Below are positions 1 through 64,000 of a stretch of 64,000 nt of DNA, piece after piece. This DNA is from Deltaproteobacteria bacterium. Its GTDB lineage: Bacteria; Desulfobacterota; Syntrophobacteria; Syntrophobacterales; Syntrophobacteraceae. Location of the stretch: positions 62,001-126,000 of the forward strand of contig JAAYVE010000009.1 of NCBI GenBank assembly GCA_012517315.1, written 5' to 3'. Positions within the stretch are counted from its first letter, which is position 1, and the number at the start of each line of letters is the position of its first letter. The notes under the pieces were generated by a model that was not told the origin of the DNA, did no database searches, and saw nothing but the letters and a program-made list of their open reading frames with translations. Both the position numbers and the translations under genes were made by a program.

Positions 1-48
1 TTTCCACGAACCCGTTGCCCGTATACGCACATTTCGAGGAGACCCTGC

Positions 49-1209
49 ATGTACCGCATTGCCCTAAAAATGCTGGTGGGTGACCGTGGCAAGTACTTGG
101 GCTTGGTCATGGGCCTCACCTTCGCCGCTCTCCTCATCACCCAGCAGTCCTCCATCTTCACCGGCTTGATGACCCGCACATACAGTTTCATCAACGACCT
201 TTCCCAACCGGACATCTGGGTGATGGATCCCAAGGTGCAGTTCATCGATGACGTCAAGCCCCTTCAGGACACGCAACTCCTTCGCGTTCGCGGGGTGACC
301 GGTGTGGAGTGGGCGGTGCCCCTTTACAAAGGACTGCTCAAGGCACGCCTTGAGGATGGCAACTTTCAGATTGTCAACGTCCTCGGTCTCGATGACTCCA
401 CGCTTGTCGGGGGACCTCCCGTCATGCTCCGGGGAAAACTTGCGGATCTGCGCACACAAGATTCCATCATCGTCAACGATGTGGGAGCCGCAACGCGCCT
501 AGCCAAGAAACCCGCGCAACCGGGGGGGCGGCCCATCCCCCTGGATGTGGGCGACGTCCTCGAGATCAACGACCGTCGTGCCGTGGTGGTGGGCATTTGT
601 CGGGTGTCGCGCACCTTCCAGTCTCAACCGGTCATCTACACCACGTATAACCGGGCCACAACTTTCGCCCCCCGTGAGAGAAAGCTCCTTTCCTTTGTGC
701 TCGTCAAAGCGGCCGATGGGGTGGACCCCGGAAAACTGGCTCAGCGCATCTCCGACAATACGGGGTTGGCGGCCTACACGGCCCGGCAGTTCAAGGACCT
801 GACCTTTGACTTCTATATGAAGAACACGGGTATCCCCATCAATTTCGGGATCGCGGTCATGTTGGGATTTTTGATCGGTACGGCCATCGCGGGACAGACG
901 TTTTACAATTTCACCCTGGAAAACCTGCGTTACTTCGGAACCCTGAAAGCGATGGGAACGACCAACGGGGTTCTTCTGCGCATGATTGTCCTCCAGGCTC
1001 TCCTGGTGGGCATCCAGGGGTTCGGGCTAGGCATTGGAGGTGCGGCGCTTTTCGGTTACCTCATGAGAGGCACTCAACTGGCCTTCCGGCTTGTGCCGGA
1101 AATCCTTTTGCTGGCGGGTGGGGCCATTCTGCTCATCGTCGTGTTCTCGGCCCTCATCAGTATTCGCAAGGTCATGAAGCTCGAACCGGCCATCGTCTTC
1201 AAAATGTAG
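49..1209 (+). CDS. ABC transporter permease, FtsX/DevC-like
   Basis: This 386-residue inner-membrane protein has the FtsX/MacB permease layout: a membrane segment near residues 15-35, a periplasmic domain to about residue 260, then three membrane segments in the last 120 residues. The start follows an AGGAG box eight bases upstream. An ABC ATPase starts one base after the stop and a membrane fusion protein follows, the gene set of DevBCA/MacAB exporters. Such systems move substrates such as glycolipids, peptides or drugs across the envelope together with a TolC-type channel, which is not in this window. The substrate cannot be told from sequence. The family call is firm; a lolCE-like role is less likely because of the HlyD-type partner. 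Confidence 0.85.
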   Translation: MYRIALKMLVGDRGKYLGLVMGLTFAALLITQQSSIFTGLMTRTYSFINDLSQPDIWVMDPKVQFIDDVKPLQDTQLLRVRGVTGVEWAVPLYKGLLKARLEDGNFQIVNVLGLDDSTLVGGPPVMLRGKLADLRTQDSIIVNDVGAATRLAKKPAQPGGRPIPLDVGDVLEINDRRAVVVGICRVSRTFQSQPVIYTTYNRATTFAPRERKLLSFVLVKAADGVDPGKLAQRISDNTGLAAYTARQFKDLTFDFYMKNTGIPINFGIAVMLGFLIGTAIAGQTFYNFTLENLRYFGTLKAMGTTNGVLLRMIVLQALLVGIQGFGLGIGGAALFGYLMRGTQLAFRLVPEILLLAGGAILLIVVFSALISIRKVMKLEPAIVFKM

Positions 1210-1210
1210 G

Positions 1211-1924
1211 ATGCCCATGTCGACGAACGGAATTGCCGTTTCTCTCACGGGTGTCACCAAGGCTTACGGCTCGGGTTCCTCACGGGTCCAGGCCCTGCGC
1301 GGTGTGAACCTGGAAGTGCACCTTGGGGAACTGCTGATGCTTGTGGGGCCCTCGGGGTGCGGAAAGACGACCCTCATCTCCGTGGTGGCGGCCATTCTCG
1401 ACCACGACGACGGAGAGATCAAAGTTTTCGACCGTGTTCTCAAGTCCATGAGCCAAGTGGAAAAGACGCGGTTCCGGGGCACTCACTTAGGCTTTGTCTT
1501 TCAGGCCTATAACCTGATCCCGACTCTCACGGTGGCGGAAAACGTCGCCATACCCCTCCTGATACTGGGTACCAGGAGGGCCCGGGCTCTCAAGCGTGCC
1601 GGCGATATTCTCGAGGCGGTGGGCCTTGGAGACAAGCTGGGGGTCCTTCCAGCGGCTCTCTCCGGGGGCCAGCAACAGCGTGTGGCCATCGCCAGGGCCC
1701 TTGTCAACGACCCGCGCCTCATCGTCTGCGATGAACCCACAAGCGCCCTGGACGCAGAAACAGGCAGGCTGGTCATGGATGTGCTTCGGCGAAGCGCCCT
1801 TTCGGAGGAAAGGGCGCTCATCATCGTGACCCACGACAACAGGATCTTCAGCTTTGCCGACCGCATTGCGCGAATGGATGACGGTAGAATCATCCTGGTG
1901 GAACCCCAGGTGGCCACGTCCTAG
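1211..1924 (+). CDS. ABC transporter ATPase, DevA/MacB-like
   Basis: This 237-residue cytoplasmic ATPase would power the exporter made with its two neighbours. Walker A (GPSGCGKTT, about residues 50-58), the LSGGQQQR signature and Walker B ending in CDEPTSALD are all intact, followed by the switch histidine in VTHD. Its length and motifs are typical of the DevA/LolD/MacB ATPase group. The gene begins one base after the permease stop and ends eight bases before the membrane fusion protein, so the three are surely one operon. A second in-frame ATG two codons downstream (1217) is an alternative start. Confidence 0.9.
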   Translation: MPMSTNGIAVSLTGVTKAYGSGSSRVQALRGVNLEVHLGELLMLVGPSGCGKTTLISVVAAILDHDDGEIKVFDRVLKSMSQVEKTRFRGTHLGFVFQAYNLIPTLTVAENVAIPLLILGTRRARALKRAGDILEAVGLGDKLGVLPAALSGGQQQRVAIARALVNDPRLIVCDEPTSALDAETGRLVMDVLRRSALSEERALIIVTHDNRIFSFADRIARMDDGRIILVEPQVATS

Positions 1925-1932
1925 GAGATGCC

Positions 1933-2871
1933 ATGATCAGGAAATACGTCCTTCCACTTCTTGCGGCCCTTGGAATGTGCCTCGCTTTTTGGATGGTGAT
2001 GGAGGGCTCACGGCCCATTCTCCACTCTCAACCGGTGGCCGACCCACCCCGAGTGGAATTCGCCAACCGAATTTCCGGAGCGGGCATTGTGGAGGCCAGC
2101 ACCCGGAACATTTCCGTCGGTGCTCATCTTCCCGGCATCGTGGCTCGGGTCAACGTGGATGTGGGGCAGCGGGTCAAAGCGGGCAGTCCGCTTTTCTCCA
2201 TCGATGACAGGGCCGCCATGGCGGACTTGGCGGTGCGGGAGGCAAGATTGCAGGAGGCGGAGGCAAATCTCCAGGATCTCAGGACCCAGCTGCGCATCGC
2301 AGAGAATGTCAAGGATCCGCGGGCGATCAGCATTGAAGAGCTCAACAAACGCCGATACGCCGTGAAAGTCGCCGAAGCTCGCGTGGCCACCGCCAGTGCA
2401 GAAGTCCGAGCGGCCCGGGTGGATTTGGATCGATTGACGGTTCGGGCTCCCATCGACGGCACCATTCTTCAGTCAAACATCCGTGCCGGTGAGTACGCCC
2501 CCAGCGGGGTGACCCCTCAGCCGCTCATCCTGTTGGGTAACCTGGACAGGGCCCACGTGCGGGTGGATATTGACGAAAACGATGCCTGGCGGTTCAGGGA
2601 GAAGGCCCCCGCCATCGCATTCGTTCGGGGTAACCCCGAGCTCCAGACGACCCTGCGGTTCGAGTACTTGGAACAATATGTCGTCCCCAAACGGTCGTTG
2701 ACGGGGGAAAGTACGGAGAGGGTAGACACCCGGGTCATGCAGGCGGTTTACAGTTTCAATCGGGATGAGCTTCCTGTGCTTCCAGGGCAATTGATGGATG
2801 TCTTCATCGAGGACCTTTCATCACGGACCTCAGGGTCCCGTCCTACCGCGCGACTCCTCGACCGGCCTTGA
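1933..2871 (+). CDS. HlyD-family membrane fusion protein of the ABC exporter
   Basis: This is a 312-residue periplasmic adaptor anchored by one N-terminal membrane segment (about residues 7-24). It has the usual order of a split lipoyl-like domain (first half around GIVARVNVDVGQRVKAG), an alpha-helical hairpin rich in Ala, Glu and Arg (about residues 95-165), the second lipoyl half (VRAPIDGTILQSNIRAGE) and a beta-barrel region. It should bridge the inner-membrane permease and ATPase just upstream to an outer-membrane channel encoded elsewhere. The helical hairpin is short, as in DevB-type adaptors. The C-terminus after residue 290 is Ser/Thr/Arg-rich and without recognisable structure. Confidence 0.87.
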   Translation: MIRKYVLPLLAALGMCLAFWMVMEGSRPILHSQPVADPPRVEFANRISGAGIVEASTRNISVGAHLPGIVARVNVDVGQRVKAGSPLFSIDDRAAMADLAVREARLQEAEANLQDLRTQLRIAENVKDPRAISIEELNKRRYAVKVAEARVATASAEVRAARVDLDRLTVRAPIDGTILQSNIRAGEYAPSGVTPQPLILLGNLDRAHVRVDIDENDAWRFREKAPAIAFVRGNPELQTTLRFEYLEQYVVPKRSLTGESTERVDTRVMQAVYSFNRDELPVLPGQLMDVFIEDLSSRTSGSRPTARLLDRP

Positions 2872-3023
2872 GAACCGTTTGATGATCTTCCCGGACGCGA
2901 TGGAGCGTGTGAATTGGCAGGCAGGTGATTCCCACGGGATTTCTGAAAGGATTCTGCTGGCAACAAGAGCGTCGAGATGATGGCCGTCAGTCGGACGAAG
3001 AACGATGCCTGAGGAGTCGAAGG

Positions 3024-3638
3024 ATGAACCGGATTCCCCGTGTCGGAGAGAAAGCCCCCCAATTTGCAGCCGTGGCCTTTCACGATGGGGTGCCCGTGGA
3101 AGTGCGACTCTCGCAGTACACAGGCCAATGGGTGATTCTGATTTTCTACCCTGGGGACTTCACCTGCGTTTGCCCCACGGAGATCGCGGCCTTGGCCGTC
3201 AAATACCCGGCGATCAGGGAACTCGGGGCGGAGATCCTCGTGGTCAGCACCGACGAGGTGGAGACGGACAGGCGGTTCCACGAGAGATGTCTCTCAAAGC
3301 TGGTACCGGGGGGAGCCAGGTTTCCCCTCCTGTCCGATCCAGGGGGTGTCATCGGATCCATGTACGGTGTGTACGACACCCAGGCGCGGCTGGAACTCCG
3401 CAGTCATTTCATCATCGACCCGGAGGGAATCATCCAGTCCCTGGAAATGGTTGCCGCACACGTGGGCAGGAGCGCAAAAGAAATGCTCCGGCAGTTGAGG
3501 GCTCTAAAAGAGCATCACGCCACGGGCCGTATGATGCCCTGCGGCTGGGAACCGGGGAAACCGACCCTGGCCGCCGGCGTTGATACAGGAGAAGGGACGC
3601 TTCCCGGGGATTCCTGGAAGCCCCGCGACGCATTTTAG
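3024..3638 (+). CDS. Peroxiredoxin, AhpC/Prx1 family
   Basis: This 204-residue thiol peroxidase would reduce H2O2 and organic hydroperoxides in the cytoplasm. The peroxidatic cysteine is Cys50 in a DFTCVCPTE motif, with an extra cysteine at 48 where most relatives have Phe. A probable resolving cysteine, Cys173, lies in PCGWEPGKP near the C-terminus, with the Cys-Pro order of typical 2-Cys enzymes (VCPANWEPG) altered. The start at 3024 was chosen because the AhpC fold begins there; an upstream in-frame start at 2925 would add 33 unrelated residues. It stands alone after the exporter operon. Oxidative defence in an anaerobe is the expected role. Confidence 0.88.
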   Translation: MNRIPRVGEKAPQFAAVAFHDGVPVEVRLSQYTGQWVILIFYPGDFTCVCPTEIAALAVKYPAIRELGAEILVVSTDEVETDRRFHERCLSKLVPGGARFPLLSDPGGVIGSMYGVYDTQARLELRSHFIIDPEGIIQSLEMVAAHVGRSAKEMLRQLRALKEHHATGRMMPCGWEPGKPTLAAGVDTGEGTLPGDSWKPRDAF

Positions 3639-4357
3639 GCGGAAGGAGTCCCGTGTCGATTTCGGGAGTCTGAATTTGGGGACGTCTTTTCCGCATCCTG
3701 CCCTCAACCGCCGCGAAGAAGCCGTTTATGATAGATCGGAGCTCATTCGCGAGCCATTTCCACGCAAGGTGTCAGGCGCATCCATTTTGCTCCGTCGCCC
3801 TCGCCGAGCTGAAGATTCAACGCCGCCTCCGATACCGCTAGGCCCATCATGTGCCGAAAATCAACCCTGGGATGATGGAACAGGCCGGGTGCTTCTGGTA
3901 AAGTCATCAAACGACAATAACTGCAAAACTCGTTTGTCCCATCCCTGCTCCTGCTCAGACTGTTGCTTGGGTCTCATTTCCTTGTACGCTTTTCCCAATG
4001 GACTTCCCACTGTGGGTGGCGGTTCTTCAGCGGTGGATTCATACAGCGGTCGAATTTTGACTGATCTCCCGTTTTCACGAAGATTCTCAGTCTACTGCGA
4101 GGGTCCTTCAGGGCGATTCAAGAAGGCAATGCACCTTTTGTAGAGTTGCCGGGTGACGTGCCATCCTGATTGAATGCAGCCAGGGGCCAACACTCCCTGT
4201 AAAGGCATCGGACCGTGGATGGCGCGTGGCGGACCATTGATCTGAGGCGTGGAGGGGCATGATTTCTCTGGGGAGCAGAGCAGGACGACTGGCACTTCCA
4301 GGAATCGCCACGATTCAGCAATCAGCTGCTGTCGCTGCCGAGGAGCGGGGTGATGGA
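3639..4357. other. Intergenic region, no supported gene
   Basis: About 720 bases separate the peroxiredoxin from the sigma-54 activator. Open frames of up to 187 codons exist but begin inside the peroxiredoxin gene in another frame and have no family signature, hydrophobic pattern or good ribosome site. I saw no sigma-54 promoter, strong terminator or riboswitch here. The promoter of the downstream regulator should lie in the last 200 bases but could not be assigned. Confidence 0.5.
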
Positions 4358-5761
4358 ATGATGGCGAGGGTTCTCGTTCTCGGCGAGGAAACGTCTTGTT
4401 CCGAAGAGACAAGGGGGATTCTGGAGTCCCGGGGATTTCAGATCACTTTGTGCAAGGACAAATCTGAAGGTCTCCGGAAGCTGTTTGCCAGGAATTTCGA
4501 CTTGCTGGTGGTGGATCTGCAGCTGCCCGTTTCGTCTGAAATGGAGTTTTTCCGCCTCGCCAGGCTTGTGGATCCCAATATCAGCGTGATCATGGTGACG
4601 GCCGAAGGCACCATCGCTTCCACCGTGAGAGCCCTGAAGGGCGGGGTCAGCGACTACTTGCAACGCCCATACAATCCCTCGGACCTTGTGCAGTCCATCG
4701 AGAGAACTTTCAGAGAAAAACAGGTTCTCAGGGAAATCCGCCTGGTTCGCCCGGAATCCGTCCGAAAGCACACTTTCAGCAACATCATCAGCAAGAGTCC
4801 CAAGATGCAGTACATTTTCGAGATCATCAAGCGCGTTGCGGGCACGGACTCTACGGTGTTCATCACGGGTGAGACAGGCGTGGGCAAGGAACTGGTGGCT
4901 AAGGCCATTCACGACAACAGTCCCAGGCGGGACGGCCCGTTCTTGGCCATCAACTGCGGCAGCTTGACGGAAACCCTCCTCGAATCAGAACTCTTCGGCC
5001 ACGAAAAGGGGGCGTTCACGGGGGCTTTCAAGACCAAACACGGGAAGTTCGAGTGTGCCAACAACGGGACGCTTTTCCTCGATGAATTGGGGGACATCAC
5101 GTCGGCCATGCAGGTGAAGCTGTTGAGAGCCCTCCAGGAAAGGAAAGTGGTCCGAGTGGGCGGAAATGACTCCATTGCGGTGGATGTGCGGGTTATTTCC
5201 GCGACCAACCAGGACATCAAGGAAAAGATCCGAAGACACGAGTTCCGGCTGGATCTCTTCTATCGCCTCAATGTCATTCACATTCACGTCCCGCCGCTGC
5301 GGGAGAGACAGGAGGATATCCCGCTCCTTGTGCAACACTTCATAAAGGTCATCAATGAAAACCTGGGCCGCAAGATCAAAGGTGTCTCCACCCGGGGCAT
5401 GAAGCAGCTTCTGGAATACGAGTGGCCGGGAAACATCAGGGAATTGGAGAACGTGCTGGAGCGCGCCTGCATCACGTGTGACGGAGATGTTATCGACCAG
5501 TTCGTTTTTCCCCATGATGCACAGAATCCGGCAATGGAGGGAACCGACGAAACGGTGGACACGGATGTTCCTTTTGATCTGGCCCGACACATGGTTGTCG
5601 CGCAGTTTGAGAAGCGGTACCTGACGGAAGCCCTGAGGCGCTATGAAGGGAACGTTTCCGAGACGGCAAAGAGAACCGGCATCCATCAGAGGACTCTCTG
5701 GAGGAAGGTTCGGGAGCACCGTCTGGATCGCATGCAATTCAAGAAAAGCAAGGAACTGTAA
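4358..5761 (+). CDS. Sigma-54-dependent activator with atypical receiver domain
   Basis: This 467-residue NtrC-type activator has an N-terminal receiver-like domain (about 4-120), an AAA+ sigma-54 interaction domain (Walker A GETGVGKE, GAFTGA loop, ELGD-type Walker B, arginine-finger region) and a C-terminal Fis-type helix-turn-helix ending in TGIHQRTLWRK. The receiver keeps the acceptor-position Asp53 (VVDLQLP), but the usual acidic pair near the N-terminus reads LGEE and the conserved Lys before Pro is Arg (LQRPY). No kinase is adjacent. A palindrome and a sigma-54 promoter candidate follow directly downstream, so control of the methyltransferase operon is likely. The start is one of two adjacent ATGs. 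Confidence 0.9.
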   Translation: MMARVLVLGEETSCSEETRGILESRGFQITLCKDKSEGLRKLFARNFDLLVVDLQLPVSSEMEFFRLARLVDPNISVIMVTAEGTIASTVRALKGGVSDYLQRPYNPSDLVQSIERTFREKQVLREIRLVRPESVRKHTFSNIISKSPKMQYIFEIIKRVAGTDSTVFITGETGVGKELVAKAIHDNSPRRDGPFLAINCGSLTETLLESELFGHEKGAFTGAFKTKHGKFECANNGTLFLDELGDITSAMQVKLLRALQERKVVRVGGNDSIAVDVRVISATNQDIKEKIRRHEFRLDLFYRLNVIHIHVPPLRERQEDIPLLVQHFIKVINENLGRKIKGVSTRGMKQLLEYEWPGNIRELENVLERACITCDGDVIDQFVFPHDAQNPAMEGTDETVDTDVPFDLARHMVVAQFEKRYLTEALRRYEGNVSETAKRTGIHQRTLWRKVREHRLDRMQFKKSKEL

Positions 5762-5774
5762 CTCGGTGTCCTAA

Positions 5775-5792
5775 TGTGACATTGTTGTCACA
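5775..5792. promoter_or_regulatory. Palindromic activator-binding site candidate
   Basis: TGTGACA-N4-TGTCACA is a perfect inverted repeat placed about 85 bases upstream of a sigma-54-like promoter and just after a sigma-54 activator gene. That spacing suits an upstream activating sequence. The GTGAC/GTCAC half-sites recur upstream of mtaB with a different arrangement. Binding is inferred. Confidence 0.6.
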
Positions 5793-5857
5793 TCGCTCAA
5801 TCCATCGTGTACCTAGGTATTTTAGAGAGTTACGTTTCATTTCCCCAGAATCGCCTG

Positions 5858-5872
5858 TGGCAGAGAAATTGT
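5858..5872 (+). promoter_or_regulatory. Sigma-54 promoter candidate for the riboswitch-mtaAC transcript
   Basis: TGGCAG-N5-TTGT matches the -24/-12 consensus TGGCAC-N5-TTGC with one mismatch in each element and the exact spacing. It lies between the palindrome at 5775 and the cobalamin riboswitch, so a transcript from here would carry the riboswitch leader. Confidence 0.5.
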
Positions 5873-6129
5873 GACTTGAAGAAAGGAAAAAGTTTTATCT
5901 GAATAACGCCAAGTAGTTGAGGTCTAAGAAGAGGCTTGCGGAGAGTATTGGCACATAAAATGAAGGATACATTGAACAAAATGAAACCGAACAGCTGAGT
6001 GACGTGATGTGCTGATTTATCGTTCAATCGACAGCTGATCCTGATCCGGCAACAGCAAGGATCTACATCCTCCTCGATTCCGCTGAAAGGCATTGGAGCT
6101 TCCAGGGAATACGGCTTCTGAGCCACCTC

Positions 6130-6302
6130 ATCCGGTCGTGGGTTCTCATGGCCGGGAATCGTACCGTAGGGAAGATGGTGAAAAGCCATCACTGCCCCGC
6201 AACTGTGAGCGGCGGACCGTGTTCGACTCGAACTTGGGGTCATCCTCGGGGGAGAGCGGGGGTTCGAAATGCGACCGACCGCGAGTCAGACACCTACCTA
6301 TG
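6130..6302 (+). ncRNA. Cobalamin riboswitch
   Basis: The conserved core reads GGGAAG, then a GGTGAAAAGCC stem-loop segment, then GCCCCGCAACTGTGAGCGG (6193-6212 region). It is followed 70 bases later by a B12 box, GAGTCAGACACCTACC (6283-6298). Order and spacing match the AdoCbl-class aptamer. The outer limits are approximate. A terminator hairpin begins two bases after the aptamer. The regulated genes are a corrinoid methyltransferase operon rather than B12 synthesis or uptake. Confidence 0.88.
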
Positions 6303-6303
6303 A

Positions 6304-6345
6304 AGACGTCGTTGCTTCGAGGGCGAGAACGACGTCTGCTTTTCC
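6304..6345 (+). terminator. Hairpin terminator, likely riboswitch expression platform
   Basis: AGACGTCGTT (6304-6313) pairs perfectly with AACGACGTCT (6328-6337) around a 14-base loop and is followed by GCTTTTCC. The hairpin starts right after the B12 box, so B12 binding probably promotes termination. The T tract is short and imperfect. Confidence 0.65.
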
Positions 6346-6778
6346 TATTCCTAGGGGAAACTTGTGGGCATGAGCAGGCGATTCCATAGCCGATGGATGC
6401 GAGGGGTCGCAGTTTAAGGGGACATTGAAGCAGCAATCTGCTTCGAATCCTCGGAAATTTGTATGTGTCCCGGGAAGAGTTGTTGGGAGAATACCGCAGC
6501 CTTCGGGGTTTGGGTGTGAAGCCAGGCCCGGGGAGCAGGATTGCCTGGTGGCCGGGGTGCATTTTGCCTTTGCCCATTGAGCTCCCCAGACGCCCGGGGG
6601 GTGTCGTTGGGGAATCCCCCCGTTGCGTCATGGGGCGAGGGTTTTAGTGCCTGGGTCGTGTTCCGGGTGGTCGCGTGACTTCGCACACCGGCTGAGCCTG
6701 TGCGGGTGGAAGGGCAGAAAGGATGAGCTCTCCAGCGGCAAGGCCTGCCCCTTGGTATCCATGAGAAGGAGGAGGTTC
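6346..6778 (+). other. Long leader between riboswitch and mtaA
   Basis: This 430-base stretch follows the riboswitch terminator. It holds a perfect GAAGCAG-CAAT-CTGCTTC hairpin at 6427-6444 with no T tract, plus several G-rich segments. No coding sequence with a credible start or family match was found. A frame open from 6623 runs into mtaA, but the strong AAGGAGGAGG ribosome site sits just before the ATG at 6779. Confidence 0.45.
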
Positions 6779-7780
6779 ATGAATGCAAAACAGCGAGTGA
6801 TGAGCGTGATCAATCATGAGAAACCCGACCGGATGCCCTGTTTCGGTGCCAACTCGACGGTGACCTACGAGCAGATGGAAAAGGTGCAGGCGTTTTGGCC
6901 GGAGGGGCATGAGAAGGCGGAGGCGATGGCTAAACAGGCCATGGCCGCATACACCGTCTTGGGCTTTGACGCCGTGCGAGTTCCCTTCTGTCAGACTTTC
7001 GAAGCGGAGGCGCTGGGATGCAAGATCAAACCGGGGGGTACGGAGGGGATTCCGGGCATCGCCCACCCACCTCCCTACAAGCTGGATGACACACCCACAT
7101 TCCCTGATGATTTCCTGTCGCGTGGGAGGATTCCCGAACTGCTGAAAGCCGTGCGCATCTTGAAAAAGGAGTTGGGGGACGAGGTCGCCATTGTGGGCGG
7201 GATTATCGGTCCTTTTACCATTGCAGGGTCTTTGGTGGACACGGTTCCTCTTCTCAAGGCCACCTTCAAGGCTCCCGACAAGATCCGCCCCTTTCTGGAA
7301 GTCGGGATGAAAGCGGGAGCTGCTTTGGGAAAGGCGTTGGTGGACGCCGGGGCGGACATTATCTCCTGCGAGGACATGACAGCTTCTCCCGACCTTATTG
7401 CGCCCAAGACTTACAGGGAATTCGAAATGGAGTACCAGCGCCGTCAATTCGAGGGCATTTGCGTTCCGAGAATCCTCCACATTTGCGGCAACGTGGATGC
7501 CATTGTGGAATACATGGGGAAGACGGGGGCGGAGATACTCAGTCTTGAACCCAAAGCGAATGTTCAATTGGCGAGGGAGAAGTGTGGCCCACGGATCATC
7601 ATGATGGGGGGGGTGGATACGGCGACGACGCTGTTCATGAAAGACGCTGAAACGGTGAGGATGGGTTGCGAGGAGTCCATCGCAAAAGGAATTCAGATTC
7701 TCGCGCCGGGCTGTGCCGTGGCGCCTGGCACACCCCTGGAGAACCTTTTCGCCATGGTGGAAGTGGCCAAATCCCACTGA
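6779..7780 (+). CDS. mtaA: MtaA-like methylcorrinoid methyltransferase (UroD fold)
   Basis: This 333-residue cytoplasmic enzyme belongs to the UroD-fold MtaA/MtbA/CmuA group, which moves a methyl group from a methylated corrinoid protein to a thiol or pterin acceptor. The zinc motif is present as His234-X-Cys236 (HICGN) with Cys312 in the PGCAVAP loop. The gene lies directly before mtaC and in the same locus as mtaB. In methanogens the acceptor is coenzyme M; in bacteria such as Moorella the equivalent protein serves tetrahydrofolate, and that is the likely acceptor here (inference). The start is set by an AAGGAGGAGG box. The gene lies downstream of a cobalamin riboswitch. Confidence 0.87.
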   Translation: MNAKQRVMSVINHEKPDRMPCFGANSTVTYEQMEKVQAFWPEGHEKAEAMAKQAMAAYTVLGFDAVRVPFCQTFEAEALGCKIKPGGTEGIPGIAHPPPYKLDDTPTFPDDFLSRGRIPELLKAVRILKKELGDEVAIVGGIIGPFTIAGSLVDTVPLLKATFKAPDKIRPFLEVGMKAGAALGKALVDAGADIISCEDMTASPDLIAPKTYREFEMEYQRRQFEGICVPRILHICGNVDAIVEYMGKTGAEILSLEPKANVQLAREKCGPRIIMMGGVDTATTLFMKDAETVRMGCEESIAKGIQILAPGCAVAPGTPLENLFAMVEVAKSH

Positions 7781-7873
7781 AGCGCCGCAAAGAGGGAAGG
7801 GCATTCTCGGTTTCTGCCGGAACCGCTGGAATAGTCGCACAATTTGGCAAGAACACGCGATGAGGAGGACACT

Positions 7874-8620
7874 ATGAAGACGTTGAATGATTACTCAAAG
7901 ATCTTCAGACGTTACGACCTGGAGACGGAAAAGGCGGGTGCCGCGAAGACGGTTTCCACAGATCCGGTGCTCCAGAAAATCGCCCAGTTTGTAGTGAACG
8001 GCGATGAAGAGGGAATTCTCCCCGCCGTGCAGGAGGCTCTCAAAACCAAGTCGCCTCTGGACGTGATCAACGGCGCCCTGATAGCGGGCATGAACGAAGT
8101 GAGCCGGCTCTGGGACGAGGGGGTCTACTTCCTGCCCCAGGTCATTCTCTCATCGGACGCCATGAACGTTGGAATTGCCGAGTGCGAGAAAGCCATGGGC
8201 AAGGCCATGAGCCGAAAAGCAAAAGTGGTCACTCATACGGCTGAAGGGGATATTCACGACATCGGTCAGGTCATCGTCAACGCTCTCCTCAATGCCAACG
8301 GTTTCGAAGTGATCAACCTGGGAGCCGACGTCCCCGTGGACAAGGTGGTGTCTGCCGTGAAGGAGCATCGTCCCGTGATGGTGACTGGTACCGCCCTCAT
8401 GACCACCACCATGACCGCTTTTCCGAAGATTGCCCACCAGTTGAAACTGGCTGGAATAGAAATCCCGTTCGTTTGCGGGGGAGGTGCGGTGAGCGAGGAA
8501 TACGTCACCAGTTTCGAATTGGGAATTTGGGGCAAGGAAGCCAGCCAGGCACCCGGTATGGCGGAAGATGCACTCTCAGGGGACAACTGGCAGACCATGC
8601 GCGGTAAATGGAACGGATAG
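7874..8620 (+). CDS. mtaC: Methanol corrinoid protein MtaC
   Basis: This 248-residue protein carries the B12 cofactor that accepts the methyl group from MtaB and gives it to MtaA. Residues 30-115 form the helical cap domain, and residues 117-235 the Rossmann-type B12 domain with the lower-ligand motif GDIHDIG (His128). Stretches GTALMTTTM and FVCGGGAVSEEYV, and the GKEASQAPGMA tail, match my recollection of methanogen MtaC better than the amine-specific MtmC/MtbC/MttC group, which supports methanol as substrate. The start follows GAGGAGG with ideal spacing. It is preceded by mtaA (93-base gap) and followed closely by a CobW-type GTPase. Confidence 0.92.
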   Translation: MKTLNDYSKIFRRYDLETEKAGAAKTVSTDPVLQKIAQFVVNGDEEGILPAVQEALKTKSPLDVINGALIAGMNEVSRLWDEGVYFLPQVILSSDAMNVGIAECEKAMGKAMSRKAKVVTHTAEGDIHDIGQVIVNALLNANGFEVINLGADVPVDKVVSAVKEHRPVMVTGTALMTTTMTAFPKIAHQLKLAGIEIPFVCGGGAVSEEYVTSFELGIWGKEASQAPGMAEDALSGDNWQTMRGKWNG

Positions 8621-8635
8621 CACAGGGTGGACGGG

Positions 8636-9643
8636 ATGATCGTTGACATCGTGTACGGGTTTCTGGGTTCCGGCAAAACCACGTTCATCACCAAGGTGCT
8701 GGCGGAATGGGGCGGACAGGAAAAGGTGGTGGTGTTGGTCAATGAGTTCGGCGAGGTGGGTATCGATGGCGAGTTGCTCAAAGGTCAGGGGGGAAACGTC
8801 GTCGAAATGCCGAGCGGCTGCATCTGTTGCACTCTCCAGGCGGATTTCAAAATGCAGATGCTCGACATCGTCAGTACGATCAAGCCTGAACGGTTGATCA
8901 TCGAGCCCACCGGCGTGGCGACCATCGCACAGATCCAGTCCATCGTGGCAGCCCAAATGTTCGAGAACGTGATCAAGGCCATCAACCAGGTGCTTATTGT
9001 TGATGCCACGGGTTTCATGGGTCTTTATAAGGCAAATCCCCATTTTGTCGAGTCTCAGGTGAGGAATGCCCGCATCGTCCTTCTCAACAAGTGTGACCGT
9101 GTGGAGAAGAGAAGGGCGATGCTCACCCGCGACGCTTTGTCGGCGATCAACCCCAACGCAACCGTGTTGATGACGGAATTCGGAGCTGTCGACTGGCAGC
9201 AGTACAAAATGGCACTTTCAAAGCCGTTGGTTGAAGACCAGACGGACTGGAGGAAGGTTCCGGCTGCGCCTCATGGACTGTTGGAAACTGTAGAACCTGC
9301 ACTGAAGGCTGGGGGAGAACTTCATCTCCATGAGGAGGAGGACGCCCTGGGCTATGAATCTTACGGGCTGGTGTTCGATGATGTGACGTTTGATTCCTCG
9401 AGACTCGAAGACCTCTTTCGGTTGCTCAACCAGTCCTCTATGGGAGAGGTGGTGAGAGCGAAGGGGATATTCAGACTGAAGGCGAAAACCGTTTTGATGG
9501 AACTGGCCTCAGGTGAGTTTTCCTCCCAGCCCGTGAGGGCAATGGATCAAAGCAAGGTCGCTGTCATCGGAAGGAAGCTGGACAGGAAGAGGATTGGATC
9601 GGCGTTTGAGCGATGCGTTTCGAGCGAAAGTGATGATTCCTAG
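8636..9643 (+). CDS. COG0523/CobW-family GTPase, putative metallochaperone
   Basis: This 335-residue G3E GTPase has Walker A GFLGSGKTT (residues 8-16), the CxCC metal motif (Cys62, Cys64, Cys65 in SGCICC), an NKCD guanine-binding motif and a C-terminal CobW_C-like region. Family members deliver metals, mostly zinc or cobalt, or act in nitrile hydratase and B12 processes. It sits 15 bases after mtaC. Because MtaA and MtaB are both zinc enzymes and MtaC carries cobalt, a maturation role for one of them is the natural guess, but this is inference. The ATG at 8636 has an AGGGTGG box upstream; a GTG at 8627 is the alternative. Confidence 0.85.
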   Translation: MIVDIVYGFLGSGKTTFITKVLAEWGGQEKVVVLVNEFGEVGIDGELLKGQGGNVVEMPSGCICCTLQADFKMQMLDIVSTIKPERLIIEPTGVATIAQIQSIVAAQMFENVIKAINQVLIVDATGFMGLYKANPHFVESQVRNARIVLLNKCDRVEKRRAMLTRDALSAINPNATVLMTEFGAVDWQQYKMALSKPLVEDQTDWRKVPAAPHGLLETVEPALKAGGELHLHEEEDALGYESYGLVFDDVTFDSSRLEDLFRLLNQSSMGEVVRAKGIFRLKAKTVLMELASGEFSSQPVRAMDQSKVAVIGRKLDRKRIGSAFERCVSSESDDS

Positions 9644-9867
9644 CAGCGACGCCGCTTGATTGCTCCGTCTTTCCTTTTGGACCTACGAGAGATTTCATCA
9701 CGAGACTTTGCCGCCAGGGCGTTCCCAGAATTGGCTGGATTCAAGCCCCGGGTGATCGTTATGGAGATGAACCGGCCACCTGACGCTGCTCCCCCCTGAG
9801 GAGGTTTTCTGGAAGTCTCGTGGGGGAGTCTCGATGAGCAGCTAGAATCACCTTAAAGGAGTGAAAG

Positions 9868-10398
9868 ATGGGTCCTCCGATTGTCATTGCAATCAGTATC
9901 ATGTGGCTGCCCGTGGCATTGCTCTTCCTAGGGAAGGGGGAAGCCAAGGGAACAGGTTTCGCTACAGCCGCAACAGGCCTTCTCACGCTCATCGGTGCTA
10001 TTCTTCAGGCTGCGGTTTTCAAGGACGGAGTAGTGGCTGGCCTGCTCTTTGTTCATGGCTTGTTTTACTGTTGTGTTGCCTTTGCTTTGCTTACAGGTCT
10101 TGAAGACCTCCGCTCCGTGGGCAATGTGGCTCTCACCACCGCCCTCGTCTCTGCCATCTATATGGTCCTGTTTTACACAGGAGGGCCGGTACTGGAGGGA
10201 GGCAAGCAGTTGATCGCCAAGAGCAACTATCTGGCTTTCGCTTGTGCCGGATATGCCGCCCTCACTTTCATGGTGTGGGGGAACGCCTTCGGCAGATTTC
10301 CCGCCAAGGCTTTGGCATGGTCTCTCATTGTGTGGGTGGTCGTCGGATTGTGGATTCCCGGATTCTGGCTCATGGCCTCAGGAACCTTGCCGTTTTGA
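9868..10398 (+). CDS. AmiS/UreI-family channel-like membrane protein
   Basis: This 176-residue protein has six predicted membrane segments (about 3-20, 28-48, 53-75, 85-105, 121-138 and 147-170). Length, topology and the C-terminal WIPGFWL stretch resemble the AmiS/UreI family, whose members conduct small neutral amides such as urea and acetamide. UreI ends in a comparable WIPAWLL. It begins with a strong AAAGGAGTG site, 224 bases after the GTPase and just before a sigma-54 activator. Lying between mtaC and mtaB, it may let methanol or another small neutral substrate enter the cell; this is inference. No amidase or urease gene is nearby. Confidence 0.68.
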   Translation: MGPPIVIAISIMWLPVALLFLGKGEAKGTGFATAATGLLTLIGAILQAAVFKDGVVAGLLFVHGLFYCCVAFALLTGLEDLRSVGNVALTTALVSAIYMVLFYTGGPVLEGGKQLIAKSNYLAFACAGYAALTFMVWGNAFGRFPAKALAWSLIVWVVVGLWIPGFWLMASGTLPF

Positions 10399-10446
10399 TC
10401 GGCGACGGCCCGGTTGGTTGGGTTTCTTTGTTTCAGGGAACAACTA

Positions 10447-11868
10447 ATGGAACAAGGATCTTCCGCTGAAAAGTGGGGAAAACAGAAGCCCGAGGTGTTG
10501 ATCGTGGACGATCCCTATAGGAGCTTTCAGTCCCTTCCCCGCTTGATTTCCCGCGAAGCCTTCTCAGTGAACTGGGTTCCCGATGAGCACCAGGGGTTGG
10601 AATTGCTCAGAAGGAATCCTGAGAAGGACTGGATCGTCATCGTGGATTTGAAATCATCGGGTATGGGCGGAGCCGGCTTCCTCCACCAGGCAAGACAGAT
10701 TGTTTCGGGAGCTGCGATCCTTGTTACCTCGCCCCTCGGTCCGTTTTTATATAAGGACGGGTCCTTTTTCGAGTTCTCCGGGCCGTCCTTGCGGCAGGAG
10801 ATCAACAAGATATTGTACGGGATCGCTCAAAGACCCGGGACCCCCTCTGCCCTGGCCACTAAATCCCAAGCTCGGCCGGAGTTGAGAGACGGATTTGGAA
10901 CCATGGTCGGCAGAAGCGAAAAGATCAACGAGATTTACCGGCTCATCTTGAATCTCAGGAACTCGTCTGCCACCGTCATGATCCAGGGGGAGAGCGGTAC
11001 GGGCAAGGAATTGATTGCGCGGATGATCCATCAGAACAGCCGGCGTCGAGAGAAACCTTTCGTGGCCGTCAATTGCGGGGCCATTCCTGCCGCCTTGGTG
11101 GAAAGCGAGCTTTTCGGGCACGAACGGGGTGCCTTTACAGGTGCAGTATGTCAGAAGAAAGGCAGATTTGAAGTGGCCCATGGGGGAACCCTGTTTCTGG
11201 ATGAAATCGGGGAATTGGGGAAAGACCTCCAGGTGAAACTCCTTCGTGTTCTTCAGGAGAGGGAATTCCAGAGGGTGGGGGGAAACCGCACCCTGAAGGC
11301 GGATGTCCGGATCATTGCGGCGACCAGTCAGGATCTCAAGAGTTGCATGCAGGCCGGGGATTTCCGGGAAGACCTGTACTATCGTTTGAACGTGGTGCCC
11401 ATTGAGGCTCCTCCCCTTCGGGACAGAAGAGAGGACATCCCGCTGCTCCTGGACCACTTTTTCAAAAAGATTTCCCGGTCCATGGGCTGCCCGGAGCCTT
11501 CCATTTCCCCGGAAGCGCGCCGGGCGATGATCAGATACAGCTACCCGGGAAATGTGCGGGAGTTGGCCAACATCGTGGAACGGCTCCTCGTGACGTGCCC
11601 GGACGGGAAGATTCGCCTGGGTGATCTGCCTCGGGAGATGCAGGAGGATGATCGGAGGGAGGGGCAGTCGCCTGAAATGCTCAGGGAACTGCCGGATGCA
11701 GGGGTGCCCCTGCGCGAGGTGGAACGGGAACTCATCCTGAAGACCCTGGAGAGGGCCTCGGGCAATAAGAGGGCTGCGGCGGAGATGCTGGGCATCACCC
11801 GGCGTCTGCTCTACCTGCGGCTCATGGAATACGGCCTCGTACAGGGGAAAAATCGTCACCGGGCGTGA
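10447..11868 (+). CDS. Sigma-54-dependent activator of the methanol genes (putative)
   Basis: This 473-residue NtrC-type activator has a divergent receiver-like domain (residues 15-135), an AAA+ domain (GESGTGKE Walker A, ERGAFTGA loop, LFLDEIGEL) and a Fis-type helix-turn-helix ([13 protein letters not shown]). The receiver keeps Asp21-Asp22 and a possible acceptor Asp67 (IVDLKSSGM) but lacks the usual Lys-Pro near its end, so it may not be controlled by phosphorylation. It lies directly upstream of two inverted repeats and a sigma-54 promoter in front of mtaB, and is the best candidate for their activator. An ATG at 10447 was preferred to the in-frame start at 10414 on domain grounds. Confidence 0.9.
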
Positions 11869-11869
11869 C
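11855..11869. promoter_or_regulatory. Inverted repeat 1, candidate activator site for mtaB
   Basis: GTCAC-N5-GTGAC lies at the very end of the activator gene, about 123 bases upstream of the mtaB sigma-54 promoter. It shares half-sites and spacing with the repeat at 11886, so the two look like paired enhancer sites. Confidence 0.6.
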
Positions 11870-11885
11870 ACAAGGGGGGAGCATT

Positions 11886-11902
11886 TGTCACGCTGGGTGA
11901 CA
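11886..11902. promoter_or_regulatory. Inverted repeat 2, candidate activator site for mtaB
   Basis: TGTCAC-N5-GTGACA is a perfect inverted repeat 90 bases upstream of the sigma-54 promoter. Its centre is 32 bases from that of repeat 1, about three helical turns, so both would face the same side of the DNA. Confidence 0.65.
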
Positions 11903-11991
11903 GACGCTTCCCAAACCCGGGGGAAGCAACCATTCGAATAAGAAAATAGTATTGAAATCAATTAATTGCAGCCAACGCCCCTGCACTCCCA

Positions 11992-12007
11992 TGGCATGTC
12001 CCTTGCT
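11992..12007 (+). promoter_or_regulatory. Sigma-54 promoter of mtaB
   Basis: TGGCAT-N5-TTGCT matches the -24/-12 consensus at 5 of 6 and 5 of 5 positions with exact spacing. The start codon of mtaB is 72 bases downstream, and an activator gene with two candidate sites lies just upstream. Confidence 0.8.
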
Positions 12008-12078
12008 CAAGAAAAGACTGGATGCATGGGGTTGGACATGGAATGAGTGAACGCGTCAACTTTTGCGAGGAGGTTCTC

Positions 12079-13455
12079 ATGGCAAGACAGATCATTACCC
12101 AAATGGCTTACAAGAGCGGGGAAGAGATGATGTTCGGAACCGCGAAAAAGCCCGTGACCACCAAGCGAGGGATGGTTATCGGGGGCGGCTATGTGCATCC
12201 GGAGGTGGTTCCCCATCCGAGGCCGGGAAGCGAGAAGACCAAAAAGGCTCTTCTGCGCGAGTATGAGCGCGCCAACGGGGATGCCCTCGAAAGGATGGTG
12301 ATCGTCGGGCATCCGACTCTGCAGGTGGAGAACGAGCACATCTTTCAAATGACCCACAATCCCGAATGGGGCGGGGAGATCGCCGCGCAAACCGCCAAGC
12401 AGATGGACGACTACAAGGCAAAATACGGTCTGATCGCCGCATACCGGGCCACGGTCGCCGACCTGCGCAAGCCCGACATGCATGACATGCGGGAGAGCGA
12501 CTACACCAGAGAGGTGATCGCCTCCTTCGAGCAGTGCGCCAAGTATGCTGACATTGTCTCCATCGAGTCCATGGGCGGCAAGGAGATTTTCGACCATGCC
12601 ATCATCCGAAATGACATCGCGGGGATCCTTTTCGGTATCGGCGTGCTGGGTGCCATCGACATGGAGTGGATGTGGGATCAGATCGTGGCCATCGCCAAGA
12701 AGAACAATTGCATTCCCGGCGGCGACACCAACTGCTCCGAGGCGAACACCGCCATGTTCATGGCAGGGGGGTTGATCTCCAAGGACGTGCCTCATGTCTT
12801 TGCGGCCCTGGCCCGGGCGATTGCGGCGTCCCGTACGCTGGTGGCTTATGAATGCGGTGCCACTGGGCCCACCAAGGATTGCGCTTACGAGGATCCCATC
12901 ATCAAAGCGATGGCGGGAGTGCCCATCTCCACCGAAGGGAAGACCAGCGCATGTGCCCACTCGGACCTGTGCGGCAATCTCATCATGGCGGTCTGCGACA
13001 TGTGGAGCAACGAGGCGGTGGAATACCACGACATGTTCGGGGCCACCACCACATCTGTTTTTGCTGAAATTCTGGGGTATGACTGCGCCATGCTCAACAC
13101 GGCGATCGAGCTCGGCTACCAGCAGCAAATGAAGGAAATCCTCGTCAACTCCGACATGTATCGCGACTCCCACAGCCTCATTCTGGCTCCCAACAATGCG
13201 TGGGAGATCGGAAACGCCATCGTGAGCAACCGCAGCAAGGGCAACTACGCCAGCGCGAGGGCAGGGGCCATGAAGGCGGGTGAGATCATCATGAACGATC
13301 CCAAGATGAAACTCACCGGAATCGAGAAGGAAGCCCTGACCAAGGCCATGAAGGACCTGGAGGCTCTGCCGGACAAGGAAGGGGACTTCATCGACATGTG
13401 CTTGAAGAAGTACAAGAACGTCAAGGGTTTCAGCCCGAAATCCTACGGGCTGTAG
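12079..13455 (+). CDS. mtaB: Methanol:corrinoid methyltransferase MtaB
   Basis: This 458-residue TIM-barrel enzyme activates methanol on zinc and transfers its methyl group to the Co(I) corrinoid of MtaC. Residues equivalent to the known zinc ligands of Methanosarcina MtaB are all present: Glu163 (SIESMGGKE), Cys219 (GGDTNC) and Cys268 (GPTKDC). Collinear similarity to archaeal MtaB runs from end to end (for example MERMVQVG versus LERMVIVG, NEAVEYH-type segment, C-terminal FSPKSYGL). Start chosen at GCGAGGAGG-ATG. It has its own sigma-54 promoter and a strong terminator, so it is a single-gene unit separate from mtaAC, which would allow different expression levels. Methanol as substrate is well supported; other methoxyl donors cannot be fully excluded. 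Confidence 0.95.
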   Translation: MARQIITQMAYKSGEEMMFGTAKKPVTTKRGMVIGGGYVHPEVVPHPRPGSEKTKKALLREYERANGDALERMVIVGHPTLQVENEHIFQMTHNPEWGGEIAAQTAKQMDDYKAKYGLIAAYRATVADLRKPDMHDMRESDYTREVIASFEQCAKYADIVSIESMGGKEIFDHAIIRNDIAGILFGIGVLGAIDMEWMWDQIVAIAKKNNCIPGGDTNCSEANTAMFMAGGLISKDVPHVFAALARAIAASRTLVAYECGATGPTKDCAYEDPIIKAMAGVPISTEGKTSACAHSDLCGNLIMAVCDMWSNEAVEYHDMFGATTTSVFAEILGYDCAMLNTAIELGYQQQMKEILVNSDMYRDSHSLILAPNNAWEIGNAIVSNRSKGNYASARAGAMKAGEIIMNDPKMKLTGIEKEALTKAMKDLEALPDKEGDFIDMCLKKYKNVKGFSPKSYGL

Positions 13456-13510
13456 AGGGGGCATTCGAGCGAGAGGCACGGCCGTTTGTGAATCATGAAG
13501 CATGAAAGGA

Positions 13511-13551
13511 GGGCAGGGCCCGGGGAGCGCGCCCCGGGCCTTTGCCCTTTT
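13511..13551 (+). terminator. Rho-independent terminator after mtaB
   Basis: GGCCCGGGG (13517-13525) pairs with CCCCGGGCC (13532-13540) across a six-base loop. Flanking GGGCA/TGCCC can extend the stem, and CTTTT follows. It isolates mtaB from the genes downstream. Confidence 0.85.
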
Positions 13552-13652
13552 ATCTTGTCCGGGCGCGGGAGTTGAAGCCCGTCCTGGGCCTGATGCGTAC
13601 ATGCGGTGCGAGTCCTCTCAAGAACATGAATTGAGGTCAAGGCCCTTCGACA

Positions 13653-13880
13653 ATGATTGCCTGCACCCGATGCGGTCATTGGCACACAGATGCCGAGTCG
13701 ATTCTTGAAAAGTCCCTTTCCTGCACAGAGGTGAAACACTTCTGGTCCAAGGTCAAGCGTGAACACATGGATCGCACCGGTCACCTGGCTCAGATTGCCA
13801 CGAATGAGGATGGTGACGTCATCTGTTTCAAGTGCAAGGAAAAACTCTTTTCCATTCCCCCAGGAGAGGATTCCAAGTGA
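13653..13880 (+). CDS. Small zinc-ribbon-like protein, function unknown
   Basis: This 75-residue protein has one CTRC pair at residues 4-7 and one CFKC pair near residues 58-61, a likely split zinc ribbon, with a charged helical middle (FWSKVKREHMDR). I do not recognise a family. It lies between the mtaB terminator and the RamA-like activase gene. Ribosome site is weak. Cysteine spacing and lack of any competing frame suggest it is real. A metal-binding accessory role to the methyltransferases is possible but unsupported. Confidence 0.5.
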   Translation: MIACTRCGHWHTDAESILEKSLSCTEVKHFWSKVKREHMDRTGHLAQIATNEDGDVICFKCKEKLFSIPPGEDSK

Positions 13881-14135
13881 TCTTTTTGTGTGCCGGGCCT
13901 TCAAGGTATACTGACAGGTGGAGAAGCGAGAAGGACGCGGGGTTGCCAGCTTTGCAAGTGGGGTGCGGTTTTTCGTTGGACGATCGGCTACGGATACCCT
14001 GGAAGTACCGGGGCCGGCCGCTTGGTCGTTGATTCCCGCGAGGATGGCTTTCGGCCTTTGGGAGGGGTTGTTTGAGCGGCTTTTGCTTCGGGACAAATGG
14101 GAAGGAACCCTCGATGAAAGTGGAGGAGCGAGAGG

Positions 14136-15848
14136 ATGACGCGGTTGGGCATCGCCCTTGATTTGGGCACGAGCGGTTTCCGGGGTCAGGCGATTTCTTT
14201 GGGTGAAGACAGCCGCATTCTCTCGACGGCGGTGACGACGCGTCATCCGTTTCCAGGGGCCAATGTCATCGATCATCTCCACTTCGCTTTGGAAGTGGGG
14301 GTTCCTCGAGCCCACGAGGTGATCATCCGCGCGGTCAACGTGGTATTGGAGCACTTGAGGGTGGACTTCTCCAGGGTCGAACGGCTGGCTGTTTGCGGCA
14401 ACCCCATCCAACTCTCCCTCTTCCAAGGCATCGAGATCCGCGATCTAGCCTACGCGGGCAAACGCAAGTTGGAAGCACTGGGGGTGATCCCCCCAAAGCG
14501 CAACGCTCAGCGCCTTCAAGCGGCTGAAATCATGGGACTGAACCTCCCCAGCCAGGCCAAGGTTCTCATCCCACCCGCTGTGCGCCACGAGATAGGGGCA
14601 GATGCCCTGGCCATGATGATCCAGACGGACATGCTGCAGAAGGACGAAATCGCCATTGTCACCGACTACGGAACCAACGCGGAGATGGCCCTCATTGCAG
14701 GGGGAATCGTCTATACCGGTTCCACCGCTGCGGGCCCGGCCCTTGAAGGCCAGCAGATTGAAGACGGGATATTGGCTCTCCCCGGGGCGATTTCAGATGT
14801 CTTGTTTGAACCCGAACCGGCCGGTTTCATGGCGTCCAGGTGCTTCGGCGCGGGCAATGAGGCCGCCATGAGAGGAACGCTCAGAACGTTTGTCCTCGAT
14901 AAAGAAATGATAGCCCGTTCGGGCGATGCGGTGGATCCCTCCTCCGGGCGGGTGATTGAGAATGGGGAACTGGAAGCGGTGGGGATCACCGGTACGGGAG
15001 TGGTGGCCCTTCTCAGCCAGGGATTGAAATCCCGTCTCATCCAGATTCCCCGGATCAATACCCAGGATGGGGAAATCCATCTACCCAACGATCTCAAGTT
15101 CACCGAGGAAGACCTCAAAGAGGCGGGCAAGGCCATCGGAGCCATCCGAGCGGGCCACATCACCCTGTGCCACGAATCCGGTATTCGGCTGGAACAGATC
15201 GAAACGGCTTACATGTCAGGGGCTTCGGGCACGTACGTGGACGCACTCAAGGCCCAGGAAATCGGCATGATTCCGGCCCGGGTCAAGCGCATATACCAGG
15301 TCGGCAACACATCGCTGGCCATGGCCGCGGACATGGTGAGAGACGAGGCGAATCTATGGAAGATGCAGCAGATTGCGGATAGTCTTCGGCAAAATCACGT
15401 CATGTTCGCTGAATCCAAGACCTTCGAAAAAGTGTACATATTGGAGCTTTCGTATTGGACGGAGGGAATGCCCTGGAGTCAGTACCAGAAGTTTCTGTCC
15501 AAATATGGTCTTCCCCTTCTCGCGGAGGTTGTGGATTCCCCCCAGGTCATCAAGACGGTTCAGAGGGATATCCCCGACCTGGGCGAAATGGGCCTGGAGA
15601 TCATCCAGGACATCGGGGAACGCAAGACTATGGTTTTCGAAGGGTGCACCGGCGATGCGGAGTGCGTCCTGGAATGTCCTGAGAAGGCTCTGAAGATGAA
15701 AAGGCGCGGTGAGCGGTATGCCATCACCATCAACCTCGCCCTCTGTAACGGAGTGGCCTGCAGGCGTTGTGAACGGGTGTGCAAGGAGAAGGCGTTTGAT
15801 CTCATCGCGCTGCTCTGCTCCAAGGATGACCCGGCATCAGGTGAATGA
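14136..15848 (+). CDS. RamA-like corrinoid reductive activase
   Basis: This 570-residue protein belongs to the ASKHA/DUF4445 group that reduces inactive Co(II) corrinoid proteins to Co(I) with ATP. The N-terminus carries the phosphate-binding ALDLGTSGFRG pattern, the middle holds the long DUF4445 domain (TDYGTNAEM, AGPALEGQQI, GSGVxxLL-like elements), and the C-terminus holds two ferredoxin-type cluster motifs (Cys504, 510, 514 followed by Pro; Cys537, 542, 545, 549). The C-terminal clusters are the RamA arrangement of methanogens, unlike the N-terminal [2Fe-2S] of RACo. The first cluster shows only three close cysteines plus distal ones. Start follows GGAGGAGCGAGAGG. It probably serves MtaC. 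Confidence 0.88.
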   Translation: MTRLGIALDLGTSGFRGQAISLGEDSRILSTAVTTRHPFPGANVIDHLHFALEVGVPRAHEVIIRAVNVVLEHLRVDFSRVERLAVCGNPIQLSLFQGIEIRDLAYAGKRKLEALGVIPPKRNAQRLQAAEIMGLNLPSQAKVLIPPAVRHEIGADALAMMIQTDMLQKDEIAIVTDYGTNAEMALIAGGIVYTGSTAAGPALEGQQIEDGILALPGAISDVLFEPEPAGFMASRCFGAGNEAAMRGTLRTFVLDKEMIARSGDAVDPSSGRVIENGELEAVGITGTGVVALLSQGLKSRLIQIPRINTQDGEIHLPNDLKFTEEDLKEAGKAIGAIRAGHITLCHESGIRLEQIETAYMSGASGTYVDALKAQEIGMIPARVKRIYQVGNTSLAMAADMVRDEANLWKMQQIADSLRQNHVMFAESKTFEKVYILELSYWTEGMPWSQYQKFLSKYGLPLLAEVVDSPQVIKTVQRDIPDLGEMGLEIIQDIGERKTMVFEGCTGDAECVLECPEKALKMKRRGERYAITINLALCNGVACRRCERVCKEKAFDLIALLCSKDDPASGE

Positions 15849-15864
15849 AGGTTGGAGAATGCGG

Positions 15865-16470
15865 ATGGACCGTGAAACCGGTGATGCAGTCGTATTGGAG
15901 ACACTGAGCCGGATCAAGGGAATTGTGAAAGCCGTCCCGATTTTGGACGAGGACCGGCAGACGCTGCTGGAAATCGAGAGGGAGGCCGAGGAGAAGTCCC
16001 TCATGGGACTGGGCAAAGTGGTCAATGTGGGCGTTCGCCGCCTGACCCTGTGCGATTGGCTGTACGTGGCTCTCACCGACATGGATTTCGATTGGGGACG
16101 CAAACCCAACCTGCTCATGAAAAAAGGCGATCAGATTGTGGGAGAGGAAGTCAGTGATCCCGAGAAGATCAAGAAGCTGTCGGGGGACAGGAACGTGTGG
16201 TTCATGCACAGAAACTTCGTCGTTTACAAGGACCGGGTGGCTTTTCCCCAGGACGTGATGCAGAAGATCTGCCACTTCGAGATTCCCTGTCACCTCGCGG
16301 AGTGGTGTGATATAGAAGAGGAACACTTCCGATGCCACGAGATCCTCTATGCTTGGCCATCCACTCCCTGTGACGTCTTTCTCAAGAAGAAGTACTTCGG
16401 TGGAAGTGACGAGCGGGGTTCGGGCACCGTACTCCTCGGTGTGAACCTCGACAGGGGTGAGAAGGGATGA
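15865..16470 (+). CDS. Protein of unknown function linked to the corrinoid activase
   Basis: This 201-residue, probably cytoplasmic protein begins 16 bases after the activase gene, with GGAG eight bases ahead of the ATG at 15865 (another ATG at 15859 is possible). There are no membrane segments or signal peptide. The N-terminal third is helical and acidic; the C-terminal third has four cysteines and several histidines (ICHFEIPCHLAEWC, HFRCHEILY) that could bind metal. I do not recognise its family. Its place between a corrinoid activase and a sensor kinase, likely in one transcript, suggests a role in methyltransferase function or its sensing. Confidence 0.7.
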   Translation: MDRETGDAVVLETLSRIKGIVKAVPILDEDRQTLLEIEREAEEKSLMGLGKVVNVGVRRLTLCDWLYVALTDMDFDWGRKPNLLMKKGDQIVGEEVSDPEKIKKLSGDRNVWFMHRNFVVYKDRVAFPQDVMQKICHFEIPCHLAEWCDIEEEHFRCHEILYAWPSTPCDVFLKKKYFGGSDERGSGTVLLGVNLDRGEKG

Positions 16471-16559
16471 GAAGGCAGATTGTGCGGCTTTGCGGTTTCA
16501 GTACAATGGGGCCCGGATGTGCGTTGAAGCCTGTCCGACACCCATGAGGGTTGACAAGA

Positions 16560-18818
16560 ATGGATTTCCAGCCTTCCCAGCGACGAAAAGCCTTGTCATA
16601 CTCCGGTGAGGAACGGGATACCATCCCTTGCTGGGAGAGGCTCTCCTGTTCCAACACGGGTTGTCCGGCCCGGGGCGAAACCGGCATGCCATGCTGGCGC
16701 TTGAGAGCGACGTCTTGCTGGACGCATGGCGCCGGAGGGCATACGCCGGGAATCCCCTCGTGCATCCTCTGTCCGGTTTTCAAGAGCAGTGCGGAGAAGG
16801 ACGAAAGGGGGTGGAACCGTTTTGTCTACGAGGAATTGCCTCTGCTGGCCGGTGGAGCGAGTGAGGGGTCTCTCCTGGGATATGAAGATCTTCTCTGGAC
16901 GGTGGAGAACCTGCCCCGTGGCTTGGTGATGACGGACGGGGATTGGAGAATCCTTTTTGCAAACGCAGCAGCCGCTCGCCTCTTGGGGGCGCCGGATGGG
17001 ATACGCCCGGGGGAGATGATAGGAAGTCTCTTGGGACTGGACTCTGGGCAATTCCCCGCCGCTTGTTGTCATCCAGGTGAGGCGAATCTCGGCATGGAAA
17101 TCCGGGAGGTGGATGTCACCATGCCCGAGGGCAGGACGCTCCGTTTGAACCGGATCACATTGCCGGCCTCTTGCAGTTCAAAGAAAGATGCCTTGCCCAG
17201 TCATTGCTTCTTCCTGGACGATGTGAGCCGTCAGAAGTTTCTGGAAGAACGTTTGAAGTATTTCGAAGGGGAATACCGCCGGATTTTCGAGGGCTCGAAA
17301 GACATGATCTTCGTTCATTCCAGGGGAAGCATCTTTAAGGATGTGAACCAGGCCTGTGTGGAAACCCTCGGCTATGACAGTAGGGAGGAACTGCTGGCTT
17401 TGCGCTCGGTGGAAAGGATCTACGTCAATCCGCTGCATCGCAGGGTGTTCCAGGAGCAAATCGATCGCAACGGCTTCGTGAAGGACTTTGAGACAAGTTT
17501 TTGGAAAAAGGATGGCTCGCGTATCCACTGCCTGATCAGCGGGACCGCCGTCAGGGACCAGGAGGGCAGAATCGTGGGATACGAGGCCATCGCCAAGGAC
17601 ATCACAGCTCGCATGGACGGTGTCCGACACCTGCTGCAGCAGCACCAGGAGCTCTCCCTGTTGCACTCCGTTGCGGCGGCCATGAATGTCACCCACGAAC
17701 TGGAGGAGATCCTTGCCACCGCACTGAAAAAGGTCCTTGAGCTGTTGAATCTCACGATGGGGTGCGTGTTCCTGGTGAACCAGGAAAGGTCCGCTTTTGT
17801 TTTGACAGTGCAACAGGGTTTCCCGAAGGATCTTGTCAAGGTGGGATATGACATCCGCTTCCACGACGAGGCCCTCATGAACTCCCTTCTCAGAAAGGAT
17901 CTCTCCATCAGGTACCAACGGGTTTTCCCCCCGTTCAAGGCAAGACTGAATTCGGGTCAGACTTCCTGCGAGTTGACGTGCTTTCTCATCACGACAAAGG
18001 AGAAGGCATCCGGGTTTCTGGCCCTCCGGATTCCCAAAAACAGAAGCATGAGCGATCACGTGAACCAAATGATGGGTTCCCTGGGAAACTTTCTAGGCAG
18101 TGCCATTGAGAACGCCCTTCTTCTCCAGACCATTCATCGCCATCGCGAGGAACTCAGGCAGCTCACCGCAAGGCTCTTCAGTTCCCAGGAGGAGGAGCGC
18201 AAGCGGATTGCCCAGGAACTCCACGATGAAGTGGGGTCTTCCCTTACCGGTATCAATTTCACCCTGGAAACGGTGGAGAGAAGTCTTCCCCTGAACCTGC
18301 CGGATGTGAAGGAGAGCATCCTGGACGTCAAGAAGCAAATCAACCGCACCTATCAGGAAATGCGGCGCATTTCTCACAGGCTTCGGCCTGCAGTCCTGAG
18401 CGATTTGGGTTTGGAGCCCGCTTTGGAGTCCTGCCTCGCACGGATTTCCAAGTACAGTCAAATCGAGATCGAATTCAAGATGGTCGGTTTTGAGGGCCGA
18501 CTGGACCCCGAGTTGGAAACGGTCCTCTACCGGATCTCCCAGGAGGCGGTGAACAACACACTCAAGCATTCGGGCGCAAGGCATTTCAAGCTGTCCATCG
18601 TTAAGAGCTTCCCCAATATCATTCTCCTGGCTGAGGACAATGGTATGGGATTTGATCCCGGAAGCCTGAAGGGGTCTGAAAAACGGGCCCTGGGACTGCT
18701 CGGGATGAGGGAGAGAGCTGCGATGTTGGGAGGGACGTTCACTTTGCGTTCGTCGAAAGAGAAGGGAACGCGGATTCGAGTGGAGATCCCCATTAAGGAG
18801 AATTCCCTCGATGGATAA
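16560..18818 (+). CDS. Sensor histidine kinase with N-terminal two-CW cysteine domain, PAS and GAF
   Basis: This 752-residue kinase has no clear membrane segment and is probably soluble. Residues 22-75 form a cysteine-rich two-CW-type domain (Cys24-Trp, Cys30, Cys35, Cys45-Trp, Cys53, Cys68, Cys71). Two PAS-like regions follow (about 105-220 and 235-355), then a GAF domain (about 365-520), and a HisKA_3/HATPase NarX-type kinase with the phospho-acceptor His555 in ELHDEVG and an ATP lid ending GLLGMRERAAMLGG. The next gene, its response regulator, overlaps its end by eight bases. The cysteine cluster may sense metal or redox state or bind a cofactor. It likely controls genes in this locus, but no target site could be named. 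Confidence 0.87.
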   Translation: MDFQPSQRRKALSYSGEERDTIPCWERLSCSNTGCPARGETGMPCWRLRATSCWTHGAGGHTPGIPSCILCPVFKSSAEKDERGWNRFVYEELPLLAGGASEGSLLGYEDLLWTVENLPRGLVMTDGDWRILFANAAAARLLGAPDGIRPGEMIGSLLGLDSGQFPAACCHPGEANLGMEIREVDVTMPEGRTLRLNRITLPASCSSKKDALPSHCFFLDDVSRQKFLEERLKYFEGEYRRIFEGSKDMIFVHSRGSIFKDVNQACVETLGYDSREELLALRSVERIYVNPLHRRVFQEQIDRNGFVKDFETSFWKKDGSRIHCLISGTAVRDQEGRIVGYEAIAKDITARMDGVRHLLQQHQELSLLHSVAAAMNVTHELEEILATALKKVLELLNLTMGCVFLVNQERSAFVLTVQQGFPKDLVKVGYDIRFHDEALMNSLLRKDLSIRYQRVFPPFKARLNSGQTSCELTCFLITTKEKASGFLALRIPKNRSMSDHVNQMMGSLGNFLGSAIENALLLQTIHRHREELRQLTARLFSSQEEERKRIAQELHDEVGSSLTGINFTLETVERSLPLNLPDVKESILDVKKQINRTYQEMRRISHRLRPAVLSDLGLEPALESCLARISKYSQIEIEFKMVGFEGRLDPELETVLYRISQEAVNNTLKHSGARHFKLSIVKSFPNIILLAEDNGMGFDPGSLKGSEKRALGLLGMRERAAMLGGTFTLRSSKEKGTRIRVEIPIKENSLDG

Positions 18819-19476
18819 AAAGGTCACGGTGCTTCTCGCGGAAGACCATACCATCGTGAGACAGGGTCTGGCAAAGCTGTTGGAAGCGGAACCGGGAATC
18901 GAGGTGGTCGGTGAGGCTCGAAACGGCCGGGAGGCCGTCTCGAAGGTCGATGAGCTCAAGCCCGATGTGGTGATCATGGATATCGCCATGCCCCTTCTGA
19001 ACGGCATCGAAGCCACGAGACAGATCAGGAAAAACCGTCCCCAGACCAAGGTGATCATTCTCTCCATGCATTCCCAGGATCGCTTCATCAGTGAGCTTTT
19101 CACCCTGGGAGCTTCCGGCTATCTATTGAAGGATTCGAGCGGCCCCGATATCGTCAAGGCCATCGATTCGGTGATGAAAGGGGACACGTACCTCAGTCCG
19201 TCCATTTCCAAGAAAGTCATTGAGGATTACGTCTCCCTCAAAAAGACCAAGTCTTCCCGCGAGGATCTGTATGCGAAGCTTTCCAACCGGGAACGGGAAG
19301 TTTTTCAAATGATTGCGGAGGGGCGGTCCACTAAGGAAATCGCCGACATCCTGTGCGTGAGCGTGAGCACCGTCAAAACGCACAGGGCCAATATCATGGA
19401 AAAACTGGAAATCGAGAACATCTCGCAACTCATCCATTTCGCCATCGATCTCGGACTCGTGGAAATCCAGTATTGA
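18811..19476 (+). CDS. NarL/LuxR-type response regulator
   Basis: This 221-residue regulator has a full receiver domain (acidic pair Glu11-Asp12, acceptor Asp57 in VVIMDIAMP, conserved Lys in YLLKDSS) and a LuxR-type helix-turn-helix (LSNREREVFQMIAEG through STVKTHRANIMEKL). It is translationally coupled to the sensor kinase upstream, with an eight-base overlap. Unlike the two sigma-54 activators in this locus, its receiver is canonical. The targets are unknown; the methyltransferase and acs genes on either side are the obvious candidates. Confidence 0.93.
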   Translation: MDKKVTVLLAEDHTIVRQGLAKLLEAEPGIEVVGEARNGREAVSKVDELKPDVVIMDIAMPLLNGIEATRQIRKNRPQTKVIILSMHSQDRFISELFTLGASGYLLKDSSGPDIVKAIDSVMKGDTYLSPSISKKVIEDYVSLKKTKSSREDLYAKLSNREREVFQMIAEGRSTKEIADILCVSVSTVKTHRANIMEKLEIENISQLIHFAIDLGLVEIQY

Positions 19477-20193
19477 CGTCGACGCATGCATAGGGTTCCC
19501 CATTCGGAAATCCCCCCATTGCAATAATTACAGTCATGCCCGTGTGTTGAAGGGGCTTCTCCCTCGACCCCCCCTTCCGGGAATATCGTCTCCCAGCCGG
19601 AATGAAATCAACCTCGAGACGATGGAGTTCATGGAATGCGGGCCGTATTATCATCATGGCCCGCACGATGGTGGGGACTTCGCAGGGCACGAACGCAACG
19701 ATCCGGCTGCAATTCCTTGCTGAGCAACACGTCCGATTCAATTCCGGTCTCATCTTTCACGGATCTTACGGGAACACCGTTCAACTCGAATTCCTCTTTT
19801 CGCGATTTGATGCGCTCCATCGCTCCTTCCCATTAAATCCATCTCGTGTGTCGCACATTGAGTCTTGAGTCAGCGGCCTCCAGTGCGTCTTGGCAGGAGG
19901 TGGAGGAGATTTTCGTGAAGACTCCTCATTTGGTGCATTGAAGTTGGAAGGGGGGAGCGGCGCTGATGGTTTTGCGCAGCAGTCAGTTAAAGGGGTCTAT
20001 CGGCGCAGAGGGAAAGTGACGGCTGTTAGGCCCGAGGCGGCCCCCTGGGATTCGGGGCCCCTTGTGTTTCTCGTGAAAAGGCTGTTTCAGAGGCCAGAAC
20101 CGAGACAGAGGCTGGTTTTGCAGGCAAACGATGCGTGGAACGTGTCCCGTGCGTGCGCTGGCAGCGAGCGCCTGGGCCAAGAAAGGAGGGGGT
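19477..20193. other. Long region upstream of acsE, with possible decayed gene on the minus strand
   Basis: This 717-base stretch separates the response regulator from acsE. On the minus strand a frame starting at 19820 gives a protein-like segment (ELNGVPVRSVKDETG) that appears to continue in a neighbouring frame after about 19704 (IVAFVPCEVPTIVRAM). That could be a frameshifted small gene, but no family was recognised. A G/C-rich GGCCCC...GGGGCC hairpin lies at about 20039-20059. No cobalamin riboswitch or sigma-54 motif was found. The acs promoter presumably lies in this stretch. Confidence 0.35.
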
Positions 20194-21072
20194 ATGATCC
20201 TCATTGGTGAAGATTTGAATGTCATGTCCAAGGATCTGGCACAAGCCATCAAAAACCGGAACCCTGATCCCGTTGAACGTTGTATTCGGGGGCAGGAGAT
20301 GAACGGGATGGACTACCTGGATCTCAATGTAGGACCCGTGAAAAAGGATCCGGTAGAGACCATGGAATGGCTCGTGAATCTCGTGCAGGGAATCACGGAG
20401 TGTCCCCTCTGCCTCGATACCACCAATCCTGTGGCAATGGAGGCCGGCCTCAAGCTGTGTAAGAAGAAGCCCATTCTCAATTCAGCATCAGGTTCCACGG
20501 AGGGAAAGGAAAAGATGATGCCCCTCGCGGCCAAGTACAAATGCGGCCTGGTCCTCTCGGTGATCAACGATGCGGGGTTGCCAGCCGATGCGGACGAACG
20601 GGCTGCGAGCATCATGGAATCCGTTGCCTATGCGAACGATCTTGGGATCGCCAATGAAGACATCTGGGTGGACCCTGTTCTGATGCCTGTGGGGATCGAC
20701 CAGCGCCAGATCGCCGCTTACATGGAATTTGTCCGCATGCTTCCGGACATTGTACCGGGGGCAAAGACCACCTGCGGGCTTTCCAATCTCTCTTACGGAG
20801 TACCGAAGAATCTGAGGGGACTCCTCAATCGCACCTTTCTCGTGATGATTCAGCGCATCGGCCAGACGTCGGCCATTGTGAGCGGGTTTGACGAAGAGCT
20901 CATCCGTTTGGTGCGAGGAGATCTGCCGGACTTGGTGAATCTCATTCACCGAGCCATGGATGAGGACGACGTGGATCTCTCGGGGCTTTCTCCTAAAGAA
21001 GTGGAATACGTCAAGACCACGAACGTCCTCATGGGAAGAAGCCTGTTTTCCAGTTCCTGGCTGGAGGTCTGA
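20194..21072 (+). CDS. acsE: Methyltetrahydrofolate:corrinoid/iron-sulfur protein methyltransferase AcsE
   Basis: This 292-residue TIM-barrel enzyme of the pterin-binding family moves the methyl group between methyl-tetrahydrofolate and the corrinoid iron-sulfur protein of the Wood-Ljungdahl pathway. It opens with IGEDLNV (Glu/Asn positions typical of MeTr), has MDYLDLNVGP, LDTTNP, ILNSASG and the NLSYGVP motif near residue 195. The start follows GGAGGGGGT, and upstream codons of the same frame show no homology. It is the first gene of an acsE-acsD-acsC order. MtvA-type demethylase components are close relatives, but the neighbours favour AcsE. In a sulfate reducer the reaction may run in the oxidative direction. 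Confidence 0.92.
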   Translation: MILIGEDLNVMSKDLAQAIKNRNPDPVERCIRGQEMNGMDYLDLNVGPVKKDPVETMEWLVNLVQGITECPLCLDTTNPVAMEAGLKLCKKKPILNSASGSTEGKEKMMPLAAKYKCGLVLSVINDAGLPADADERAASIMESVAYANDLGIANEDIWVDPVLMPVGIDQRQIAAYMEFVRMLPDIVPGAKTTCGLSNLSYGVPKNLRGLLNRTFLVMIQRIGQTSAIVSGFDEELIRLVRGDLPDLVNLIHRAMDEDDVDLSGLSPKEVEYVKTTNVLMGRSLFSSSWLEV

Positions 21073-21086
21073 GAGGAGACACAGAG

Positions 21087-21992
21087 ATGAGCTACGAGCC
21101 GCCATTGGAAAAATACACGGTGAGCATTCGTGAAGTTGCATGGGGACCAGCCGCCAAGCTGAAGAAAATCGGGGGGGAAAACACCCTGCCATTTCATTAC
21201 TTCGAGGGCGCGCTGCCGAACCCTGCGGGGTTGGCCATGGAAATCCTCGATGTGAGGCCGGAAAGCTGGTCGCCCATTGTGCTCGAGCCTTTCGAGGACG
21301 TTGTTTCCGACCCGGTGAGATGGGCTCGGAAATGCATTGATGTCTATGGGGCGGAGGCGCTTTGTCTGCGCTTGGTCAGCACGGATCCCATGGGCATGAA
21401 CAAATCGGCCGGGGAGGCAGCGGAAATGGCCAAGAAAGTGGCCGATGCCGCCGGTGTCCCTCTCATTGTGTGGGGTACGGAGGCCGAGGAAAAGGATGCC
21501 GAAGTGCTTGTGGAGGTGGCCAAGGCCTGTTCAGGGGGGAACCTCCTTCTCGGTCCCGTGGTGAAGGGGAACTATCCGGACGTTTCCAAGGCAGCTTTGG
21601 AGCATGGCCATGCCATTGTGGCTCAGGCCTCCATGGATGCCAACCTCACCAAGGAGCTGAACATCGCCCTGTGCAAATCCTTCCCACCGGACCGGATCGT
21701 GGTGGATCCCACATCCTCCGCCCTGGGCTATGGGTTCGAATACACTTACTCCATCATTGAGCGCATCAAGCAGTTCGGGCTTTTCGACAAGGATAAAATG
21801 ATGCTCATGCCCATTTTGGCCGATGTGGCGGCGGACTGCTGGAGGGCAAAGGAAGCCAAGGAGAGCAAGGAGCAGGGCATCCTGTGGGAGGCGATCACCG
21901 GCATTTCATTCCTTCTTGCCGGGGCGAATCTCCTGGTGGTGAGGCATCCCGAGTCTTACAGGCTCATCAGGGAAATGATCATGGAATGCTGA
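21087..21992 (+). CDS. acsD: Corrinoid iron-sulfur protein small subunit AcsD
   Basis: This 301-residue protein is the small (delta) subunit of the corrinoid iron-sulfur protein, which with AcsC holds the B12 that shuttles the methyl group between AcsE and acetyl-CoA synthase. It has the TIM-barrel CdhD-type sequence, with EILDVRPESW, MGMNKSAGEAAEMAKK and DPTSSALGYGFEYT, and the usual bacterial length. The start follows GAGGAGACACAGAG, 14 bases after acsE. The synthase subunits (AcsA, AcsB) and maturation protein are not nearby in this window. Confidence 0.93.
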   Translation: MSYEPPLEKYTVSIREVAWGPAAKLKKIGGENTLPFHYFEGALPNPAGLAMEILDVRPESWSPIVLEPFEDVVSDPVRWARKCIDVYGAEALCLRLVSTDPMGMNKSAGEAAEMAKKVADAAGVPLIVWGTEAEEKDAEVLVEVAKACSGGNLLLGPVVKGNYPDVSKAALEHGHAIVAQASMDANLTKELNIALCKSFPPDRIVVDPTSSALGYGFEYTYSIIERIKQFGLFDKDKMMLMPILADVAADCWRAKEAKESKEQGILWEAITGISFLLAGANLLVVRHPESYRLIREMIMEC

Positions 21993-22025
21993 TCCGTTCA
22001 GCACGGCAGACAGGAGGAATAGGGT

Positions 22026-23375
22026 ATGGCTCTCAAGGGTGCCGATATACTGAAAAGTCTTCCCAAGACGAATTGCAAGGAGTGTGGGTTTCCCACTTGC
22101 TTTGCATTTGCCATGAAAATCGCCACCGGTGGTGCCAAACTGGATCAGTGCCCCCACATCAACCCGGAAAGTAAGGCGGAGCTGGAAGCCCTTCTCGCCC
22201 CTCCCATGAAACTGGTGACCATCGGAACCGGCGACAAGGCTATGGTCATCGGTGAAGAAGAGGTGCTGTTCAGGCACGAGAAGTCTTTCTTCCGGGAGAC
22301 GGCCATCGCTATTCTTCTCTCCGATGACGAAGAGCCCGGGGTCATCGATGAGAAGCTGAGGAAAATCCAGGGATTTCATTTTGAGAGAATCGGGCAGAAG
22401 CTGAACGTCAATCTGGTAGCCGTCTCCCACGACTCCCAGGACAAAGGCAAGTACACCTCCCTGGTGAAAAAGGCCATGGAGTTCACAGACATGCCCCTCC
22501 TCCTTGTCTCGTGCGAGACGGAGGCACTTCTTGAGGCCGCCGCCCTTTGTGCCCGACGAAGACCTCTCGTTTATCCCATCACCAAGGAAAATGTGGGAGC
22601 AGCCCTTCCTAAACTCAAGGAACTGAAACTTCCGGTAGGGGTCTGGGCCAAGAGCTTGGAGGAGTTGGCCGGAGTCACGGCGCAACTCCAGGCGGAGGGC
22701 ATCGAAGAGATGGTCCTGGATCCGGGGTCCAAGAACATGCTGGAAGCTGTCCGAGACCAGACGCTCATTCGACGTTCGGCCCTGAAAAAGGGTTTCCGGC
22801 CGCTCGGTTATCCGACCATGGCTTTTCCCTGTTTCATGTATTCCGACAAATTCAAGGAAGCCCTCGCGGCCGCCGCGTGCATCGCCAAGTATGCGGGAAT
22901 TGTGGTTCTGAACCAAGTGGACGAGCGATTCCTCCTCCCTGTCCTGGTGCAGCGCTTCAATATCTACACGGATCCACGAAGACCCATGACCGTGGAGGAG
23001 AAAGCCTACGAAATCCTGAACCCCGACGAGAACTCCCCCATCCTCATTTCGACAAATTACGCTCTGGATTATTTCATTGTCTCCGGTGCCATCGAAGAGG
23101 CGGGGATCCCTGCCTACCTGGCGATCAAGAACACAGACGGACTCGGAGTCCTTGCTGCGTGGACCTCCGGCAAGTTCAACGGAGAGGCCATCGCGGAATT
23201 CATCAAGAAATTTGGAATCGAAAACAAGGTCAAACACAGGAAGCTCATCATTCCAGGTGTGGCCAGGAAGTTGAAGGGGGAACTGGAAGAGGAGTTGCCG
23301 GGCTGGGAGATCATCCTCGGTCCCCAGGAGGCGAGCGAGATCCCCAAGTTTCTTGCTGAGAAGTGGAGTGTCTGA
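22026..23375 (+). CDS. acsC: Corrinoid iron-sulfur protein large subunit AcsC
   Basis: This 449-residue large (gamma) subunit has an N-terminal [4Fe-4S] domain with Cys17-X2-Cys20-X4-Cys25-X16-Cys42 (NCKECGFPTC), a TIM-barrel middle and a C-terminal B12-binding domain (about 325-449; GAIEEAGIPAYLAI). The cluster supplies electrons to reactivate Co(II). The gene begins with AGGAGGAATAGGGT and its stop codon overlaps the start of a NuoE-like gene (TGATG), so the acs genes and the diaphorase genes are translationally coupled. That coupling is unusual and suggests that the two complexes work together. Confidence 0.94.
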   Translation: MALKGADILKSLPKTNCKECGFPTCFAFAMKIATGGAKLDQCPHINPESKAELEALLAPPMKLVTIGTGDKAMVIGEEEVLFRHEKSFFRETAIAILLSDDEEPGVIDEKLRKIQGFHFERIGQKLNVNLVAVSHDSQDKGKYTSLVKKAMEFTDMPLLLVSCETEALLEAAALCARRRPLVYPITKENVGAALPKLKELKLPVGVWAKSLEELAGVTAQLQAEGIEEMVLDPGSKNMLEAVRDQTLIRRSALKKGFRPLGYPTMAFPCFMYSDKFKEALAAAACIAKYAGIVVLNQVDERFLLPVLVQRFNIYTDPRRPMTVEEKAYEILNPDENSPILISTNYALDYFIVSGAIEEAGIPAYLAIKNTDGLGVLAAWTSGKFNGEAIAEFIKKFGIENKVKHRKLIIPGVARKLKGELEEELPGWEIILGPQEASEIPKFLAEKWSV

Positions 23376-23899
23376 TGGAACCCTATGGAACGGTGGACGA
23401 GGCGGTCTTCAGGGAGAAGATGGCTTTGATTCTGAGGGAGTCCGAGAAGGATCGAAGCCGTGTCATCCCCCTACTCCAGCAGGTTCAGGAGACTTTTGGC
23501 TACCTTCCCCCGCAGGCTGTAGCCGAAGTGGCTGCTCATCTGGGAATGACGGAAGTGCAGGTGTTTGGAGTCGCTTCTTTTTACAACCATTTTCGGTTCA
23601 CTCCGCTGGGGAAGTATCCCATTCAGATGTGCATGGGCACTGCGTGCCACATGGTGGGGGGCGGGCTTGTGCTGGAAGCTTTGGAACGGAGTCTGGAAGT
23701 CCCCGTCGGGGGAATTACGGAAGATGGCAAATACAGCCTGGACCGGGTGGCCTGTGTGGGTTGCTGCAGCCTTGCCCCGGTCATGGTGGTTGGGGAGAAG
23801 ATTCATGCCAAAGTGAGCCCCGCCAAAGTGGATGAGATCCTTTTGCACATCAAGCTGGCAGAGGAAGAGGCGGCCGGGTCGGAGGGGAAACAGGCATGA
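23375..23899 (+). CDS. NuoE/HoxE-like [2Fe-2S] subunit of a diaphorase
   Basis: This 174-residue thioredoxin-fold protein matches the 24 kDa subunit of NADH dehydrogenases and bifurcating hydrogenases. The four cluster cysteines occur as CMGTAC and, 35 residues or so later, CVGCC. The ATG at 23375 overlaps the acsC stop; an in-frame GTG 12 bases upstream is less likely. NuoF-like and HoxU-like genes follow, giving the three-subunit core shared by HydABC, Hnd and HoxEFU. No hydrogenase or formate dehydrogenase catalytic subunit is next to it. Confidence 0.9.
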   Translation: MEPYGTVDEAVFREKMALILRESEKDRSRVIPLLQQVQETFGYLPPQAVAEVAAHLGMTEVQVFGVASFYNHFRFTPLGKYPIQMCMGTACHMVGGGLVLEALERSLEVPVGGITEDGKYSLDRVACVGCCSLAPVMVVGEKIHAKVSPAKVDEILLHIKLAEEEAAGSEGKQA

Positions 23900-23940
23900 G
23901 GATGGTTGACGAGCGGTCTATTGTCCTTGGATGAAATGTC

Positions 23941-25836
23941 ATGAGGAATTTTGGAGAGATCCAGCAAGAAGCCCTGGTTGCGTGGAGATCGTTGGAAGGA
24001 GATGGCATTCCCGTGATCCGCGTCGGTGCGGCCACGAGTGACCGAGCGGCCGGCGCCCTGGATGTGGTGGAGGCTTTTCGGAATGCGATCGGCCAGCGGG
24101 GACTGGAGGCGAGAATCGTCACTACGGGTTCGGTGGGATATTCCAATTTTGAACCCTTGGTGATCATCAGCAAGCCCGACTACCCGCGGATCTGTTACCA
24201 CAATGTGACCCCTGATATGGTCACGCGGCTCGTGGAAGGTTTCCTCCTGGAGGACGACCCCTGCATGGAACTTGCCCTGGGGACACTCGAGGGGGAGGGC
24301 GGTGTGGAGAGCATCCCGCACATCCCCGAACTCCCCCGCTCGGAGCATGAGTTGCGGTTGCTCCTGCGAAATTGCGGTTTCATCGATCCGGAGAACATCC
24401 ATCACTATATCGCTCTGGGAGGGTACAGCGCACTGCACAAGGCCCTTTCCATGACCCCAGAGGAAATCATCGAGGAGGTGAAGCGTTCGGGGCTTCGCGG
24501 GCGAGGTGGAGCAGGGTTCTCCACGGGCAGGAAACTTGAATCCTGCTTCAAGGCCGCCGCAACGCCCAAGTATGTCATCTGCAACGCCGATGAGGGCGAC
24601 CCCGGAGCGTTTATGGACCGCGTTGTGCTGGAAAGCGATCCACATGCGGTCCTGGAGGGAATGATCATCTTTGCCAGGGTGCTCGGCTGCAGCCAGGGGT
24701 ACATCTATACCCGGATGGAATATCCTCTTGCCGTCAAGCGTCTCAAGACGGCCATTCAACAGGCGAAACAGCTGGGACTGCTCGGGGCCGACATCCTGGG
24801 GACGGGATTCAGTTTGGAGATCGAGGTCTTCCAGGGTGCAGGGGCTTTCATCTGCGGGGAATCAAGCGCTCTCATGTATTCCATTGAGGGAAAGCGAGGG
24901 TTCCCGAGGGTGCGCCCCCCTCAGTCCATCGAGTCGGGCTTCCGGCAAAAGCCCACGCAGCTCAACAACGTCAAATCTTATGCCTACGTGCCCGTGATCA
25001 TTCAGCAGGGCAGCGATTACTTTGCTTCCATCGGCAGTGAACGGAGCAAGGGAACGGCGGTGTTTGCTCTTGCCGGCAAGGTGGAAAACGTCGGCCTTGT
25101 GGAGGTGCCCATGGGGACGACATTGGAGCGGGTGATCTTTGAAATCGGTGGGGGGGTCAAGGGGGGCAAGGAGTTCAAAGGGGTCCAAATCGGCGGTCCC
25201 TCCGGCGGATGCCTGCCTGCGGAATTCCTCCAAACCCCCATAGACTTCGATTCGTTGACGGAGGCAGGGTCCATGATGGGTTCCGGGGGCATGATCGTCA
25301 TGGACGAGGACAACTGCATGGTGGACACAGCCCGTTTCTTCCTGGACTTCACCTTGAAGGAATCATGCGGCAAATGCGTCATGTGCCGTCTGGGCACAAA
25401 GCAGATGCTGAGTATTCTGGAAGACATCGTCGCCGGAAAGGGGAAACCGGAAGACATCGACCAACTGGTGCAACTGAGTGAGGACATCATCGCAGGTTCC
25501 CTGTGCGGTCTGGGCAAATCGGCGCCTAACCCGGTGCTCACCACCATCAAATACTTCCGGGATGAATACGAGGCGCACATCAAGGAGAAACGATGCCCGG
25601 CCCTCGTCTGCCGGGACCTGATCGTCTACTACATCGTGCCCGAGAAGTGTTACCGGGGGTGTGAGCATTGCGTGGTGGTGTGTCCTGCCAAGTCCATCGG
25701 GGAACATCCCAAGCGCTACAAGGTCGTGGACCAGGAGAAGTGTGTGAAGTGCGGGAACTGCCTTGAGGTGTGTCCCGCTGAATACAGCGCGGTGGTCAAG
25801 CTTTCCCCGGTGACCGAGACCCCTAAGGGAGGATGA
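23941..25836 (+). CDS. NuoF/HydB-like NADH-binding flavoprotein, N-terminal cluster cysteines lost
   Basis: This 631-residue flavoprotein has an N-terminal thioredoxin-like domain (about 20-110), the NADH/FMN domain (GLRGRGGAGFSTG, CNADEGDPGAF, CGESSALM), a [4Fe-4S] site (ESCGKCVMC plus a distal Cys) and a C-terminal pair of ferredoxin clusters (CYRGCEHCVVVCP and CVKCGNCLEVCP), the layout of bifurcating HydB-type subunits. In the N-terminal domain the usual TGCHGFC-like motif reads TGSVGYS and the upstream CGTGC-type motif reads VGAATS, so its [2Fe-2S] cannot form. Likely partner: the NuoE-like and HoxU-like neighbours. Electron bifurcation between NADH and ferredoxin is possible but not proven. 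The ribosome site is weak. Confidence 0.9.
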   Translation: MRNFGEIQQEALVAWRSLEGDGIPVIRVGAATSDRAAGALDVVEAFRNAIGQRGLEARIVTTGSVGYSNFEPLVIISKPDYPRICYHNVTPDMVTRLVEGFLLEDDPCMELALGTLEGEGGVESIPHIPELPRSEHELRLLLRNCGFIDPENIHHYIALGGYSALHKALSMTPEEIIEEVKRSGLRGRGGAGFSTGRKLESCFKAAATPKYVICNADEGDPGAFMDRVVLESDPHAVLEGMIIFARVLGCSQGYIYTRMEYPLAVKRLKTAIQQAKQLGLLGADILGTGFSLEIEVFQGAGAFICGESSALMYSIEGKRGFPRVRPPQSIESGFRQKPTQLNNVKSYAYVPVIIQQGSDYFASIGSERSKGTAVFALAGKVENVGLVEVPMGTTLERVIFEIGGGVKGGKEFKGVQIGGPSGGCLPAEFLQTPIDFDSLTEAGSMMGSGGMIVMDEDNCMVDTARFFLDFTLKESCGKCVMCRLGTKQMLSILEDIVAGKGKPEDIDQLVQLSEDIIAGSLCGLGKSAPNPVLTTIKYFRDEYEAHIKEKRCPALVCRDLIVYYIVPEKCYRGCEHCVVVCPAKSIGEHPKRYKVVDQEKCVKCGNCLEVCPAEYSAVVKLSPVTETPKGG

Positions 25837-25842
25837 ACAGAA

Positions 25843-26526
25843 ATGGGCTTGATCCAACTGACGATTGACGGCAGGCCTGTTCAGGCGGAGCCGGGGACGA
25901 AGATACTGAAAGCCGCATTGGATGCGGGGATTTTCATTCCAAACCTCTGCTACATTCCTGAGGCGGAGCTCCCTTTTGGCGGGTGTCGCCTCTGCTACGT
26001 CCACGTGGAGGGAAGGGGGCCGGTCACGTCGTGCACGCAGCCTGTTCGGGATGGAATGGTCGTGTACACGCAGACTTCCGAAGTGGAGCGCCTGCGGCGC
26101 ACGGCCTATAAGCTTTTCATCGCCTACCACCACCTGGACTGCAAGAGCTGCTGGAAAAACAAGCAATGCGACCTGCAAAAGCTTGCGTCCAAGGTCAAGG
26201 TGAAGCTGAAGCGCCCGGATGATTTCAGGGATCTGCCCACGGAATGGCTGCCGCTGGACACTTCCAATCCCTGCCTGGTTTACGATCCCAATCGATGCAT
26301 TCTTTGCGGTAAGTGCGTGTGGGTCTGCACGGACAAGAACGGGCAACCTTTCATCGACTTCGCTTACCGGGGGTATGCCACGCGAATGAGGCTTTTGTGC
26401 GATGAGCCGCGGCTGGAGGCCATCTGTTCCCCTTGTGGGAGGTGTGTCCGGGTCTGCCCGACGGCGGCACTGCAAGCCACTGAAAAAATGGCCTCGGCAG
26501 TGCCTGCGGTCCAGTGCGTGGAATAG
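25843..26526 (+). CDS. HoxU/short NuoG-like iron-sulfur subunit
   Basis: This 227-residue protein has an N-terminal plant-type [2Fe-2S] domain (CYIP...CRLCYV...C), a His-Cys3 [4Fe-4S] site (HHLDCKSCWKNKQC) and two ferredoxin clusters (CILCGKCVWVC and CSPCGRCVRVCP). It stops before the hydrogenase H-domain or molybdopterin domain of longer relatives, so it matches HoxU or the electron-transfer arm only. The start follows AAGGGAGGATG, six bases after the NuoF-like gene. It would wire the diaphorase to an unknown partner; the methyltransferase and RACo genes downstream, or AcsC, are candidates. Confidence 0.9.
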   Translation: MGLIQLTIDGRPVQAEPGTKILKAALDAGIFIPNLCYIPEAELPFGGCRLCYVHVEGRGPVTSCTQPVRDGMVVYTQTSEVERLRRTAYKLFIAYHHLDCKSCWKNKQCDLQKLASKVKVKLKRPDDFRDLPTEWLPLDTSNPCLVYDPNRCILCGKCVWVCTDKNGQPFIDFAYRGYATRMRLLCDEPRLEAICSPCGRCVRVCPTAALQATEKMASAVPAVQCVE

Positions 26527-26637
26527 AAGCGTCATGGCCGGGTATCGACGAGGGGGGTGTGATGTCCGATCCTGGTCGTTTCTCCAATGTATGAACCGTG
26601 GGGAGAATTCCGCCTATCATCATGAAAGGAGCGAAAA

Positions 26638-27684
26638 ATGGCCACGATGACACCAAGAGAGAGGATACAAAAACTGTTCAAAAAGGAACCCATCGATACG
26701 ATGCCGGTCTTCAGCGGCCAAGGAATGGTCACCATCCAGGCGATCCAGAAGATGGGGATCCGCTTCCCCCAAGTCCACACCAAAGCGGAATACCTGGCGG
26801 AATCGGCCATCACTTCGGCCGAGCTGTTCGGCTTCGACGCGGTGATCATCCCATACGACATGTGCACCGTCCCCGAGGCCCTTGGACGTGGGGTCAGTCT
26901 GTATGAGGCCTCAGAGGACATTCTATACCCGACTGTGCCCTCCAAATGGGAGAAGCTGGAAGATGTCGAGATTCCCCCGGATTTTCTCCAGAGGGGTCGA
27001 ATGCCTATTGTTGATGAAGCCTTCCGGATTCTCAAATCCAAGCAAAACGGGAAGTACGCCATCGGCGCGTGGGTTCTTGGCCCCTTCACCATGGCAGGGC
27101 AGGTGATCGAGTTGGATCTTCTCCTGAAGGGCGTGAAGAAAGACAAGGAACGGGTCGTCGCATTCCTAGACAAGATGACCGACCTCGTGATCAAGGTGGC
27201 CCAGCATTACCAGGAATTGGGAGCAGACTACATCAGTATCCGCGACATGGGTACCGGCACCGACCTCCTGTCACCCCGCATGTGGCAATCACTGATCATG
27301 CCGAACCTGGTGAAGATCTTCAAAGCCCTCAAGCCGCCGCGAGTCAATCACATCTGCGGTTCCACCAATCTCATCATCGAGATGATGAATGAGTGCGGTG
27401 CCGAGGCCCTGAGCGTGGACCACAAGAACGACATGGCTGAATCCCGGAAGAAAGTCGGCAACGACGTGCTCATCTTCGGTGACTTCGACGCTTATGCCAC
27501 CCTCAACCAGATGGATGTGAGCAAGGTGGAAGGGGTGATCAAGGGATGCATCGACAAGGGGGCGGATGCGGTCTGGCCCGGCTGCGATATCTGGCCCGAT
27601 GTGAAAAAGGAGAACGTGGAGGCCTACGTCGCAACCATTCACAAGTACGGCAAGATTCCATCTCCGGCGGTGGGAAGGCTCTAG
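26638..27684 (+). CDS. UroD-fold corrinoid methyltransferase, MtaA/MtbA-like, acceptor unknown
   Basis: This 348-residue enzyme belongs to the same UroD-fold family as the protein at 6779 but to a different subgroup. Zinc ligands are His238-X-Cys240 (HICGS) and Cys316 (PGCDIWP). Heme uroporphyrinogen decarboxylation is unlikely given this motif and the neighbours. A corrinoid protein gene follows after a hairpin, and the acs operon precedes it. No MtaB, MttB or other substrate-activating B component accompanies it, so the methyl donor is unknown; it might instead couple a corrinoid protein to tetrahydrofolate. The start follows AAAGGAGCG. Confidence 0.85.
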   Translation: MATMTPRERIQKLFKKEPIDTMPVFSGQGMVTIQAIQKMGIRFPQVHTKAEYLAESAITSAELFGFDAVIIPYDMCTVPEALGRGVSLYEASEDILYPTVPSKWEKLEDVEIPPDFLQRGRMPIVDEAFRILKSKQNGKYAIGAWVLGPFTMAGQVIELDLLLKGVKKDKERVVAFLDKMTDLVIKVAQHYQELGADYISIRDMGTGTDLLSPRMWQSLIMPNLVKIFKALKPPRVNHICGSTNLIIEMMNECGAEALSVDHKNDMAESRKKVGNDVLIFGDFDAYATLNQMDVSKVEGVIKGCIDKGADAVWPGCDIWPDVKKENVEAYVATIHKYGKIPSPAVGRL

Positions 27685-27738
27685 AAAACGCTTTGCGGCC
27701 CGCTCCCCTGAATTGAGCCGACCGCAGCAGAAAAACTT

Positions 27739-27770
27739 GGGGCACACTGCGATCGTTGTGTGGATGCCCC
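27739..27770 (+). terminator. Hairpin between methyltransferase and corrinoid genes
   Basis: GGGGCA-CAC pairs with GTG-TGGA-TGCCCC with a small bulge, and GTGTTTCTTG follows. It may be an intrinsic terminator or attenuator, or a stability element that sets different levels for the two genes. The T tract is weak. Confidence 0.4.
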
Positions 27771-27932
27771 GTGTTTCTTGTCCTGTGACTTGAGCGGTTC
27801 TCTCTCCTGCTGCGGGTTCCGGATGCGAGAGGGGACGACACCGCCATTCCTGGGTGAAGAGGATCGGTGAGCCGCGTAGAGCCCGCGTTCACCTGGCAGA
27901 CGATACGTTCATCTGAAAAAAGGAGAAGGTAA

Positions 27933-28601
27933 ATGGACAGCGCAAGAAGAGAAGAGATCCTCAAGGGATTGAGTGATGCCGTGGTGGAATACGAAGAGGA
28001 CGCGGCACGGGAGTGGGCCCAAAAAGCCCTGGACGAGGGAGTGGATGCCTTCGATGCCATCATGAACGGTCTGGCTGCGGGCATGGAAATCGTGGGCGAC
28101 CTCTATGACAGGCAGGAATATTTCGTGCCTGAGTTGCTCATGTGTGCGGATGCCTTGTACGCAGGCATGGATATCCTGAAACCCCACATCAAGAAGGAGA
28201 GTGTGCCCCAGCGAGGGCAGGTGGTGATCGGCACCGTGCAGGGCGACGTTCACGATATCGGCAAGAACATCATCAAACTCATGTTCGACGTTGGTGGATT
28301 TACGGTGCACGACCTGGGGCGGGATGTTCCCCTGGAGAATTTCGTTCAGGAGCAGTTGCGGACGGATTCGGAAATCGTCGCCATGTCGGCCATGATGACC
28401 ACAACCATGATGGGCATGAAGAAGGTCATCGAGATGATCAAGGCCAAGAATCCCAATGTGGCCATCATGCTGGGTGGAGCCCCCGTCACCAAGGATGTGG
28501 CCGACCTTTTCGGTGCGGACGGTTATGCGGAGTCCGCAGGCAACGCGGTCCAGGAAGCGATCAAGATGATCAGTCGATTGAGAGAAATGCACAAAGAGTA
28601 G
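27933..28601 (+). CDS. Corrinoid protein of a second methyltransferase system
   Basis: This 222-residue protein has a helical cap (residues 5-90) and a B12-binding domain with GDVHDIG (His107 as lower ligand), SAMMTTTM and LGGAPVTKDVADLFGADGY. It is shorter than MtaC and closer in pattern to the MttC/MtbC/MtvC group. The AAGGAGAAGG site gives a clear start. Its partners appear to be the UroD-type enzyme upstream and the RACo-type activase downstream. Without a B component, the natural methyl donor cannot be named. Confidence 0.9.
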   Translation: MDSARREEILKGLSDAVVEYEEDAAREWAQKALDEGVDAFDAIMNGLAAGMEIVGDLYDRQEYFVPELLMCADALYAGMDILKPHIKKESVPQRGQVVIGTVQGDVHDIGKNIIKLMFDVGGFTVHDLGRDVPLENFVQEQLRTDSEIVAMSAMMTTTMMGMKKVIEMIKAKNPNVAIMLGGAPVTKDVADLFGADGYAESAGNAVQEAIKMISRLREMHKE

Positions 28602-28671
28602 CACCGGGCATGAGCCATTACAAAGCCGGATCTCCGGGGTGAGGATCGTTGACTTGGAAGGAGAATGCTGC

Positions 28672-30813
28672 ATGGAGTCGAACAACAGAGCAAAGGTCAT
28701 CTTCCAGCCTTCCGGGCGAAGAGGAGAAGTCGACAAGGGCATCACCATCATCGAGGCCTCTCGCCAACTGGGGGTGGATATCGAGGCCCTGTGCGGAGAA
28801 AAGAAGGTTTGCGGCAAGTGTAAGGTGCGCATCGAAGAGGGTTTTTTCGAGAAATACGGTGTGCATTCCAGCAAGGCGCACGTGAGCGAGTGGCAGGAAG
28901 AGGAGGACAAGTTCATCACGCCCAAGATGCGGGAGGAAGGTTACCGGCTGGGTTGTGTGGCGAAAATCGTCGATGACCTGCTGATCTTCGTTCCCGAGGA
29001 GTCACGAGCCGGCAAGCAAGTCGTCAGTAAGGCGGCGCGCGATATCCACATTGAATGGGACCCCGCCGTGAAGCACTACTATGTGGAGCTGGTGGAACCG
29101 ACCTTTGAAGAACCCACCGCCGATTTCGAGCGCATTCTGGATGAACTCGACCGTCAATACGGACTCACCAACCTGTCCATTGATTATAGAGCCCTCAGGA
29201 AGCTCCCGAGGCGACTCAGGGATCCGGAGAACAAATGGAAATGCACGGTGGCGGTCTGGATGGACAAGGAGATCATCCGGGTGCTCCCGGGAAAAGTCGA
29301 CGACTATTACGGCATTGCCGTAGACGTGGGGACCACGACGGTTGCGGCTTACTTTTGCAATCTGCGGACCATGGAGGTCATCGACACGGTTTCCATGATG
29401 AACCCACAGTGCAAGTACGGGGAAGACGTCATGAGCCGGATCACCTATCACATGATGAACCCGGGTGGTCTGGAGAGAATGAGCAACGACATCATTGAAG
29501 GGATCAACACCCTCATTGCCAGGGCCTGTGACGCCACACACCCCCCAAAGCCCAAGAAAAAGAAGAAAGATAACGGGGAAGGATTGGAAGAAACAGCGCC
29601 AGAGAGTGCTTCGGGTGTCGATGGGGCGGCCAAGGAGAGCGTCCCTCCCAATGATGAGGAGATCATGGTTCTCCATGGTTTGCCGGAGGCGAAGAAGTAC
29701 CTGTGCCTGCATCCCAACGACATCATTGACATCACCATCGTCGGCAATACGGCTATGCACCACATTCTGCTGCAACTGGACCCTGAATTCGTCGGCCTCG
29801 CCCCATTTCCCCCCGTGGTTCACAGGAGCCTGGACATCAAGGCACGCGACATTGGGATCAACATCAACGAGTCTGCTTACGTCCATGTTCTGCCCAACGA
29901 GGCGGGATTCGTAGGGGCCGACAACGTGGGAGTTCTCATTGCCGAGGAGCCTTACAAGTCCAAAGAAATCCAACTAATCATCGATATCGGGACGAACGGT
30001 GAACTCGTTCTTGGGAGCAAGAAGAAGCTCATTTCGTCATCATGCGCCACGGGACCGGCCCTCGAAGGTGCCCAGATTGCCTTCGGCATGCGGGCGGCAC
30101 CGGGCGCCATCGAACGCATCAAGATCGATCCCGAGACCCATGAAGTGGACTACAAGGTCATCGGAAGAGATGCCTGGAAGTCCTATTCCAAACCGGAGGA
30201 AATGAAAGCGAAGGGAATCTGCGGGTCGGGGATCCTGGATCTGCTTGCGGAACTCTACACGGCAGGGATTGTTCTCAAGAGTGGAAAGTTCAACAAGAAA
30301 CAGAAATCTCCACGGTACCGCCTCAACCCTGACAACAAGCAGCCCGAATTTGTCATCGCGTGGAAGGAAGAGTCTTCCATAGGAAAGGACATTGTTGTCA
30401 CCCAGAAGGATGTTCGCCAGATCCAGTTGGCGAAGGGGGCACTATACTGTGGTTGTAAGCTGATGATGCGTCGCATGGGTATCGACAAGCTGGACAAGGT
30501 GAAAATCGCCGGTGCCTTCGGGACTCACGTGGATCGTCAGAAAGCGCTCATCATGGGACTTTTCCCCGATTGTACCCTCGATATGATCGAGTCGGTGGGA
30601 AATGCGGCGGGGGATGGTGCCAGGGCGGCTCTGCTCAATCGGGGTAAGCGTGAGGAAGCCAACTGGGTGAGCCGAAACGTCGAGTACATCGAACTGACAG
30701 TGGAAAAGGATTTCCAGCAGCATTTCATGGAGGCCATGCAAATCCCCCATATGACGGACAAGTTCCCTCATCTGGAAGGCGTCGTGCCTCCGGAGATCCT
30801 GAACCAGAAATGA
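28672..30813 (+). CDS. RACo-type reductive activator of corrinoid proteins
   Basis: This 713-residue protein has an N-terminal plant-type [2Fe-2S] domain (Cys41, Cys47, Cys50, Cys95), a linker, a RACo middle region, and the ASKHA ATPase domain beginning AVDVGTTTVA near residue 223. DUF4445 motifs (IDIGTNGELVLG, ATGPALEGAQI, GSGILDLLAE, AGAFGTHVD) are intact. RACo reduces Co(II) of corrinoid proteins, including the iron-sulfur protein encoded by acsCD in Carboxydothermus. A Lys-rich then acidic insertion at about residues 284-330 (PKPKKKKKD) looks disordered and is longer than I would expect. The start was placed at 28672 behind AAGGAG. It may serve AcsCD, the corrinoid protein just upstream, or both. 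Confidence 0.93.
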   Translation: MESNNRAKVIFQPSGRRGEVDKGITIIEASRQLGVDIEALCGEKKVCGKCKVRIEEGFFEKYGVHSSKAHVSEWQEEEDKFITPKMREEGYRLGCVAKIVDDLLIFVPEESRAGKQVVSKAARDIHIEWDPAVKHYYVELVEPTFEEPTADFERILDELDRQYGLTNLSIDYRALRKLPRRLRDPENKWKCTVAVWMDKEIIRVLPGKVDDYYGIAVDVGTTTVAAYFCNLRTMEVIDTVSMMNPQCKYGEDVMSRITYHMMNPGGLERMSNDIIEGINTLIARACDATHPPKPKKKKKDNGEGLEETAPESASGVDGAAKESVPPNDEEIMVLHGLPEAKKYLCLHPNDIIDITIVGNTAMHHILLQLDPEFVGLAPFPPVVHRSLDIKARDIGININESAYVHVLPNEAGFVGADNVGVLIAEEPYKSKEIQLIIDIGTNGELVLGSKKKLISSSCATGPALEGAQIAFGMRAAPGAIERIKIDPETHEVDYKVIGRDAWKSYSKPEEMKAKGICGSGILDLLAELYTAGIVLKSGKFNKKQKSPRYRLNPDNKQPEFVIAWKEESSIGKDIVVTQKDVRQIQLAKGALYCGCKLMMRRMGIDKLDKVKIAGAFGTHVDRQKALIMGLFPDCTLDMIESVGNAAGDGARAALLNRGKREEANWVSRNVEYIELTVEKDFQQHFMEAMQIPHMTDKFPHLEGVVPPEILNQK

Positions 30814-30946
30814 ACGGCGATATTGAATTCGGGCTGGCGGGTGGAATATGGTTCCCAATCCGGTGACCATCGGCTCGGCCATGGCTCACGGCGGCCTGAG
30901 CAACACCTGTCGGATGGGGGATCACCACTGAAGGGGAAGACTTCAA

Positions 30947-31576
30947 ATGGCTCCCAGGGCTGGTCTGCAGTTGGTTCAATCGGGTAGTCTCGTCAAGGCG
31001 CTCGCCCCTCCGATCTCAAAACGCCTGGCGGGTCTTTTGAAGGTCCTGGAAATGTCGGCGCTGGAATTGGGAACCGGTGAATTGATCCTCATCGATGTGG
31101 ATCAGATCTGTGTTGCCGACTGGGTGCAGTGGAAATGCAAGTACGGATGCAAGAACTACGGGCGGAGCTGGTGTTGCCCACCGGAAACCCCCACCCCGGA
31201 ACAGGCCAGGGCAATCCTCAAAGACTACAGGGAGGCCATTCTCATCCGCAATTCAGGCAAGAGCATCAATCACTACCGGGAAAACAACCAGAAAAGGCGT
31301 CAACAGGTCCATGGTTGGAAGAGCACGGTTGCCCTGGAGCGGCGGCTTTTCCTTGCAGGTTATTATAAGGCTTTCGCACTGGTATCGGAGAGCTGCGCCC
31401 TCTGCAGGGAGTGTTCTTACCCTGAGAGCTGCAAGTTCCCCATGAACAGGCGGCCGCCCGTTGAGTCCTTCTCCATCGATGTGTTCCAGACCCTCGAAAA
31501 CATCGGGATGGGTTTCAGAATCGCCAAAAACGTCGTGGAGGAACACAATACCTACAGCATCATCCTGCTGGATTGA
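30947..31576 (+). CDS. DUF2284 putative metal-binding protein
   Basis: This 209-residue cysteine-rich protein carries the DUF2284 hallmark (KCKYGC then WCCPPETPTPEQ) near residues 63-82 and a second cysteine set (CALCRECSYPESCKFP) near 145-160, able to hold an iron-sulfur cluster or another metal. The family's function is unknown; members often accompany anaerobic C1 genes. The first 35 residues are not typical, and an ATG at 31052 would give a 174-residue protein closer to the family's core. It lies 130 bases after the RACo gene, likely in the same transcript. Confidence 0.83.
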   Translation: MAPRAGLQLVQSGSLVKALAPPISKRLAGLLKVLEMSALELGTGELILIDVDQICVADWVQWKCKYGCKNYGRSWCCPPETPTPEQARAILKDYREAILIRNSGKSINHYRENNQKRRQQVHGWKSTVALERRLFLAGYYKAFALVSESCALCRECSYPESCKFPMNRRPPVESFSIDVFQTLENIGMGFRIAKNVVEEHNTYSIILLD

Positions 31577-31685
31577 AAGGCCGCTGAACGGCGCCCGGGA
31601 AGCCGAAAGAGCATATGATCACCCGGAGAGCGGGGTTTTCGGTCTTCAGGGGCAGATTCCACAGGCCATGACATTGGAGGAGACG

Positions 31686-32102
31686 ATGGGCGTGAAATTC
31701 CTCAAAAGGGGCTTTTTTCAAAGGCTTTTCGGCATCCCGGCCACCCAGCCTCCAAGCGACCCCGGTTGCTGGGAGTTTTCGCACCCCACCATCGTTGTCC
31801 ACCTGGATCGAGCTCCCGAGCTTTCCGTGCGAGGGAGGGCCGTTCGGCTGGAGGGGAAAGGACTCCCCGAACGGGTTCTTTTGGTCCATGGGGAAGACGG
31901 TCGGTATCATGCGTTTCAGAATCGCTGTCGGCACATGGGGCGACGCTTGGATCCCGTTGCGGATACTGAAACGGTACAGTGCTGCAGTGTGGGAAAAAGC
32001 ACCTATGGATACGATGGGAGGGTTCTTCACGGGCCCGCCTCGAGTCCCCTGAAGGTTCTTCCCGTCAAACAGGAAGGGGGCAGAGTGGAGGTGACCCTTT
32101 AA
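31686..32102 (+). CDS. Rieske-like domain protein lacking a cluster histidine
   Basis: This 138-residue protein has a C-terminal Rieske-type fold: Cys81-X-His83 (NRCRHMG) and a second half with Cys99-Cys100 followed by SVGKSTYGYDGRVLHGP. The second canonical ligand pair should be Cys-X2-His, but the expected His is Val102, so a normal [2Fe-2S] Rieske cluster cannot form unless another ligand is used. The N-terminal 30 residues are basic and hydrophobic but do not form a clear signal. The start has a GGAGGAG box; an ATG at 31668 is possible. It stands between DUF2284 and rubrerythrin. Confidence 0.72.
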   Translation: MGVKFLKRGFFQRLFGIPATQPPSDPGCWEFSHPTIVVHLDRAPELSVRGRAVRLEGKGLPERVLLVHGEDGRYHAFQNRCRHMGRRLDPVADTETVQCCSVGKSTYGYDGRVLHGPASSPLKVLPVKQEGGRVEVTL

Positions 32103-32180
32103 AGATTCTGCAGCTTCGGTGTGGACCCGTCGGGAGGAAGTGGCATGTTCCTTCAAAATGAATAAGAGGAGTGGGGATAG

Positions 32181-32675
32181 ATGAGCAAGACATCGGAAAA
32201 CCTCGCGAATGCCTTCGCGGGAGAATCCCAGGCCTGTATGCGCTACCTCGCCTTTGCAGAAAAGGCGGACCAGGAGGGATATCCGGGGGTAGCAAGACTT
32301 TTCAGGGCTGCATCAAAGGCCGAGCTTTTTCACGCCCTTTCTCATTTGAGGGCGGCGGGCGGGGTGGAAGGAACCCTGGAAAACCTGAAGTCTGCCCTCG
32401 ATGGCGAAAACTACGAATTCAAGCAAATGTACCCGGGCATGATCAAGGACGCCGTGGCGGAAAATCAACTGGAAGCACGGCACAGCCTGGAGTATGCCAT
32501 GTCCATCGAAATGATTCACGCGAAAATGTTCAAAAAAGCCCTGGAAGATCCCCACGCTATGGAAGAAGCCGTTTACTTCGTCTGTCCCATATGCGGCAAT
32601 ACCGTATCCGGAAAGCCGCCGAACAAATGCCCTTACTGCGGAGTGGATGCCAAGGATTTCGTTGAGGTTGTTTAG
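32181..32675 (+). CDS. Rubrerythrin
   Basis: This 164-residue protein has a ferritin-like diiron domain (E-S-Q-A near residue 16, KAELFH and EMIH di-iron motifs) and a C-terminal rubredoxin domain with two CxxC pairs (CPICG and CPYCG). It reduces hydrogen peroxide in the cytoplasm of anaerobes and would protect the oxygen-sensitive methyltransferase and acs proteins encoded beside it. The spacer between the halves is short, as in the small rubrerythrins. Start follows AGAGGAGTGGGG. Confidence 0.93.
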   Translation: MSKTSENLANAFAGESQACMRYLAFAEKADQEGYPGVARLFRAASKAELFHALSHLRAAGGVEGTLENLKSALDGENYEFKQMYPGMIKDAVAENQLEARHSLEYAMSIEMIHAKMFKKALEDPHAMEEAVYFVCPICGNTVSGKPPNKCPYCGVDAKDFVEVV

Positions 32676-32742
32676 AGGGTGTCAGCGTATCCTGGAGCCG
32701 CACAGGGCAAGATGGGGGTGGTTAGGGTTCTGAGGTGTCTGC

Positions 32743-33522
32743 ATGGCCGTCTTGGGGATTGTCGCGTGTGAAATCCTTGAACTGGAGTTTGCACATCTCC
32801 TGTCCGACGATGAGGACATCACCGGGATTACGGTGGTGGAAGAGGATGCATCCACCGGATTCATCGATGCCTTGGAGCGCATCGGTCGATTGCGCCCTCG
32901 GAGAATCCCTCTGATCAAGGGTTACACGCCGGGGTCAGCCACGGGCACGGAGGTGTTGGTTCGCATATTGGAGTTGGCGTTGCATAACCGGAAGTGGATC
33001 CTCCAGGAAGGGCTGCTCAAAGCCGTTAAAGAAATGGCCCGCTACGTGAGCGCCATTTTTCTGGGGTACGGACTTTGTGGGAATGCCCTTGAAAACCTCG
33101 ATGAACTTCTGGCTGATGTGCCCATCCCCGTCATGGTCCCTATGGATACCGACCATCCGGTGGATGACTGTGTCGGACTTATCATCGGCGGGCGAGAGTG
33201 CTACTATGAAGAGCAGTGCAAGGAGGCCGGGACCTTCTTCATGATCCCCGGTTGGACACGCCATTGGAGAAAAATCATCGCCAAGGAGTATGGGAACGTG
33301 GATGAAAAAATGGCAAGGCGCATATTCAGCGCTTACAAGCGGTCCCTGCTCATTCCCGATACCGTCCTCACCCTGGAGGAGATGAGAAAGAATACTCAGG
33401 AATTCAATGAATTCTTCGGGTTTGACGTTCAAGTGAGGGCGGGTTCAATGAGAATCCTGCAAGAGCAATGGGGGGAGGCAAAGACGGTTCTTGCGAAAAT
33501 CGGAAAAGGGGAAGAGACCTGA
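32743..33522 (+). CDS. DUF1638 family protein
   Basis: This 259-residue protein has the DUF1638 pattern: IVACEILELE at the start, IFLGYGLCGNAL near residue 105, and DDCVGLIIGGRECYYE near 145, then FFMIPGWTRHW. Its function is unknown, but the family is known mostly from methanogens and anaerobic bacteria where it often neighbours methylamine or methanol methyltransferase genes. That fits this place at the end of the corrinoid cluster. Conserved Cys and His residues suggest metal or corrinoid contact (inference). It is likely the last gene of the 20-33 kb transcript series. Confidence 0.82.
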   Translation: MAVLGIVACEILELEFAHLLSDDEDITGITVVEEDASTGFIDALERIGRLRPRRIPLIKGYTPGSATGTEVLVRILELALHNRKWILQEGLLKAVKEMARYVSAIFLGYGLCGNALENLDELLADVPIPVMVPMDTDHPVDDCVGLIIGGRECYYEEQCKEAGTFFMIPGWTRHWRKIIAKEYGNVDEKMARRIFSAYKRSLLIPDTVLTLEEMRKNTQEFNEFFGFDVQVRAGSMRILQEQWGEAKTVLAKIGKGEET

Positions 33523-34031
33523 ACCAAATATCATTGTCGACCACCCCGGTAGTTCTCGTGGCGGATGCAATGCCTGATCAGCGCCACCGGAATCCCCTTC
33601 GACACACCTCCAGTCACCTTGAAGCCCTCGGCGTACCCCGGGAGGGAAGGGCACAGCACGTCGGCTGCCAATGAGACGACGGCACTTATTCTCTATCATG
33701 GACTTGTGTCGTCTCTGAACCCGGTGGCTTCCCTCGAGATGCATATCCTTATTCCAACAAAATTCCAACAAACAGCACCCCCCTGCGCATTTCATTGGGA
33801 CGCCGATCTCCCTTTTCCTGGATAAGAAACGAGAGTAATTCTAATCCTGAGAAATTTAGGAGAAAAATGACGGTCGTGTGCACCTTGTTTCCAAGAAAGG
33901 ATGTTGCGGATGATTCGCGCATGACACAAATGGAATATTGGCACAATAATTGCTAATCTTTACTGTGGGATGCCCTTCGTGGTAAACGAGAACGCTCTAG
34001 ACCACGAAATGGGTGGGAAGGTTTTCTGCGG
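33523..34031. other. Intergenic region with a sigma-54 promoter
   Basis: A 509-base gap follows DUF1638. The first 300 bases hold only a loose GTGGCG...CGCCAC inverted repeat (33559-33588 area) and no credible gene. The last 200 bases are A/T-rich and contain the sigma-54 promoter listed separately. Confidence 0.5.
33939..33954 (+). promoter_or_regulatory. Consensus sigma-54 promoter
   Basis: TGGCAC-N5-TTGCT is an exact match to the -24/-12 consensus. The next start codon is 78 bases downstream (34032). An ordinary upstream activator palindrome was not obvious. It is the best sigma-54 motif in the window. Confidence 0.88.
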
Positions 34032-34352
34032 ATGAATGTGGCGATCCAATTTGAGATCCATGCGATTCGATTGACGAGAGCAGATGTGGAGGCTGAGATG
34101 CTCGAAAAAAAACTGAATGTGAAAAACGTGAAACTTCAGATGAATGTCTCGTATTTCTTCACGCACGATCCTCCTGTCCCTTACGAGGGGTGGAATCTTC
34201 CGGCTTTCCAGGAGTATTGCCGCAGGGAAATGTCTCAGGAGGGTTTCGATCTGAATCGGAAGATCCATTGCCGTTACAACAAGCAGAGTGGAGATATTGT
34301 CTTCTGGCAGAACCTCATCGATTTGGAACTGGGTGACGCCATTCTCAACTGA
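34032..34352 (+). CDS. Small protein of unknown function under sigma-54 control
   Basis: This 106-residue soluble protein has no recognised domain. It begins with a beta-type stretch (VAIQFEIHAIRL), has a charged helix (ADVEAEMLEKKL) and three aromatic-rich segments (NVSYFFTHD, YEGWNLPAFQEYC, DIVFWQNLIDLEL). It has no membrane segment and only two cysteines. A perfect sigma-54 promoter lies 78 bases upstream and the gene is isolated, so it is probably expressed alone under the same kind of control as mtaB. A role connected with methanol or C1 growth is plausible but unproven. Confidence 0.65.
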   Translation: MNVAIQFEIHAIRLTRADVEAEMLEKKLNVKNVKLQMNVSYFFTHDPPVPYEGWNLPAFQEYCRREMSQEGFDLNRKIHCRYNKQSGDIVFWQNLIDLELGDAILN

Positions 34353-34647
34353 CTCCTATGCAGCGGATCCGTTGGCGCTTACCAGGAGTTCACCGGACGA
34401 AAAAGCCGGAAAAAAGAGGACTTGTGCGGGGGCCGTGTAGAGATCACCAGCCCCCGTTTCACTTTCACGGTCCTTCAGGACACCCGGCAGAGGGCGTGAA
34501 GCCCTTCCTTCATCCTTTCTCTCTTCATTTTTTCAAGAAAGAGGCCAAGACTTCCCCAAAACGGGCATTGCGTCACCTCCAGTCTGGAGTCGGGGGTGGA
34601 AATGGTCCTTGTGAAAAAAAGGGCGCAACTCACCCTGCTACTCAATA

Positions 34648-34676
34648 TTGACATTAATGTCACAGTAAGGTGTAAT
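34648..34676 (+). promoter_or_regulatory. Sigma-70 promoter with overlapping palindromic operator
   Basis: TTGACA (34648-34653), a 17-base spacer and TGTAAT (34671-34676) form a near-consensus housekeeping promoter. A perfect 14-base palindrome, TGACATTAATGTCA (34649-34662), covers the -35 box and part of the spacer, where a repressor would block polymerase. It lies 165 bases ahead of the adenosyltransferase gene. Confidence 0.7.
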
Positions 34677-34841
34677 GACAATGTGTAAAATTGATCACAA
34701 AAGCCCTTCTTGACGGGAACCGGAGAGAGAGAATGCGTTGCTCGGTATCCTGTGCTTGACCGGTGAGACAGGACATGAAGCTTCGACGATCGGTTCTGCT
34801 GCCTCGCACAGGTTCCATGCCTGGACGACTCTTTAAGCGGA

Positions 34842-35498
34842 ATGCGGCAAATCCCAGTGGCGCGAGACGGAGGGACAGCTTTGGAAGAGGAGAAGAAAGG
34901 GCTGCAGGCCAAGGCCGGAGGTGATGAGTCGAGGATCATCACTTCCACGAGGAAAGGGGATCGAGGCAAGACAAGACTCCTTTCGGGAGAAAAAGTCTCC
35001 AAGTCTCATCTTCGCATCGAGGTGGGGGGAAATCTCGATGAGTCCAATGCGGCGTTGGGGTTGGCCAAGGCATTGACCAAGAACGAGACGATTCGTTCCA
35101 CCATTTCGGTCATCCAGAAGCATCTCATCATTCTTGGGGGAGAGATCTCAAGCGGTGGTCCTGGGGGGTTGAGCACGAGGATCGAGGAAGAACACATCGC
35201 CCAGTTGGAACAGTGGATCGAAAGCCTCCAGAAAGCCGCTCCCTTGCCGCGACGGTTCGTGGATCCCGGTGCCAATCCGGTGAGTGCCGCCCTTGATTTG
35301 GCTCGGTCTATCATCAGGCGCCTGGAAAGAAGCATGGTCCTGTTGGAGGAATCATCCCCTTCGACCCGCCAGCAGGCCATGAGCTATGTCAATCGCCTGG
35401 CCTGTCTTGTTTTCACCTTGGCCCGCTATGCCGAAAAGTTTGAGCAACCTGAGCCGGGTGAGACCAACGCGACGCGAAGGCCAGCACCTGACGATTGA
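34842..35498 (+). CDS. Cob(I)alamin adenosyltransferase, PduO/MMAB type
   Basis: This 218-residue enzyme converts cob(I)alamin and ATP to adenosylcobalamin. The family core starts near residue 31 with IITSTRKGDRGKTRLLSG, has VGGNLDESNAALGLA (normally YGTVDELNAxxG) and the ATP-binding RSIIRRLERSM motif near residue 160. The first 30 residues are an extension not usual for the family. It would supply AdoCbl to mutases such as methylmalonyl-CoA mutase and possibly influence the cobalamin riboswitch at 6130. It is transcribed from a separate promoter with an operator-like palindrome. Confidence 0.85.
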   Translation: MRQIPVARDGGTALEEEKKGLQAKAGGDESRIITSTRKGDRGKTRLLSGEKVSKSHLRIEVGGNLDESNAALGLAKALTKNETIRSTISVIQKHLIILGGEISSGGPGGLSTRIEEEHIAQLEQWIESLQKAAPLPRRFVDPGANPVSAALDLARSIIRRLERSMVLLEESSPSTRQQAMSYVNRLACLVFTLARYAEKFEQPEPGETNATRRPAPDD

Positions 35499-35691
35499 AT
35501 GCCGCAGGCTGCATCACACGAGATCCAACTTTGAGGCCCGGCTCACCCGATCCTCGCTATTGCGCGCGACCATTTTTTTCTCTCGACTGATCTTCGGGCT
35601 CGCCCCCCTCTTTGTTCGCAATGCAAAAGGCTGCGCATGCGCATTTTCCAGTTGGGCGAGGGATTGGCTTCCCATCTCGGACCCATTCTTA

Positions 35692-36153
35692 TCATCCGCG
35701 GGCTCCATGCTCCAGGAGCAAATTTCGGATGCTTTCGTTCCTCATTTTTGATGCCATCATCAGGGCGCTTTGGTTTTTATTGTTCAAGGCATTCACGTCA
35801 GCACCCTTCTCGACCAGGAACTGGGCCGCAGCCATTCGACCCTCTACGACTGCCCCCATGAGAGCCGTCCAGCCGTCTTGATCTCTTGCGTTGACGTCGG
35901 CCCCCCTTTCTACGAGAAGGGTCAGAATTTGAAGATCGCCCCTGACGGATGCGAGCATCACGGGGGTGGATCCATAGCTTCCTTTGGAGGCGTTCACATC
36001 GGCGCCTTCTTCGACAAGGCGCCTCACCTCATTCAAATCACCTCTCTGAATGGCCTTATGCAGTGCCAGATCCTTGTCCCTGGCGGCTGCCAATTCCTCG
36101 GCCATCTGGATTGCCCCCTTGATCCCTGTGAAATAGATTTTTGGTTTGTCCAT
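35692..36153 (-). CDS. Ankyrin repeat protein
   Basis: This 153-residue cytoplasmic protein consists of about four ankyrin repeats (residues 27-153) with clear GADVNA loops, for example LVEEGADVNA, LVERGADVNA and LVEKGADVNA. There is no signal peptide. The first 25 residues (IYFTGIKGAIQMAEELAA) form a helix outside the repeats. A GAAGGAG site precedes the start. It is alone on the minus strand between the adenosyltransferase and groES; a protein-binding role is likely but the partner is unknown. Confidence 0.88.
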   Translation of the reverse strand: MDKPKIYFTGIKGAIQMAEELAAARDKDLALHKAIQRGDLNEVRRLVEEGADVNASKGSYGSTPVMLASVRGDLQILTLLVERGADVNARDQDGWTALMGAVVEGRMAAAQFLVEKGADVNALNNKNQSALMMASKMRNESIRNLLLEHGARG

Positions 36154-36416
36154 GTGCTCCTTCTTTCAAATAGTCGCTGACGGTCACGATTCGCACTTCC
36201 ATATAACTATTGTGTGTTGGCGGTACAACAGTTGGTTGAGGTAAAAAGGGTTGGGGGCCGTCAGGAACGGGTCCCTCCGGCAATAGCCAGCACCAGCCTG
36301 AAAAAATGCTGCAGCGCTTCTGATGCGACTGTCCAATCGGAGACCTCCGACAAGAAATCATAAAGGAAATGTCTCCGGTGGGTCTTGCTTTTTATGTCCT
36401 GAAGCATTAAAAACCG

Positions 36417-36443
36417 CTGGCACTCACCTGTATGGAGTGCTAA
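36417..36443. promoter_or_regulatory. CIRCE element (HrcA operator) of groESL
   Basis: CTGGCACTC-N9-GAGTGCTAA matches the CIRCE consensus TTAGCACTC-N9-GAGTGCTAA at 16 of 18 positions with the exact spacing. It lies 109 bases upstream of groES and implies HrcA repression of the chaperonin operon. Confidence 0.88.
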
Positions 36444-36551
36444 TGTTTCCAAATTGAACTGCCCGTTTGATCTAGGAAACCCAATCAAATGCACTGAAAT
36501 CCATTCAGGAACCGAGTTTTTCAAACCGGAAAGAGGGAAAGGAGAGGGAAA

Positions 36552-38490
<1,939 letters not shown>

Positions 38491-38952
38491 GATAGGCAGC
38501 TGGTCAAACAGAACCTTCCCGAAGAAATCTTCCCGGAGCGGCCGCGAGTGGTTGCTCCGGGTGCTTCACGACCTCATCTACGGGATGGCGGTGCGAGATT
38601 CCCATTCTTTTTGCCGCCGGAGTCCAGGTCTCCGAGCACGACGGCAAGGGGGATATTTTTAGTTTTGGCAAGGTGGGGGGCTGTTGAGGTGGACCAGAAA
38701 TTCTCGTTGCCAATGGCGACTCCAATGGTTTATAAAAACTCCGCCATAGCTGCGTTGGAAAACTTGCCGTAGTGCTGCTCAAAAGTGACGATCGAAGATG
38801 GGAGCCCCCATCTTTTTTTTTAATGTCGCGTTTTCCGGGGTGTTTATGCCTTAATTGTCAACTTTTGATTTGTTTCATAGGAATAGGCAGATCGCCGTGT
38901 TATGGGGCACTGCCTGATCTTGCCTTGAAGAGGTCGATTGGGAGCTGTCGGA
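38491..38952. other. Intergenic region between groEL and rpoZ
   Basis: This 460-base stretch holds no credible gene. A strong terminator lies at 38797-38821, and the promoter for rpoZ must fall in the 130 bases after it. The first 300 bases show no motif I could name. Confidence 0.5.
38797..38821 (+). terminator. Rho-independent terminator
   Basis: GATGGG-AGCC-CCCATC forms a six-pair hairpin followed at once by nine T residues. It probably ends the groESL transcript. Confidence 0.88.
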
Positions 38953-39303
38953 ATGGCCAGGGTAACCGTCGAGGATTGTTTGGAGAAGGTAGACAGTCGT
39001 TTTTCCCTTGTTCATTTGGCCGTGCGTCGAGTGCTGCAATTGCGCAGCGGAGGTGCGCCGCTTCTGGATGCGCCCAAGAACAAGGAAATTGTTTTGGCCC
39101 TGAGGGAGATCGCTGCTGGAAAGGTAACACCGGAGAACATCAAGCAAATTGAGGAAGCGAAGGCTCTTTTTGTTTCTCCACCTCGGGAGAAGGAGGAGGA
39201 GAAGGACTCGGAACTGAAGGAAATACTCGATGCTGCCACGCAGTACGATGCCTCTTTGGAGTTTGAAGAATCGGATCAGGTCATCGAACAGGATGAGGAT
39301 TGA
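38953..39303 (+). CDS. rpoZ: RNA polymerase omega subunit
   Basis: This 116-residue protein starts [25 protein letters not shown], the RpoZ signature that binds the beta-prime subunit and helps polymerase assembly. [17 protein letters not shown] follows. The last 50 residues are acidic ([17 protein letters not shown]), longer than E. coli omega but common in deltaproteobacteria. The ATG at 38953 has a GGAG box; an in-frame start at 38938 is possible. It is a single gene. Confidence 0.9.
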
Positions 39304-39678
39304 CCGGAACTCATTCTGGGGGCACACGCAATTCTGTCGGAAAACTTGAAGGAATGGTGGTTTAGCGAGAGGTGGGGGTTCTTAGTCACGGGATCAATTC
39401 CACGGTTTTCTCTCATGCACCCTTGGAGTTGCGTCGATCACATATTCTTGGAGAGTGTGCCGGATCGTTCCGGGTTGGTGTTTAAGCCGTAGAAAGAAAG
39501 GCCTCCTCATCCGTCTTCCGGGTGACGGGCCCCGCCGGTACAAGAATAGGCTGCGGATGTTGCGCCTGTGTTTTGACCGGAAGAGAGTGACCTGTTAAAA
39601 GAAACGCAATGGGAGGGGCCGGACTTGGGCAGGGAGGCCAGGGATTCGGACAACCACCAACTTGGGAGGGAATGGAAT
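39304..39678. other. Intergenic region, no supported feature
   Basis: This 375-base gap contains a short CCGGA-TCGT-TCCGG hairpin (39461-39474 area) and a C/G-rich segment, but no T tract, sigma-54 motif or recognisable RNA. No coding frame here has a family match. Confidence 0.4.
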
Positions 39679-40104
39679 TTGAAAAGAGGCATACTCAATT
39701 GCCTGGAGAAGCGAGACCTGCTCAACCAGTCTGCAGTATCGGTGGAAATGCTCAGGGAGTGGGGTGAGCGGTTTGAGCAGAGCGGAATGCTTTATGATGC
39801 AGTGGATTTTTTCAAGAAGGCATATGCGAACGAGGCTCTGGAGAGGCTGCTGGATACCGCTAGGGAAGACGGCGATCTCTTCTTGTACCAGAAGATCGCA
39901 AAGATTCTGAAGATCGATCCCAGCCGGGACGAGTGGATCTCGCTGGGTACGCGGGCGGAGGAGCTTGGCAAGACGGCGTTTGCCAGGCAAGCATACCGAC
40001 TTGCGGGGATCGAGACATCTGCCGGTGCATGGGGCAATGGGGACTTGGAATCGGAGGCCCGAAAGGATGGCGTTACAGCACGCACGGAGTTGACAAGGCA
40101 CTGA
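39679..40104 (+). CDS. Hypothetical helical protein upstream of dnaJ
   Basis: This protein of about 141 residues is all-helical, with a TPR-like stretch (GERFEQSGMLYDAVDFF, then YQKIAKILKI and GTRAEELGKTAFARQAYRLAG). No signal or membrane segment is seen. The start is uncertain: a TTG at 39679 has a GGGAGGGA site, while a TTG at 39625 would give 159 residues. It precedes dnaJ by 80 bases and may be co-transcribed. A scaffold or co-chaperone role is a guess. Confidence 0.6.
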   Translation: MKRGILNCLEKRDLLNQSAVSVEMLREWGERFEQSGMLYDAVDFFKKAYANEALERLLDTAREDGDLFLYQKIAKILKIDPSRDEWISLGTRAEELGKTAFARQAYRLAGIETSAGAWGNGDLESEARKDGVTARTELTRH

Positions 40105-40163
40105 AGTGTGTTTAGGGATGGAAACGGGGCTGTAAAAGAGGTTTCGATTGCGGTGTAACCTGA

Positions 40164-41339
<1,176 letters not shown>

Positions 41340-41379
41340 GCTGTTTTCTTGTGTCGGAAAAATGAAAAGGTGAATCGCG

Positions 41380-41595
41380 GTGCGGGTTCATGGAAATTCA
41401 AGAAGGCAGTACGAAGATTTCCGGGCGACAGCGCTTTATTGTCCTCGCTGTAAGATGGCAATGCCGGTGAGGAGCAGACTGCTGTTGGTCCTTCCTCATG
41501 GTGAGCTGCACGAGTACCTGTGCCAGGCGTGTGCGTCTTCCCTGGGTACTAAGACCGTCCAAGAAAATCAACCCATCCAAATCGTTGTAGAATAA
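41380..41595 (+). CDS. Small CxxC-CxxC protein of unknown function
   Basis: This protein of about 71 residues has CPRC near residue 22 and CQAC near residue 48, probably one zinc site on two beta hairpins (LLLVLPHGELHEYLC between them). The GTG start at 41380 is uncertain, as no good ribosome site is visible; the first 15 residues may not be translated. It lies between dnaJ and an ABC operon. No family was recognised. Confidence 0.5.
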   Translation: MRVHGNSRRQYEDFRATALYCPRCKMAMPVRSRLLLVLPHGELHEYLCQACASSLGTKTVQENQPIQIVVE

Positions 41596-41771
41596 AGGTT
41601 TTGCACAGTCCGGGTACAGCACCAGAGGGAAGGCCGGGGATAACCGTTTTTGCATAGCCAGCAAGGGTCTTCTGTGGAGCAGCGAGGAGAGTATTTTGCC
41701 TGCGTGCGACAGCCTCTGCGAGTTGAGAGCAAAAGCAGGGTGGAGAATGAAAGGGAAAAGGACCCGAAAGA

Positions 41772-42731
41772 ATGATTGAAGCGGAAGGATTGACAAAATA
41801 TTACGGGTCTGTGTCGGCTATCAGGGACGTGACGTTCCAAGTGGGAAAGGGAGAAGTGGTGGGTTTTCTGGGTCCCAACGGGGCGGGGAAAACCACGACC
41901 ATTCGCATCCTCACCTGTTTCATGCCTCCAACAGCCGGTTCGGCAAGGATCAACGGGAAGGACTGTTTTGACCAATCCCTGGACGTGAGGAGGATGGTGG
42001 GGTACCTTCCGGAAAATGTTCCTCTATACGGGGATCTTCCGGTAAAGCGATTCCTGCGGTTTGCCGCCGGTGCCAAGGGGGTCGAGGCGGGAAGGATTGA
42101 GTCCGAAATCCGAAGGGTCGTTGGAGTCTGTGGACTCGACAAGGTAGCCCATCGAATTATCGGGCACCTCTCAAAAGGCTTCAGGCAGCGTGTGGGGCTT
42201 GCACAAGCATTGCTGAATAACCCTCCGGTCCTAATCCTGGACGAACCCACCATAGGGCTGGATCCCACGCAGATCATCGAGATCCGAAGGGTCATTCAGG
42301 AATTGGGAGAAAACCACACAATCCTTCTCAGCAGCCATATTCTGCCGGAAGTGGCGCAAATCTGTCAGCGCGTCATGATCATCAACAAGGGAGAGGTTGT
42401 GGCGACGGATTCTCCCTCCAACCTGACTCACCAGCTTCAGAAGCATTCCCAGATCCGGCTCCTGGTTAAGGGAGATGTGTCGGAGTTGGTTCCATCACTG
42501 GAACGAATGGATGGTGTGCAGAAAGTCTTGCACGAGACGGGAAGCGAAGATCGTTTGTGTGTCGAGACAGACCGCTCCCGCGACCTGCGGCCTGAAATCG
42601 CTCGCATGGTCGTGGAGCTTGGCGTTGATCTGCTGGAAATGAAATCGGTCGATCTGAGCCTGGAGGAAATCTTCATGCAGGTCGTCACGGAAGAGAATAA
42701 TGAGCCTGCTCCGGAGGAGATGCCGACATGA
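41772..42731 (+). CDS. ABC transporter ATPase, GldA/NosF-like
   Basis: This 319-residue ATPase has Walker A GPNGAGKTT, a signature LSKGFRQRVG, Walker B LILDEPTIGLDP and a C-terminal extension (residues 215-319) typical of Gld/Nos-type exporters. It overlaps the permease gene by four bases (ATGA). With the following GldF-like permease, GldG-like protein and DUF4340 protein, it makes a four-gene operon found in many deltaproteobacteria. The transported substrate is unknown; gliding motility has been linked to the family in Bacteroidetes only. Confidence 0.92.
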   Translation: MIEAEGLTKYYGSVSAIRDVTFQVGKGEVVGFLGPNGAGKTTTIRILTCFMPPTAGSARINGKDCFDQSLDVRRMVGYLPENVPLYGDLPVKRFLRFAAGAKGVEAGRIESEIRRVVGVCGLDKVAHRIIGHLSKGFRQRVGLAQALLNNPPVLILDEPTIGLDPTQIIEIRRVIQELGENHTILLSSHILPEVAQICQRVMIINKGEVVATDSPSNLTHQLQKHSQIRLLVKGDVSELVPSLERMDGVQKVLHETGSEDRLCVETDRSRDLRPEIARMVVELGVDLLEMKSVDLSLEEIFMQVVTEENNEPAPEEMPT

Positions 42732-43498
42732 GTGGTTTCTGGCCCGTGTATCGCAAGGAGCTTTACACGCTTTTCGCGTCCCCCGTCTTCTACGTGGTGG
42801 CATTCACCTTTCTGGTGATCGCCGGCTACTTTTTCTATAGTGCCGTCGCATACTTCAATCTGTTGAGCTTCCAGGCCAGTCAGAATCCTTTCATGGCCAA
42901 GCAGATGAACCTCCTGGAAATGGTGCTGCGTCCTTTCTTTATGGATCTCAGCATTGTTTTGCTCCTCCTGTCGCCTCTCCTTACCATGAGGCTCTACGCG
43001 GAGGAGAGAAAAACGGGAACCATTGAACTCCTTTTCACCTATCCCGTTTCCGACGGTGCCGCCGTTCTAGCGAAGTTCGCAGCCGTGGTGAGTGTCTTTG
43101 CCGTGATTGTTGCAGGGACTCTTCCCGGCATTTTCCTCTTGAGCCTCATCACGAATCCCGGCTGGAAGCCCATTTTTTGTGGATACCTGGGCCTGTTCCT
43201 TTTGGGGAGCGCCTTCCTCTCCATGGGCACTTTCACCTCGTCTGTCACGCAAAATCAGGTCATCGCAGCGGTCCTCGCATTTGGGGCGCTGCTGATGTTT
43301 TGGGTCATCGGATGGGTGAAGACCCTCGTGGATGCGACCTTAGCCGGCCTCATCGACTATCTGTCCGTCACGAAACATTATGACAATTTTACCAAGGGAG
43401 TTCTGGATTCCCGTGATGCCATCTACTATCTCTTGTTCATTGTCTTTTTTCTTTTCCTGACCCTGAGACAGATGAATTCCTGCCGATGGCGCGGTTGA
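42728..43498 (+). CDS. ABC-2 type permease, GldF-like
   Basis: This 256-residue permease has six membrane segments (about 20-42, 65-88, 108-135, 145-165, 175-195, 230-250). The motif YRKELYTLFASPVFYV at its start and LLSPLLTMRLYAEERKTGTIELL are typical of the GldF/NosY group. It pairs with the ATPase upstream, with which it overlaps by four bases. It stops 103 bases before the chosen start of the GldG-like gene. Confidence 0.9.
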   Translation: MSGFWPVYRKELYTLFASPVFYVVAFTFLVIAGYFFYSAVAYFNLLSFQASQNPFMAKQMNLLEMVLRPFFMDLSIVLLLLSPLLTMRLYAEERKTGTIELLFTYPVSDGAAVLAKFAAVVSVFAVIVAGTLPGIFLLSLITNPGWKPIFCGYLGLFLLGSAFLSMGTFTSSVTQNQVIAAVLAFGALLMFWVIGWVKTLVDATLAGLIDYLSVTKHYDNFTKGVLDSRDAIYYLLFIVFFLFLTLRQMNSCRWRG

Positions 43499-43601
43499 TG
43501 TGCAGGCAGGTTCGCTGGTTCAAGGTAATGGGTTCGGAGGCTTGTGCTGGAGAAGTCCACCGCTTTCCATGCCCCTCAACGATCTCCAAAGAGGATTAGT
43601 C

Positions 43602-45050
43602 ATGCCGGCCAGTAACAGACAGCGACGTTTGCTCACATATGGCTCCAACACGATCCTCACATCCCTTTTGTTTCTGGGGATACTGGGATTCATCGCCCTC
43701 ATAGCGGAACGGCATCCTGTGCGTATCGATCTGACTGATTCTGGGAAATACACTATTTCCGAGCAGACGAGGAACGTGCTCAAGTCGTTGGAAAAACCCG
43801 TTCACATCAAGGCATTCTGCGCCACTGCCTCGCCCGAGCAGACCAAAGTACAGGATCTTATGGATACCTATCGGTACGTGACCAAGATGATCTCCTACGA
43901 GTTCATCGATCCTGACCGGCAACCCGAAGTGGCGCGCCAATACGAAGTGCGTGCCTATGGCACCATCGTTCTGGAAGGGTATGGCAGAAAGCAGAGCACT
44001 CAGAGCCTGGACGAGGAGGGACTGACTAACGCCATTCTCAAGCTCGTCAGGAGTGAACAGAAAAAGATCTACTTTCTCGTGGGGCATGGCGAGCGCTCAT
44101 ACATGGACTCCGGTAAGGACGGCTATTCCAACGTGAAGGAAGCCATAGGCAAGGAGAATTATTCAACAGCTGAATTGAATCTGCTGCAGCAGTCCAAGGT
44201 ACCCGATGATGCGGCCATTCTCGTCATCGCCGGACCACAGAAACCCCTGATGAAACAGGAAGCGGAAAGTTTGCGGACGTATGTTGAACAAGACGGCAAG
44301 CTCATGATTTTGCTGGATCCCCATCGGGACGGAGGGCTGAGGGATTTTCTCAAGTCCTGCGGAATCCAGCTGAGCGAAGATGTCATCATCGACAAGCTGA
44401 GCAGGGTTTTCGGGGGGAGCTATCTCATGCCGGTAGTGACCAATTACGGACAGCACAAGATCGTGGAGGGTTTCGGCATTGCGACCTTTTTTCCCGAGGC
44501 GCGGTCTGTGCAAAAGGCCAAGGAGACTCCCAAAGGCGTGGAAACGGTCATCCTTGCGTCGACATCGGAAAACGCCTGGGGGGAAAAGAACCTGGAACTC
44601 CTCAAACAAGGTCAGGCCGGATTCGATGAAAAAGATGATCTCCCGGGTCCCGTTCCGGTTGTTGTGCTGGCAGAGATTGACCCCCGAGAAATGAAGGGTT
44701 CGTCTGAAAAGGCCAAAGCCCAGCCACAGAAAGACCTGGTGAAGGCCGAGGAGGAAAAAAAGGCAGGTCAGGAAAAGCGATCCTACGTACTGGTTGTGGG
44801 GGACTCGGATTTCATTTCCAACTCCAACTTCTCCCTGTCCGGCAACGGTGACTTTTTTCTGAACATGGTCAATTTCCTGGCCGAAGAAGAAACACTCATC
44901 ACCATCGAACGGCGTGACAAGGGTGGCAAGCCTCTTCTCCTCTCACAGGGGCAGGCAAGGGCCATGTTCTGGGTTGTCCTCGTTCTCATTCCAATCCTGG
45001 TGCTGATTGCCGGATTCAGCGTCTACCGGGCACGGAGGACCCAGCGATGA
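43602..45050 (+). CDS. GldG-like ABC auxiliary protein
   Basis: This 482-residue protein has one N-terminal membrane segment (about 14-34), a large periplasmic ABC-type auxiliary domain (residues 40-445; includes HIKAFCA, VGHGERSYMD, ILLDPHRDGG) and a C-terminal membrane segment (about 458-478). The start at 43602 with AGAGGA was preferred over an upstream GTG-type start at 43500. The stop overlaps the next gene by four bases. A Lys/Glu-rich linker precedes the last domain (EKAKAQPQKDLVKAEEEKK region). It is part of the exporter's periplasmic face. Confidence 0.88.
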   Translation: MPASNRQRRLLTYGSNTILTSLLFLGILGFIALIAERHPVRIDLTDSGKYTISEQTRNVLKSLEKPVHIKAFCATASPEQTKVQDLMDTYRYVTKMISYEFIDPDRQPEVARQYEVRAYGTIVLEGYGRKQSTQSLDEEGLTNAILKLVRSEQKKIYFLVGHGERSYMDSGKDGYSNVKEAIGKENYSTAELNLLQQSKVPDDAAILVIAGPQKPLMKQEAESLRTYVEQDGKLMILLDPHRDGGLRDFLKSCGIQLSEDVIIDKLSRVFGGSYLMPVVTNYGQHKIVEGFGIATFFPEARSVQKAKETPKGVETVILASTSENAWGEKNLELLKQGQAGFDEKDDLPGPVPVVVLAEIDPREMKGSSEKAKAQPQKDLVKAEEEKKAGQEKRSYVLVVGDSDFISNSNFSLSGNGDFFLNMVNFLAEEETLITIERRDKGGKPLLLSQGQARAMFWVVLVLIPILVLIAGFSVYRARRTQR

Positions 45051-46426
45051 AACTCAAGAACATATGGATATATCTTGCTATTTTCCTTCTTATGGGGGGA
45101 TACTATTATTACTTCGAGGTGGTGAAGAAGGAACAGGAGCAGTCCCTGGAAAGGGAGAGAAAAAAGCTGGTTCGGGTGGCGCCGGAAAATGTGGTCGGTC
45201 TCGAGATCCTGGCAAAAGACAAGAAGAGGCTCGTGGTTGAGAAAGAAGAAAACTGGCGGATCACGGAACCGATTAAAGGGGATGTGGATTCCGGTGCCTT
45301 TCAGGATTACCTGAACACGTTGTCCAAGGTGGACTACGAAAGGGAGATTCACCCAACTCCTGAAGATCTCAAAGCTTACGGGTTGCAGGATCCGCTCTTG
45401 AGGGTTCGATGGCGGGTGGGGGAAAACTGGAGCGAGCTCCAGCTGGGAGAAAAGAATCCTTCGGGGGATGCCCATTATGCCAAGCTTGGCGATAAGCCAG
45501 GAATCTACCTCGTTTCCGCTGGAGTGTGGAGTGTTCTCAACCGAAACCTGGACGAACTGAGAAAGAGAGAGTTGCTCAGCTTCGCAAGCAAGGATGCCCG
45601 GGCATTGGAGATTCTCTGGCACGGAGGCAGCCCGTTGAAAGTAGAGGTTTCGGGGGATGGTGAGTCGTGGAAGTCGGCGGATCATCCGGAGATGAAAATC
45701 AAGAAAAGCAAAATCGAGAACGTCCTGGAGCAGTTGAGCTGGCTAAGGGCCAGGAGCTTTCTCGAAAACGAAGCGTTGGAACTGAAGAAACATGGCCTGG
45801 ATCCCCCCCATGCCATCGTGAACGTGCAGTTGAAAAACGGCAAATCGTTGCAGGTGCGCCTGTCCAATGAGCAGAAGGAACAGAAAACAGTTGCGGCCGT
45901 GAGTTCTCATCTGCCAGGAGTGGTCCAGATCGATGGCAGCATCCTCAAGGAATTGCCCAAGGATGTGGGGATGTTGGAAGACAGATCGCTCCTTTCTATA
46001 AGAAGGGAGGAAGTACAACAAATACGATGCCGCTTGGGGAGAGAAGAGATCGTGCTTTCTCAGAAAGGCGACAATCAGTGGGTTTACCGGAAAAGCGGAG
46101 GCAAGGAGGAGGCTCTCAAAGAGGTTTGGCCCGTACGATCACTCCTCTGGAACTTGGCGGACGCAGAATATGAGCGGAAGCTGGACCCTGGGCTCCCAGT
46201 TCCGGAGACCTTTCACGGTCGCCTGGAAATCGGGGCCGGAGAGTCCCAATCCTGGGCCTTTTCCTGGCCCGAACATTCGGACAAGGACACCGGTTCTGTC
46301 ACACTCTGGATGGAACAGGCTGGAATGCGTCTTCCCCTTCTGGTTGCCGGGCAGGTCCTTTCGAAGCTTGAGGAGGATCTCTCACGCCTCATGAAACCGG
46401 AAGCCATTGCAAAAGGAAAAGAGTGA
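45047..46426 (+). CDS. DUF4340 protein of the Gld-type operon
   Basis: This 459-residue protein has an N-terminal membrane anchor (about 5-22) and DUF4340 repeats in the periplasm: WRITEPIKGDVD, YGLQDPLLRVRW, LGEKNPSGDAHYAKLGD, HGLDPPHAIVNVQL and others. These proteins regularly accompany GldFG-type exporters, but their function is not known. It is the last gene of this operon and faces the S24 protein gene tail to tail with only five bases between the stops. Confidence 0.85.
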   Translation: MKLKNIWIYLAIFLLMGGYYYYFEVVKKEQEQSLERERKKLVRVAPENVVGLEILAKDKKRLVVEKEENWRITEPIKGDVDSGAFQDYLNTLSKVDYEREIHPTPEDLKAYGLQDPLLRVRWRVGENWSELQLGEKNPSGDAHYAKLGDKPGIYLVSAGVWSVLNRNLDELRKRELLSFASKDARALEILWHGGSPLKVEVSGDGESWKSADHPEMKIKKSKIENVLEQLSWLRARSFLENEALELKKHGLDPPHAIVNVQLKNGKSLQVRLSNEQKEQKTVAAVSSHLPGVVQIDGSILKELPKDVGMLEDRSLLSIRREEVQQIRCRLGREEIVLSQKGDNQWVYRKSGGKEEALKEVWPVRSLLWNLADAEYERKLDPGLPVPETFHGRLEIGAGESQSWAFSWPEHSDKDTGSVTLWMEQAGMRLPLLVAGQVLSKLEEDLSRLMKPEAIAKGKE

Positions 46427-46431
46427 GGTTT

Positions 46432-47055
46432 TTATCCCTGCTTTGAGACTCGCGGCCGATACTGCCTCAACAATCCCACGACCGTGCCCACAATTTCCAC
46501 TTCCTGAGCCGGAACCCGCAAGGTTTCCATTCGGCGGTTGGCGGCCCGAAGCTCCACTACATCTCCCCGGCGAAAGACCCTCTTCACCGTTGCGTTTCCC
46601 TTGACGAGAGCGACGACTGTCTGACCGTCGGTAATGAAGTCTCCACGGGAGACGATCAGAATGTCTCCCTCGCGAATTCCCTCTTCGACCATGGAATCCC
46701 CACGGACCCGCAGGGCAAAATTACGACCGTCCGCCAAGAAACTCGCCGGTACCTCAATGGATTCCTGGATTTCGAAAGGTTCGAGAGGCGTTCCCGCGAC
46801 AACCGTGCCAAGAAACGGAAGGATTACCTCCCCCGTGGCGAGAGGTAGGAAATGGAGGATTGCTTTTCCCTTTTCTCCGAATTGTGGGAGGCAGCTTTCC
46901 CCATGCAGTCTGTTCGGCATGCCGGAGAAAGTCTTCAATGAGTGGGAACTCGGTCGGTCGCGGAACCTTGGAAATGGATGGGCTCGCTCGTGACGATGCG
47001 ACCAGCAGGGCAATTGGAAATGGGCCTTCACAGGGAGAGCGGCGATCGACTTCAT
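46432..47055 (-). CDS. S24/LexA-like autoprotease without recognisable DNA-binding domain
   Basis: This 207-residue protein has the complete C-terminal LexA-type domain: cleavage site Ala87-Gly88 (VVAG), catalytic Ser121 (RGDSM) and Lys158 (ATVKR). The first 65 residues, where LexA has its winged helix-turn-helix, are His/Arg/Pro-rich and show no such motif. I read the other two frames across 46861-47055 and found no displaced domain. An in-frame stop lies 45 bases upstream of the ATG, so the protein is not longer. It may be a degenerate LexA, an anti-repressor or a protease with another target. A GGAAAA site precedes the start. Confidence 0.8.
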   Translation of the reverse strand: MKSIAALPVKAHFQLPCWSHRHERAHPFPRFRDRPSSHSLKTFSGMPNRLHGESCLPQFGEKGKAILHFLPLATGEVILPFLGTVVAGTPLEPFEIQESIEVPASFLADGRNFALRVRGDSMVEEGIREGDILIVSRGDFITDGQTVVALVKGNATVKRVFRRGDVVELRAANRRMETLRVPAQEVEIVGTVVGLLRQYRPRVSKQG

Positions 47056-47365
47056 GGGGCTTTTCCTATCATTGCTTCCTTTTGACTGTGTTTCCGGCCG
47101 GAGTGAGGTTTATGCCGTTAACCTGGAAGTGTTTCGAAAAAATAGGTGAATAAAAAGTGAAAGTCAAGGGAGGAAGGGGCACATTCCCTGGATGGTGTCA
47201 ACCGGTCCGGCGGATGCAAAAGGAGATAAAGGCGTATTGAAATTCTGGATAGATATGTTGCGGGAGACCCCCATGGAGGTCCTTTTCCGCCAGTTTTCAA
47301 GACCGGAGCGGGGGATCTGAAGCCTCAACGGGGCCGGAGGCGGAGGAGGGCACCACCGTCACCGG

Positions 47366-47548
47366 TCACTTCTCTGAATAATGCTTTGCATAGCACGATT
47401 CACAGATCATATTCTCATCCTCATCGTAGCGTTCCACCATGATGTGAGGATGGAGAAGGGGAAGTTCCCGGCCGCACCTGTGACACTTCAGCAACAGCCC
47501 CGACTCACCGAATGACAGGCACTCCCGGTCGCTCTTTTCATCACTCAT
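47366..47548 (-). CDS. Small zinc-ribbon protein
   Basis: This 60-residue protein has two CxxC pairs (CHRCGRE near residue 22, CESCY near residue 49) for a zinc ribbon, and a charged N-terminus (MSDEKSDRE). No membrane segment is present. No family name can be given, but the pattern is that of many short cytoplasmic zinc-finger proteins in anaerobes. It is a stand-alone gene on the minus strand. Confidence 0.62.
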   Translation of the reverse strand: MSDEKSDRECLSFGESGLLLKCHRCGRELPLLHPHIMVERYDEDENMICESCYAKHYSEK

Positions 47549-48044
47549 GTCATTGGCTCCCTTGCACTAAAAATGTGAAAAATCGTACTTCCACCCCATC
47601 CGCCCCGACACCCGTTTGCCCCGAGTGACCCCTCAGAACCGAGTGTTTCGGCCCTGTACCACTTCTTTTTCAAATCTACTTCAAAACGAAATGATTTGAC
47701 AAGGGCGGACGTTTGATGTAGAAGCATTGCTGCTCAAATTCCCAATGGACGTCTCGTTTTTCGATTTCCCTGCGCAAGCGGCCAGGGCTCGGCACCTGTT
47801 CCGCTACCGACTGTTGCACTTCGCCTGGGGAGTGATTGAGCTCATCTCCTGTGCAGCTTTTCACAAATTTTGCTGTGAGCGGGTGGGGTTCCTGAAGATG
47901 GGTTCTGCAATTCTCCAAATTCCGAGCGGTTTCCAAGGATTCATGTGTGCGGTTTTTCAGTGGCGTCGCTCATGCATTGAGCCTTCGAGGCGACGATTGG
48001 TCGTGGTGAACCATGGAGTAACATCAACGTGGAGGAGGTAGCTG
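47549..48044. other. Region upstream of the first CoA-transferase pair
   Basis: This 496-base region contains the sigma-70 promoter listed separately and then a leader of about 310 bases. Short frames exist on both strands but have no family match or good ribosome sites. The last bases (GGAGGAGGTAGCTG) form the ribosome site of the CoA-transferase gene. Confidence 0.5.
47696..47724 (+). promoter_or_regulatory. Sigma-70-like promoter for the CoA-transferase operon
   Basis: TTGACA (47696-47701), a 17-base spacer and TAGAAG (47719-47724) give an exact -35 box and a 4 of 6 -10 box. A transcript from here would have a leader of about 310 bases before the CoA-transferase gene. Confidence 0.5.
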
Positions 48045-49133
48045 ATGGAGACAGGAGTCAATTCAAAGATTGTCGAGGTTACTCAAGTTGCGAAGGAAGT
48101 GATCGATAAGCAGAAAGAGCGGAAAAAGAATTTCGAGTACTGGGGACCGACACCCAGAGAGGCGCGCAAGGCGGCGGTAGCGAAGAAGAAAGGCCTCATC
48201 GACAAGAGGATGACCATCAAACAGGCGGTGGACACGTACATCAAAGATGGCATCAACCTGGGTCTGGGGGGGTTCGTCAACACCCGTGTTCCCACGGCTA
48301 TTGTCTGGAATATCGTGAAGAAGGGAGTGAAGAATCTCACTTTGTCTTTGCAGTCCAATTCGATTTGTTGCGAATGGCTTGCGGGGATGATGATCGTGAA
48401 CCCCGACCACGTTTCCATCAAGCGTGTGGAACTCGCCTGGTGGGGGTACGAAGTGATCGGCATTGCTCCTTTGCTTCGTTATCTGGCGGGCAACGAGATG
48501 ATCGAAATCGATGACTACACCAACTACGGCATGTCCGTTCGCTTCAAGGCCGGCGCCATGGGCATTCCGTTTATCCCCGTCCGTGACCACGGCGGTTCGG
48601 ACATGGAGCTCGTCAACCGCGGTGCCATGATCCAATGCCCGTTCAGTGGAGACAACACCTATCTGGTACCCGCGTGCAACCCCGATGTGGGTGTCGTGCA
48701 CGTGCCCATGTGCGACATGTACGGTAATGCCCGAATCTTCGGCGCCCTGTGCACGTGTCCTGAGATCGCCCAGGCTGCGTCCCACACCATCATGAGCACG
48801 GAGACCGTGATCGACAACATGGCGATCCGCCGCTATCCCAACTTGACAGAGATCCCCTATCCGGTGGTGGATGCGGTCTGTGAGCAGCAATTCGGTTCCT
48901 GGCCGGGTGCCGTTTACGGAATGTACTGGTTTGACATGGAGCATTTCCTCTACTTCCGCAGCATGTGTGATGAATTCAGAAAGACCGGGAACAAAGACAA
49001 GCTGAAGGCATACTATGACGAGTATTTCTTTGGTTGCGACACCTGGGATGACTTCATCGCCAAGATCGTTCCCCACAAGAAGCTCATTGATCTGAGGAAG
49101 AGAGACGGGCAGCAGCCGATTATCATCTCGTAA
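48045..49133 (+). CDS. CoA-transferase family I, subunit A (pair 1)
   Basis: This 362-residue protein resembles the glutaconate/acyl CoA-transferase alpha subunit: an N-terminal extension of 50 residues, then TIKQAVDTYIKDGINLGLGGF, and a later GGSDMELVNRGAMIQCPFSG motif. It moves CoA between an acyl-CoA and a free acid together with subunit B (next gene). Start follows GGAGGAGGT. Its long N-terminal extension is absent from the second alpha subunit at 50260. Substrate unknown; acyl or aromatic acids are candidates in a syntroph. Confidence 0.88.
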   Translation: METGVNSKIVEVTQVAKEVIDKQKERKKNFEYWGPTPREARKAAVAKKKGLIDKRMTIKQAVDTYIKDGINLGLGGFVNTRVPTAIVWNIVKKGVKNLTLSLQSNSICCEWLAGMMIVNPDHVSIKRVELAWWGYEVIGIAPLLRYLAGNEMIEIDDYTNYGMSVRFKAGAMGIPFIPVRDHGGSDMELVNRGAMIQCPFSGDNTYLVPACNPDVGVVHVPMCDMYGNARIFGALCTCPEIAQAASHTIMSTETVIDNMAIRRYPNLTEIPYPVVDAVCEQQFGSWPGAVYGMYWFDMEHFLYFRSMCDEFRKTGNKDKLKAYYDEYFFGCDTWDDFIAKIVPHKKLIDLRKRDGQQPIIIS

Positions 49134-49182
49134 TGAAACCAGAGACGTTTCGTTCAAACCACCACACTAAGGAGGTTGTAAT

Positions 49183-49980
49183 ATGGTATCCCTCGCAGAT
49201 GTGAATCCCTTTGAAATGATCGCCTTCACGGGCTCCAGAGTATTGGAGGACAATACCATCGTATTCGTTGGAACGGGTCTTCCCATCATCGCCGCCATGC
49301 ATGCACAAATGACCCATGCACCAAACATTAACCTGATCTTTGAGGCGGGCTCCCTGGCATCCATCCTCGAGCAAGGGATGCCTCTGTCCGTGGGCGACAC
49401 GAGAGCCTTTCGCAAGGCTGTGTTCGCCAAAGGCCTCTGTGCGGTCTTTGAACTCACCCAGAGGGGATACGCCGACTATGCATTCATCGGTGGTGCGCAG
49501 ATCGACATGTACGGCAACGTTTGCTCTACCTATGAAGGCGGGAACTATCTCAAACCGCGAGTCCGCTTTCCGGGCAGCGGTGGTGCGGGCGCCATGGCTG
49601 CAAACTGCGAAAAGACCATCGCCATCATGGCTTTGGAAAAGAGGCGCTTCGTCAAGAAAGTGGACTTCATCACCAGCATCGGTTTTGGTGACGGTTCCCC
49701 CGATTACCGCCTAAAAGCGGGAGTCATGGGATCCGGTCCCTATCGCGTCATCACCAACCAGGCACTCTTCGGTTTTGACGAGAAGACGAGAAGAATGATG
49801 CTCCTGGAGTATCTGCCCGGCAAAAGCCCCGAGGCGATCCAGGAACTGGTGGACTTCGAGTTGCTCATTTCGCCTGACGTGAAAGAGATGGCCATTCCGA
49901 CGGAACATGACCTCTTTCTCCTCCAGAAGAAATGTGACACGGAAGGTTTCTTCCTCAAGAGAAAGGTTGTGGAGCAATAA
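49183..49980 (+). CDS. CoA-transferase family I, subunit B (pair 1)
   Basis: This 265-residue beta subunit has VGTGLPIIAAMHAQMTHAPN and LIFEAGSLAS; the Glu there is in the position of the catalytic glutamate that forms the CoA thioester in this family. GGAQIDMYGNV follows. It is 49 bases downstream of subunit A with an AAGGAGG site. A strong terminator closes this pair. Confidence 0.9.
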   Translation: MVSLADVNPFEMIAFTGSRVLEDNTIVFVGTGLPIIAAMHAQMTHAPNINLIFEAGSLASILEQGMPLSVGDTRAFRKAVFAKGLCAVFELTQRGYADYAFIGGAQIDMYGNVCSTYEGGNYLKPRVRFPGSGGAGAMAANCEKTIAIMALEKRRFVKKVDFITSIGFGDGSPDYRLKAGVMGSGPYRVITNQALFGFDEKTRRMMLLEYLPGKSPEAIQELVDFELLISPDVKEMAIPTEHDLFLLQKKCDTEGFFLKRKVVEQ

Positions 49981-50014
49981 TGTAGGGATGCATCGTCTCC
50001 GAGAGTAAACGAAG

Positions 50015-50049
50015 GGAACCGGGGGAGCAACTTTCCCCGGTTCCTTTTT
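50015..50049 (+). terminator. Rho-independent terminator after CoA-transferase pair 1
   Basis: GGAACCGGGG (50015-50024) pairs perfectly with CCCCGGTTCC (50035-50044) around a ten-base loop and is followed by TTTTT. It separates the two CoA-transferase operons. Confidence 0.92.
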
Positions 50050-50259
50050 GCAGGCAGTAGAAAATCATTTCGGTGCGGAGAGCTCCGAGCGCATGCTTCC
50101 ATGCCCTCTCTTCCCCTTGATGCTCTTCTCCCTCCCCCTCCATTCTCCTTCCCACCTGCGATCTTGATCTCTGCTCGAAACCCAAAGCGGGCCAGACCGT
50201 TTGCGGCTCCATGGGAGAATTCCTTTTGTACCTGCAGTTCCCATCTTTTGAGGTGCACG

Positions 50260-51258
50260 ATGGCAGCGGTGAAAAACAAGACCATGGCCCTCAAGGAGGC
50301 TGTGGCAACTTTTGTCAACGATGGAGACACCGTCTATTACGGCGGTTTTCAAATCATGGTCCCCATGGCGATCACGCACGAGCTCATCAGGCAGAAGAAA
50401 AGAGGGCTCAAGATTCTCAACGCATCGACCGATGCAGGAGGGCTGGATCTCCTGGTGGGGGCCGGCTGCGTTGCGGAAATGCACTTGGCCTGGGCCATGA
50501 ACTGGTATGTCAAGGCACCGTATGCAATCCGGCGGGCTTTTCAAGCAGGACGGGTCAAGCGGCATGACCTCTCCAATTTTGGAGCAACCAGCGCACTCTT
50601 GGCCGGTTATCTGGGAATACCCTTCATCCCGGTGCGCGGGAACATCGGGAGCGACATGATCAAGCACAACCCTCGGGATCTGAAAGTCATGGAGGATCCT
50701 TTTTCGGGGGAGCCGATCCCGGTGGTGCGCGCATGGCGTGCCGACGTGGCCGTGATTCATGCCCAACGGGCGGATTGGTTGGGGAATGTGGTGGCGTGGG
50801 GGACACGAGGGGTCACTGATGAACTGGGCTGTATGGCCGCCAAACGGGGTGTGATCGTCACGGCGGAGGAAATTGTCGATCCGGAAGCGGTCAGAAGCGA
50901 CCCGGACCGCACGGTGGTTCCCTATTTCAAGACGCTGGCTGTTGTCCACTGCCCGTGGGGGGCCCATCCTTCCGCCTGCCGCGGCTATTACGGGGTGGAC
51001 ATCCGCTTCTGCCAATACCAGGGAAAATACGAGCGGAGCGAACATCTGCTGCCCATTTTTTTGGAGCAATGGGTCTACGGGTGTGAGGATCACGAGGCAT
51101 ACATCCGCAAGTACATCGAGAAATTCGGCAAGGAAGGCCTGGAGCGTTTGCGTCCCGTTCTTGGGTTCAAACCTAAAATGGATGTGGATTATGGATATCA
51201 TGATCCTGCGGTGTGGAAAGGTGTTCCCCAATACACGGATGAAAACATCAAGGCATGA
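50260..51258 (+). CDS. CoA-transferase family I, subunit A (pair 2)
   Basis: This 332-residue alpha subunit begins with MALKEAVATFVNDGDTVYYGG and has IPVRGNIGSDMIKHN, the counterpart of the GGSD region of pair 1. It is related to the alpha subunit at 48045 but clearly diverged, so this is an old duplication. The ATG at 50260 with GAGGTG ahead was chosen; an upstream start at 50101 would add a Pro-rich stretch without homology. A separate transcript from pair 1 is likely. Its substrate is unknown and may differ from that of pair 1. Confidence 0.87.
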   Translation: MAAVKNKTMALKEAVATFVNDGDTVYYGGFQIMVPMAITHELIRQKKRGLKILNASTDAGGLDLLVGAGCVAEMHLAWAMNWYVKAPYAIRRAFQAGRVKRHDLSNFGATSALLAGYLGIPFIPVRGNIGSDMIKHNPRDLKVMEDPFSGEPIPVVRAWRADVAVIHAQRADWLGNVVAWGTRGVTDELGCMAAKRGVIVTAEEIVDPEAVRSDPDRTVVPYFKTLAVVHCPWGAHPSACRGYYGVDIRFCQYQGKYERSEHLLPIFLEQWVYGCEDHEAYIRKYIEKFGKEGLERLRPVLGFKPKMDVDYGYHDPAVWKGVPQYTDENIKA

Positions 51259-51261
51259 ACT

Positions 51262-52062
51262 ATGACAGCGAAAGGGACTTCTGGAGAGGCCATGTTCAGG
51301 AACTACAAACTCCATGAATTGATGGTGGTGCGTTGTGCCAAGGAGATCCGGGATGGGGAAGTGGTCTTTGCCGGCGTCGGTCTGCCCTTGATCACGGTCA
51401 GTTTTGCCATGGCAACCCACGCTCCAAACATGATTCTCCTCACGGAGGGAGGTTCCATCCGGGCCACGGCACCGCCCGGACTGGCCATAACGGTGGACGA
51501 TCCCGCCTTGTTCTGCAACGGGGATGCGGCGTCCGGCATGCTTTCAACCATGGCGGCGCTTCAGAGAGGCGAGGTGGACGTCGCATTCATTGGAGGTGCC
51601 CAGATCGACCGCTACGGCAATGTCAATTCCACTGGTGTGGGCAACTGGGATGAAGCGGATACCTTCACCTACTTTGCCGGAAGCGGCGGTGCAAATGACA
51701 TGGCCGCTTCGGCCAAAAGAGTCCTCGCCATGATGCCGCAAGACCCCAAGAAGTTTGTCGAACGGGTGGACTATGTGACGACGCCCGGTCCCGGGAAAGT
51801 GAACGGCTTCCAGACAGGTAAGGGATGGATACCCGGTGGTCCTACCATGGTGGTGAGTACGATGGGAGTATACAAGTTTGACGATAACACCCGGGAAATC
51901 TATCTGGCCGAATATTTCCCCGGCCTGCCGGTCGAGAGAATCCGGGCCAATTGCTCCTTTGATCTGAAGATTTCGCCAGACCTCAAGCAGACCCCCATCC
52001 CCTCCGAGGAGGAACTCACCACATTGAGAAGTATTGATCCCACAGGCTTCTACCTCGACTGA
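51262..52062 (+). CDS. CoA-transferase family I, subunit B (pair 2)
   Basis: This 266-residue beta subunit has VFAGVGLPLITVSFAMATHAPN and LLTEGGSIRAT, with the Glu at the family's catalytic position, and GGAQIDRYGNVNS. It begins three bases after subunit A. An ATG at 51292 (MFRNYKL) is an alternative start. A GC-rich inverted repeat follows the gene. Confidence 0.9.
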   Translation: MTAKGTSGEAMFRNYKLHELMVVRCAKEIRDGEVVFAGVGLPLITVSFAMATHAPNMILLTEGGSIRATAPPGLAITVDDPALFCNGDAASGMLSTMAALQRGEVDVAFIGGAQIDRYGNVNSTGVGNWDEADTFTYFAGSGGANDMAASAKRVLAMMPQDPKKFVERVDYVTTPGPGKVNGFQTGKGWIPGGPTMVVSTMGVYKFDDNTREIYLAEYFPGLPVERIRANCSFDLKISPDLKQTPIPSEEELTTLRSIDPTGFYLD

Positions 52063-52705
52063 CAACCCTCTGACTTCCTTCCGAACCGCCCGCCATCCCC
52101 ACAAGTGTACCCGACAGGTTTCCCCGCGGTTCGGGCCGTTTTGCCTCACATCTTCCCTGCACTCATATCCGAGGTGAGTTGGAGTCCCTGGAAAAACTCA
52201 ATTCTCCATGGGATTGTTTGGCCCGGTCCTTGCTGAATGCAGGCAGCAGAGGCTTGGGCAAGGGGGGGTGCGCGTAAGCGAGGCGTCTGCCTGCCCCACA
52301 AGTTTGTCCCTCAGGAAGCTGTGAGTCAACATGGAGAAAAGGCTTGAACGGCGACCGTCAGATATTGCAACACCCCAGCGTGCAGGGCGATCTCTCTAGT
52401 CAGATCTTTGACGACAGGGGGAGAAAGGTGTTGGGAGGGATTCAGTTTCGGCTCCAAATCTCGGAGGGAGAAAAGCATCGAGGCACGTTGCCTTGCGGCG
52501 GGGTCCATGACCAAATTCTTTCGGTCCATGGGCTTCCGGCGGGAGGTTTCGATGAAAACTCAACGGTCTGGGAGGAACCCAGTATCCTGTGGAAGAAAAG
52601 TGCGCCTGTAAGTTTGAGGGGAAGGTGGGGGGTGGCAGGGAGGAATCAGTTGAGAAGTGGGTTGCCCCATCCTTCCGGCGTAGACTGAAAAGCGGGAAAG
52701 GCCAT
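52063..52705. other. Region between CoA-transferase pair 2 and the PilZ gene
   Basis: This 640-base region holds a possible terminator (CCGAACCGC at 52081-52089 with GCGGTTCGG at 52126-52134, then GCCGTTTTGCC) and a sigma-54 promoter candidate at 52219. Open frames of up to 114 codons have no family signature. No small RNA could be identified, although the 450 bases between the promoter and the PilZ gene leave room for one. Confidence 0.45.
52219..52234 (+). promoter_or_regulatory. Sigma-54 promoter candidate upstream of PilZ-motAB
   Basis: TGGCCC-N5-TTGCT fits the -24/-12 consensus with one mismatch and exact spacing. Flagellar genes in many bacteria use sigma-54, so it may drive the PilZ-motA-motB operon, though the leader of about 470 bases is long. 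Confidence 0.55.
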
Positions 52706-53248
52706 ATGGAAAGAGAGGACAGGCAATTCATTCAGATGAGGGAGTACTCCAGGGTGGATGCGACCATTCCCTTGGAAGTGCGCATCGTTCCGGAAGATGA
52801 GCGCGGCGGGTTGCGCTCCAGAACTTCGATGGAGACAGTGACCAAGGATCTTCAGCAGTTGCCCGAGTTGCCGGACACGGAATTGTCCGAATGCCTGCGG
52901 ATCATCAATGCGAAGCTGGACGCCATCATGGGCATGCTCTCCTTTCAAACCCGGGAGTGCTGCTCTCTTCAGTTGACCTGCGTGAACATCAGCGCGGGGG
53001 GACTCAGGACGGTGCTCCATGAGGAATATGGAACGGGAGATTTGGTGGAGGTGAAAATGATGTTCCCCACCCTCCCGTATGTCCTGTTCTACGTGTATGG
53101 TGACGTCCTGCGCAGTGAAAAACTGGATGATGGAAGGTATCAAATCTGCATCGAATTCACGGCCATCGATGAAGAAATAAGAGACAAAATCGCCAAGTTC
53201 GTCTTTGAGAAACAGCGCGAGATTCTTCGGATGAAGAGGAGGCAATAG
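52706..53248 (+). CDS. PilZ-domain protein with an inserted helical segment
   Basis: This 180-residue protein probably binds cyclic di-GMP: the RxxxR motif is Arg12-Arg16 (REYSR) and the NxSxxG motif is NISAGG near residue 99. Between them lies an insertion of about 60 residues (ETVTKDLQQLPELPD through FQTREC) that is mostly helical. It begins nine bases before the start region of motA and so may set motor output in response to c-di-GMP, as YcgR does. The start at 52706 with GGAAAGG was chosen. It is common in deltaproteobacteria. Confidence 0.85.
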   Translation: MEREDRQFIQMREYSRVDATIPLEVRIVPEDERGGLRSRTSMETVTKDLQQLPELPDTELSECLRIINAKLDAIMGMLSFQTRECCSLQLTCVNISAGGLRTVLHEEYGTGDLVEVKMMFPTLPYVLFYVYGDVLRSEKLDDGRYQICIEFTAIDEEIRDKIAKFVFEKQREILRMKRRQ

Positions 53249-53257
53249 TCTCGAGAC

Positions 53258-54115
53258 ATGTTTGTGATCATCGGATGTTTCATCGTGATTGGCTGCGTCA
53301 TGGGTGGTTACCTGATGGCGCATGGCAACATGCACGTTCTCTTCCAGCCATCCGAGTTCGTGATCATTTTGGGTGCCGCCTTGGGTGGTTTCATCATCGC
53401 AAACCCCATGAAGATCATCAAAGCGACCATCGGTGGTGCCACACGCATGTTTTCCAGCAAGGTTTACACAAAGGAGGACTATCTTGACGCTCTGGTTCTC
53501 CTAAGCGAGATCTTTTTCAAGATCAGGAAAGAGGGGTTGGTTTCCATCGAGTCGGACATCGATGCTCCCGAGAAGAGCCCGATTTTTAAAAAGTATCCGA
53601 AATTTCTAAAAAACCATCATGCCTTAGCATTTCTCGCCGATACTCTGAGAACCCTTACCATCACAGACATCGAGCCGCATGAACTCGCTTCCCTTCTTGA
53701 TCACGAGATCGATGCCCATCACGAGGAGGCGGTCGTTCCGTCCAAAAGCATCGCCAATGTTGCCGACTCCCTTCCCGGACTGGGGATCGTTGCCGCAGTG
53801 CTGGGCGTGGTCATCACCATGGGGAAGATCAATGAACCACCGGAAGTTCTGGGGCATCACATCGGGGCCGCCCTGGTGGGCACTTTCCTTGGAGTTCTTC
53901 TTTGTTACGGGTTCGTGGGTCCCATGTCGAGAAACCTGGAAAATATCGCCAGCGAAGACCGGGAGTACCTGTCAGTGCTCAAGGTGGGATTGCTTGCCTT
54001 CGTCAACACTCCGTCACCTCAGGTGGCCATTGAATTCGCCAGGCGCGTGGTGCCGGGAGACCTGCGTCCTACGTTTCTGGAGCTTGAAAACGTCATCAAA
54101 AAGGCAAAGAAATAG
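53258..54115 (+). CDS. motA: Flagellar motor stator protein MotA
   Basis: This 285-residue inner-membrane protein has four membrane segments (about 2-22, 30-50, 165-190, 200-220) and the conserved GLGIVAAVLGVVITMG and GHHIGAALVGTFLG motifs. Together with MotB it conducts ions to turn the flagellum. The gene is ten bases from the PilZ gene and overlaps motB by one base. Whether protons or sodium ions are used cannot be told. Other flagellar genes are outside the window. Confidence 0.92.
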   Translation: MFVIIGCFIVIGCVMGGYLMAHGNMHVLFQPSEFVIILGAALGGFIIANPMKIIKATIGGATRMFSSKVYTKEDYLDALVLLSEIFFKIRKEGLVSIESDIDAPEKSPIFKKYPKFLKNHHALAFLADTLRTLTITDIEPHELASLLDHEIDAHHEEAVVPSKSIANVADSLPGLGIVAAVLGVVITMGKINEPPEVLGHHIGAALVGTFLGVLLCYGFVGPMSRNLENIASEDREYLSVLKVGLLAFVNTPSPQVAIEFARRVVPGDLRPTFLELENVIKKAKK

Positions 54116-54933
54116 TGGAAGACAAACCGAAGAGAATCATCATCAAGAAGATCCACAAGCATGGCGAAGGTCACCACGGGGGCAGCTGGAAGGTGGCCTA
54201 TGCAGATTTCGTCACGGCCATGATGGCGTTCTTCCTGCTGCTGTGGCTCCTTTCCATGGTCTCGGATGAAAAGCGGGCCGTGCTCGCCGCCTATTTCAAG
54301 GACTTCAGCCTGTTCGAAAAAGGGGGCAAATCCTTCATGATGGATTCCGGTTCAAAACCCATGATCATGCAGCAGACGGGAAGCGATGTGGTGGATATGA
54401 CCAACGACGCCGCTTCGGGCATGAACCAGGAAATTGCCGCAAAAATCCTCGCGAGCCTCGAGAGCAGGGGGGATTTCGCAAAAGACCAGGTCTTCATTGA
54501 GATAACGGACGAAGGCATTCGCATCCAGATTGTGGATTCGCAAGAGAATCCCATTTTCCCGCCGGGCAGTGCGCAACTGTCGGAGACCGGCAAAAAGATC
54601 ATCGCGTCCGTCGCTCCCATTCTGAAAAATTTCCGAAACGAGATCGCAGTAGAAGGACATACGGACGGATCACCCATCCGGAGCGATCAGATATCCAACT
54701 GGGAACTCTCTACGGCGAGGGCCTCTTCTGCCAGGAGAGAATTGGAGAGTGGGGGCATTGAGCCAGCAAGGATCGCCCGAGTCGTCGGGTTGGCAGACAA
54801 GGTGCCCCTCATAAAAGACCAACCCGAAGATCCTCGCAACCGTCGCATCAGCCTCCTCTTCGTGCGGGGGAAGAAGGCGAAGCCCGTGGGGCAGTACGAA
54901 TGGCTGTGGAAAGAGCCTTCCCTGAAGCGATAG
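54115..54933 (+). CDS. motB: Flagellar motor stator protein MotB
   Basis: This 272-residue protein has an N-terminal cytoplasmic tail (residues 1-20), one membrane segment (about 30-48) with the key Asp in YADFVTAMMAFF, and a C-terminal OmpA-like peptidoglycan domain (EGHTDGSPIRSDQISNWELS). It starts with GTG at 54115, where TAG of motA and GTG share a base. It anchors the stator to the cell wall. Confidence 0.93.
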   Translation: MEDKPKRIIIKKIHKHGEGHHGGSWKVAYADFVTAMMAFFLLLWLLSMVSDEKRAVLAAYFKDFSLFEKGGKSFMMDSGSKPMIMQQTGSDVVDMTNDAASGMNQEIAAKILASLESRGDFAKDQVFIEITDEGIRIQIVDSQENPIFPPGSAQLSETGKKIIASVAPILKNFRNEIAVEGHTDGSPIRSDQISNWELSTARASSARRELESGGIEPARIARVVGLADKVPLIKDQPEDPRNRRISLLFVRGKKAKPVGQYEWLWKEPSLKR

Positions 54934-54975
54934 TGATGCACCGGATTCCCCGAAGGCAGGGGTCCTCTCTCCCCT

Positions 54976-56346
54976 TCAGATTAGGTTTTCGTACATGAGG
55001 GCGGCGGCTGCCCGGATGCCTCTTTGAAAGTCCTCCAGACGGAAGCGTTCATTGGGTGAATGGGCCCCGTCGTCTGGGCTGCCCCATCCCAGAAGGAGGA
55101 TTGTCTGGATTCCCAAGGTCTCCTTGAACCAATTGACTACAGGGATCGATCCCCCTTCCCGCAGATAAACGGGGCGCTTGCCAAAGCCGATCTCTATGGC
55201 CCTTTCCGCCGCAAGGATTCCTGGTTTGTCCCGACCGATCAAAACGGGTTCGGCGCTGTGCATCGTGGTGATTTGGATCTTGACGTCCTTGGGTGTCAGG
55301 GACATGACGAAATCCCGGAAGAGCCTCTCGATATGTGCCGGCTTCTGGTTGGGAACCAAACGCATGCTCACCTTTGCCCCTGCACGGGAGGGGATGACCG
55401 TCTTGGCCCCCTCTCCCGAAAACCCTCCCCAGATCCCGTTGATGTCGAGAGTCGGCCTGGCCGTTTTCCGTTCGAGGATGCTGTAACCCTTTTCTCCCGT
55501 GAGTTCGCCCACTCCGAGGTAATCCTTAAGGCTCTCCTCATCAAGGGGGAGAGACGCCATCTCGTTGCGCTCCCACTCCTCCAAGGGGATGACGTCGTCG
55601 TAGAAGCCGGGGATCGCAATGGTGCCGTCCTCATTTTTTGTGCGCGCGAGAATTTGGGTGACCGTCTGGATAGGGTTGGCTACGATGCCGCCAAAGACGC
55701 CGGAGTGCAAGTCGATACGGGGCCCTGTCACATCGACCTGGAAGTAGGTAAGACCTCGCAAGCCATAGGTGATGGCGGGAATTCCCGAGGAAAACTGTGA
55801 CCCGTCGGATATAACGGCCGCATCAGCGCCCAGTTCCAACCGATGCTTCTCGAGGTAGGGCTTGAGACTGGGGCTTGCAATCTCCTCTTCACCCTCAACC
55901 AGAAGTTTCACATTGAGCGGCAGTTTGCCTTCCACCTCCATGATCGCCTCCATGGCCTTCAGGTGGGTGAGGAATTGACCCTTGTCGTCGGTTGCGCCCC
56001 GTGCGTAGACAAACCCTTCTCTGAGACTTGGCTGGAAAGGCGGAGAGGTCCATTCCTCCAACGGCTCTGGAGGTTGCACGTCGTAGTGGCCGTAAACGAG
56101 GAGTGTGGGGGCTGACGGATCGTTTATCATCTCCCCATAGATGATGGGATGCCGTTCGGTCTCTCGTAGGGAGGCGTGAAATCCCAGTCTTTTCAGTTGG
56201 CGGAGGACCCACTCGGCCGCATTCCTGATGTCGGGGCTGTTCTGGGAATACGTGCTGATACTCGGGATTCGCAGGAAATCCAGGAGATCATCGAGGTACC
56301 GCTGTCTGTGTGCGTTAATGGTCTCCAATACTGCATTGGGTATCAT
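54976..56346 (-). CDS. M20-family dipeptidase
   Basis: This 456-residue cytoplasmic metallopeptidase has the two-zinc motifs of the M20 family: YGHYDVQP (about residue 87), ATDDKGQ (about residue 117), and EGEEEIASPSL (about residue 150), with a dimerisation domain in the middle. It resembles PepV/CNDP-type dipeptidases that cleave short peptides. Its gene faces motB tail to tail. A gap of about 290 bases precedes it. Nearby genes give no substrate hint. Confidence 0.93.
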   Translation of the reverse strand: MIPNAVLETINAHRQRYLDDLLDFLRIPSISTYSQNSPDIRNAAEWVLRQLKRLGFHASLRETERHPIIYGEMINDPSAPTLLVYGHYDVQPPEPLEEWTSPPFQPSLREGFVYARGATDDKGQFLTHLKAMEAIMEVEGKLPLNVKLLVEGEEEIASPSLKPYLEKHRLELGADAAVISDGSQFSSGIPAITYGLRGLTYFQVDVTGPRIDLHSGVFGGIVANPIQTVTQILARTKNEDGTIAIPGFYDDVIPLEEWERNEMASLPLDEESLKDYLGVGELTGEKGYSILERKTARPTLDINGIWGGFSGEGAKTVIPSRAGAKVSMRLVPNQKPAHIERLFRDFVMSLTPKDVKIQITTMHSAEPVLIGRDKPGILAAERAIEIGFGKRPVYLREGGSIPVVNWFKETLGIQTILLLGWGSPDDGAHSPNERFRLEDFQRGIRAAAALMYENLI

Positions 56347-56634
56347 GGAAGTTTTCCCCTTTCGTCAAGATAACTCCGGTTGCGTCATCCTTCGGTTTTG
56401 TCCTGCAGATTTTGGCTTTTACGCCTGTGCGACACAGGCGGGAATATGAAGGGCTCAGACTTTTCCCGATGAGTGTGGCCGCGTGATTCGCCCCGGTCTC
56501 CTCGCCCCATGGACGGCGAGGCTTGGATTGCGGTATTCGTTGACGGCCCCCCGGAAGAGAGGCGCCAACGGATGAGCTTATGATTATAATAGAGGGCGTT
56601 GGACTCGGTGTAGGTCAAAGGGTGAAAGAGGACC

Positions 56635-57765
56635 ATGGCATCAACTTTCAGGATATTCCCGTCTTCGGAAAGCGTCCCGACGCAGCTGTGGAACCGGCTT
56701 GCACTGCGCGCCAATCCAATGATGGAGTGGGAATACTACCACGCTTTAGAAAAGTCGGGATCCGTTTCGGCGGACTGCGGTTACACGCCCAGCCATCTCG
56801 TGGCCTACGATGGCGGGGTTCCCGTCGCCTTGGCACCGCTTTACGAAAGGGATCGCGCATGGGTCGAATTCGGCGATGGGGGGTTGTTGGAGTTCCTGAC
56901 GGAATTCACTGGCATGCCCTACCACCGAGGGTTGCTCGGGGCGATTCCGTTCACTCCTGTTCCCGGCTATCAATTCCTTCACGATACTACTTTGAGCAGA
57001 CATGACGGGTGTAAGCTTCTCCTTGCTGAAATCGATTCCCTGTGTGAGAGCAAGGGGTATCTCACGAGCCGGATCTATTTTGTGGCCAGTGATGACGATG
57101 CGATGCACAGTGCACTGAAAGAAAGCGGTTATATCATTTTACAAAATCAGTATTCTTATTGGTTCAACCGCAACTACCGGTCCTATGAGGACTATCTCCG
57201 GTCATTCAAATCCAGCAGGAGGACAAAGATCCGCCGGGAGATGCGGGAGGTGAAGCAACTCGGTATCGATCTGCAGATGATTCCGGGCGAGGAAGTTCCC
57301 CGAGAATGGTTTATCTTCATGCATGAACTCTACCTGCACACCTGGAAAAAACACATGGGTGAGGGGATTCGCCCATTCCTCAACCGCCCTTTTTTTGACC
57401 GCCTTGCGGAGGATTATCGCCACAGAACCCTGTTTTCCGTGGCGCGGACGTCCGACGAAACACTGGCCCTGGCTATTTTTTACCATAAAAAAGACAAGAT
57501 GTACGGGCGCTACTGGGGCAGCACCCGGGAAGTCCCCTTTCTCCATTTCTCCACCTGCTATTACAGCCCCATCGCATGGGCCATCCGAAACGGCATCTCC
57601 ATGATGGATCCTGGTTTCGGCGGCGAGCACAAATTGATCCGCGGGTTTGAGTCGGTGCCTGTTTACCACTACGTTAAATTCCACGGAACGGAGCACAAGA
57701 GAATCGCTATGACCGTCCTGCGGCGCCTGTGGGGGAACGTCGCCCGCAGGCCGGGAAGGAGCTGA
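56635..57765 (+). CDS. COG3146/DUF482 GNAT-fold protein
   Basis: This 376-residue protein has the COG3146 pattern: a first half with NPMMEWEYYHALEKSG and ALAPLYERDRAW, and a second half with FKSSRRTKIRREMREV and the conserved C-terminal DPGFGGEHKLIRGFE. It resembles FemABX/GNAT acyltransferases that use aminoacyl or acyl groups, but the substrate is unknown. No membrane or signal segment. It stands alone between M20 dipeptidase and the convergent alanine dehydrogenase gene. Confidence 0.85.
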   Translation: MASTFRIFPSSESVPTQLWNRLALRANPMMEWEYYHALEKSGSVSADCGYTPSHLVAYDGGVPVALAPLYERDRAWVEFGDGGLLEFLTEFTGMPYHRGLLGAIPFTPVPGYQFLHDTTLSRHDGCKLLLAEIDSLCESKGYLTSRIYFVASDDDAMHSALKESGYIILQNQYSYWFNRNYRSYEDYLRSFKSSRRTKIRREMREVKQLGIDLQMIPGEEVPREWFIFMHELYLHTWKKHMGEGIRPFLNRPFFDRLAEDYRHRTLFSVARTSDETLALAIFYHKKDKMYGRYWGSTREVPFLHFSTCYYSPIAWAIRNGISMMDPGFGGEHKLIRGFESVPVYHYVKFHGTEHKRIAMTVLRRLWGNVARRPGRS

Positions 57766-57855
57766 AAAAGGCGTACGGCCTGCAGGTGCGCCGTCTTTCC
57801 GGCGGTCTCGATCGACACAAGCCGTCGAATCGTGCCGGGATGATTGGGAAGCCCG

Positions 57856-58968
57856 TCAAAGGAGACTTTCCGCCGGGGTGTATTCCAGGTCGAACGCCTC
57901 CGCAACCCCTTTGCAGGTGACCTTCCCCCGCACGACGTTGGCCCCGAGCCTGATGTCCGGGTTATCCCGCATGGCCTTTTTCCATCCCTTGTTGGCGATT
58001 TCGACGGCATAGGGAAGTGTTGCATTGGTAAGGGCCAGCGTGGAGGTTTTTGGAACGGCGCCAGGCATATTTGCCACGCAATAATGCACGACGCCGTCCA
58101 CCATGAAAATGGGGTCCGAATGAGTGGTGGGTCGGGAAGTCTCAAAGCAGCCTCCCTGGTCAATGGCCACGTCCACCAGCACCGCTCCTCTCTTCATTGT
58201 CCTGAGCATGTCACGGGTGATGAGCTTCGGTGCCTTGGCCCCTGGGATCAGCACAGCACCCACCACCACATCGGCACGGGTGATCAGGTCTCGAATCGTG
58301 GCGGGACCGGACATCATGAGAAAGCAGTTGGCAGGCATGACATCGCTCAGGTACCGCAGGCGATCGAGATTCGTATCCAGGACATAGACCTTTGCACCCA
58401 GGCCGCAGGCCATTCTCGCGGCGTTGGTTCCCACAATACCGCCCCCGATGATGACGACAAGGCCAGGATCTACGCCGGGCACCCCGCCCAGGAGGATGCC
58501 GTGTCCACCCTGCGCCATTTCGAGGTATTTGGCACCCTGCTGGATCGCCATCCTGCCCGCTACCTCGCTCATGGGAATGAGCAGGGGGAGCGAACCGTCC
58601 GCCCTCTGGATGGTTTCATAGGCGATATTGATGGAACCGGTCCTGATCAGTTCATGAGTGAGGGATTCCGCAGCGGCCAGGTGCAGGTATGTGAAGATGA
58701 TCTGGTCGGGGCGGATGAGATGGTATTCAGACGGCAAGGGCTCCTTGACGTGCATGACCATTTCGGCCCTCTCAAAAATCTCCCCCGGCCCGTCTACAAT
58801 CTCGGCACCGGCTTCGGCATAGGCGAGATCCTCAAATCCGCTGCCAGCACCGGCATTTCGCTCCACGAGCACCGTATGCCCGTTCCTCCGCATGACTTCC
58901 ACCCCGCCAGGAGTCATGGACACGCGGTTCTCCTCTGCCTTGATTTCCTTGAGAATTCCGACGATCAT
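57856..58968 (-). CDS. ald: Alanine dehydrogenase
   Basis: This 370-residue NAD-dependent enzyme interconverts alanine and pyruvate plus ammonia. It starts IVGILKEIKAEENRVSMTP, has the NAD site VVIIGGGIVGTNAARMACGLGA and the catalytic region GGCFETSRPTTHSDPIF; length is normal. The ATG at 58968 with GGGAGTG was chosen, since an upstream start at 59085 adds 39 unrelated residues. It lies just downstream of the dTTP-synthesis genes on the same strand, with about 140 bases between them. Confidence 0.96.
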   Translation of the reverse strand: MIVGILKEIKAEENRVSMTPGGVEVMRRNGHTVLVERNAGAGSGFEDLAYAEAGAEIVDGPGEIFERAEMVMHVKEPLPSEYHLIRPDQIIFTYLHLAAAESLTHELIRTGSINIAYETIQRADGSLPLLIPMSEVAGRMAIQQGAKYLEMAQGGHGILLGGVPGVDPGLVVIIGGGIVGTNAARMACGLGAKVYVLDTNLDRLRYLSDVMPANCFLMMSGPATIRDLITRADVVVGAVLIPGAKAPKLITRDMLRTMKRGAVLVDVAIDQGGCFETSRPTTHSDPIFMVDGVVHYCVANMPGAVPKTSTLALTNATLPYAVEIANKGWKKAMRDNPDIRLGANVVRGKVTCKGVAEAFDLEYTPAESLL

Positions 58969-59106
58969 GATCACTCCCTCCCGTTCCTTGTTGGTATGAT
59001 TCGTCAGGGACCTGAAAAGCGGTGTTGAGTGGGCGAGGCTAGCGATGCCCATGGAGTCGCTCGGAGGAACACGGGGGATCGGCATGTCACCCCGGCCGTG
59101 GTCGAC

Positions 59107-59745
59107 TCACAGAGAATGGAAAGCCGTCTCGAGCCATCTGGAAAAAACCTCGCGCAGGACCTTCAGAACCTCCTCCAATGGCCGACTCCCGTCGATGAGG
59201 ACAAATCTTCCGGGTTCAGCGGCCGCCAGTTCCAGATATCCTTGGCGGACCCGCTCGTGAAAGGCCCCATTTTCCTGCTCCATGCGATCCAACGTCTCGC
59301 TCCGGCTGTGAATGCGGGAAATGGCGAGGGGTACCGGACAATCCACCAGAATCGTCTTGTGTGGCAGCAGACCTTGGGTGGCCCACTGGAGGACGGGACG
59401 AATGGTGTGCACTCCAAGACAGCGCCCGTATCCCTGGTATGCCAGGGTTGCGTCCAGATAGCGGTCGGACAGCACCCAGTCGCCTCTTTTGAGAGCTGGA
59501 AGGATCACCTCATCGAGGAGTTGAGCACGGCTGGCTGCATAGAGCAACACTTCGGTCACGAGGGAGATGTGGCCTGCGCTCGGACTCAGAAGCATTTTCC
59601 GAATACGCTCTCCCAAAGGGGTTCCACCGGGCTCCCGAGTGGTGACGTAGGAAACGCCCCTCTCTTGCAGCAACCGACCCGCCTCCTCGAGCAGCGTACT
59701 CTTGCCGCAACCGTCGATTCCCTCGAAGCTGATGAAACGCGCCAT
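59107..59745 (-). CDS. tmk: Thymidylate kinase
   Basis: This 212-residue kinase phosphorylates dTMP to dTDP. The P-loop FEGIDGCGKST (residues 8-18), the DR(Y) motif in LSDRYLDATLAYQG and the TREPGGTPLGE pocket are intact. An in-frame start at 59766 would add seven residues. It is the third gene of a minus-strand set after thyX and a dimeric dUTPase, so the three enzymes of the path dUMP to dTDP are encoded together. Confidence 0.95.
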   Translation of the reverse strand: MARFISFEGIDGCGKSTLLEEAGRLLQERGVSYVTTREPGGTPLGERIRKMLLSPSAGHISLVTEVLLYAASRAQLLDEVILPALKRGDWVLSDRYLDATLAYQGYGRCLGVHTIRPVLQWATQGLLPHKTILVDCPVPLAISRIHSRSETLDRMEQENGAFHERVRQGYLELAAAEPGRFVLIDGSRPLEEVLKVLREVFSRWLETAFHSL

Positions 59746-59781
59746 GTCAAGAGGACCAGGGTTCATGGGGCCCGGTTTTTT

Positions 59782-60369
59782 TCATACTCTGATGAAGCGA
59801 TTGTCGTCTTCGCTCTTGGTGTCCTCGCTATAGCCCTGTTCTTGGCGCCGGAAGTTCACCCGGTTCTTGGCGACGTAGATCTCCTTGACTTTGGCAAAAT
59901 CAAGCCCGAAGATCCAGCAGGCTTCATGGAAGCATTTCCAGAGATCCATGACGGCAGCTCGGGCCGAGTTTTCCCTGAAGCCGCCTCCTTTGGCCCACCA
60001 CTTCCATTTCAAGCTGTTCTGAAGATCGTCCAGGGCCAGGAAGATGCGGAGCGCCAAGGAGTCGAAACTCATTTCCTCCCGGTTGTCCTGTGCCGGTAGG
60101 GCTTCCTCGGGATGGACGGCGAGTATGTGGGACAGGCTCACCAGGAAATGAAGCATGTCCACCAGTTCAATCTTGCCGTTTTGGGTGCCGACGCCCAGTT
60201 GTTGGACTTCCCTCACCAGTTCCGCCAATTCAGCCGAGAGGGCCTTCCTGTAATTCTCGATCCAGGTGAGCTTGCCCTGCGGGTCCGCGATGGTGTGGGC
60301 GTAATCGAGGCCGATCTTTGCCAGGGTGTGGACATTGAGGTCCCACTGGAGTCGAAAAATCTCGTTCAT
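59782..60369 (-). CDS. Dimeric (all-alpha) dUTPase-like protein
   Basis: This 195-residue helical protein has motifs of the MazG-like dimeric dUTPases: EIFRLQWDLN at the start, ELAELVRE with two metal-binding Glu, ELVDMLHFLVS, and KNRVNFRRQEQGY near the end. It would convert dUTP to dUMP for ThyX, the gene upstream. An additional insertion (residues 85-130) is present. Only 16 bases part it from thyX and its stop is close to the tmk start, which supports an operon. Confidence 0.87.
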   Translation of the reverse strand: MNEIFRLQWDLNVHTLAKIGLDYAHTIADPQGKLTWIENYRKALSAELAELVREVQQLGVGTQNGKIELVDMLHFLVSLSHILAVHPEEALPAQDNREEMSFDSLALRIFLALDDLQNSLKWKWWAKGGGFRENSARAAVMDLWKCFHEACWIFGLDFAKVKEIYVAKNRVNFRRQEQGYSEDTKSEDDNRFIRV

Positions 60370-60384
60370 GATGATCCCCTGCCC

Positions 60385-61404
60385 TCATGCCGTCGCCAAG
60401 CCGACGGATTCAAAATATCTTCTGACTTCCTTTGCGATGAACCGGATACGAGGGTGTGCCTGCCTGGAATCCCTCAGGGATATGAAATGGCTCCATCCAC
60501 TCCACCTGCCGCTCACGAAGATCTCGCTCTTGAGCAAGTTGGGAAGAACATCCCGTGCAATCTCAGGTCTGAGGCCGCGGGCGATGTCGGCTTGATACCA
60601 ATCGAAGATGATTTCTCCCCGTCGGATCCATTCCTGTGCTCGGGGATCATCCCCGGTGAAACCCATCCGCTCTTCATTGTAGAAGGGCTCCAGTTCTTCA
60701 GGAAGGATGAGCGTCATTCCCGTGTTTCCGTAGTTGACGTAGCGGGTGCTTTCCTGGGTGAAGGAGAGAACCCGGTGCCTGACGATTTCGTGAGTGATGC
60801 CGCGGTCACAGACAAGCTTGAAAATAAAGACCGGCAGATCGGATCGGGGGTCTTTGCGAAGGAGTTCCAGCTGAAATCCCTCTGGGACGGTGGAAACGTC
60901 ATAGCGGAAGTCATCGGGCAAGCTCGTCTCCTGCTGAAAAAAGCCCGGAAAGAGTCTCCCCAGGTGATGGCCCAGGAATGCATAATATCGCGTGGCCTCC
61001 TGCTTCAAGTATTCCAGGGTTTCTATCCATGCCCTCAAGTTGGCAGCGATGACGAAGACGAGACCTCCATTTTCGTACGTATTGCACGTTCTGTGATAGG
61101 CGGATCGCTCCCTCACGTTTTTCCGGAGGGACTCACAGAACTCCTGGACCGAGGGGATGCCCGGAAGGTTTCCCCTGGCCGGGTTTTCCCGGATTCTCAA
61201 AGCGATGTTGCTGTGTTCCAAGACGGAGAGATGGCCGTGTTTCTTGAGCATCAGGACAAAGGACCGCGCGGAGTCATCCGTTATTCTGTCCTCCGATTTG
61301 TAGGCCGTTCTGCCGCATCGCTCGATGACCTGGAACACGCGTTTTTCCTCGCTTGGCGCAAGTCCGTGAGGAAACACCGAAGTCCTGACGAAACGAACTT
61401 TCAT
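60385..61404 (-). CDS. thyX: FAD-dependent thymidylate synthase ThyX
   Basis: This 339-residue enzyme makes dTMP from dUMP using methylene-tetrahydrofolate and FAD. The ThyX motif RHRVLSFTQESTRY lies at residues 209-222, and HLSVLEHSNIALR near 58-70. At 339 residues it is longer than the typical 220-250, with extensions in the middle (residues 125-185) and at the C-terminus (about 290-339). ThyX, unlike ThyA, leaves tetrahydrofolate unoxidised, which suits an organism running a folate-based C1 pathway. First gene of the thyX-dUTPase-tmk set. Confidence 0.94.
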   Translation of the reverse strand: MKVRFVRTSVFPHGLAPSEEKRVFQVIERCGRTAYKSEDRITDDSARSFVLMLKKHGHLSVLEHSNIALRIRENPARGNLPGIPSVQEFCESLRKNVRERSAYHRTCNTYENGGLVFVIAANLRAWIETLEYLKQEATRYYAFLGHHLGRLFPGFFQQETSLPDDFRYDVSTVPEGFQLELLRKDPRSDLPVFIFKLVCDRGITHEIVRHRVLSFTQESTRYVNYGNTGMTLILPEELEPFYNEERMGFTGDDPRAQEWIRRGEIIFDWYQADIARGLRPEIARDVLPNLLKSEIFVSGRWSGWSHFISLRDSRQAHPRIRFIAKEVRRYFESVGLATA

Positions 61405-61677
61405 CTTTCACCCCTTTCTTGTGGTTGATTCTGAAGTATCACGGATGGTGAAAATGGAGCAATGGGAATGTATTCTGTCGCAACATCCCGGGGAAGAAAC
61501 GGGCCGCCCCCTGGGCTCCTTTGCTGGTCTCTTGCGGTTTTTGTGATAGGATATGACCTCGTATACCGTGCCGCTGACGTCCTTATTTGCGTGGTTGGAC
61601 ATGTCCCAAGCATTTGATCCCATGGAACGCGATTTCCCAGAACTGAAGTTGACCTTCATTTGACCAGGAGAGACACC

Positions 61678-62427
61678 GTGATCAAAGTTGTCACTCATGA
61701 AGATTTCCGGCAGGTCTATACCCATGATCCGGCGGCTGCGCCCGGCCGCATCGACGCCATTCTCAAAGCCATCGAGGGTGAGGTGGTTTTCGAGGAAGCG
61801 TATCCGGCGGGGGAGGAGGACATCGCGGCCGTGCACACGGCTTCCCACATTCAGAGTGTCACACGGGCAGGGCTTTTCAATATCGCCGCCCTTGCCGCTG
61901 GCGCGGCCATTCAAGCCGCAGAGATCGGTATGGAAGAGCCGTGTTTCGCGCTGATCCGGCCCCCAGGTCATCACGCATCGGCAGGCAGTTCCTGGGGCTT
62001 CTGTTATTTCAACAACTTGGCCATTGCCATCGATCACCTCAGCAGAAAGGGCGCCATCGCTCGGGCCCACATTCTCGACTTCGACATGCATTACGGAGAC
62101 GGGACAGTGAATATATTGGAGGGGAAAGGATACGTGACCATCCACAATCCGGAATCCCACGACCGGTTGAGGTACCTCAGGGAGGTGGAGACGGAGCTCT
62201 CCCGGTGCAAGGCCGACATCATCGGAGTCTCGGCGGGTTTCGACAATCACGTGGATGATTGGGGCGGAGTGCTCCTCACGGAAGATTATCAAGCCATGGG
62301 ACGACTCATCTTTGAAACCTGCCGTCGTCTGGGAATCGGCTGCTTCGGGGCTTTGGAAGGAGGCTACAACCACGCTGTGATCGGCCGTAACGTTCGCGCA
62401 TTCCTCCGAGGTCTCCAGGGTCTTTAA
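61678..62427 (+). CDS. Histone-deacetylase-family amidohydrolase
   Basis: This 249-residue protein has zinc-dependent deacetylase motifs: RPPGHHA (about residue 97-103), DFDMHYGDGT (about 135-144, metal ligands) and EGGYN near the end. It is shorter than AcuC-type enzymes, with truncated loops. The substrate may be acetyl-lysine, acetylpolyamines or acetoin-related. The GTG at 61678 with AGGAG seven bases ahead was chosen; a TTG at 61660 is possible. The rhodanese-ferritin gene follows after 18 bases. Confidence 0.9.
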   Translation: MIKVVTHEDFRQVYTHDPAAAPGRIDAILKAIEGEVVFEEAYPAGEEDIAAVHTASHIQSVTRAGLFNIAALAAGAAIQAAEIGMEEPCFALIRPPGHHASAGSSWGFCYFNNLAIAIDHLSRKGAIARAHILDFDMHYGDGTVNILEGKGYVTIHNPESHDRLRYLREVETELSRCKADIIGVSAGFDNHVDDWGGVLLTEDYQAMGRLIFETCRRLGIGCFGALEGGYNHAVIGRNVRAFLRGLQGL

Positions 62428-62445
62428 GGAAAAAGAGGGATTGTC

Positions 62446-63291
62446 ATGACAGGGGAGAAACGCATCGATCCGATACGCGCCTTGTTTCCAGAGGAATTGA
62501 AGGAATTCATCGAGAGTCACGAGGAAGGTTCCTATACACTCCTCGATGTGCGACAGCCGTTCGAGTACGAGGAGGCGCATCTTCCGGGGGCGAGGCTGAT
62601 GCCTCTGCCCCATTTGCCTGACTCTCTCGATGAGATCGATCGGAAAAAACCGACCATCGTCTATTGCAGGTCGGGGGGCCGAAGCCAGGTTGCGGCTCAA
62701 CTGCTCGCGCACCAGGGTTTCGAGGATGTGCAGCATCTCCAAGGAGGTATCAACGCTTGGGAGGAGCCCACTGCGGAAGGTCCGGTGGATTTTCACCTTT
62801 CCTTTGTGAGCGGGCACGAATCGCCGAGTGACGTTCTCCGGACGGCATACCGCATGGAGGTCGGGCTGAAGTGTTTCCACGAAGAAGTCCTGGCGAGAAC
62901 AAAGGAAGAGGACTTGGCAAAAGTGCTCCAAGTCCTCATCAAAGCCGAAGAGAAGCACATGACGACGGTGCGGGAACTGGCTTCCACGGAAGGACTCAAT
63001 GAAACTCAATTGGCGCGGGAGATCGAGGAGAGCGGTCCGCAACTCATGGAAGGGGGGTTCAACGTGAGTGACTTCCTGAAAGCCAACGAGCGACGTCTGA
63101 GTTCGCTGACGGACTTCGTGGAATTGGCCATGATGTTGGAAACACAGGCACTGGACCTTTACCTGCGCATGGCGGCAGAGTCTAGAAACGACAGAACCCG
63201 GAAAGTCCTCCTAAGAATCTCGGATGAAGAAAAGACCCATCTTGGCATGCTTGGCCGATACCTGGACGAAGTCTTCACACCCCAGGGGTAG
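62446..63291 (+). CDS. Rhodanese-ferritin-like fusion protein
   Basis: This 281-residue protein joins an N-terminal rhodanese domain (residues 10-110; active-site Cys in YCRSGGRS, LDVRQPFEYEEAHLPGA) to a C-terminal rubrerythrin/ferritin-like four-helix domain (about 130-275; EVGLKCFHEEV, IKAEEKHM, EDEEKTHLGML di-iron-type motifs). It likely handles reactive sulfur and oxygen species in the cytoplasm. The fusion is known in some anaerobes and links sulfur transfer to peroxide reduction. It lies in the same transcript as the deacetylase gene. Confidence 0.9.
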   Translation: MTGEKRIDPIRALFPEELKEFIESHEEGSYTLLDVRQPFEYEEAHLPGARLMPLPHLPDSLDEIDRKKPTIVYCRSGGRSQVAAQLLAHQGFEDVQHLQGGINAWEEPTAEGPVDFHLSFVSGHESPSDVLRTAYRMEVGLKCFHEEVLARTKEEDLAKVLQVLIKAEEKHMTTVRELASTEGLNETQLAREIEESGPQLMEGGFNVSDFLKANERRLSSLTDFVELAMMLETQALDLYLRMAAESRNDRTRKVLLRISDEEKTHLGMLGRYLDEVFTPQG

Positions 63292-63563
63292 GTTGTGCTG
63301 GAAGTCCGGAGAAACGTGCTCTTGGTTGTCCCAACCGCTGGGAAAGGGAGGCTCTTCAAGGCCTCTGAAGCGTCTGTGGAATGTCATCCTGCTGGAAAAT
63401 CCGGGAGATTCGCCCAGGGACAATGGATCTCAAAGCTGTTTGTACCTTCGGATGGGGATCGATTCGATGAGTTGGGGATTCGGCGAGGCAAGGCCCGTGA
63501 AGTGGGGCACAACGAGATGCTTTCAAACGAGGAGAGAATGTCGACTCCTGAAGACTCAGTTGT

Positions 63564-63944
63564 TCATGCATTCCCTACCACATAAGTCTGCACGATCTGA
63601 AATAGCTCTGAAATGTTGAACGGCTTGGCCAGAAAAGCATCAGCCCCAAGTTTCCTGGCCACTTCCTCGCTGGTACGGTCTCCCGACATCATGACACAAA
63701 CGGTCTTGGGAGACTTCTCCTTGATCCGGACCAACAACTCAAGCCCGGTCATTTCCGACATGTTCACATCCGAAAGGACAAGGTCCGGTTCCCCCTCCTT
63801 CTCGAAATGTTCCCAAGCCGAAAGGGCGTTTTCAAATTCAAGGACCTTCCGGTTGACACAAAACATGAGGACATCCACAAGGAGGCCTCGTGTCAGTTCG
63901 TTGTCGTCCACCACAGCCATTTTCACATTCTGTATCATGGTCAC
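63564..63944 (-). CDS. Single-domain response regulator
   Basis: This 126-residue receiver domain has acidic residues VVDDNE, the acceptor Asp in LVLSDVNMSEM and the conserved Lys in FLAKPFN. No output domain follows, as in CheY- or Spo0F-like proteins. No kinase gene is next to it within the window. It faces the rhodanese fusion gene with about 270 bases between the stops, where no terminator was found. Confidence 0.93.
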   Translation of the reverse strand: MTMIQNVKMAVVDDNELTRGLLVDVLMFCVNRKVLEFENALSAWEHFEKEGEPDLVLSDVNMSEMTGLELLVRIKEKSPKTVCVMMSGDRTSEEVARKLGADAFLAKPFNISELFQIVQTYVVGNA

Positions 63945-64000
63945 ATCCTGGTTGGGATTTGAGCGTTGAACTCTAGCCGGCGATTGATGCTTAAACGGGC

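Follow-up and report, generated by a model that had tools for sequence, protein, structure and literature searches.

The leader of the mtaA-mtaC genes in this genome is rather probably a two-input gate, with a sigma-54 activator and a corrinoid aptamer placed in series. Its layout is shown at the level of sequence, running from an activator gene through what is likely its dedicated enhancer site and a promoter of the sigma-54 type to a corrinoid aptamer, and loop L5 of the predicted aptamer can kiss the loop of a hairpin, P13, which stands right after P1. The preliminary description of this DNA had proposed a sigma-54 promoter and a riboswitch in series on mtaAC, and conservation of the arrangement in seven genomes supports that proposal. 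A single Rfam RNA, the cobalamin aptamer upstream of mtaA-mtaC, was found on the + strand of the window (the whole stretch of 64,000 nucleotides analysed).

Genes of the mta locus

The gene for EBP1, an NtrC-like response regulator and sigma-54 enhancer-binding protein (PF00072, PF00158, PF02954), was located at 4259-5761 on the + strand, Met34 at 4358 being the more likely start. The same gene lies directly upstream in the other loci wherever the contig extends that far, and its product is likely to be the activator of the mtaA promoter.

The genes following the leader, also on the + strand, encode an mtaA-like methylcobamide methyltransferase (6779-7780; PF01208, NF004889, TIGR01463), an mtaC-like corrinoid protein (7874-8620; B12-binding domains PF02607 and PF02310), a G3E/COG0523 GTPase (8627-9643; PF02492, PF07683) beginning 7 bases after mtaC, an uncharacterised hydrophobic protein of 176 amino acids (9868-10398), a second sigma-54 activator named EBP2 (10414-11868; PF00158, PF02954) and mtaB, a methanol:corrinoid methyltransferase (12079-13455; PF12176, E 1.9e-205). 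The listed start of the mtaB reading frame, 12022, is too close to its promoter. A RamA-type activase (TIGR04270) was identified at 14136. The names mtaA and mtaC given in the preliminary description agree with the matches to PF01208 and TIGR01463 and to the B12-binding domains and MtaC models, respectively; the best NCBIfam matches of MtaC, NF040655 and NF040669, were both below their cut-offs. MtaA, MtaB, MtaC and an activase, which together define an MtaABC system, are all encoded here (PF01208, PF12176, PF02607/PF02310, TIGR04270), the three Mta proteins scoring below the NCBIfam MtaA/MtaB/MtaC equivalog cut-offs.

For the 176-residue protein neither Pfam nor NCBIfam gave a match. The protein is 49-73% identical in other mta loci and is kept alongside methanol methyltransferase genes in bacteria of several phyla; it may be a membrane component for methanol or corrinoid.

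A receiver domain was looked for in EBP2 and none was found. Among the Desulfobacterota-type loci compared, EBP2 was seen between mtaC and mtaB only where the aptamer is present, and it accompanies the uncoupling of mtaB from mtaAC. The mtaB promoter region (11886-12007, + strand) contains TGTCACGCTGGGTGACA at 11886-11902 and a strong -24/-12 element, TGGCATGTCCCTTGCT, at 11992-12007, whose score of 17.5 was reached by no shuffle; a clear -24/-12 element precedes mtaB in five relatives as well. The site at the mtaB promoter of this genome, TGTCAC/GTGACA, is different from the palindrome at mtaA. EBP2 is likely the activator of mtaB, and judging from position EBP1 likely acts on mtaA-mtaC and EBP2 on mtaB, a layout which suggests a two-step activator cascade.

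Conservation of the locus

Relatives were found by searching with MtaC, first in 39 genomes of the order, then in the wider phylum, and then in the class of genome G356. Within the 39 genomes one other with MtaC was identified (G023, of a different genus; 86% identity), with the aptamer upstream of mtaA. The wider phylum yielded G356 (MtaC 77%), also aptamer-bearing, and its class added G487, G496, G505 and G501, each with an aptamer before mtaA. The order common to these seven genomes of two classes is activator gene, palindrome, -24/-12 element, aptamer, mtaA-mtaC-GTPase-membrane protein-EBP2 and mtaB-ramA; several of the comparison genomes are fragmented, the contig of G501 ends before the activator, and the leaders of G501 and G505 are almost identical.

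Five genomes of another class (G410, G544, G542, G548 and G553) carry the promoter and genes for the activator, mtaA, mtaC, mtaB, the membrane protein and the GTPase. No aptamer was found in this group, in four of the five even at a permissive threshold; the second activator was not seen there, and mtaB directly follows mtaC. In G410 the gap between the promoter and mtaA holds a minus-strand gene (locus L104, ~11340-10685) for a protein of 213 amino acids that combines an Fe-S motif with a CdhD-like domain (PF04060, PF03599) and resembles a miniature corrinoid iron-sulfur protein. It occupies the place that the riboswitch has in the other clade, and a similar space exists in loci L118-L121.

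A single branch of the MtaA tree (98/98) has all seven aptamer-bearing loci on the same side, where one Chloroflexota sequence on a long branch, with no aptamer next to it, possibly belongs too. Since the seven loci share this side, the aptamer appears to have been gained once, or lost in a few steps, and kept. At more distant mtaC loci in other phyla no adjacent riboswitch was found in the genomes compared, some of which are limited by contig ends. Pyrrolysine insertion elements (RF02509) adjoin mtaC-like corrinoid genes in loci L012 and L013 (G038 and G026, of sister families in the same order), which suggests methylamine systems.

Probable enhancer site and promoter of mtaA

The palindrome TGTGAC-N6-GTCACA named in the preliminary description is present as an exact 18-bp match, TGTGACATTGTTGTCACA, at 5775-5792, just after the stop codon of EBP1. 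Based on dinucleotide shuffles, 0.01 occurrences are expected per window; the palindrome occurs once in the 4.43-Mb genome, and the reversed-pattern control gave 0. Together with a third half-site, TGTC at 5767-5770, it forms the likely EBP1 enhancer site (5767-5792, assigned to neither strand). The pattern TGTC...GAC...TGTC is invariant in seven aligned loci, this one and six others in which it sits right after the activator gene. Two of the seven are aptamer-less, so the palindrome is very probably, on the strength of this alignment, the enhancer site of EBP1 and part of the promoter rather than of the riboswitch.

The -24/-12 element of the preliminary description is present in this genome in a weak form. 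The best candidate here, TGGCACATAAAATGAA at 5949-5964 (+ strand), scored 9.3 (P about 0.05, shuffles matching this score 5-6% of the time); it has the GG, and its -12 part has GA for GC. Its distance from the palindrome, ~170-180 bp, fits that of the strong elements of the relatives. An alternative, TGGCAGAGAAATTGTG at 5858-5873 (+ strand), was ranked behind it by score (second best, 7.6-7.7) and by spacing to the palindrome, which is unlike that in the relatives. Five of the six aptamer-bearing relatives have a strong -24/-12 element upstream of the aptamer (P <= 0.002), those of three orthologous leaders being TGGCACGGAAAGTGCT, TGGCATTCAAATTGCA and TGGCATCGAAATTGCA; none was found in the leader of G487. 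A clear element was also present in all five aptamer-less relatives.

The corrinoid aptamer

The claim of a cobalamin aptamer before mtaAC was confirmed by a covariance-model search with Rfam, which matched RF00174 at 6123-6315 on the + strand with 61.3 bits (E 9.6e-13; gathering cut-off 31.5 bits). The six orthologous mta leaders scored 48-73 bits. Nine RF00174 aptamers were found in the 4.43-Mb genome, the mta one scoring weakest. The other eight (L001-L008) are ordinary-looking, and the seven with a detected B12 box all have a strong terminator; two of them precede apparent cbiC-like and cobT-like genes.

The aptamer core, 6166-6214, is the sole leader DNA that can be aligned between genomes (85-96% identity). 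Loop L5, CCCCG at 6195-6199 (+ strand), is identical in all seven loci. The B12 box, AGTCAGACACCTACC at 6284-6298 (+ strand), diverges from that of ordinary cobalamin riboswitches: most mta-type leaders have CAGGATACC where ordinary ones have CAGAAGACC or CAGAAAACC. The change itself is CAGGAUACC in the mta type and CAGACACC in this genome against CAGAAGACC, that is, U or C in place of an ordinary purine. Since the mta model also picked out a small number of other aptamers, or sequences resembling them, that have it, the changed box is only a hint of a possibly altered ligand preference. The accessory P6 region, another point of difference from ordinary members, is degraded in this genome and absent from G023. 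When the mta-type 3' module was searched for elsewhere, matches above 50 bits occurred at mta loci only; the weaker matches that were inspected were mostly ordinary cobalamin riboswitches, several of them before cobO-like genes.

By the usual features of RF00174 with an L5-L13 kissing loop (aptamer fold and score, L5 CCCCG, B12 box, and P13 directly after P1), the mta leader RNA is, in sequence and predicted structure, a genuine corrinoid riboswitch in an unusual location. Unlike the usual members, it precedes cofactor-using methyltransferase genes, lacks a downstream intrinsic terminator, and has an extended, stable P13.

The P13/L13 hairpin

The preliminary description had taken the hairpin at 6304-6337 (+ strand) for a terminator. 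It consists of 10 bp followed by GCTTTTCC, has a predicted energy of -14.5 kcal/mol, and lies directly after P1. It is here assigned, from sequence comparison, to P13/L13, the kissing-loop partner of aptamer L5, because its stem covaries, its loop (L13, CGAGGG at 6318-6323) is invariant in the mta leaders and complementary to L5, and a CGAGGG loop follows P1 in ordinary riboswitches too. In six non-identical leaders the stems differ in sequence yet pair (86.9% of cells), with a covariation score of 0.479 against 0.322 in shuffled alignments (0/500 shuffles); the score was halved when the partner was slid by one column. The ordinary riboswitches with this loop stand before cobO-like genes of the phylum, and there a separate terminator follows.

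In this class the kissing loop forms between L5, whose consensus is UCCCG, and the L13 loop of P13; env8HyCbl and Alkalihalobacillus halodurans cobT have bulged versions of it (PMC10653944). L13, read as CG(A)GGG, is an imperfect complement of L5 CCCCG with one bulged A, from which we infer a loop-loop pairing in the mta leader. The GGUGAAAAGCC loop was rejected as the kissing partner, as it corresponds to L4 (PMC10653944).

As a conserved terminator the hairpin was rejected, the U run being missing in all six other orthologous loci. A strong intrinsic terminator was found 3' of the B12 box in 37 of 38 ordinary cobalamin riboswitches, a panel made up mostly of relatives within the order and biased to high-scoring members. 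Terminators of that strength were sought in the six other mta leaders and none was found; in the present leader P13 itself with GCUUUUCC is all that would qualify, marginally, at -14.5 kcal/mol. The usual platform, a terminator or ribosome-site hairpin under the control of P13, was thus not seen, and no ribosome site lies near P13. The distance from P13 to the start of mtaA is roughly 60-440 bases across loci (441 in this genome), and P13 therefore does not hold the mtaA ribosome site.

Pairings that would compete for either strand of P13 were sought in the aptamer and downstream leader against shuffles. Nothing above chance was shared by the genomes; a single borderline competitor in this genome, the P6 region against the 3' strand of P13 (5%), is not conserved. 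The alternative pairing freeing a terminator, which the preliminary description had proposed as a check, accordingly did not appear in any consistent form. When access to the mtaA ribosome site was compared by folding with P13 allowed or blocked, the direction of the effect was opposite in different genomes. Rho, RNA decay, translation of a small leader ORF or a tertiary effect are possible outputs. An ORF of 67 codons with a strong ribosome site and a stop overlapping the mtaA start lies between P13 and mtaA in loci L111, L112 and L113, being present in G496, G505 and G501 only. It was rejected as a conserved leader peptide, since differences by codon position (10/3/8) gave no clear coding signal and there was no Pfam match.

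The leader might also be a relic, a cobalamin riboswitch brought by rearrangement from a biosynthesis operon and now regulating nothing. The aptamer score, weakest in the genome, the decay or loss of P6 and the loss of the terminator would fit such an origin. The conservation of the aptamer core amid a leader that is otherwise not alignable, the compensatory change in P13 around an invariant loop, and the retention of the element in all seven loci of the branch all argue for continued function, and we regard the relic as improbable.

Sign of regulation

The puzzle raised by the preliminary description, that users of B12 stand behind a B12 riboswitch, is real. Because no competitor of P13 was found and the predicted effect on the ribosome site differs between genomes, ON or OFF is not readable from the sequence. 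On physiological grounds, we place at about even the chance that corrinoid binding permits expression of mtaA-mtaC. This ON reading is favoured over OFF because the genes are cofactor users and the likely activator of mtaB lies behind the same leader; what is left falls to absence of regulation or to action in trans. There is precedent in eut, another catabolic system that needs B12, on which AdoCbl acts as a positive gate, in the EutV type by way of EutX (PMC5821096), and in the one corrinoid riboswitch known to activate naturally (PMC10653944).

The strongest competitor, which we consider distinctly less probable yet by no means negligible, is an ordinary OFF cobalamin riboswitch. In it the cofactor would stabilise P13 and lower mtaAC by way of Rho or RNA decay; a weak P13 terminator would be a further route in this genome alone. 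All known corrinoid riboswitches but one, a naturally activating one, are reported to repress (PMC10653944); the riboswitch of Veillonella mutA, by name a B12-enzyme gene, was among the representatives studied with repressing reporters (PMC9600662); and the final aptamer hairpin of EutX is itself a terminator (PMC5821096). P13 followed by GCUUUUCC scores as a terminator here. Against these stand the U run absent from six of the seven loci, the want of the separate terminator that 37 of 38 ordinary relatives have, the 441 bases between P13 and the mtaA start, and the little physiological sense of a cofactor repressing its own consumer.

EutX/Rli55 is the closest known logic for B12-using genes: its AdoCbl aptamer belongs to a catabolic system that requires B12 and has a response regulator of its own (PMC5821096). 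The lack of a visible cis output could point the same way, to an aptamer RNA released as a small RNA in its own right which would sequester a regulator. EutX/Rli55 acts in trans by sequestering EutV, whereas the mta aptamer is part of an mRNA leader whose activator is of the sigma-54 enhancer-binding kind. Neither EBP1 nor EBP2, both of them DNA-binding sigma-54 activators, has an ANTAR domain, an RNA-binding repeat was not recognised, and the aptamer is always adjacent to mtaA and co-oriented with it. Action in trans is very improbable, the least favoured of the readings considered.

Proposed gate and its relation to known systems

In the proposed gate, EBP1 would start transcription when methanol metabolism is wanted, and corrinoid binding would set the L5-L13 contact and with it the level of mtaA-mtaC, by an output other than a conventional downstream intrinsic terminator. 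The same leader would also set the output of the GTPase, the membrane protein and EBP2, and EBP2 would pass the corrinoid signal on to mtaB. The fullest version, in which a terminator-less activating riboswitch and a sigma-54 promoter license the methyltransferase only with corrinoid at hand, through an undescribed P13/L13 mechanism and possibly with an altered ligand preference, is put forward tentatively and with well under even confidence.

The A. halodurans cobT activating riboswitch resembles the mta leader in that its kissing loop with P13 is imperfect and has a bulge (PMC10653944). There P13 and a terminator exclude each other, whereas neither a terminator nor a competitor of this kind was found in the mta leader. 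The Sporomusa mtaABC operon likewise has mtaA, mtaB and mtaC with a linked regulator, and a cobalamin riboswitch at mta is not mentioned in the parts of that report consulted (PMC12456013); in the present locus mtaB has a promoter and a likely activator to itself. A literature search, with subscription papers mostly outside its range, found no account of methanol methyltransferase genes preceded by a corrinoid riboswitch.

Almost every corrinoid riboswitch known so far shuts down genes of B12 supply, whereas the mta one precedes B12 users. If true, a terminator-less riboswitch in this position would represent feed-forward control of a carbon pathway by this class, and the mta leader would offer a second test case for corrinoid binding raising expression. 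The sigma-54 switch joined to a B12-sensing RNA persists in seven genomes, and this conservation suggests that cofactor supply gates the use of methanol; the prediction is that methanol use by anaerobic bacteria would depend, through gene expression, on the supply of corrinoid.
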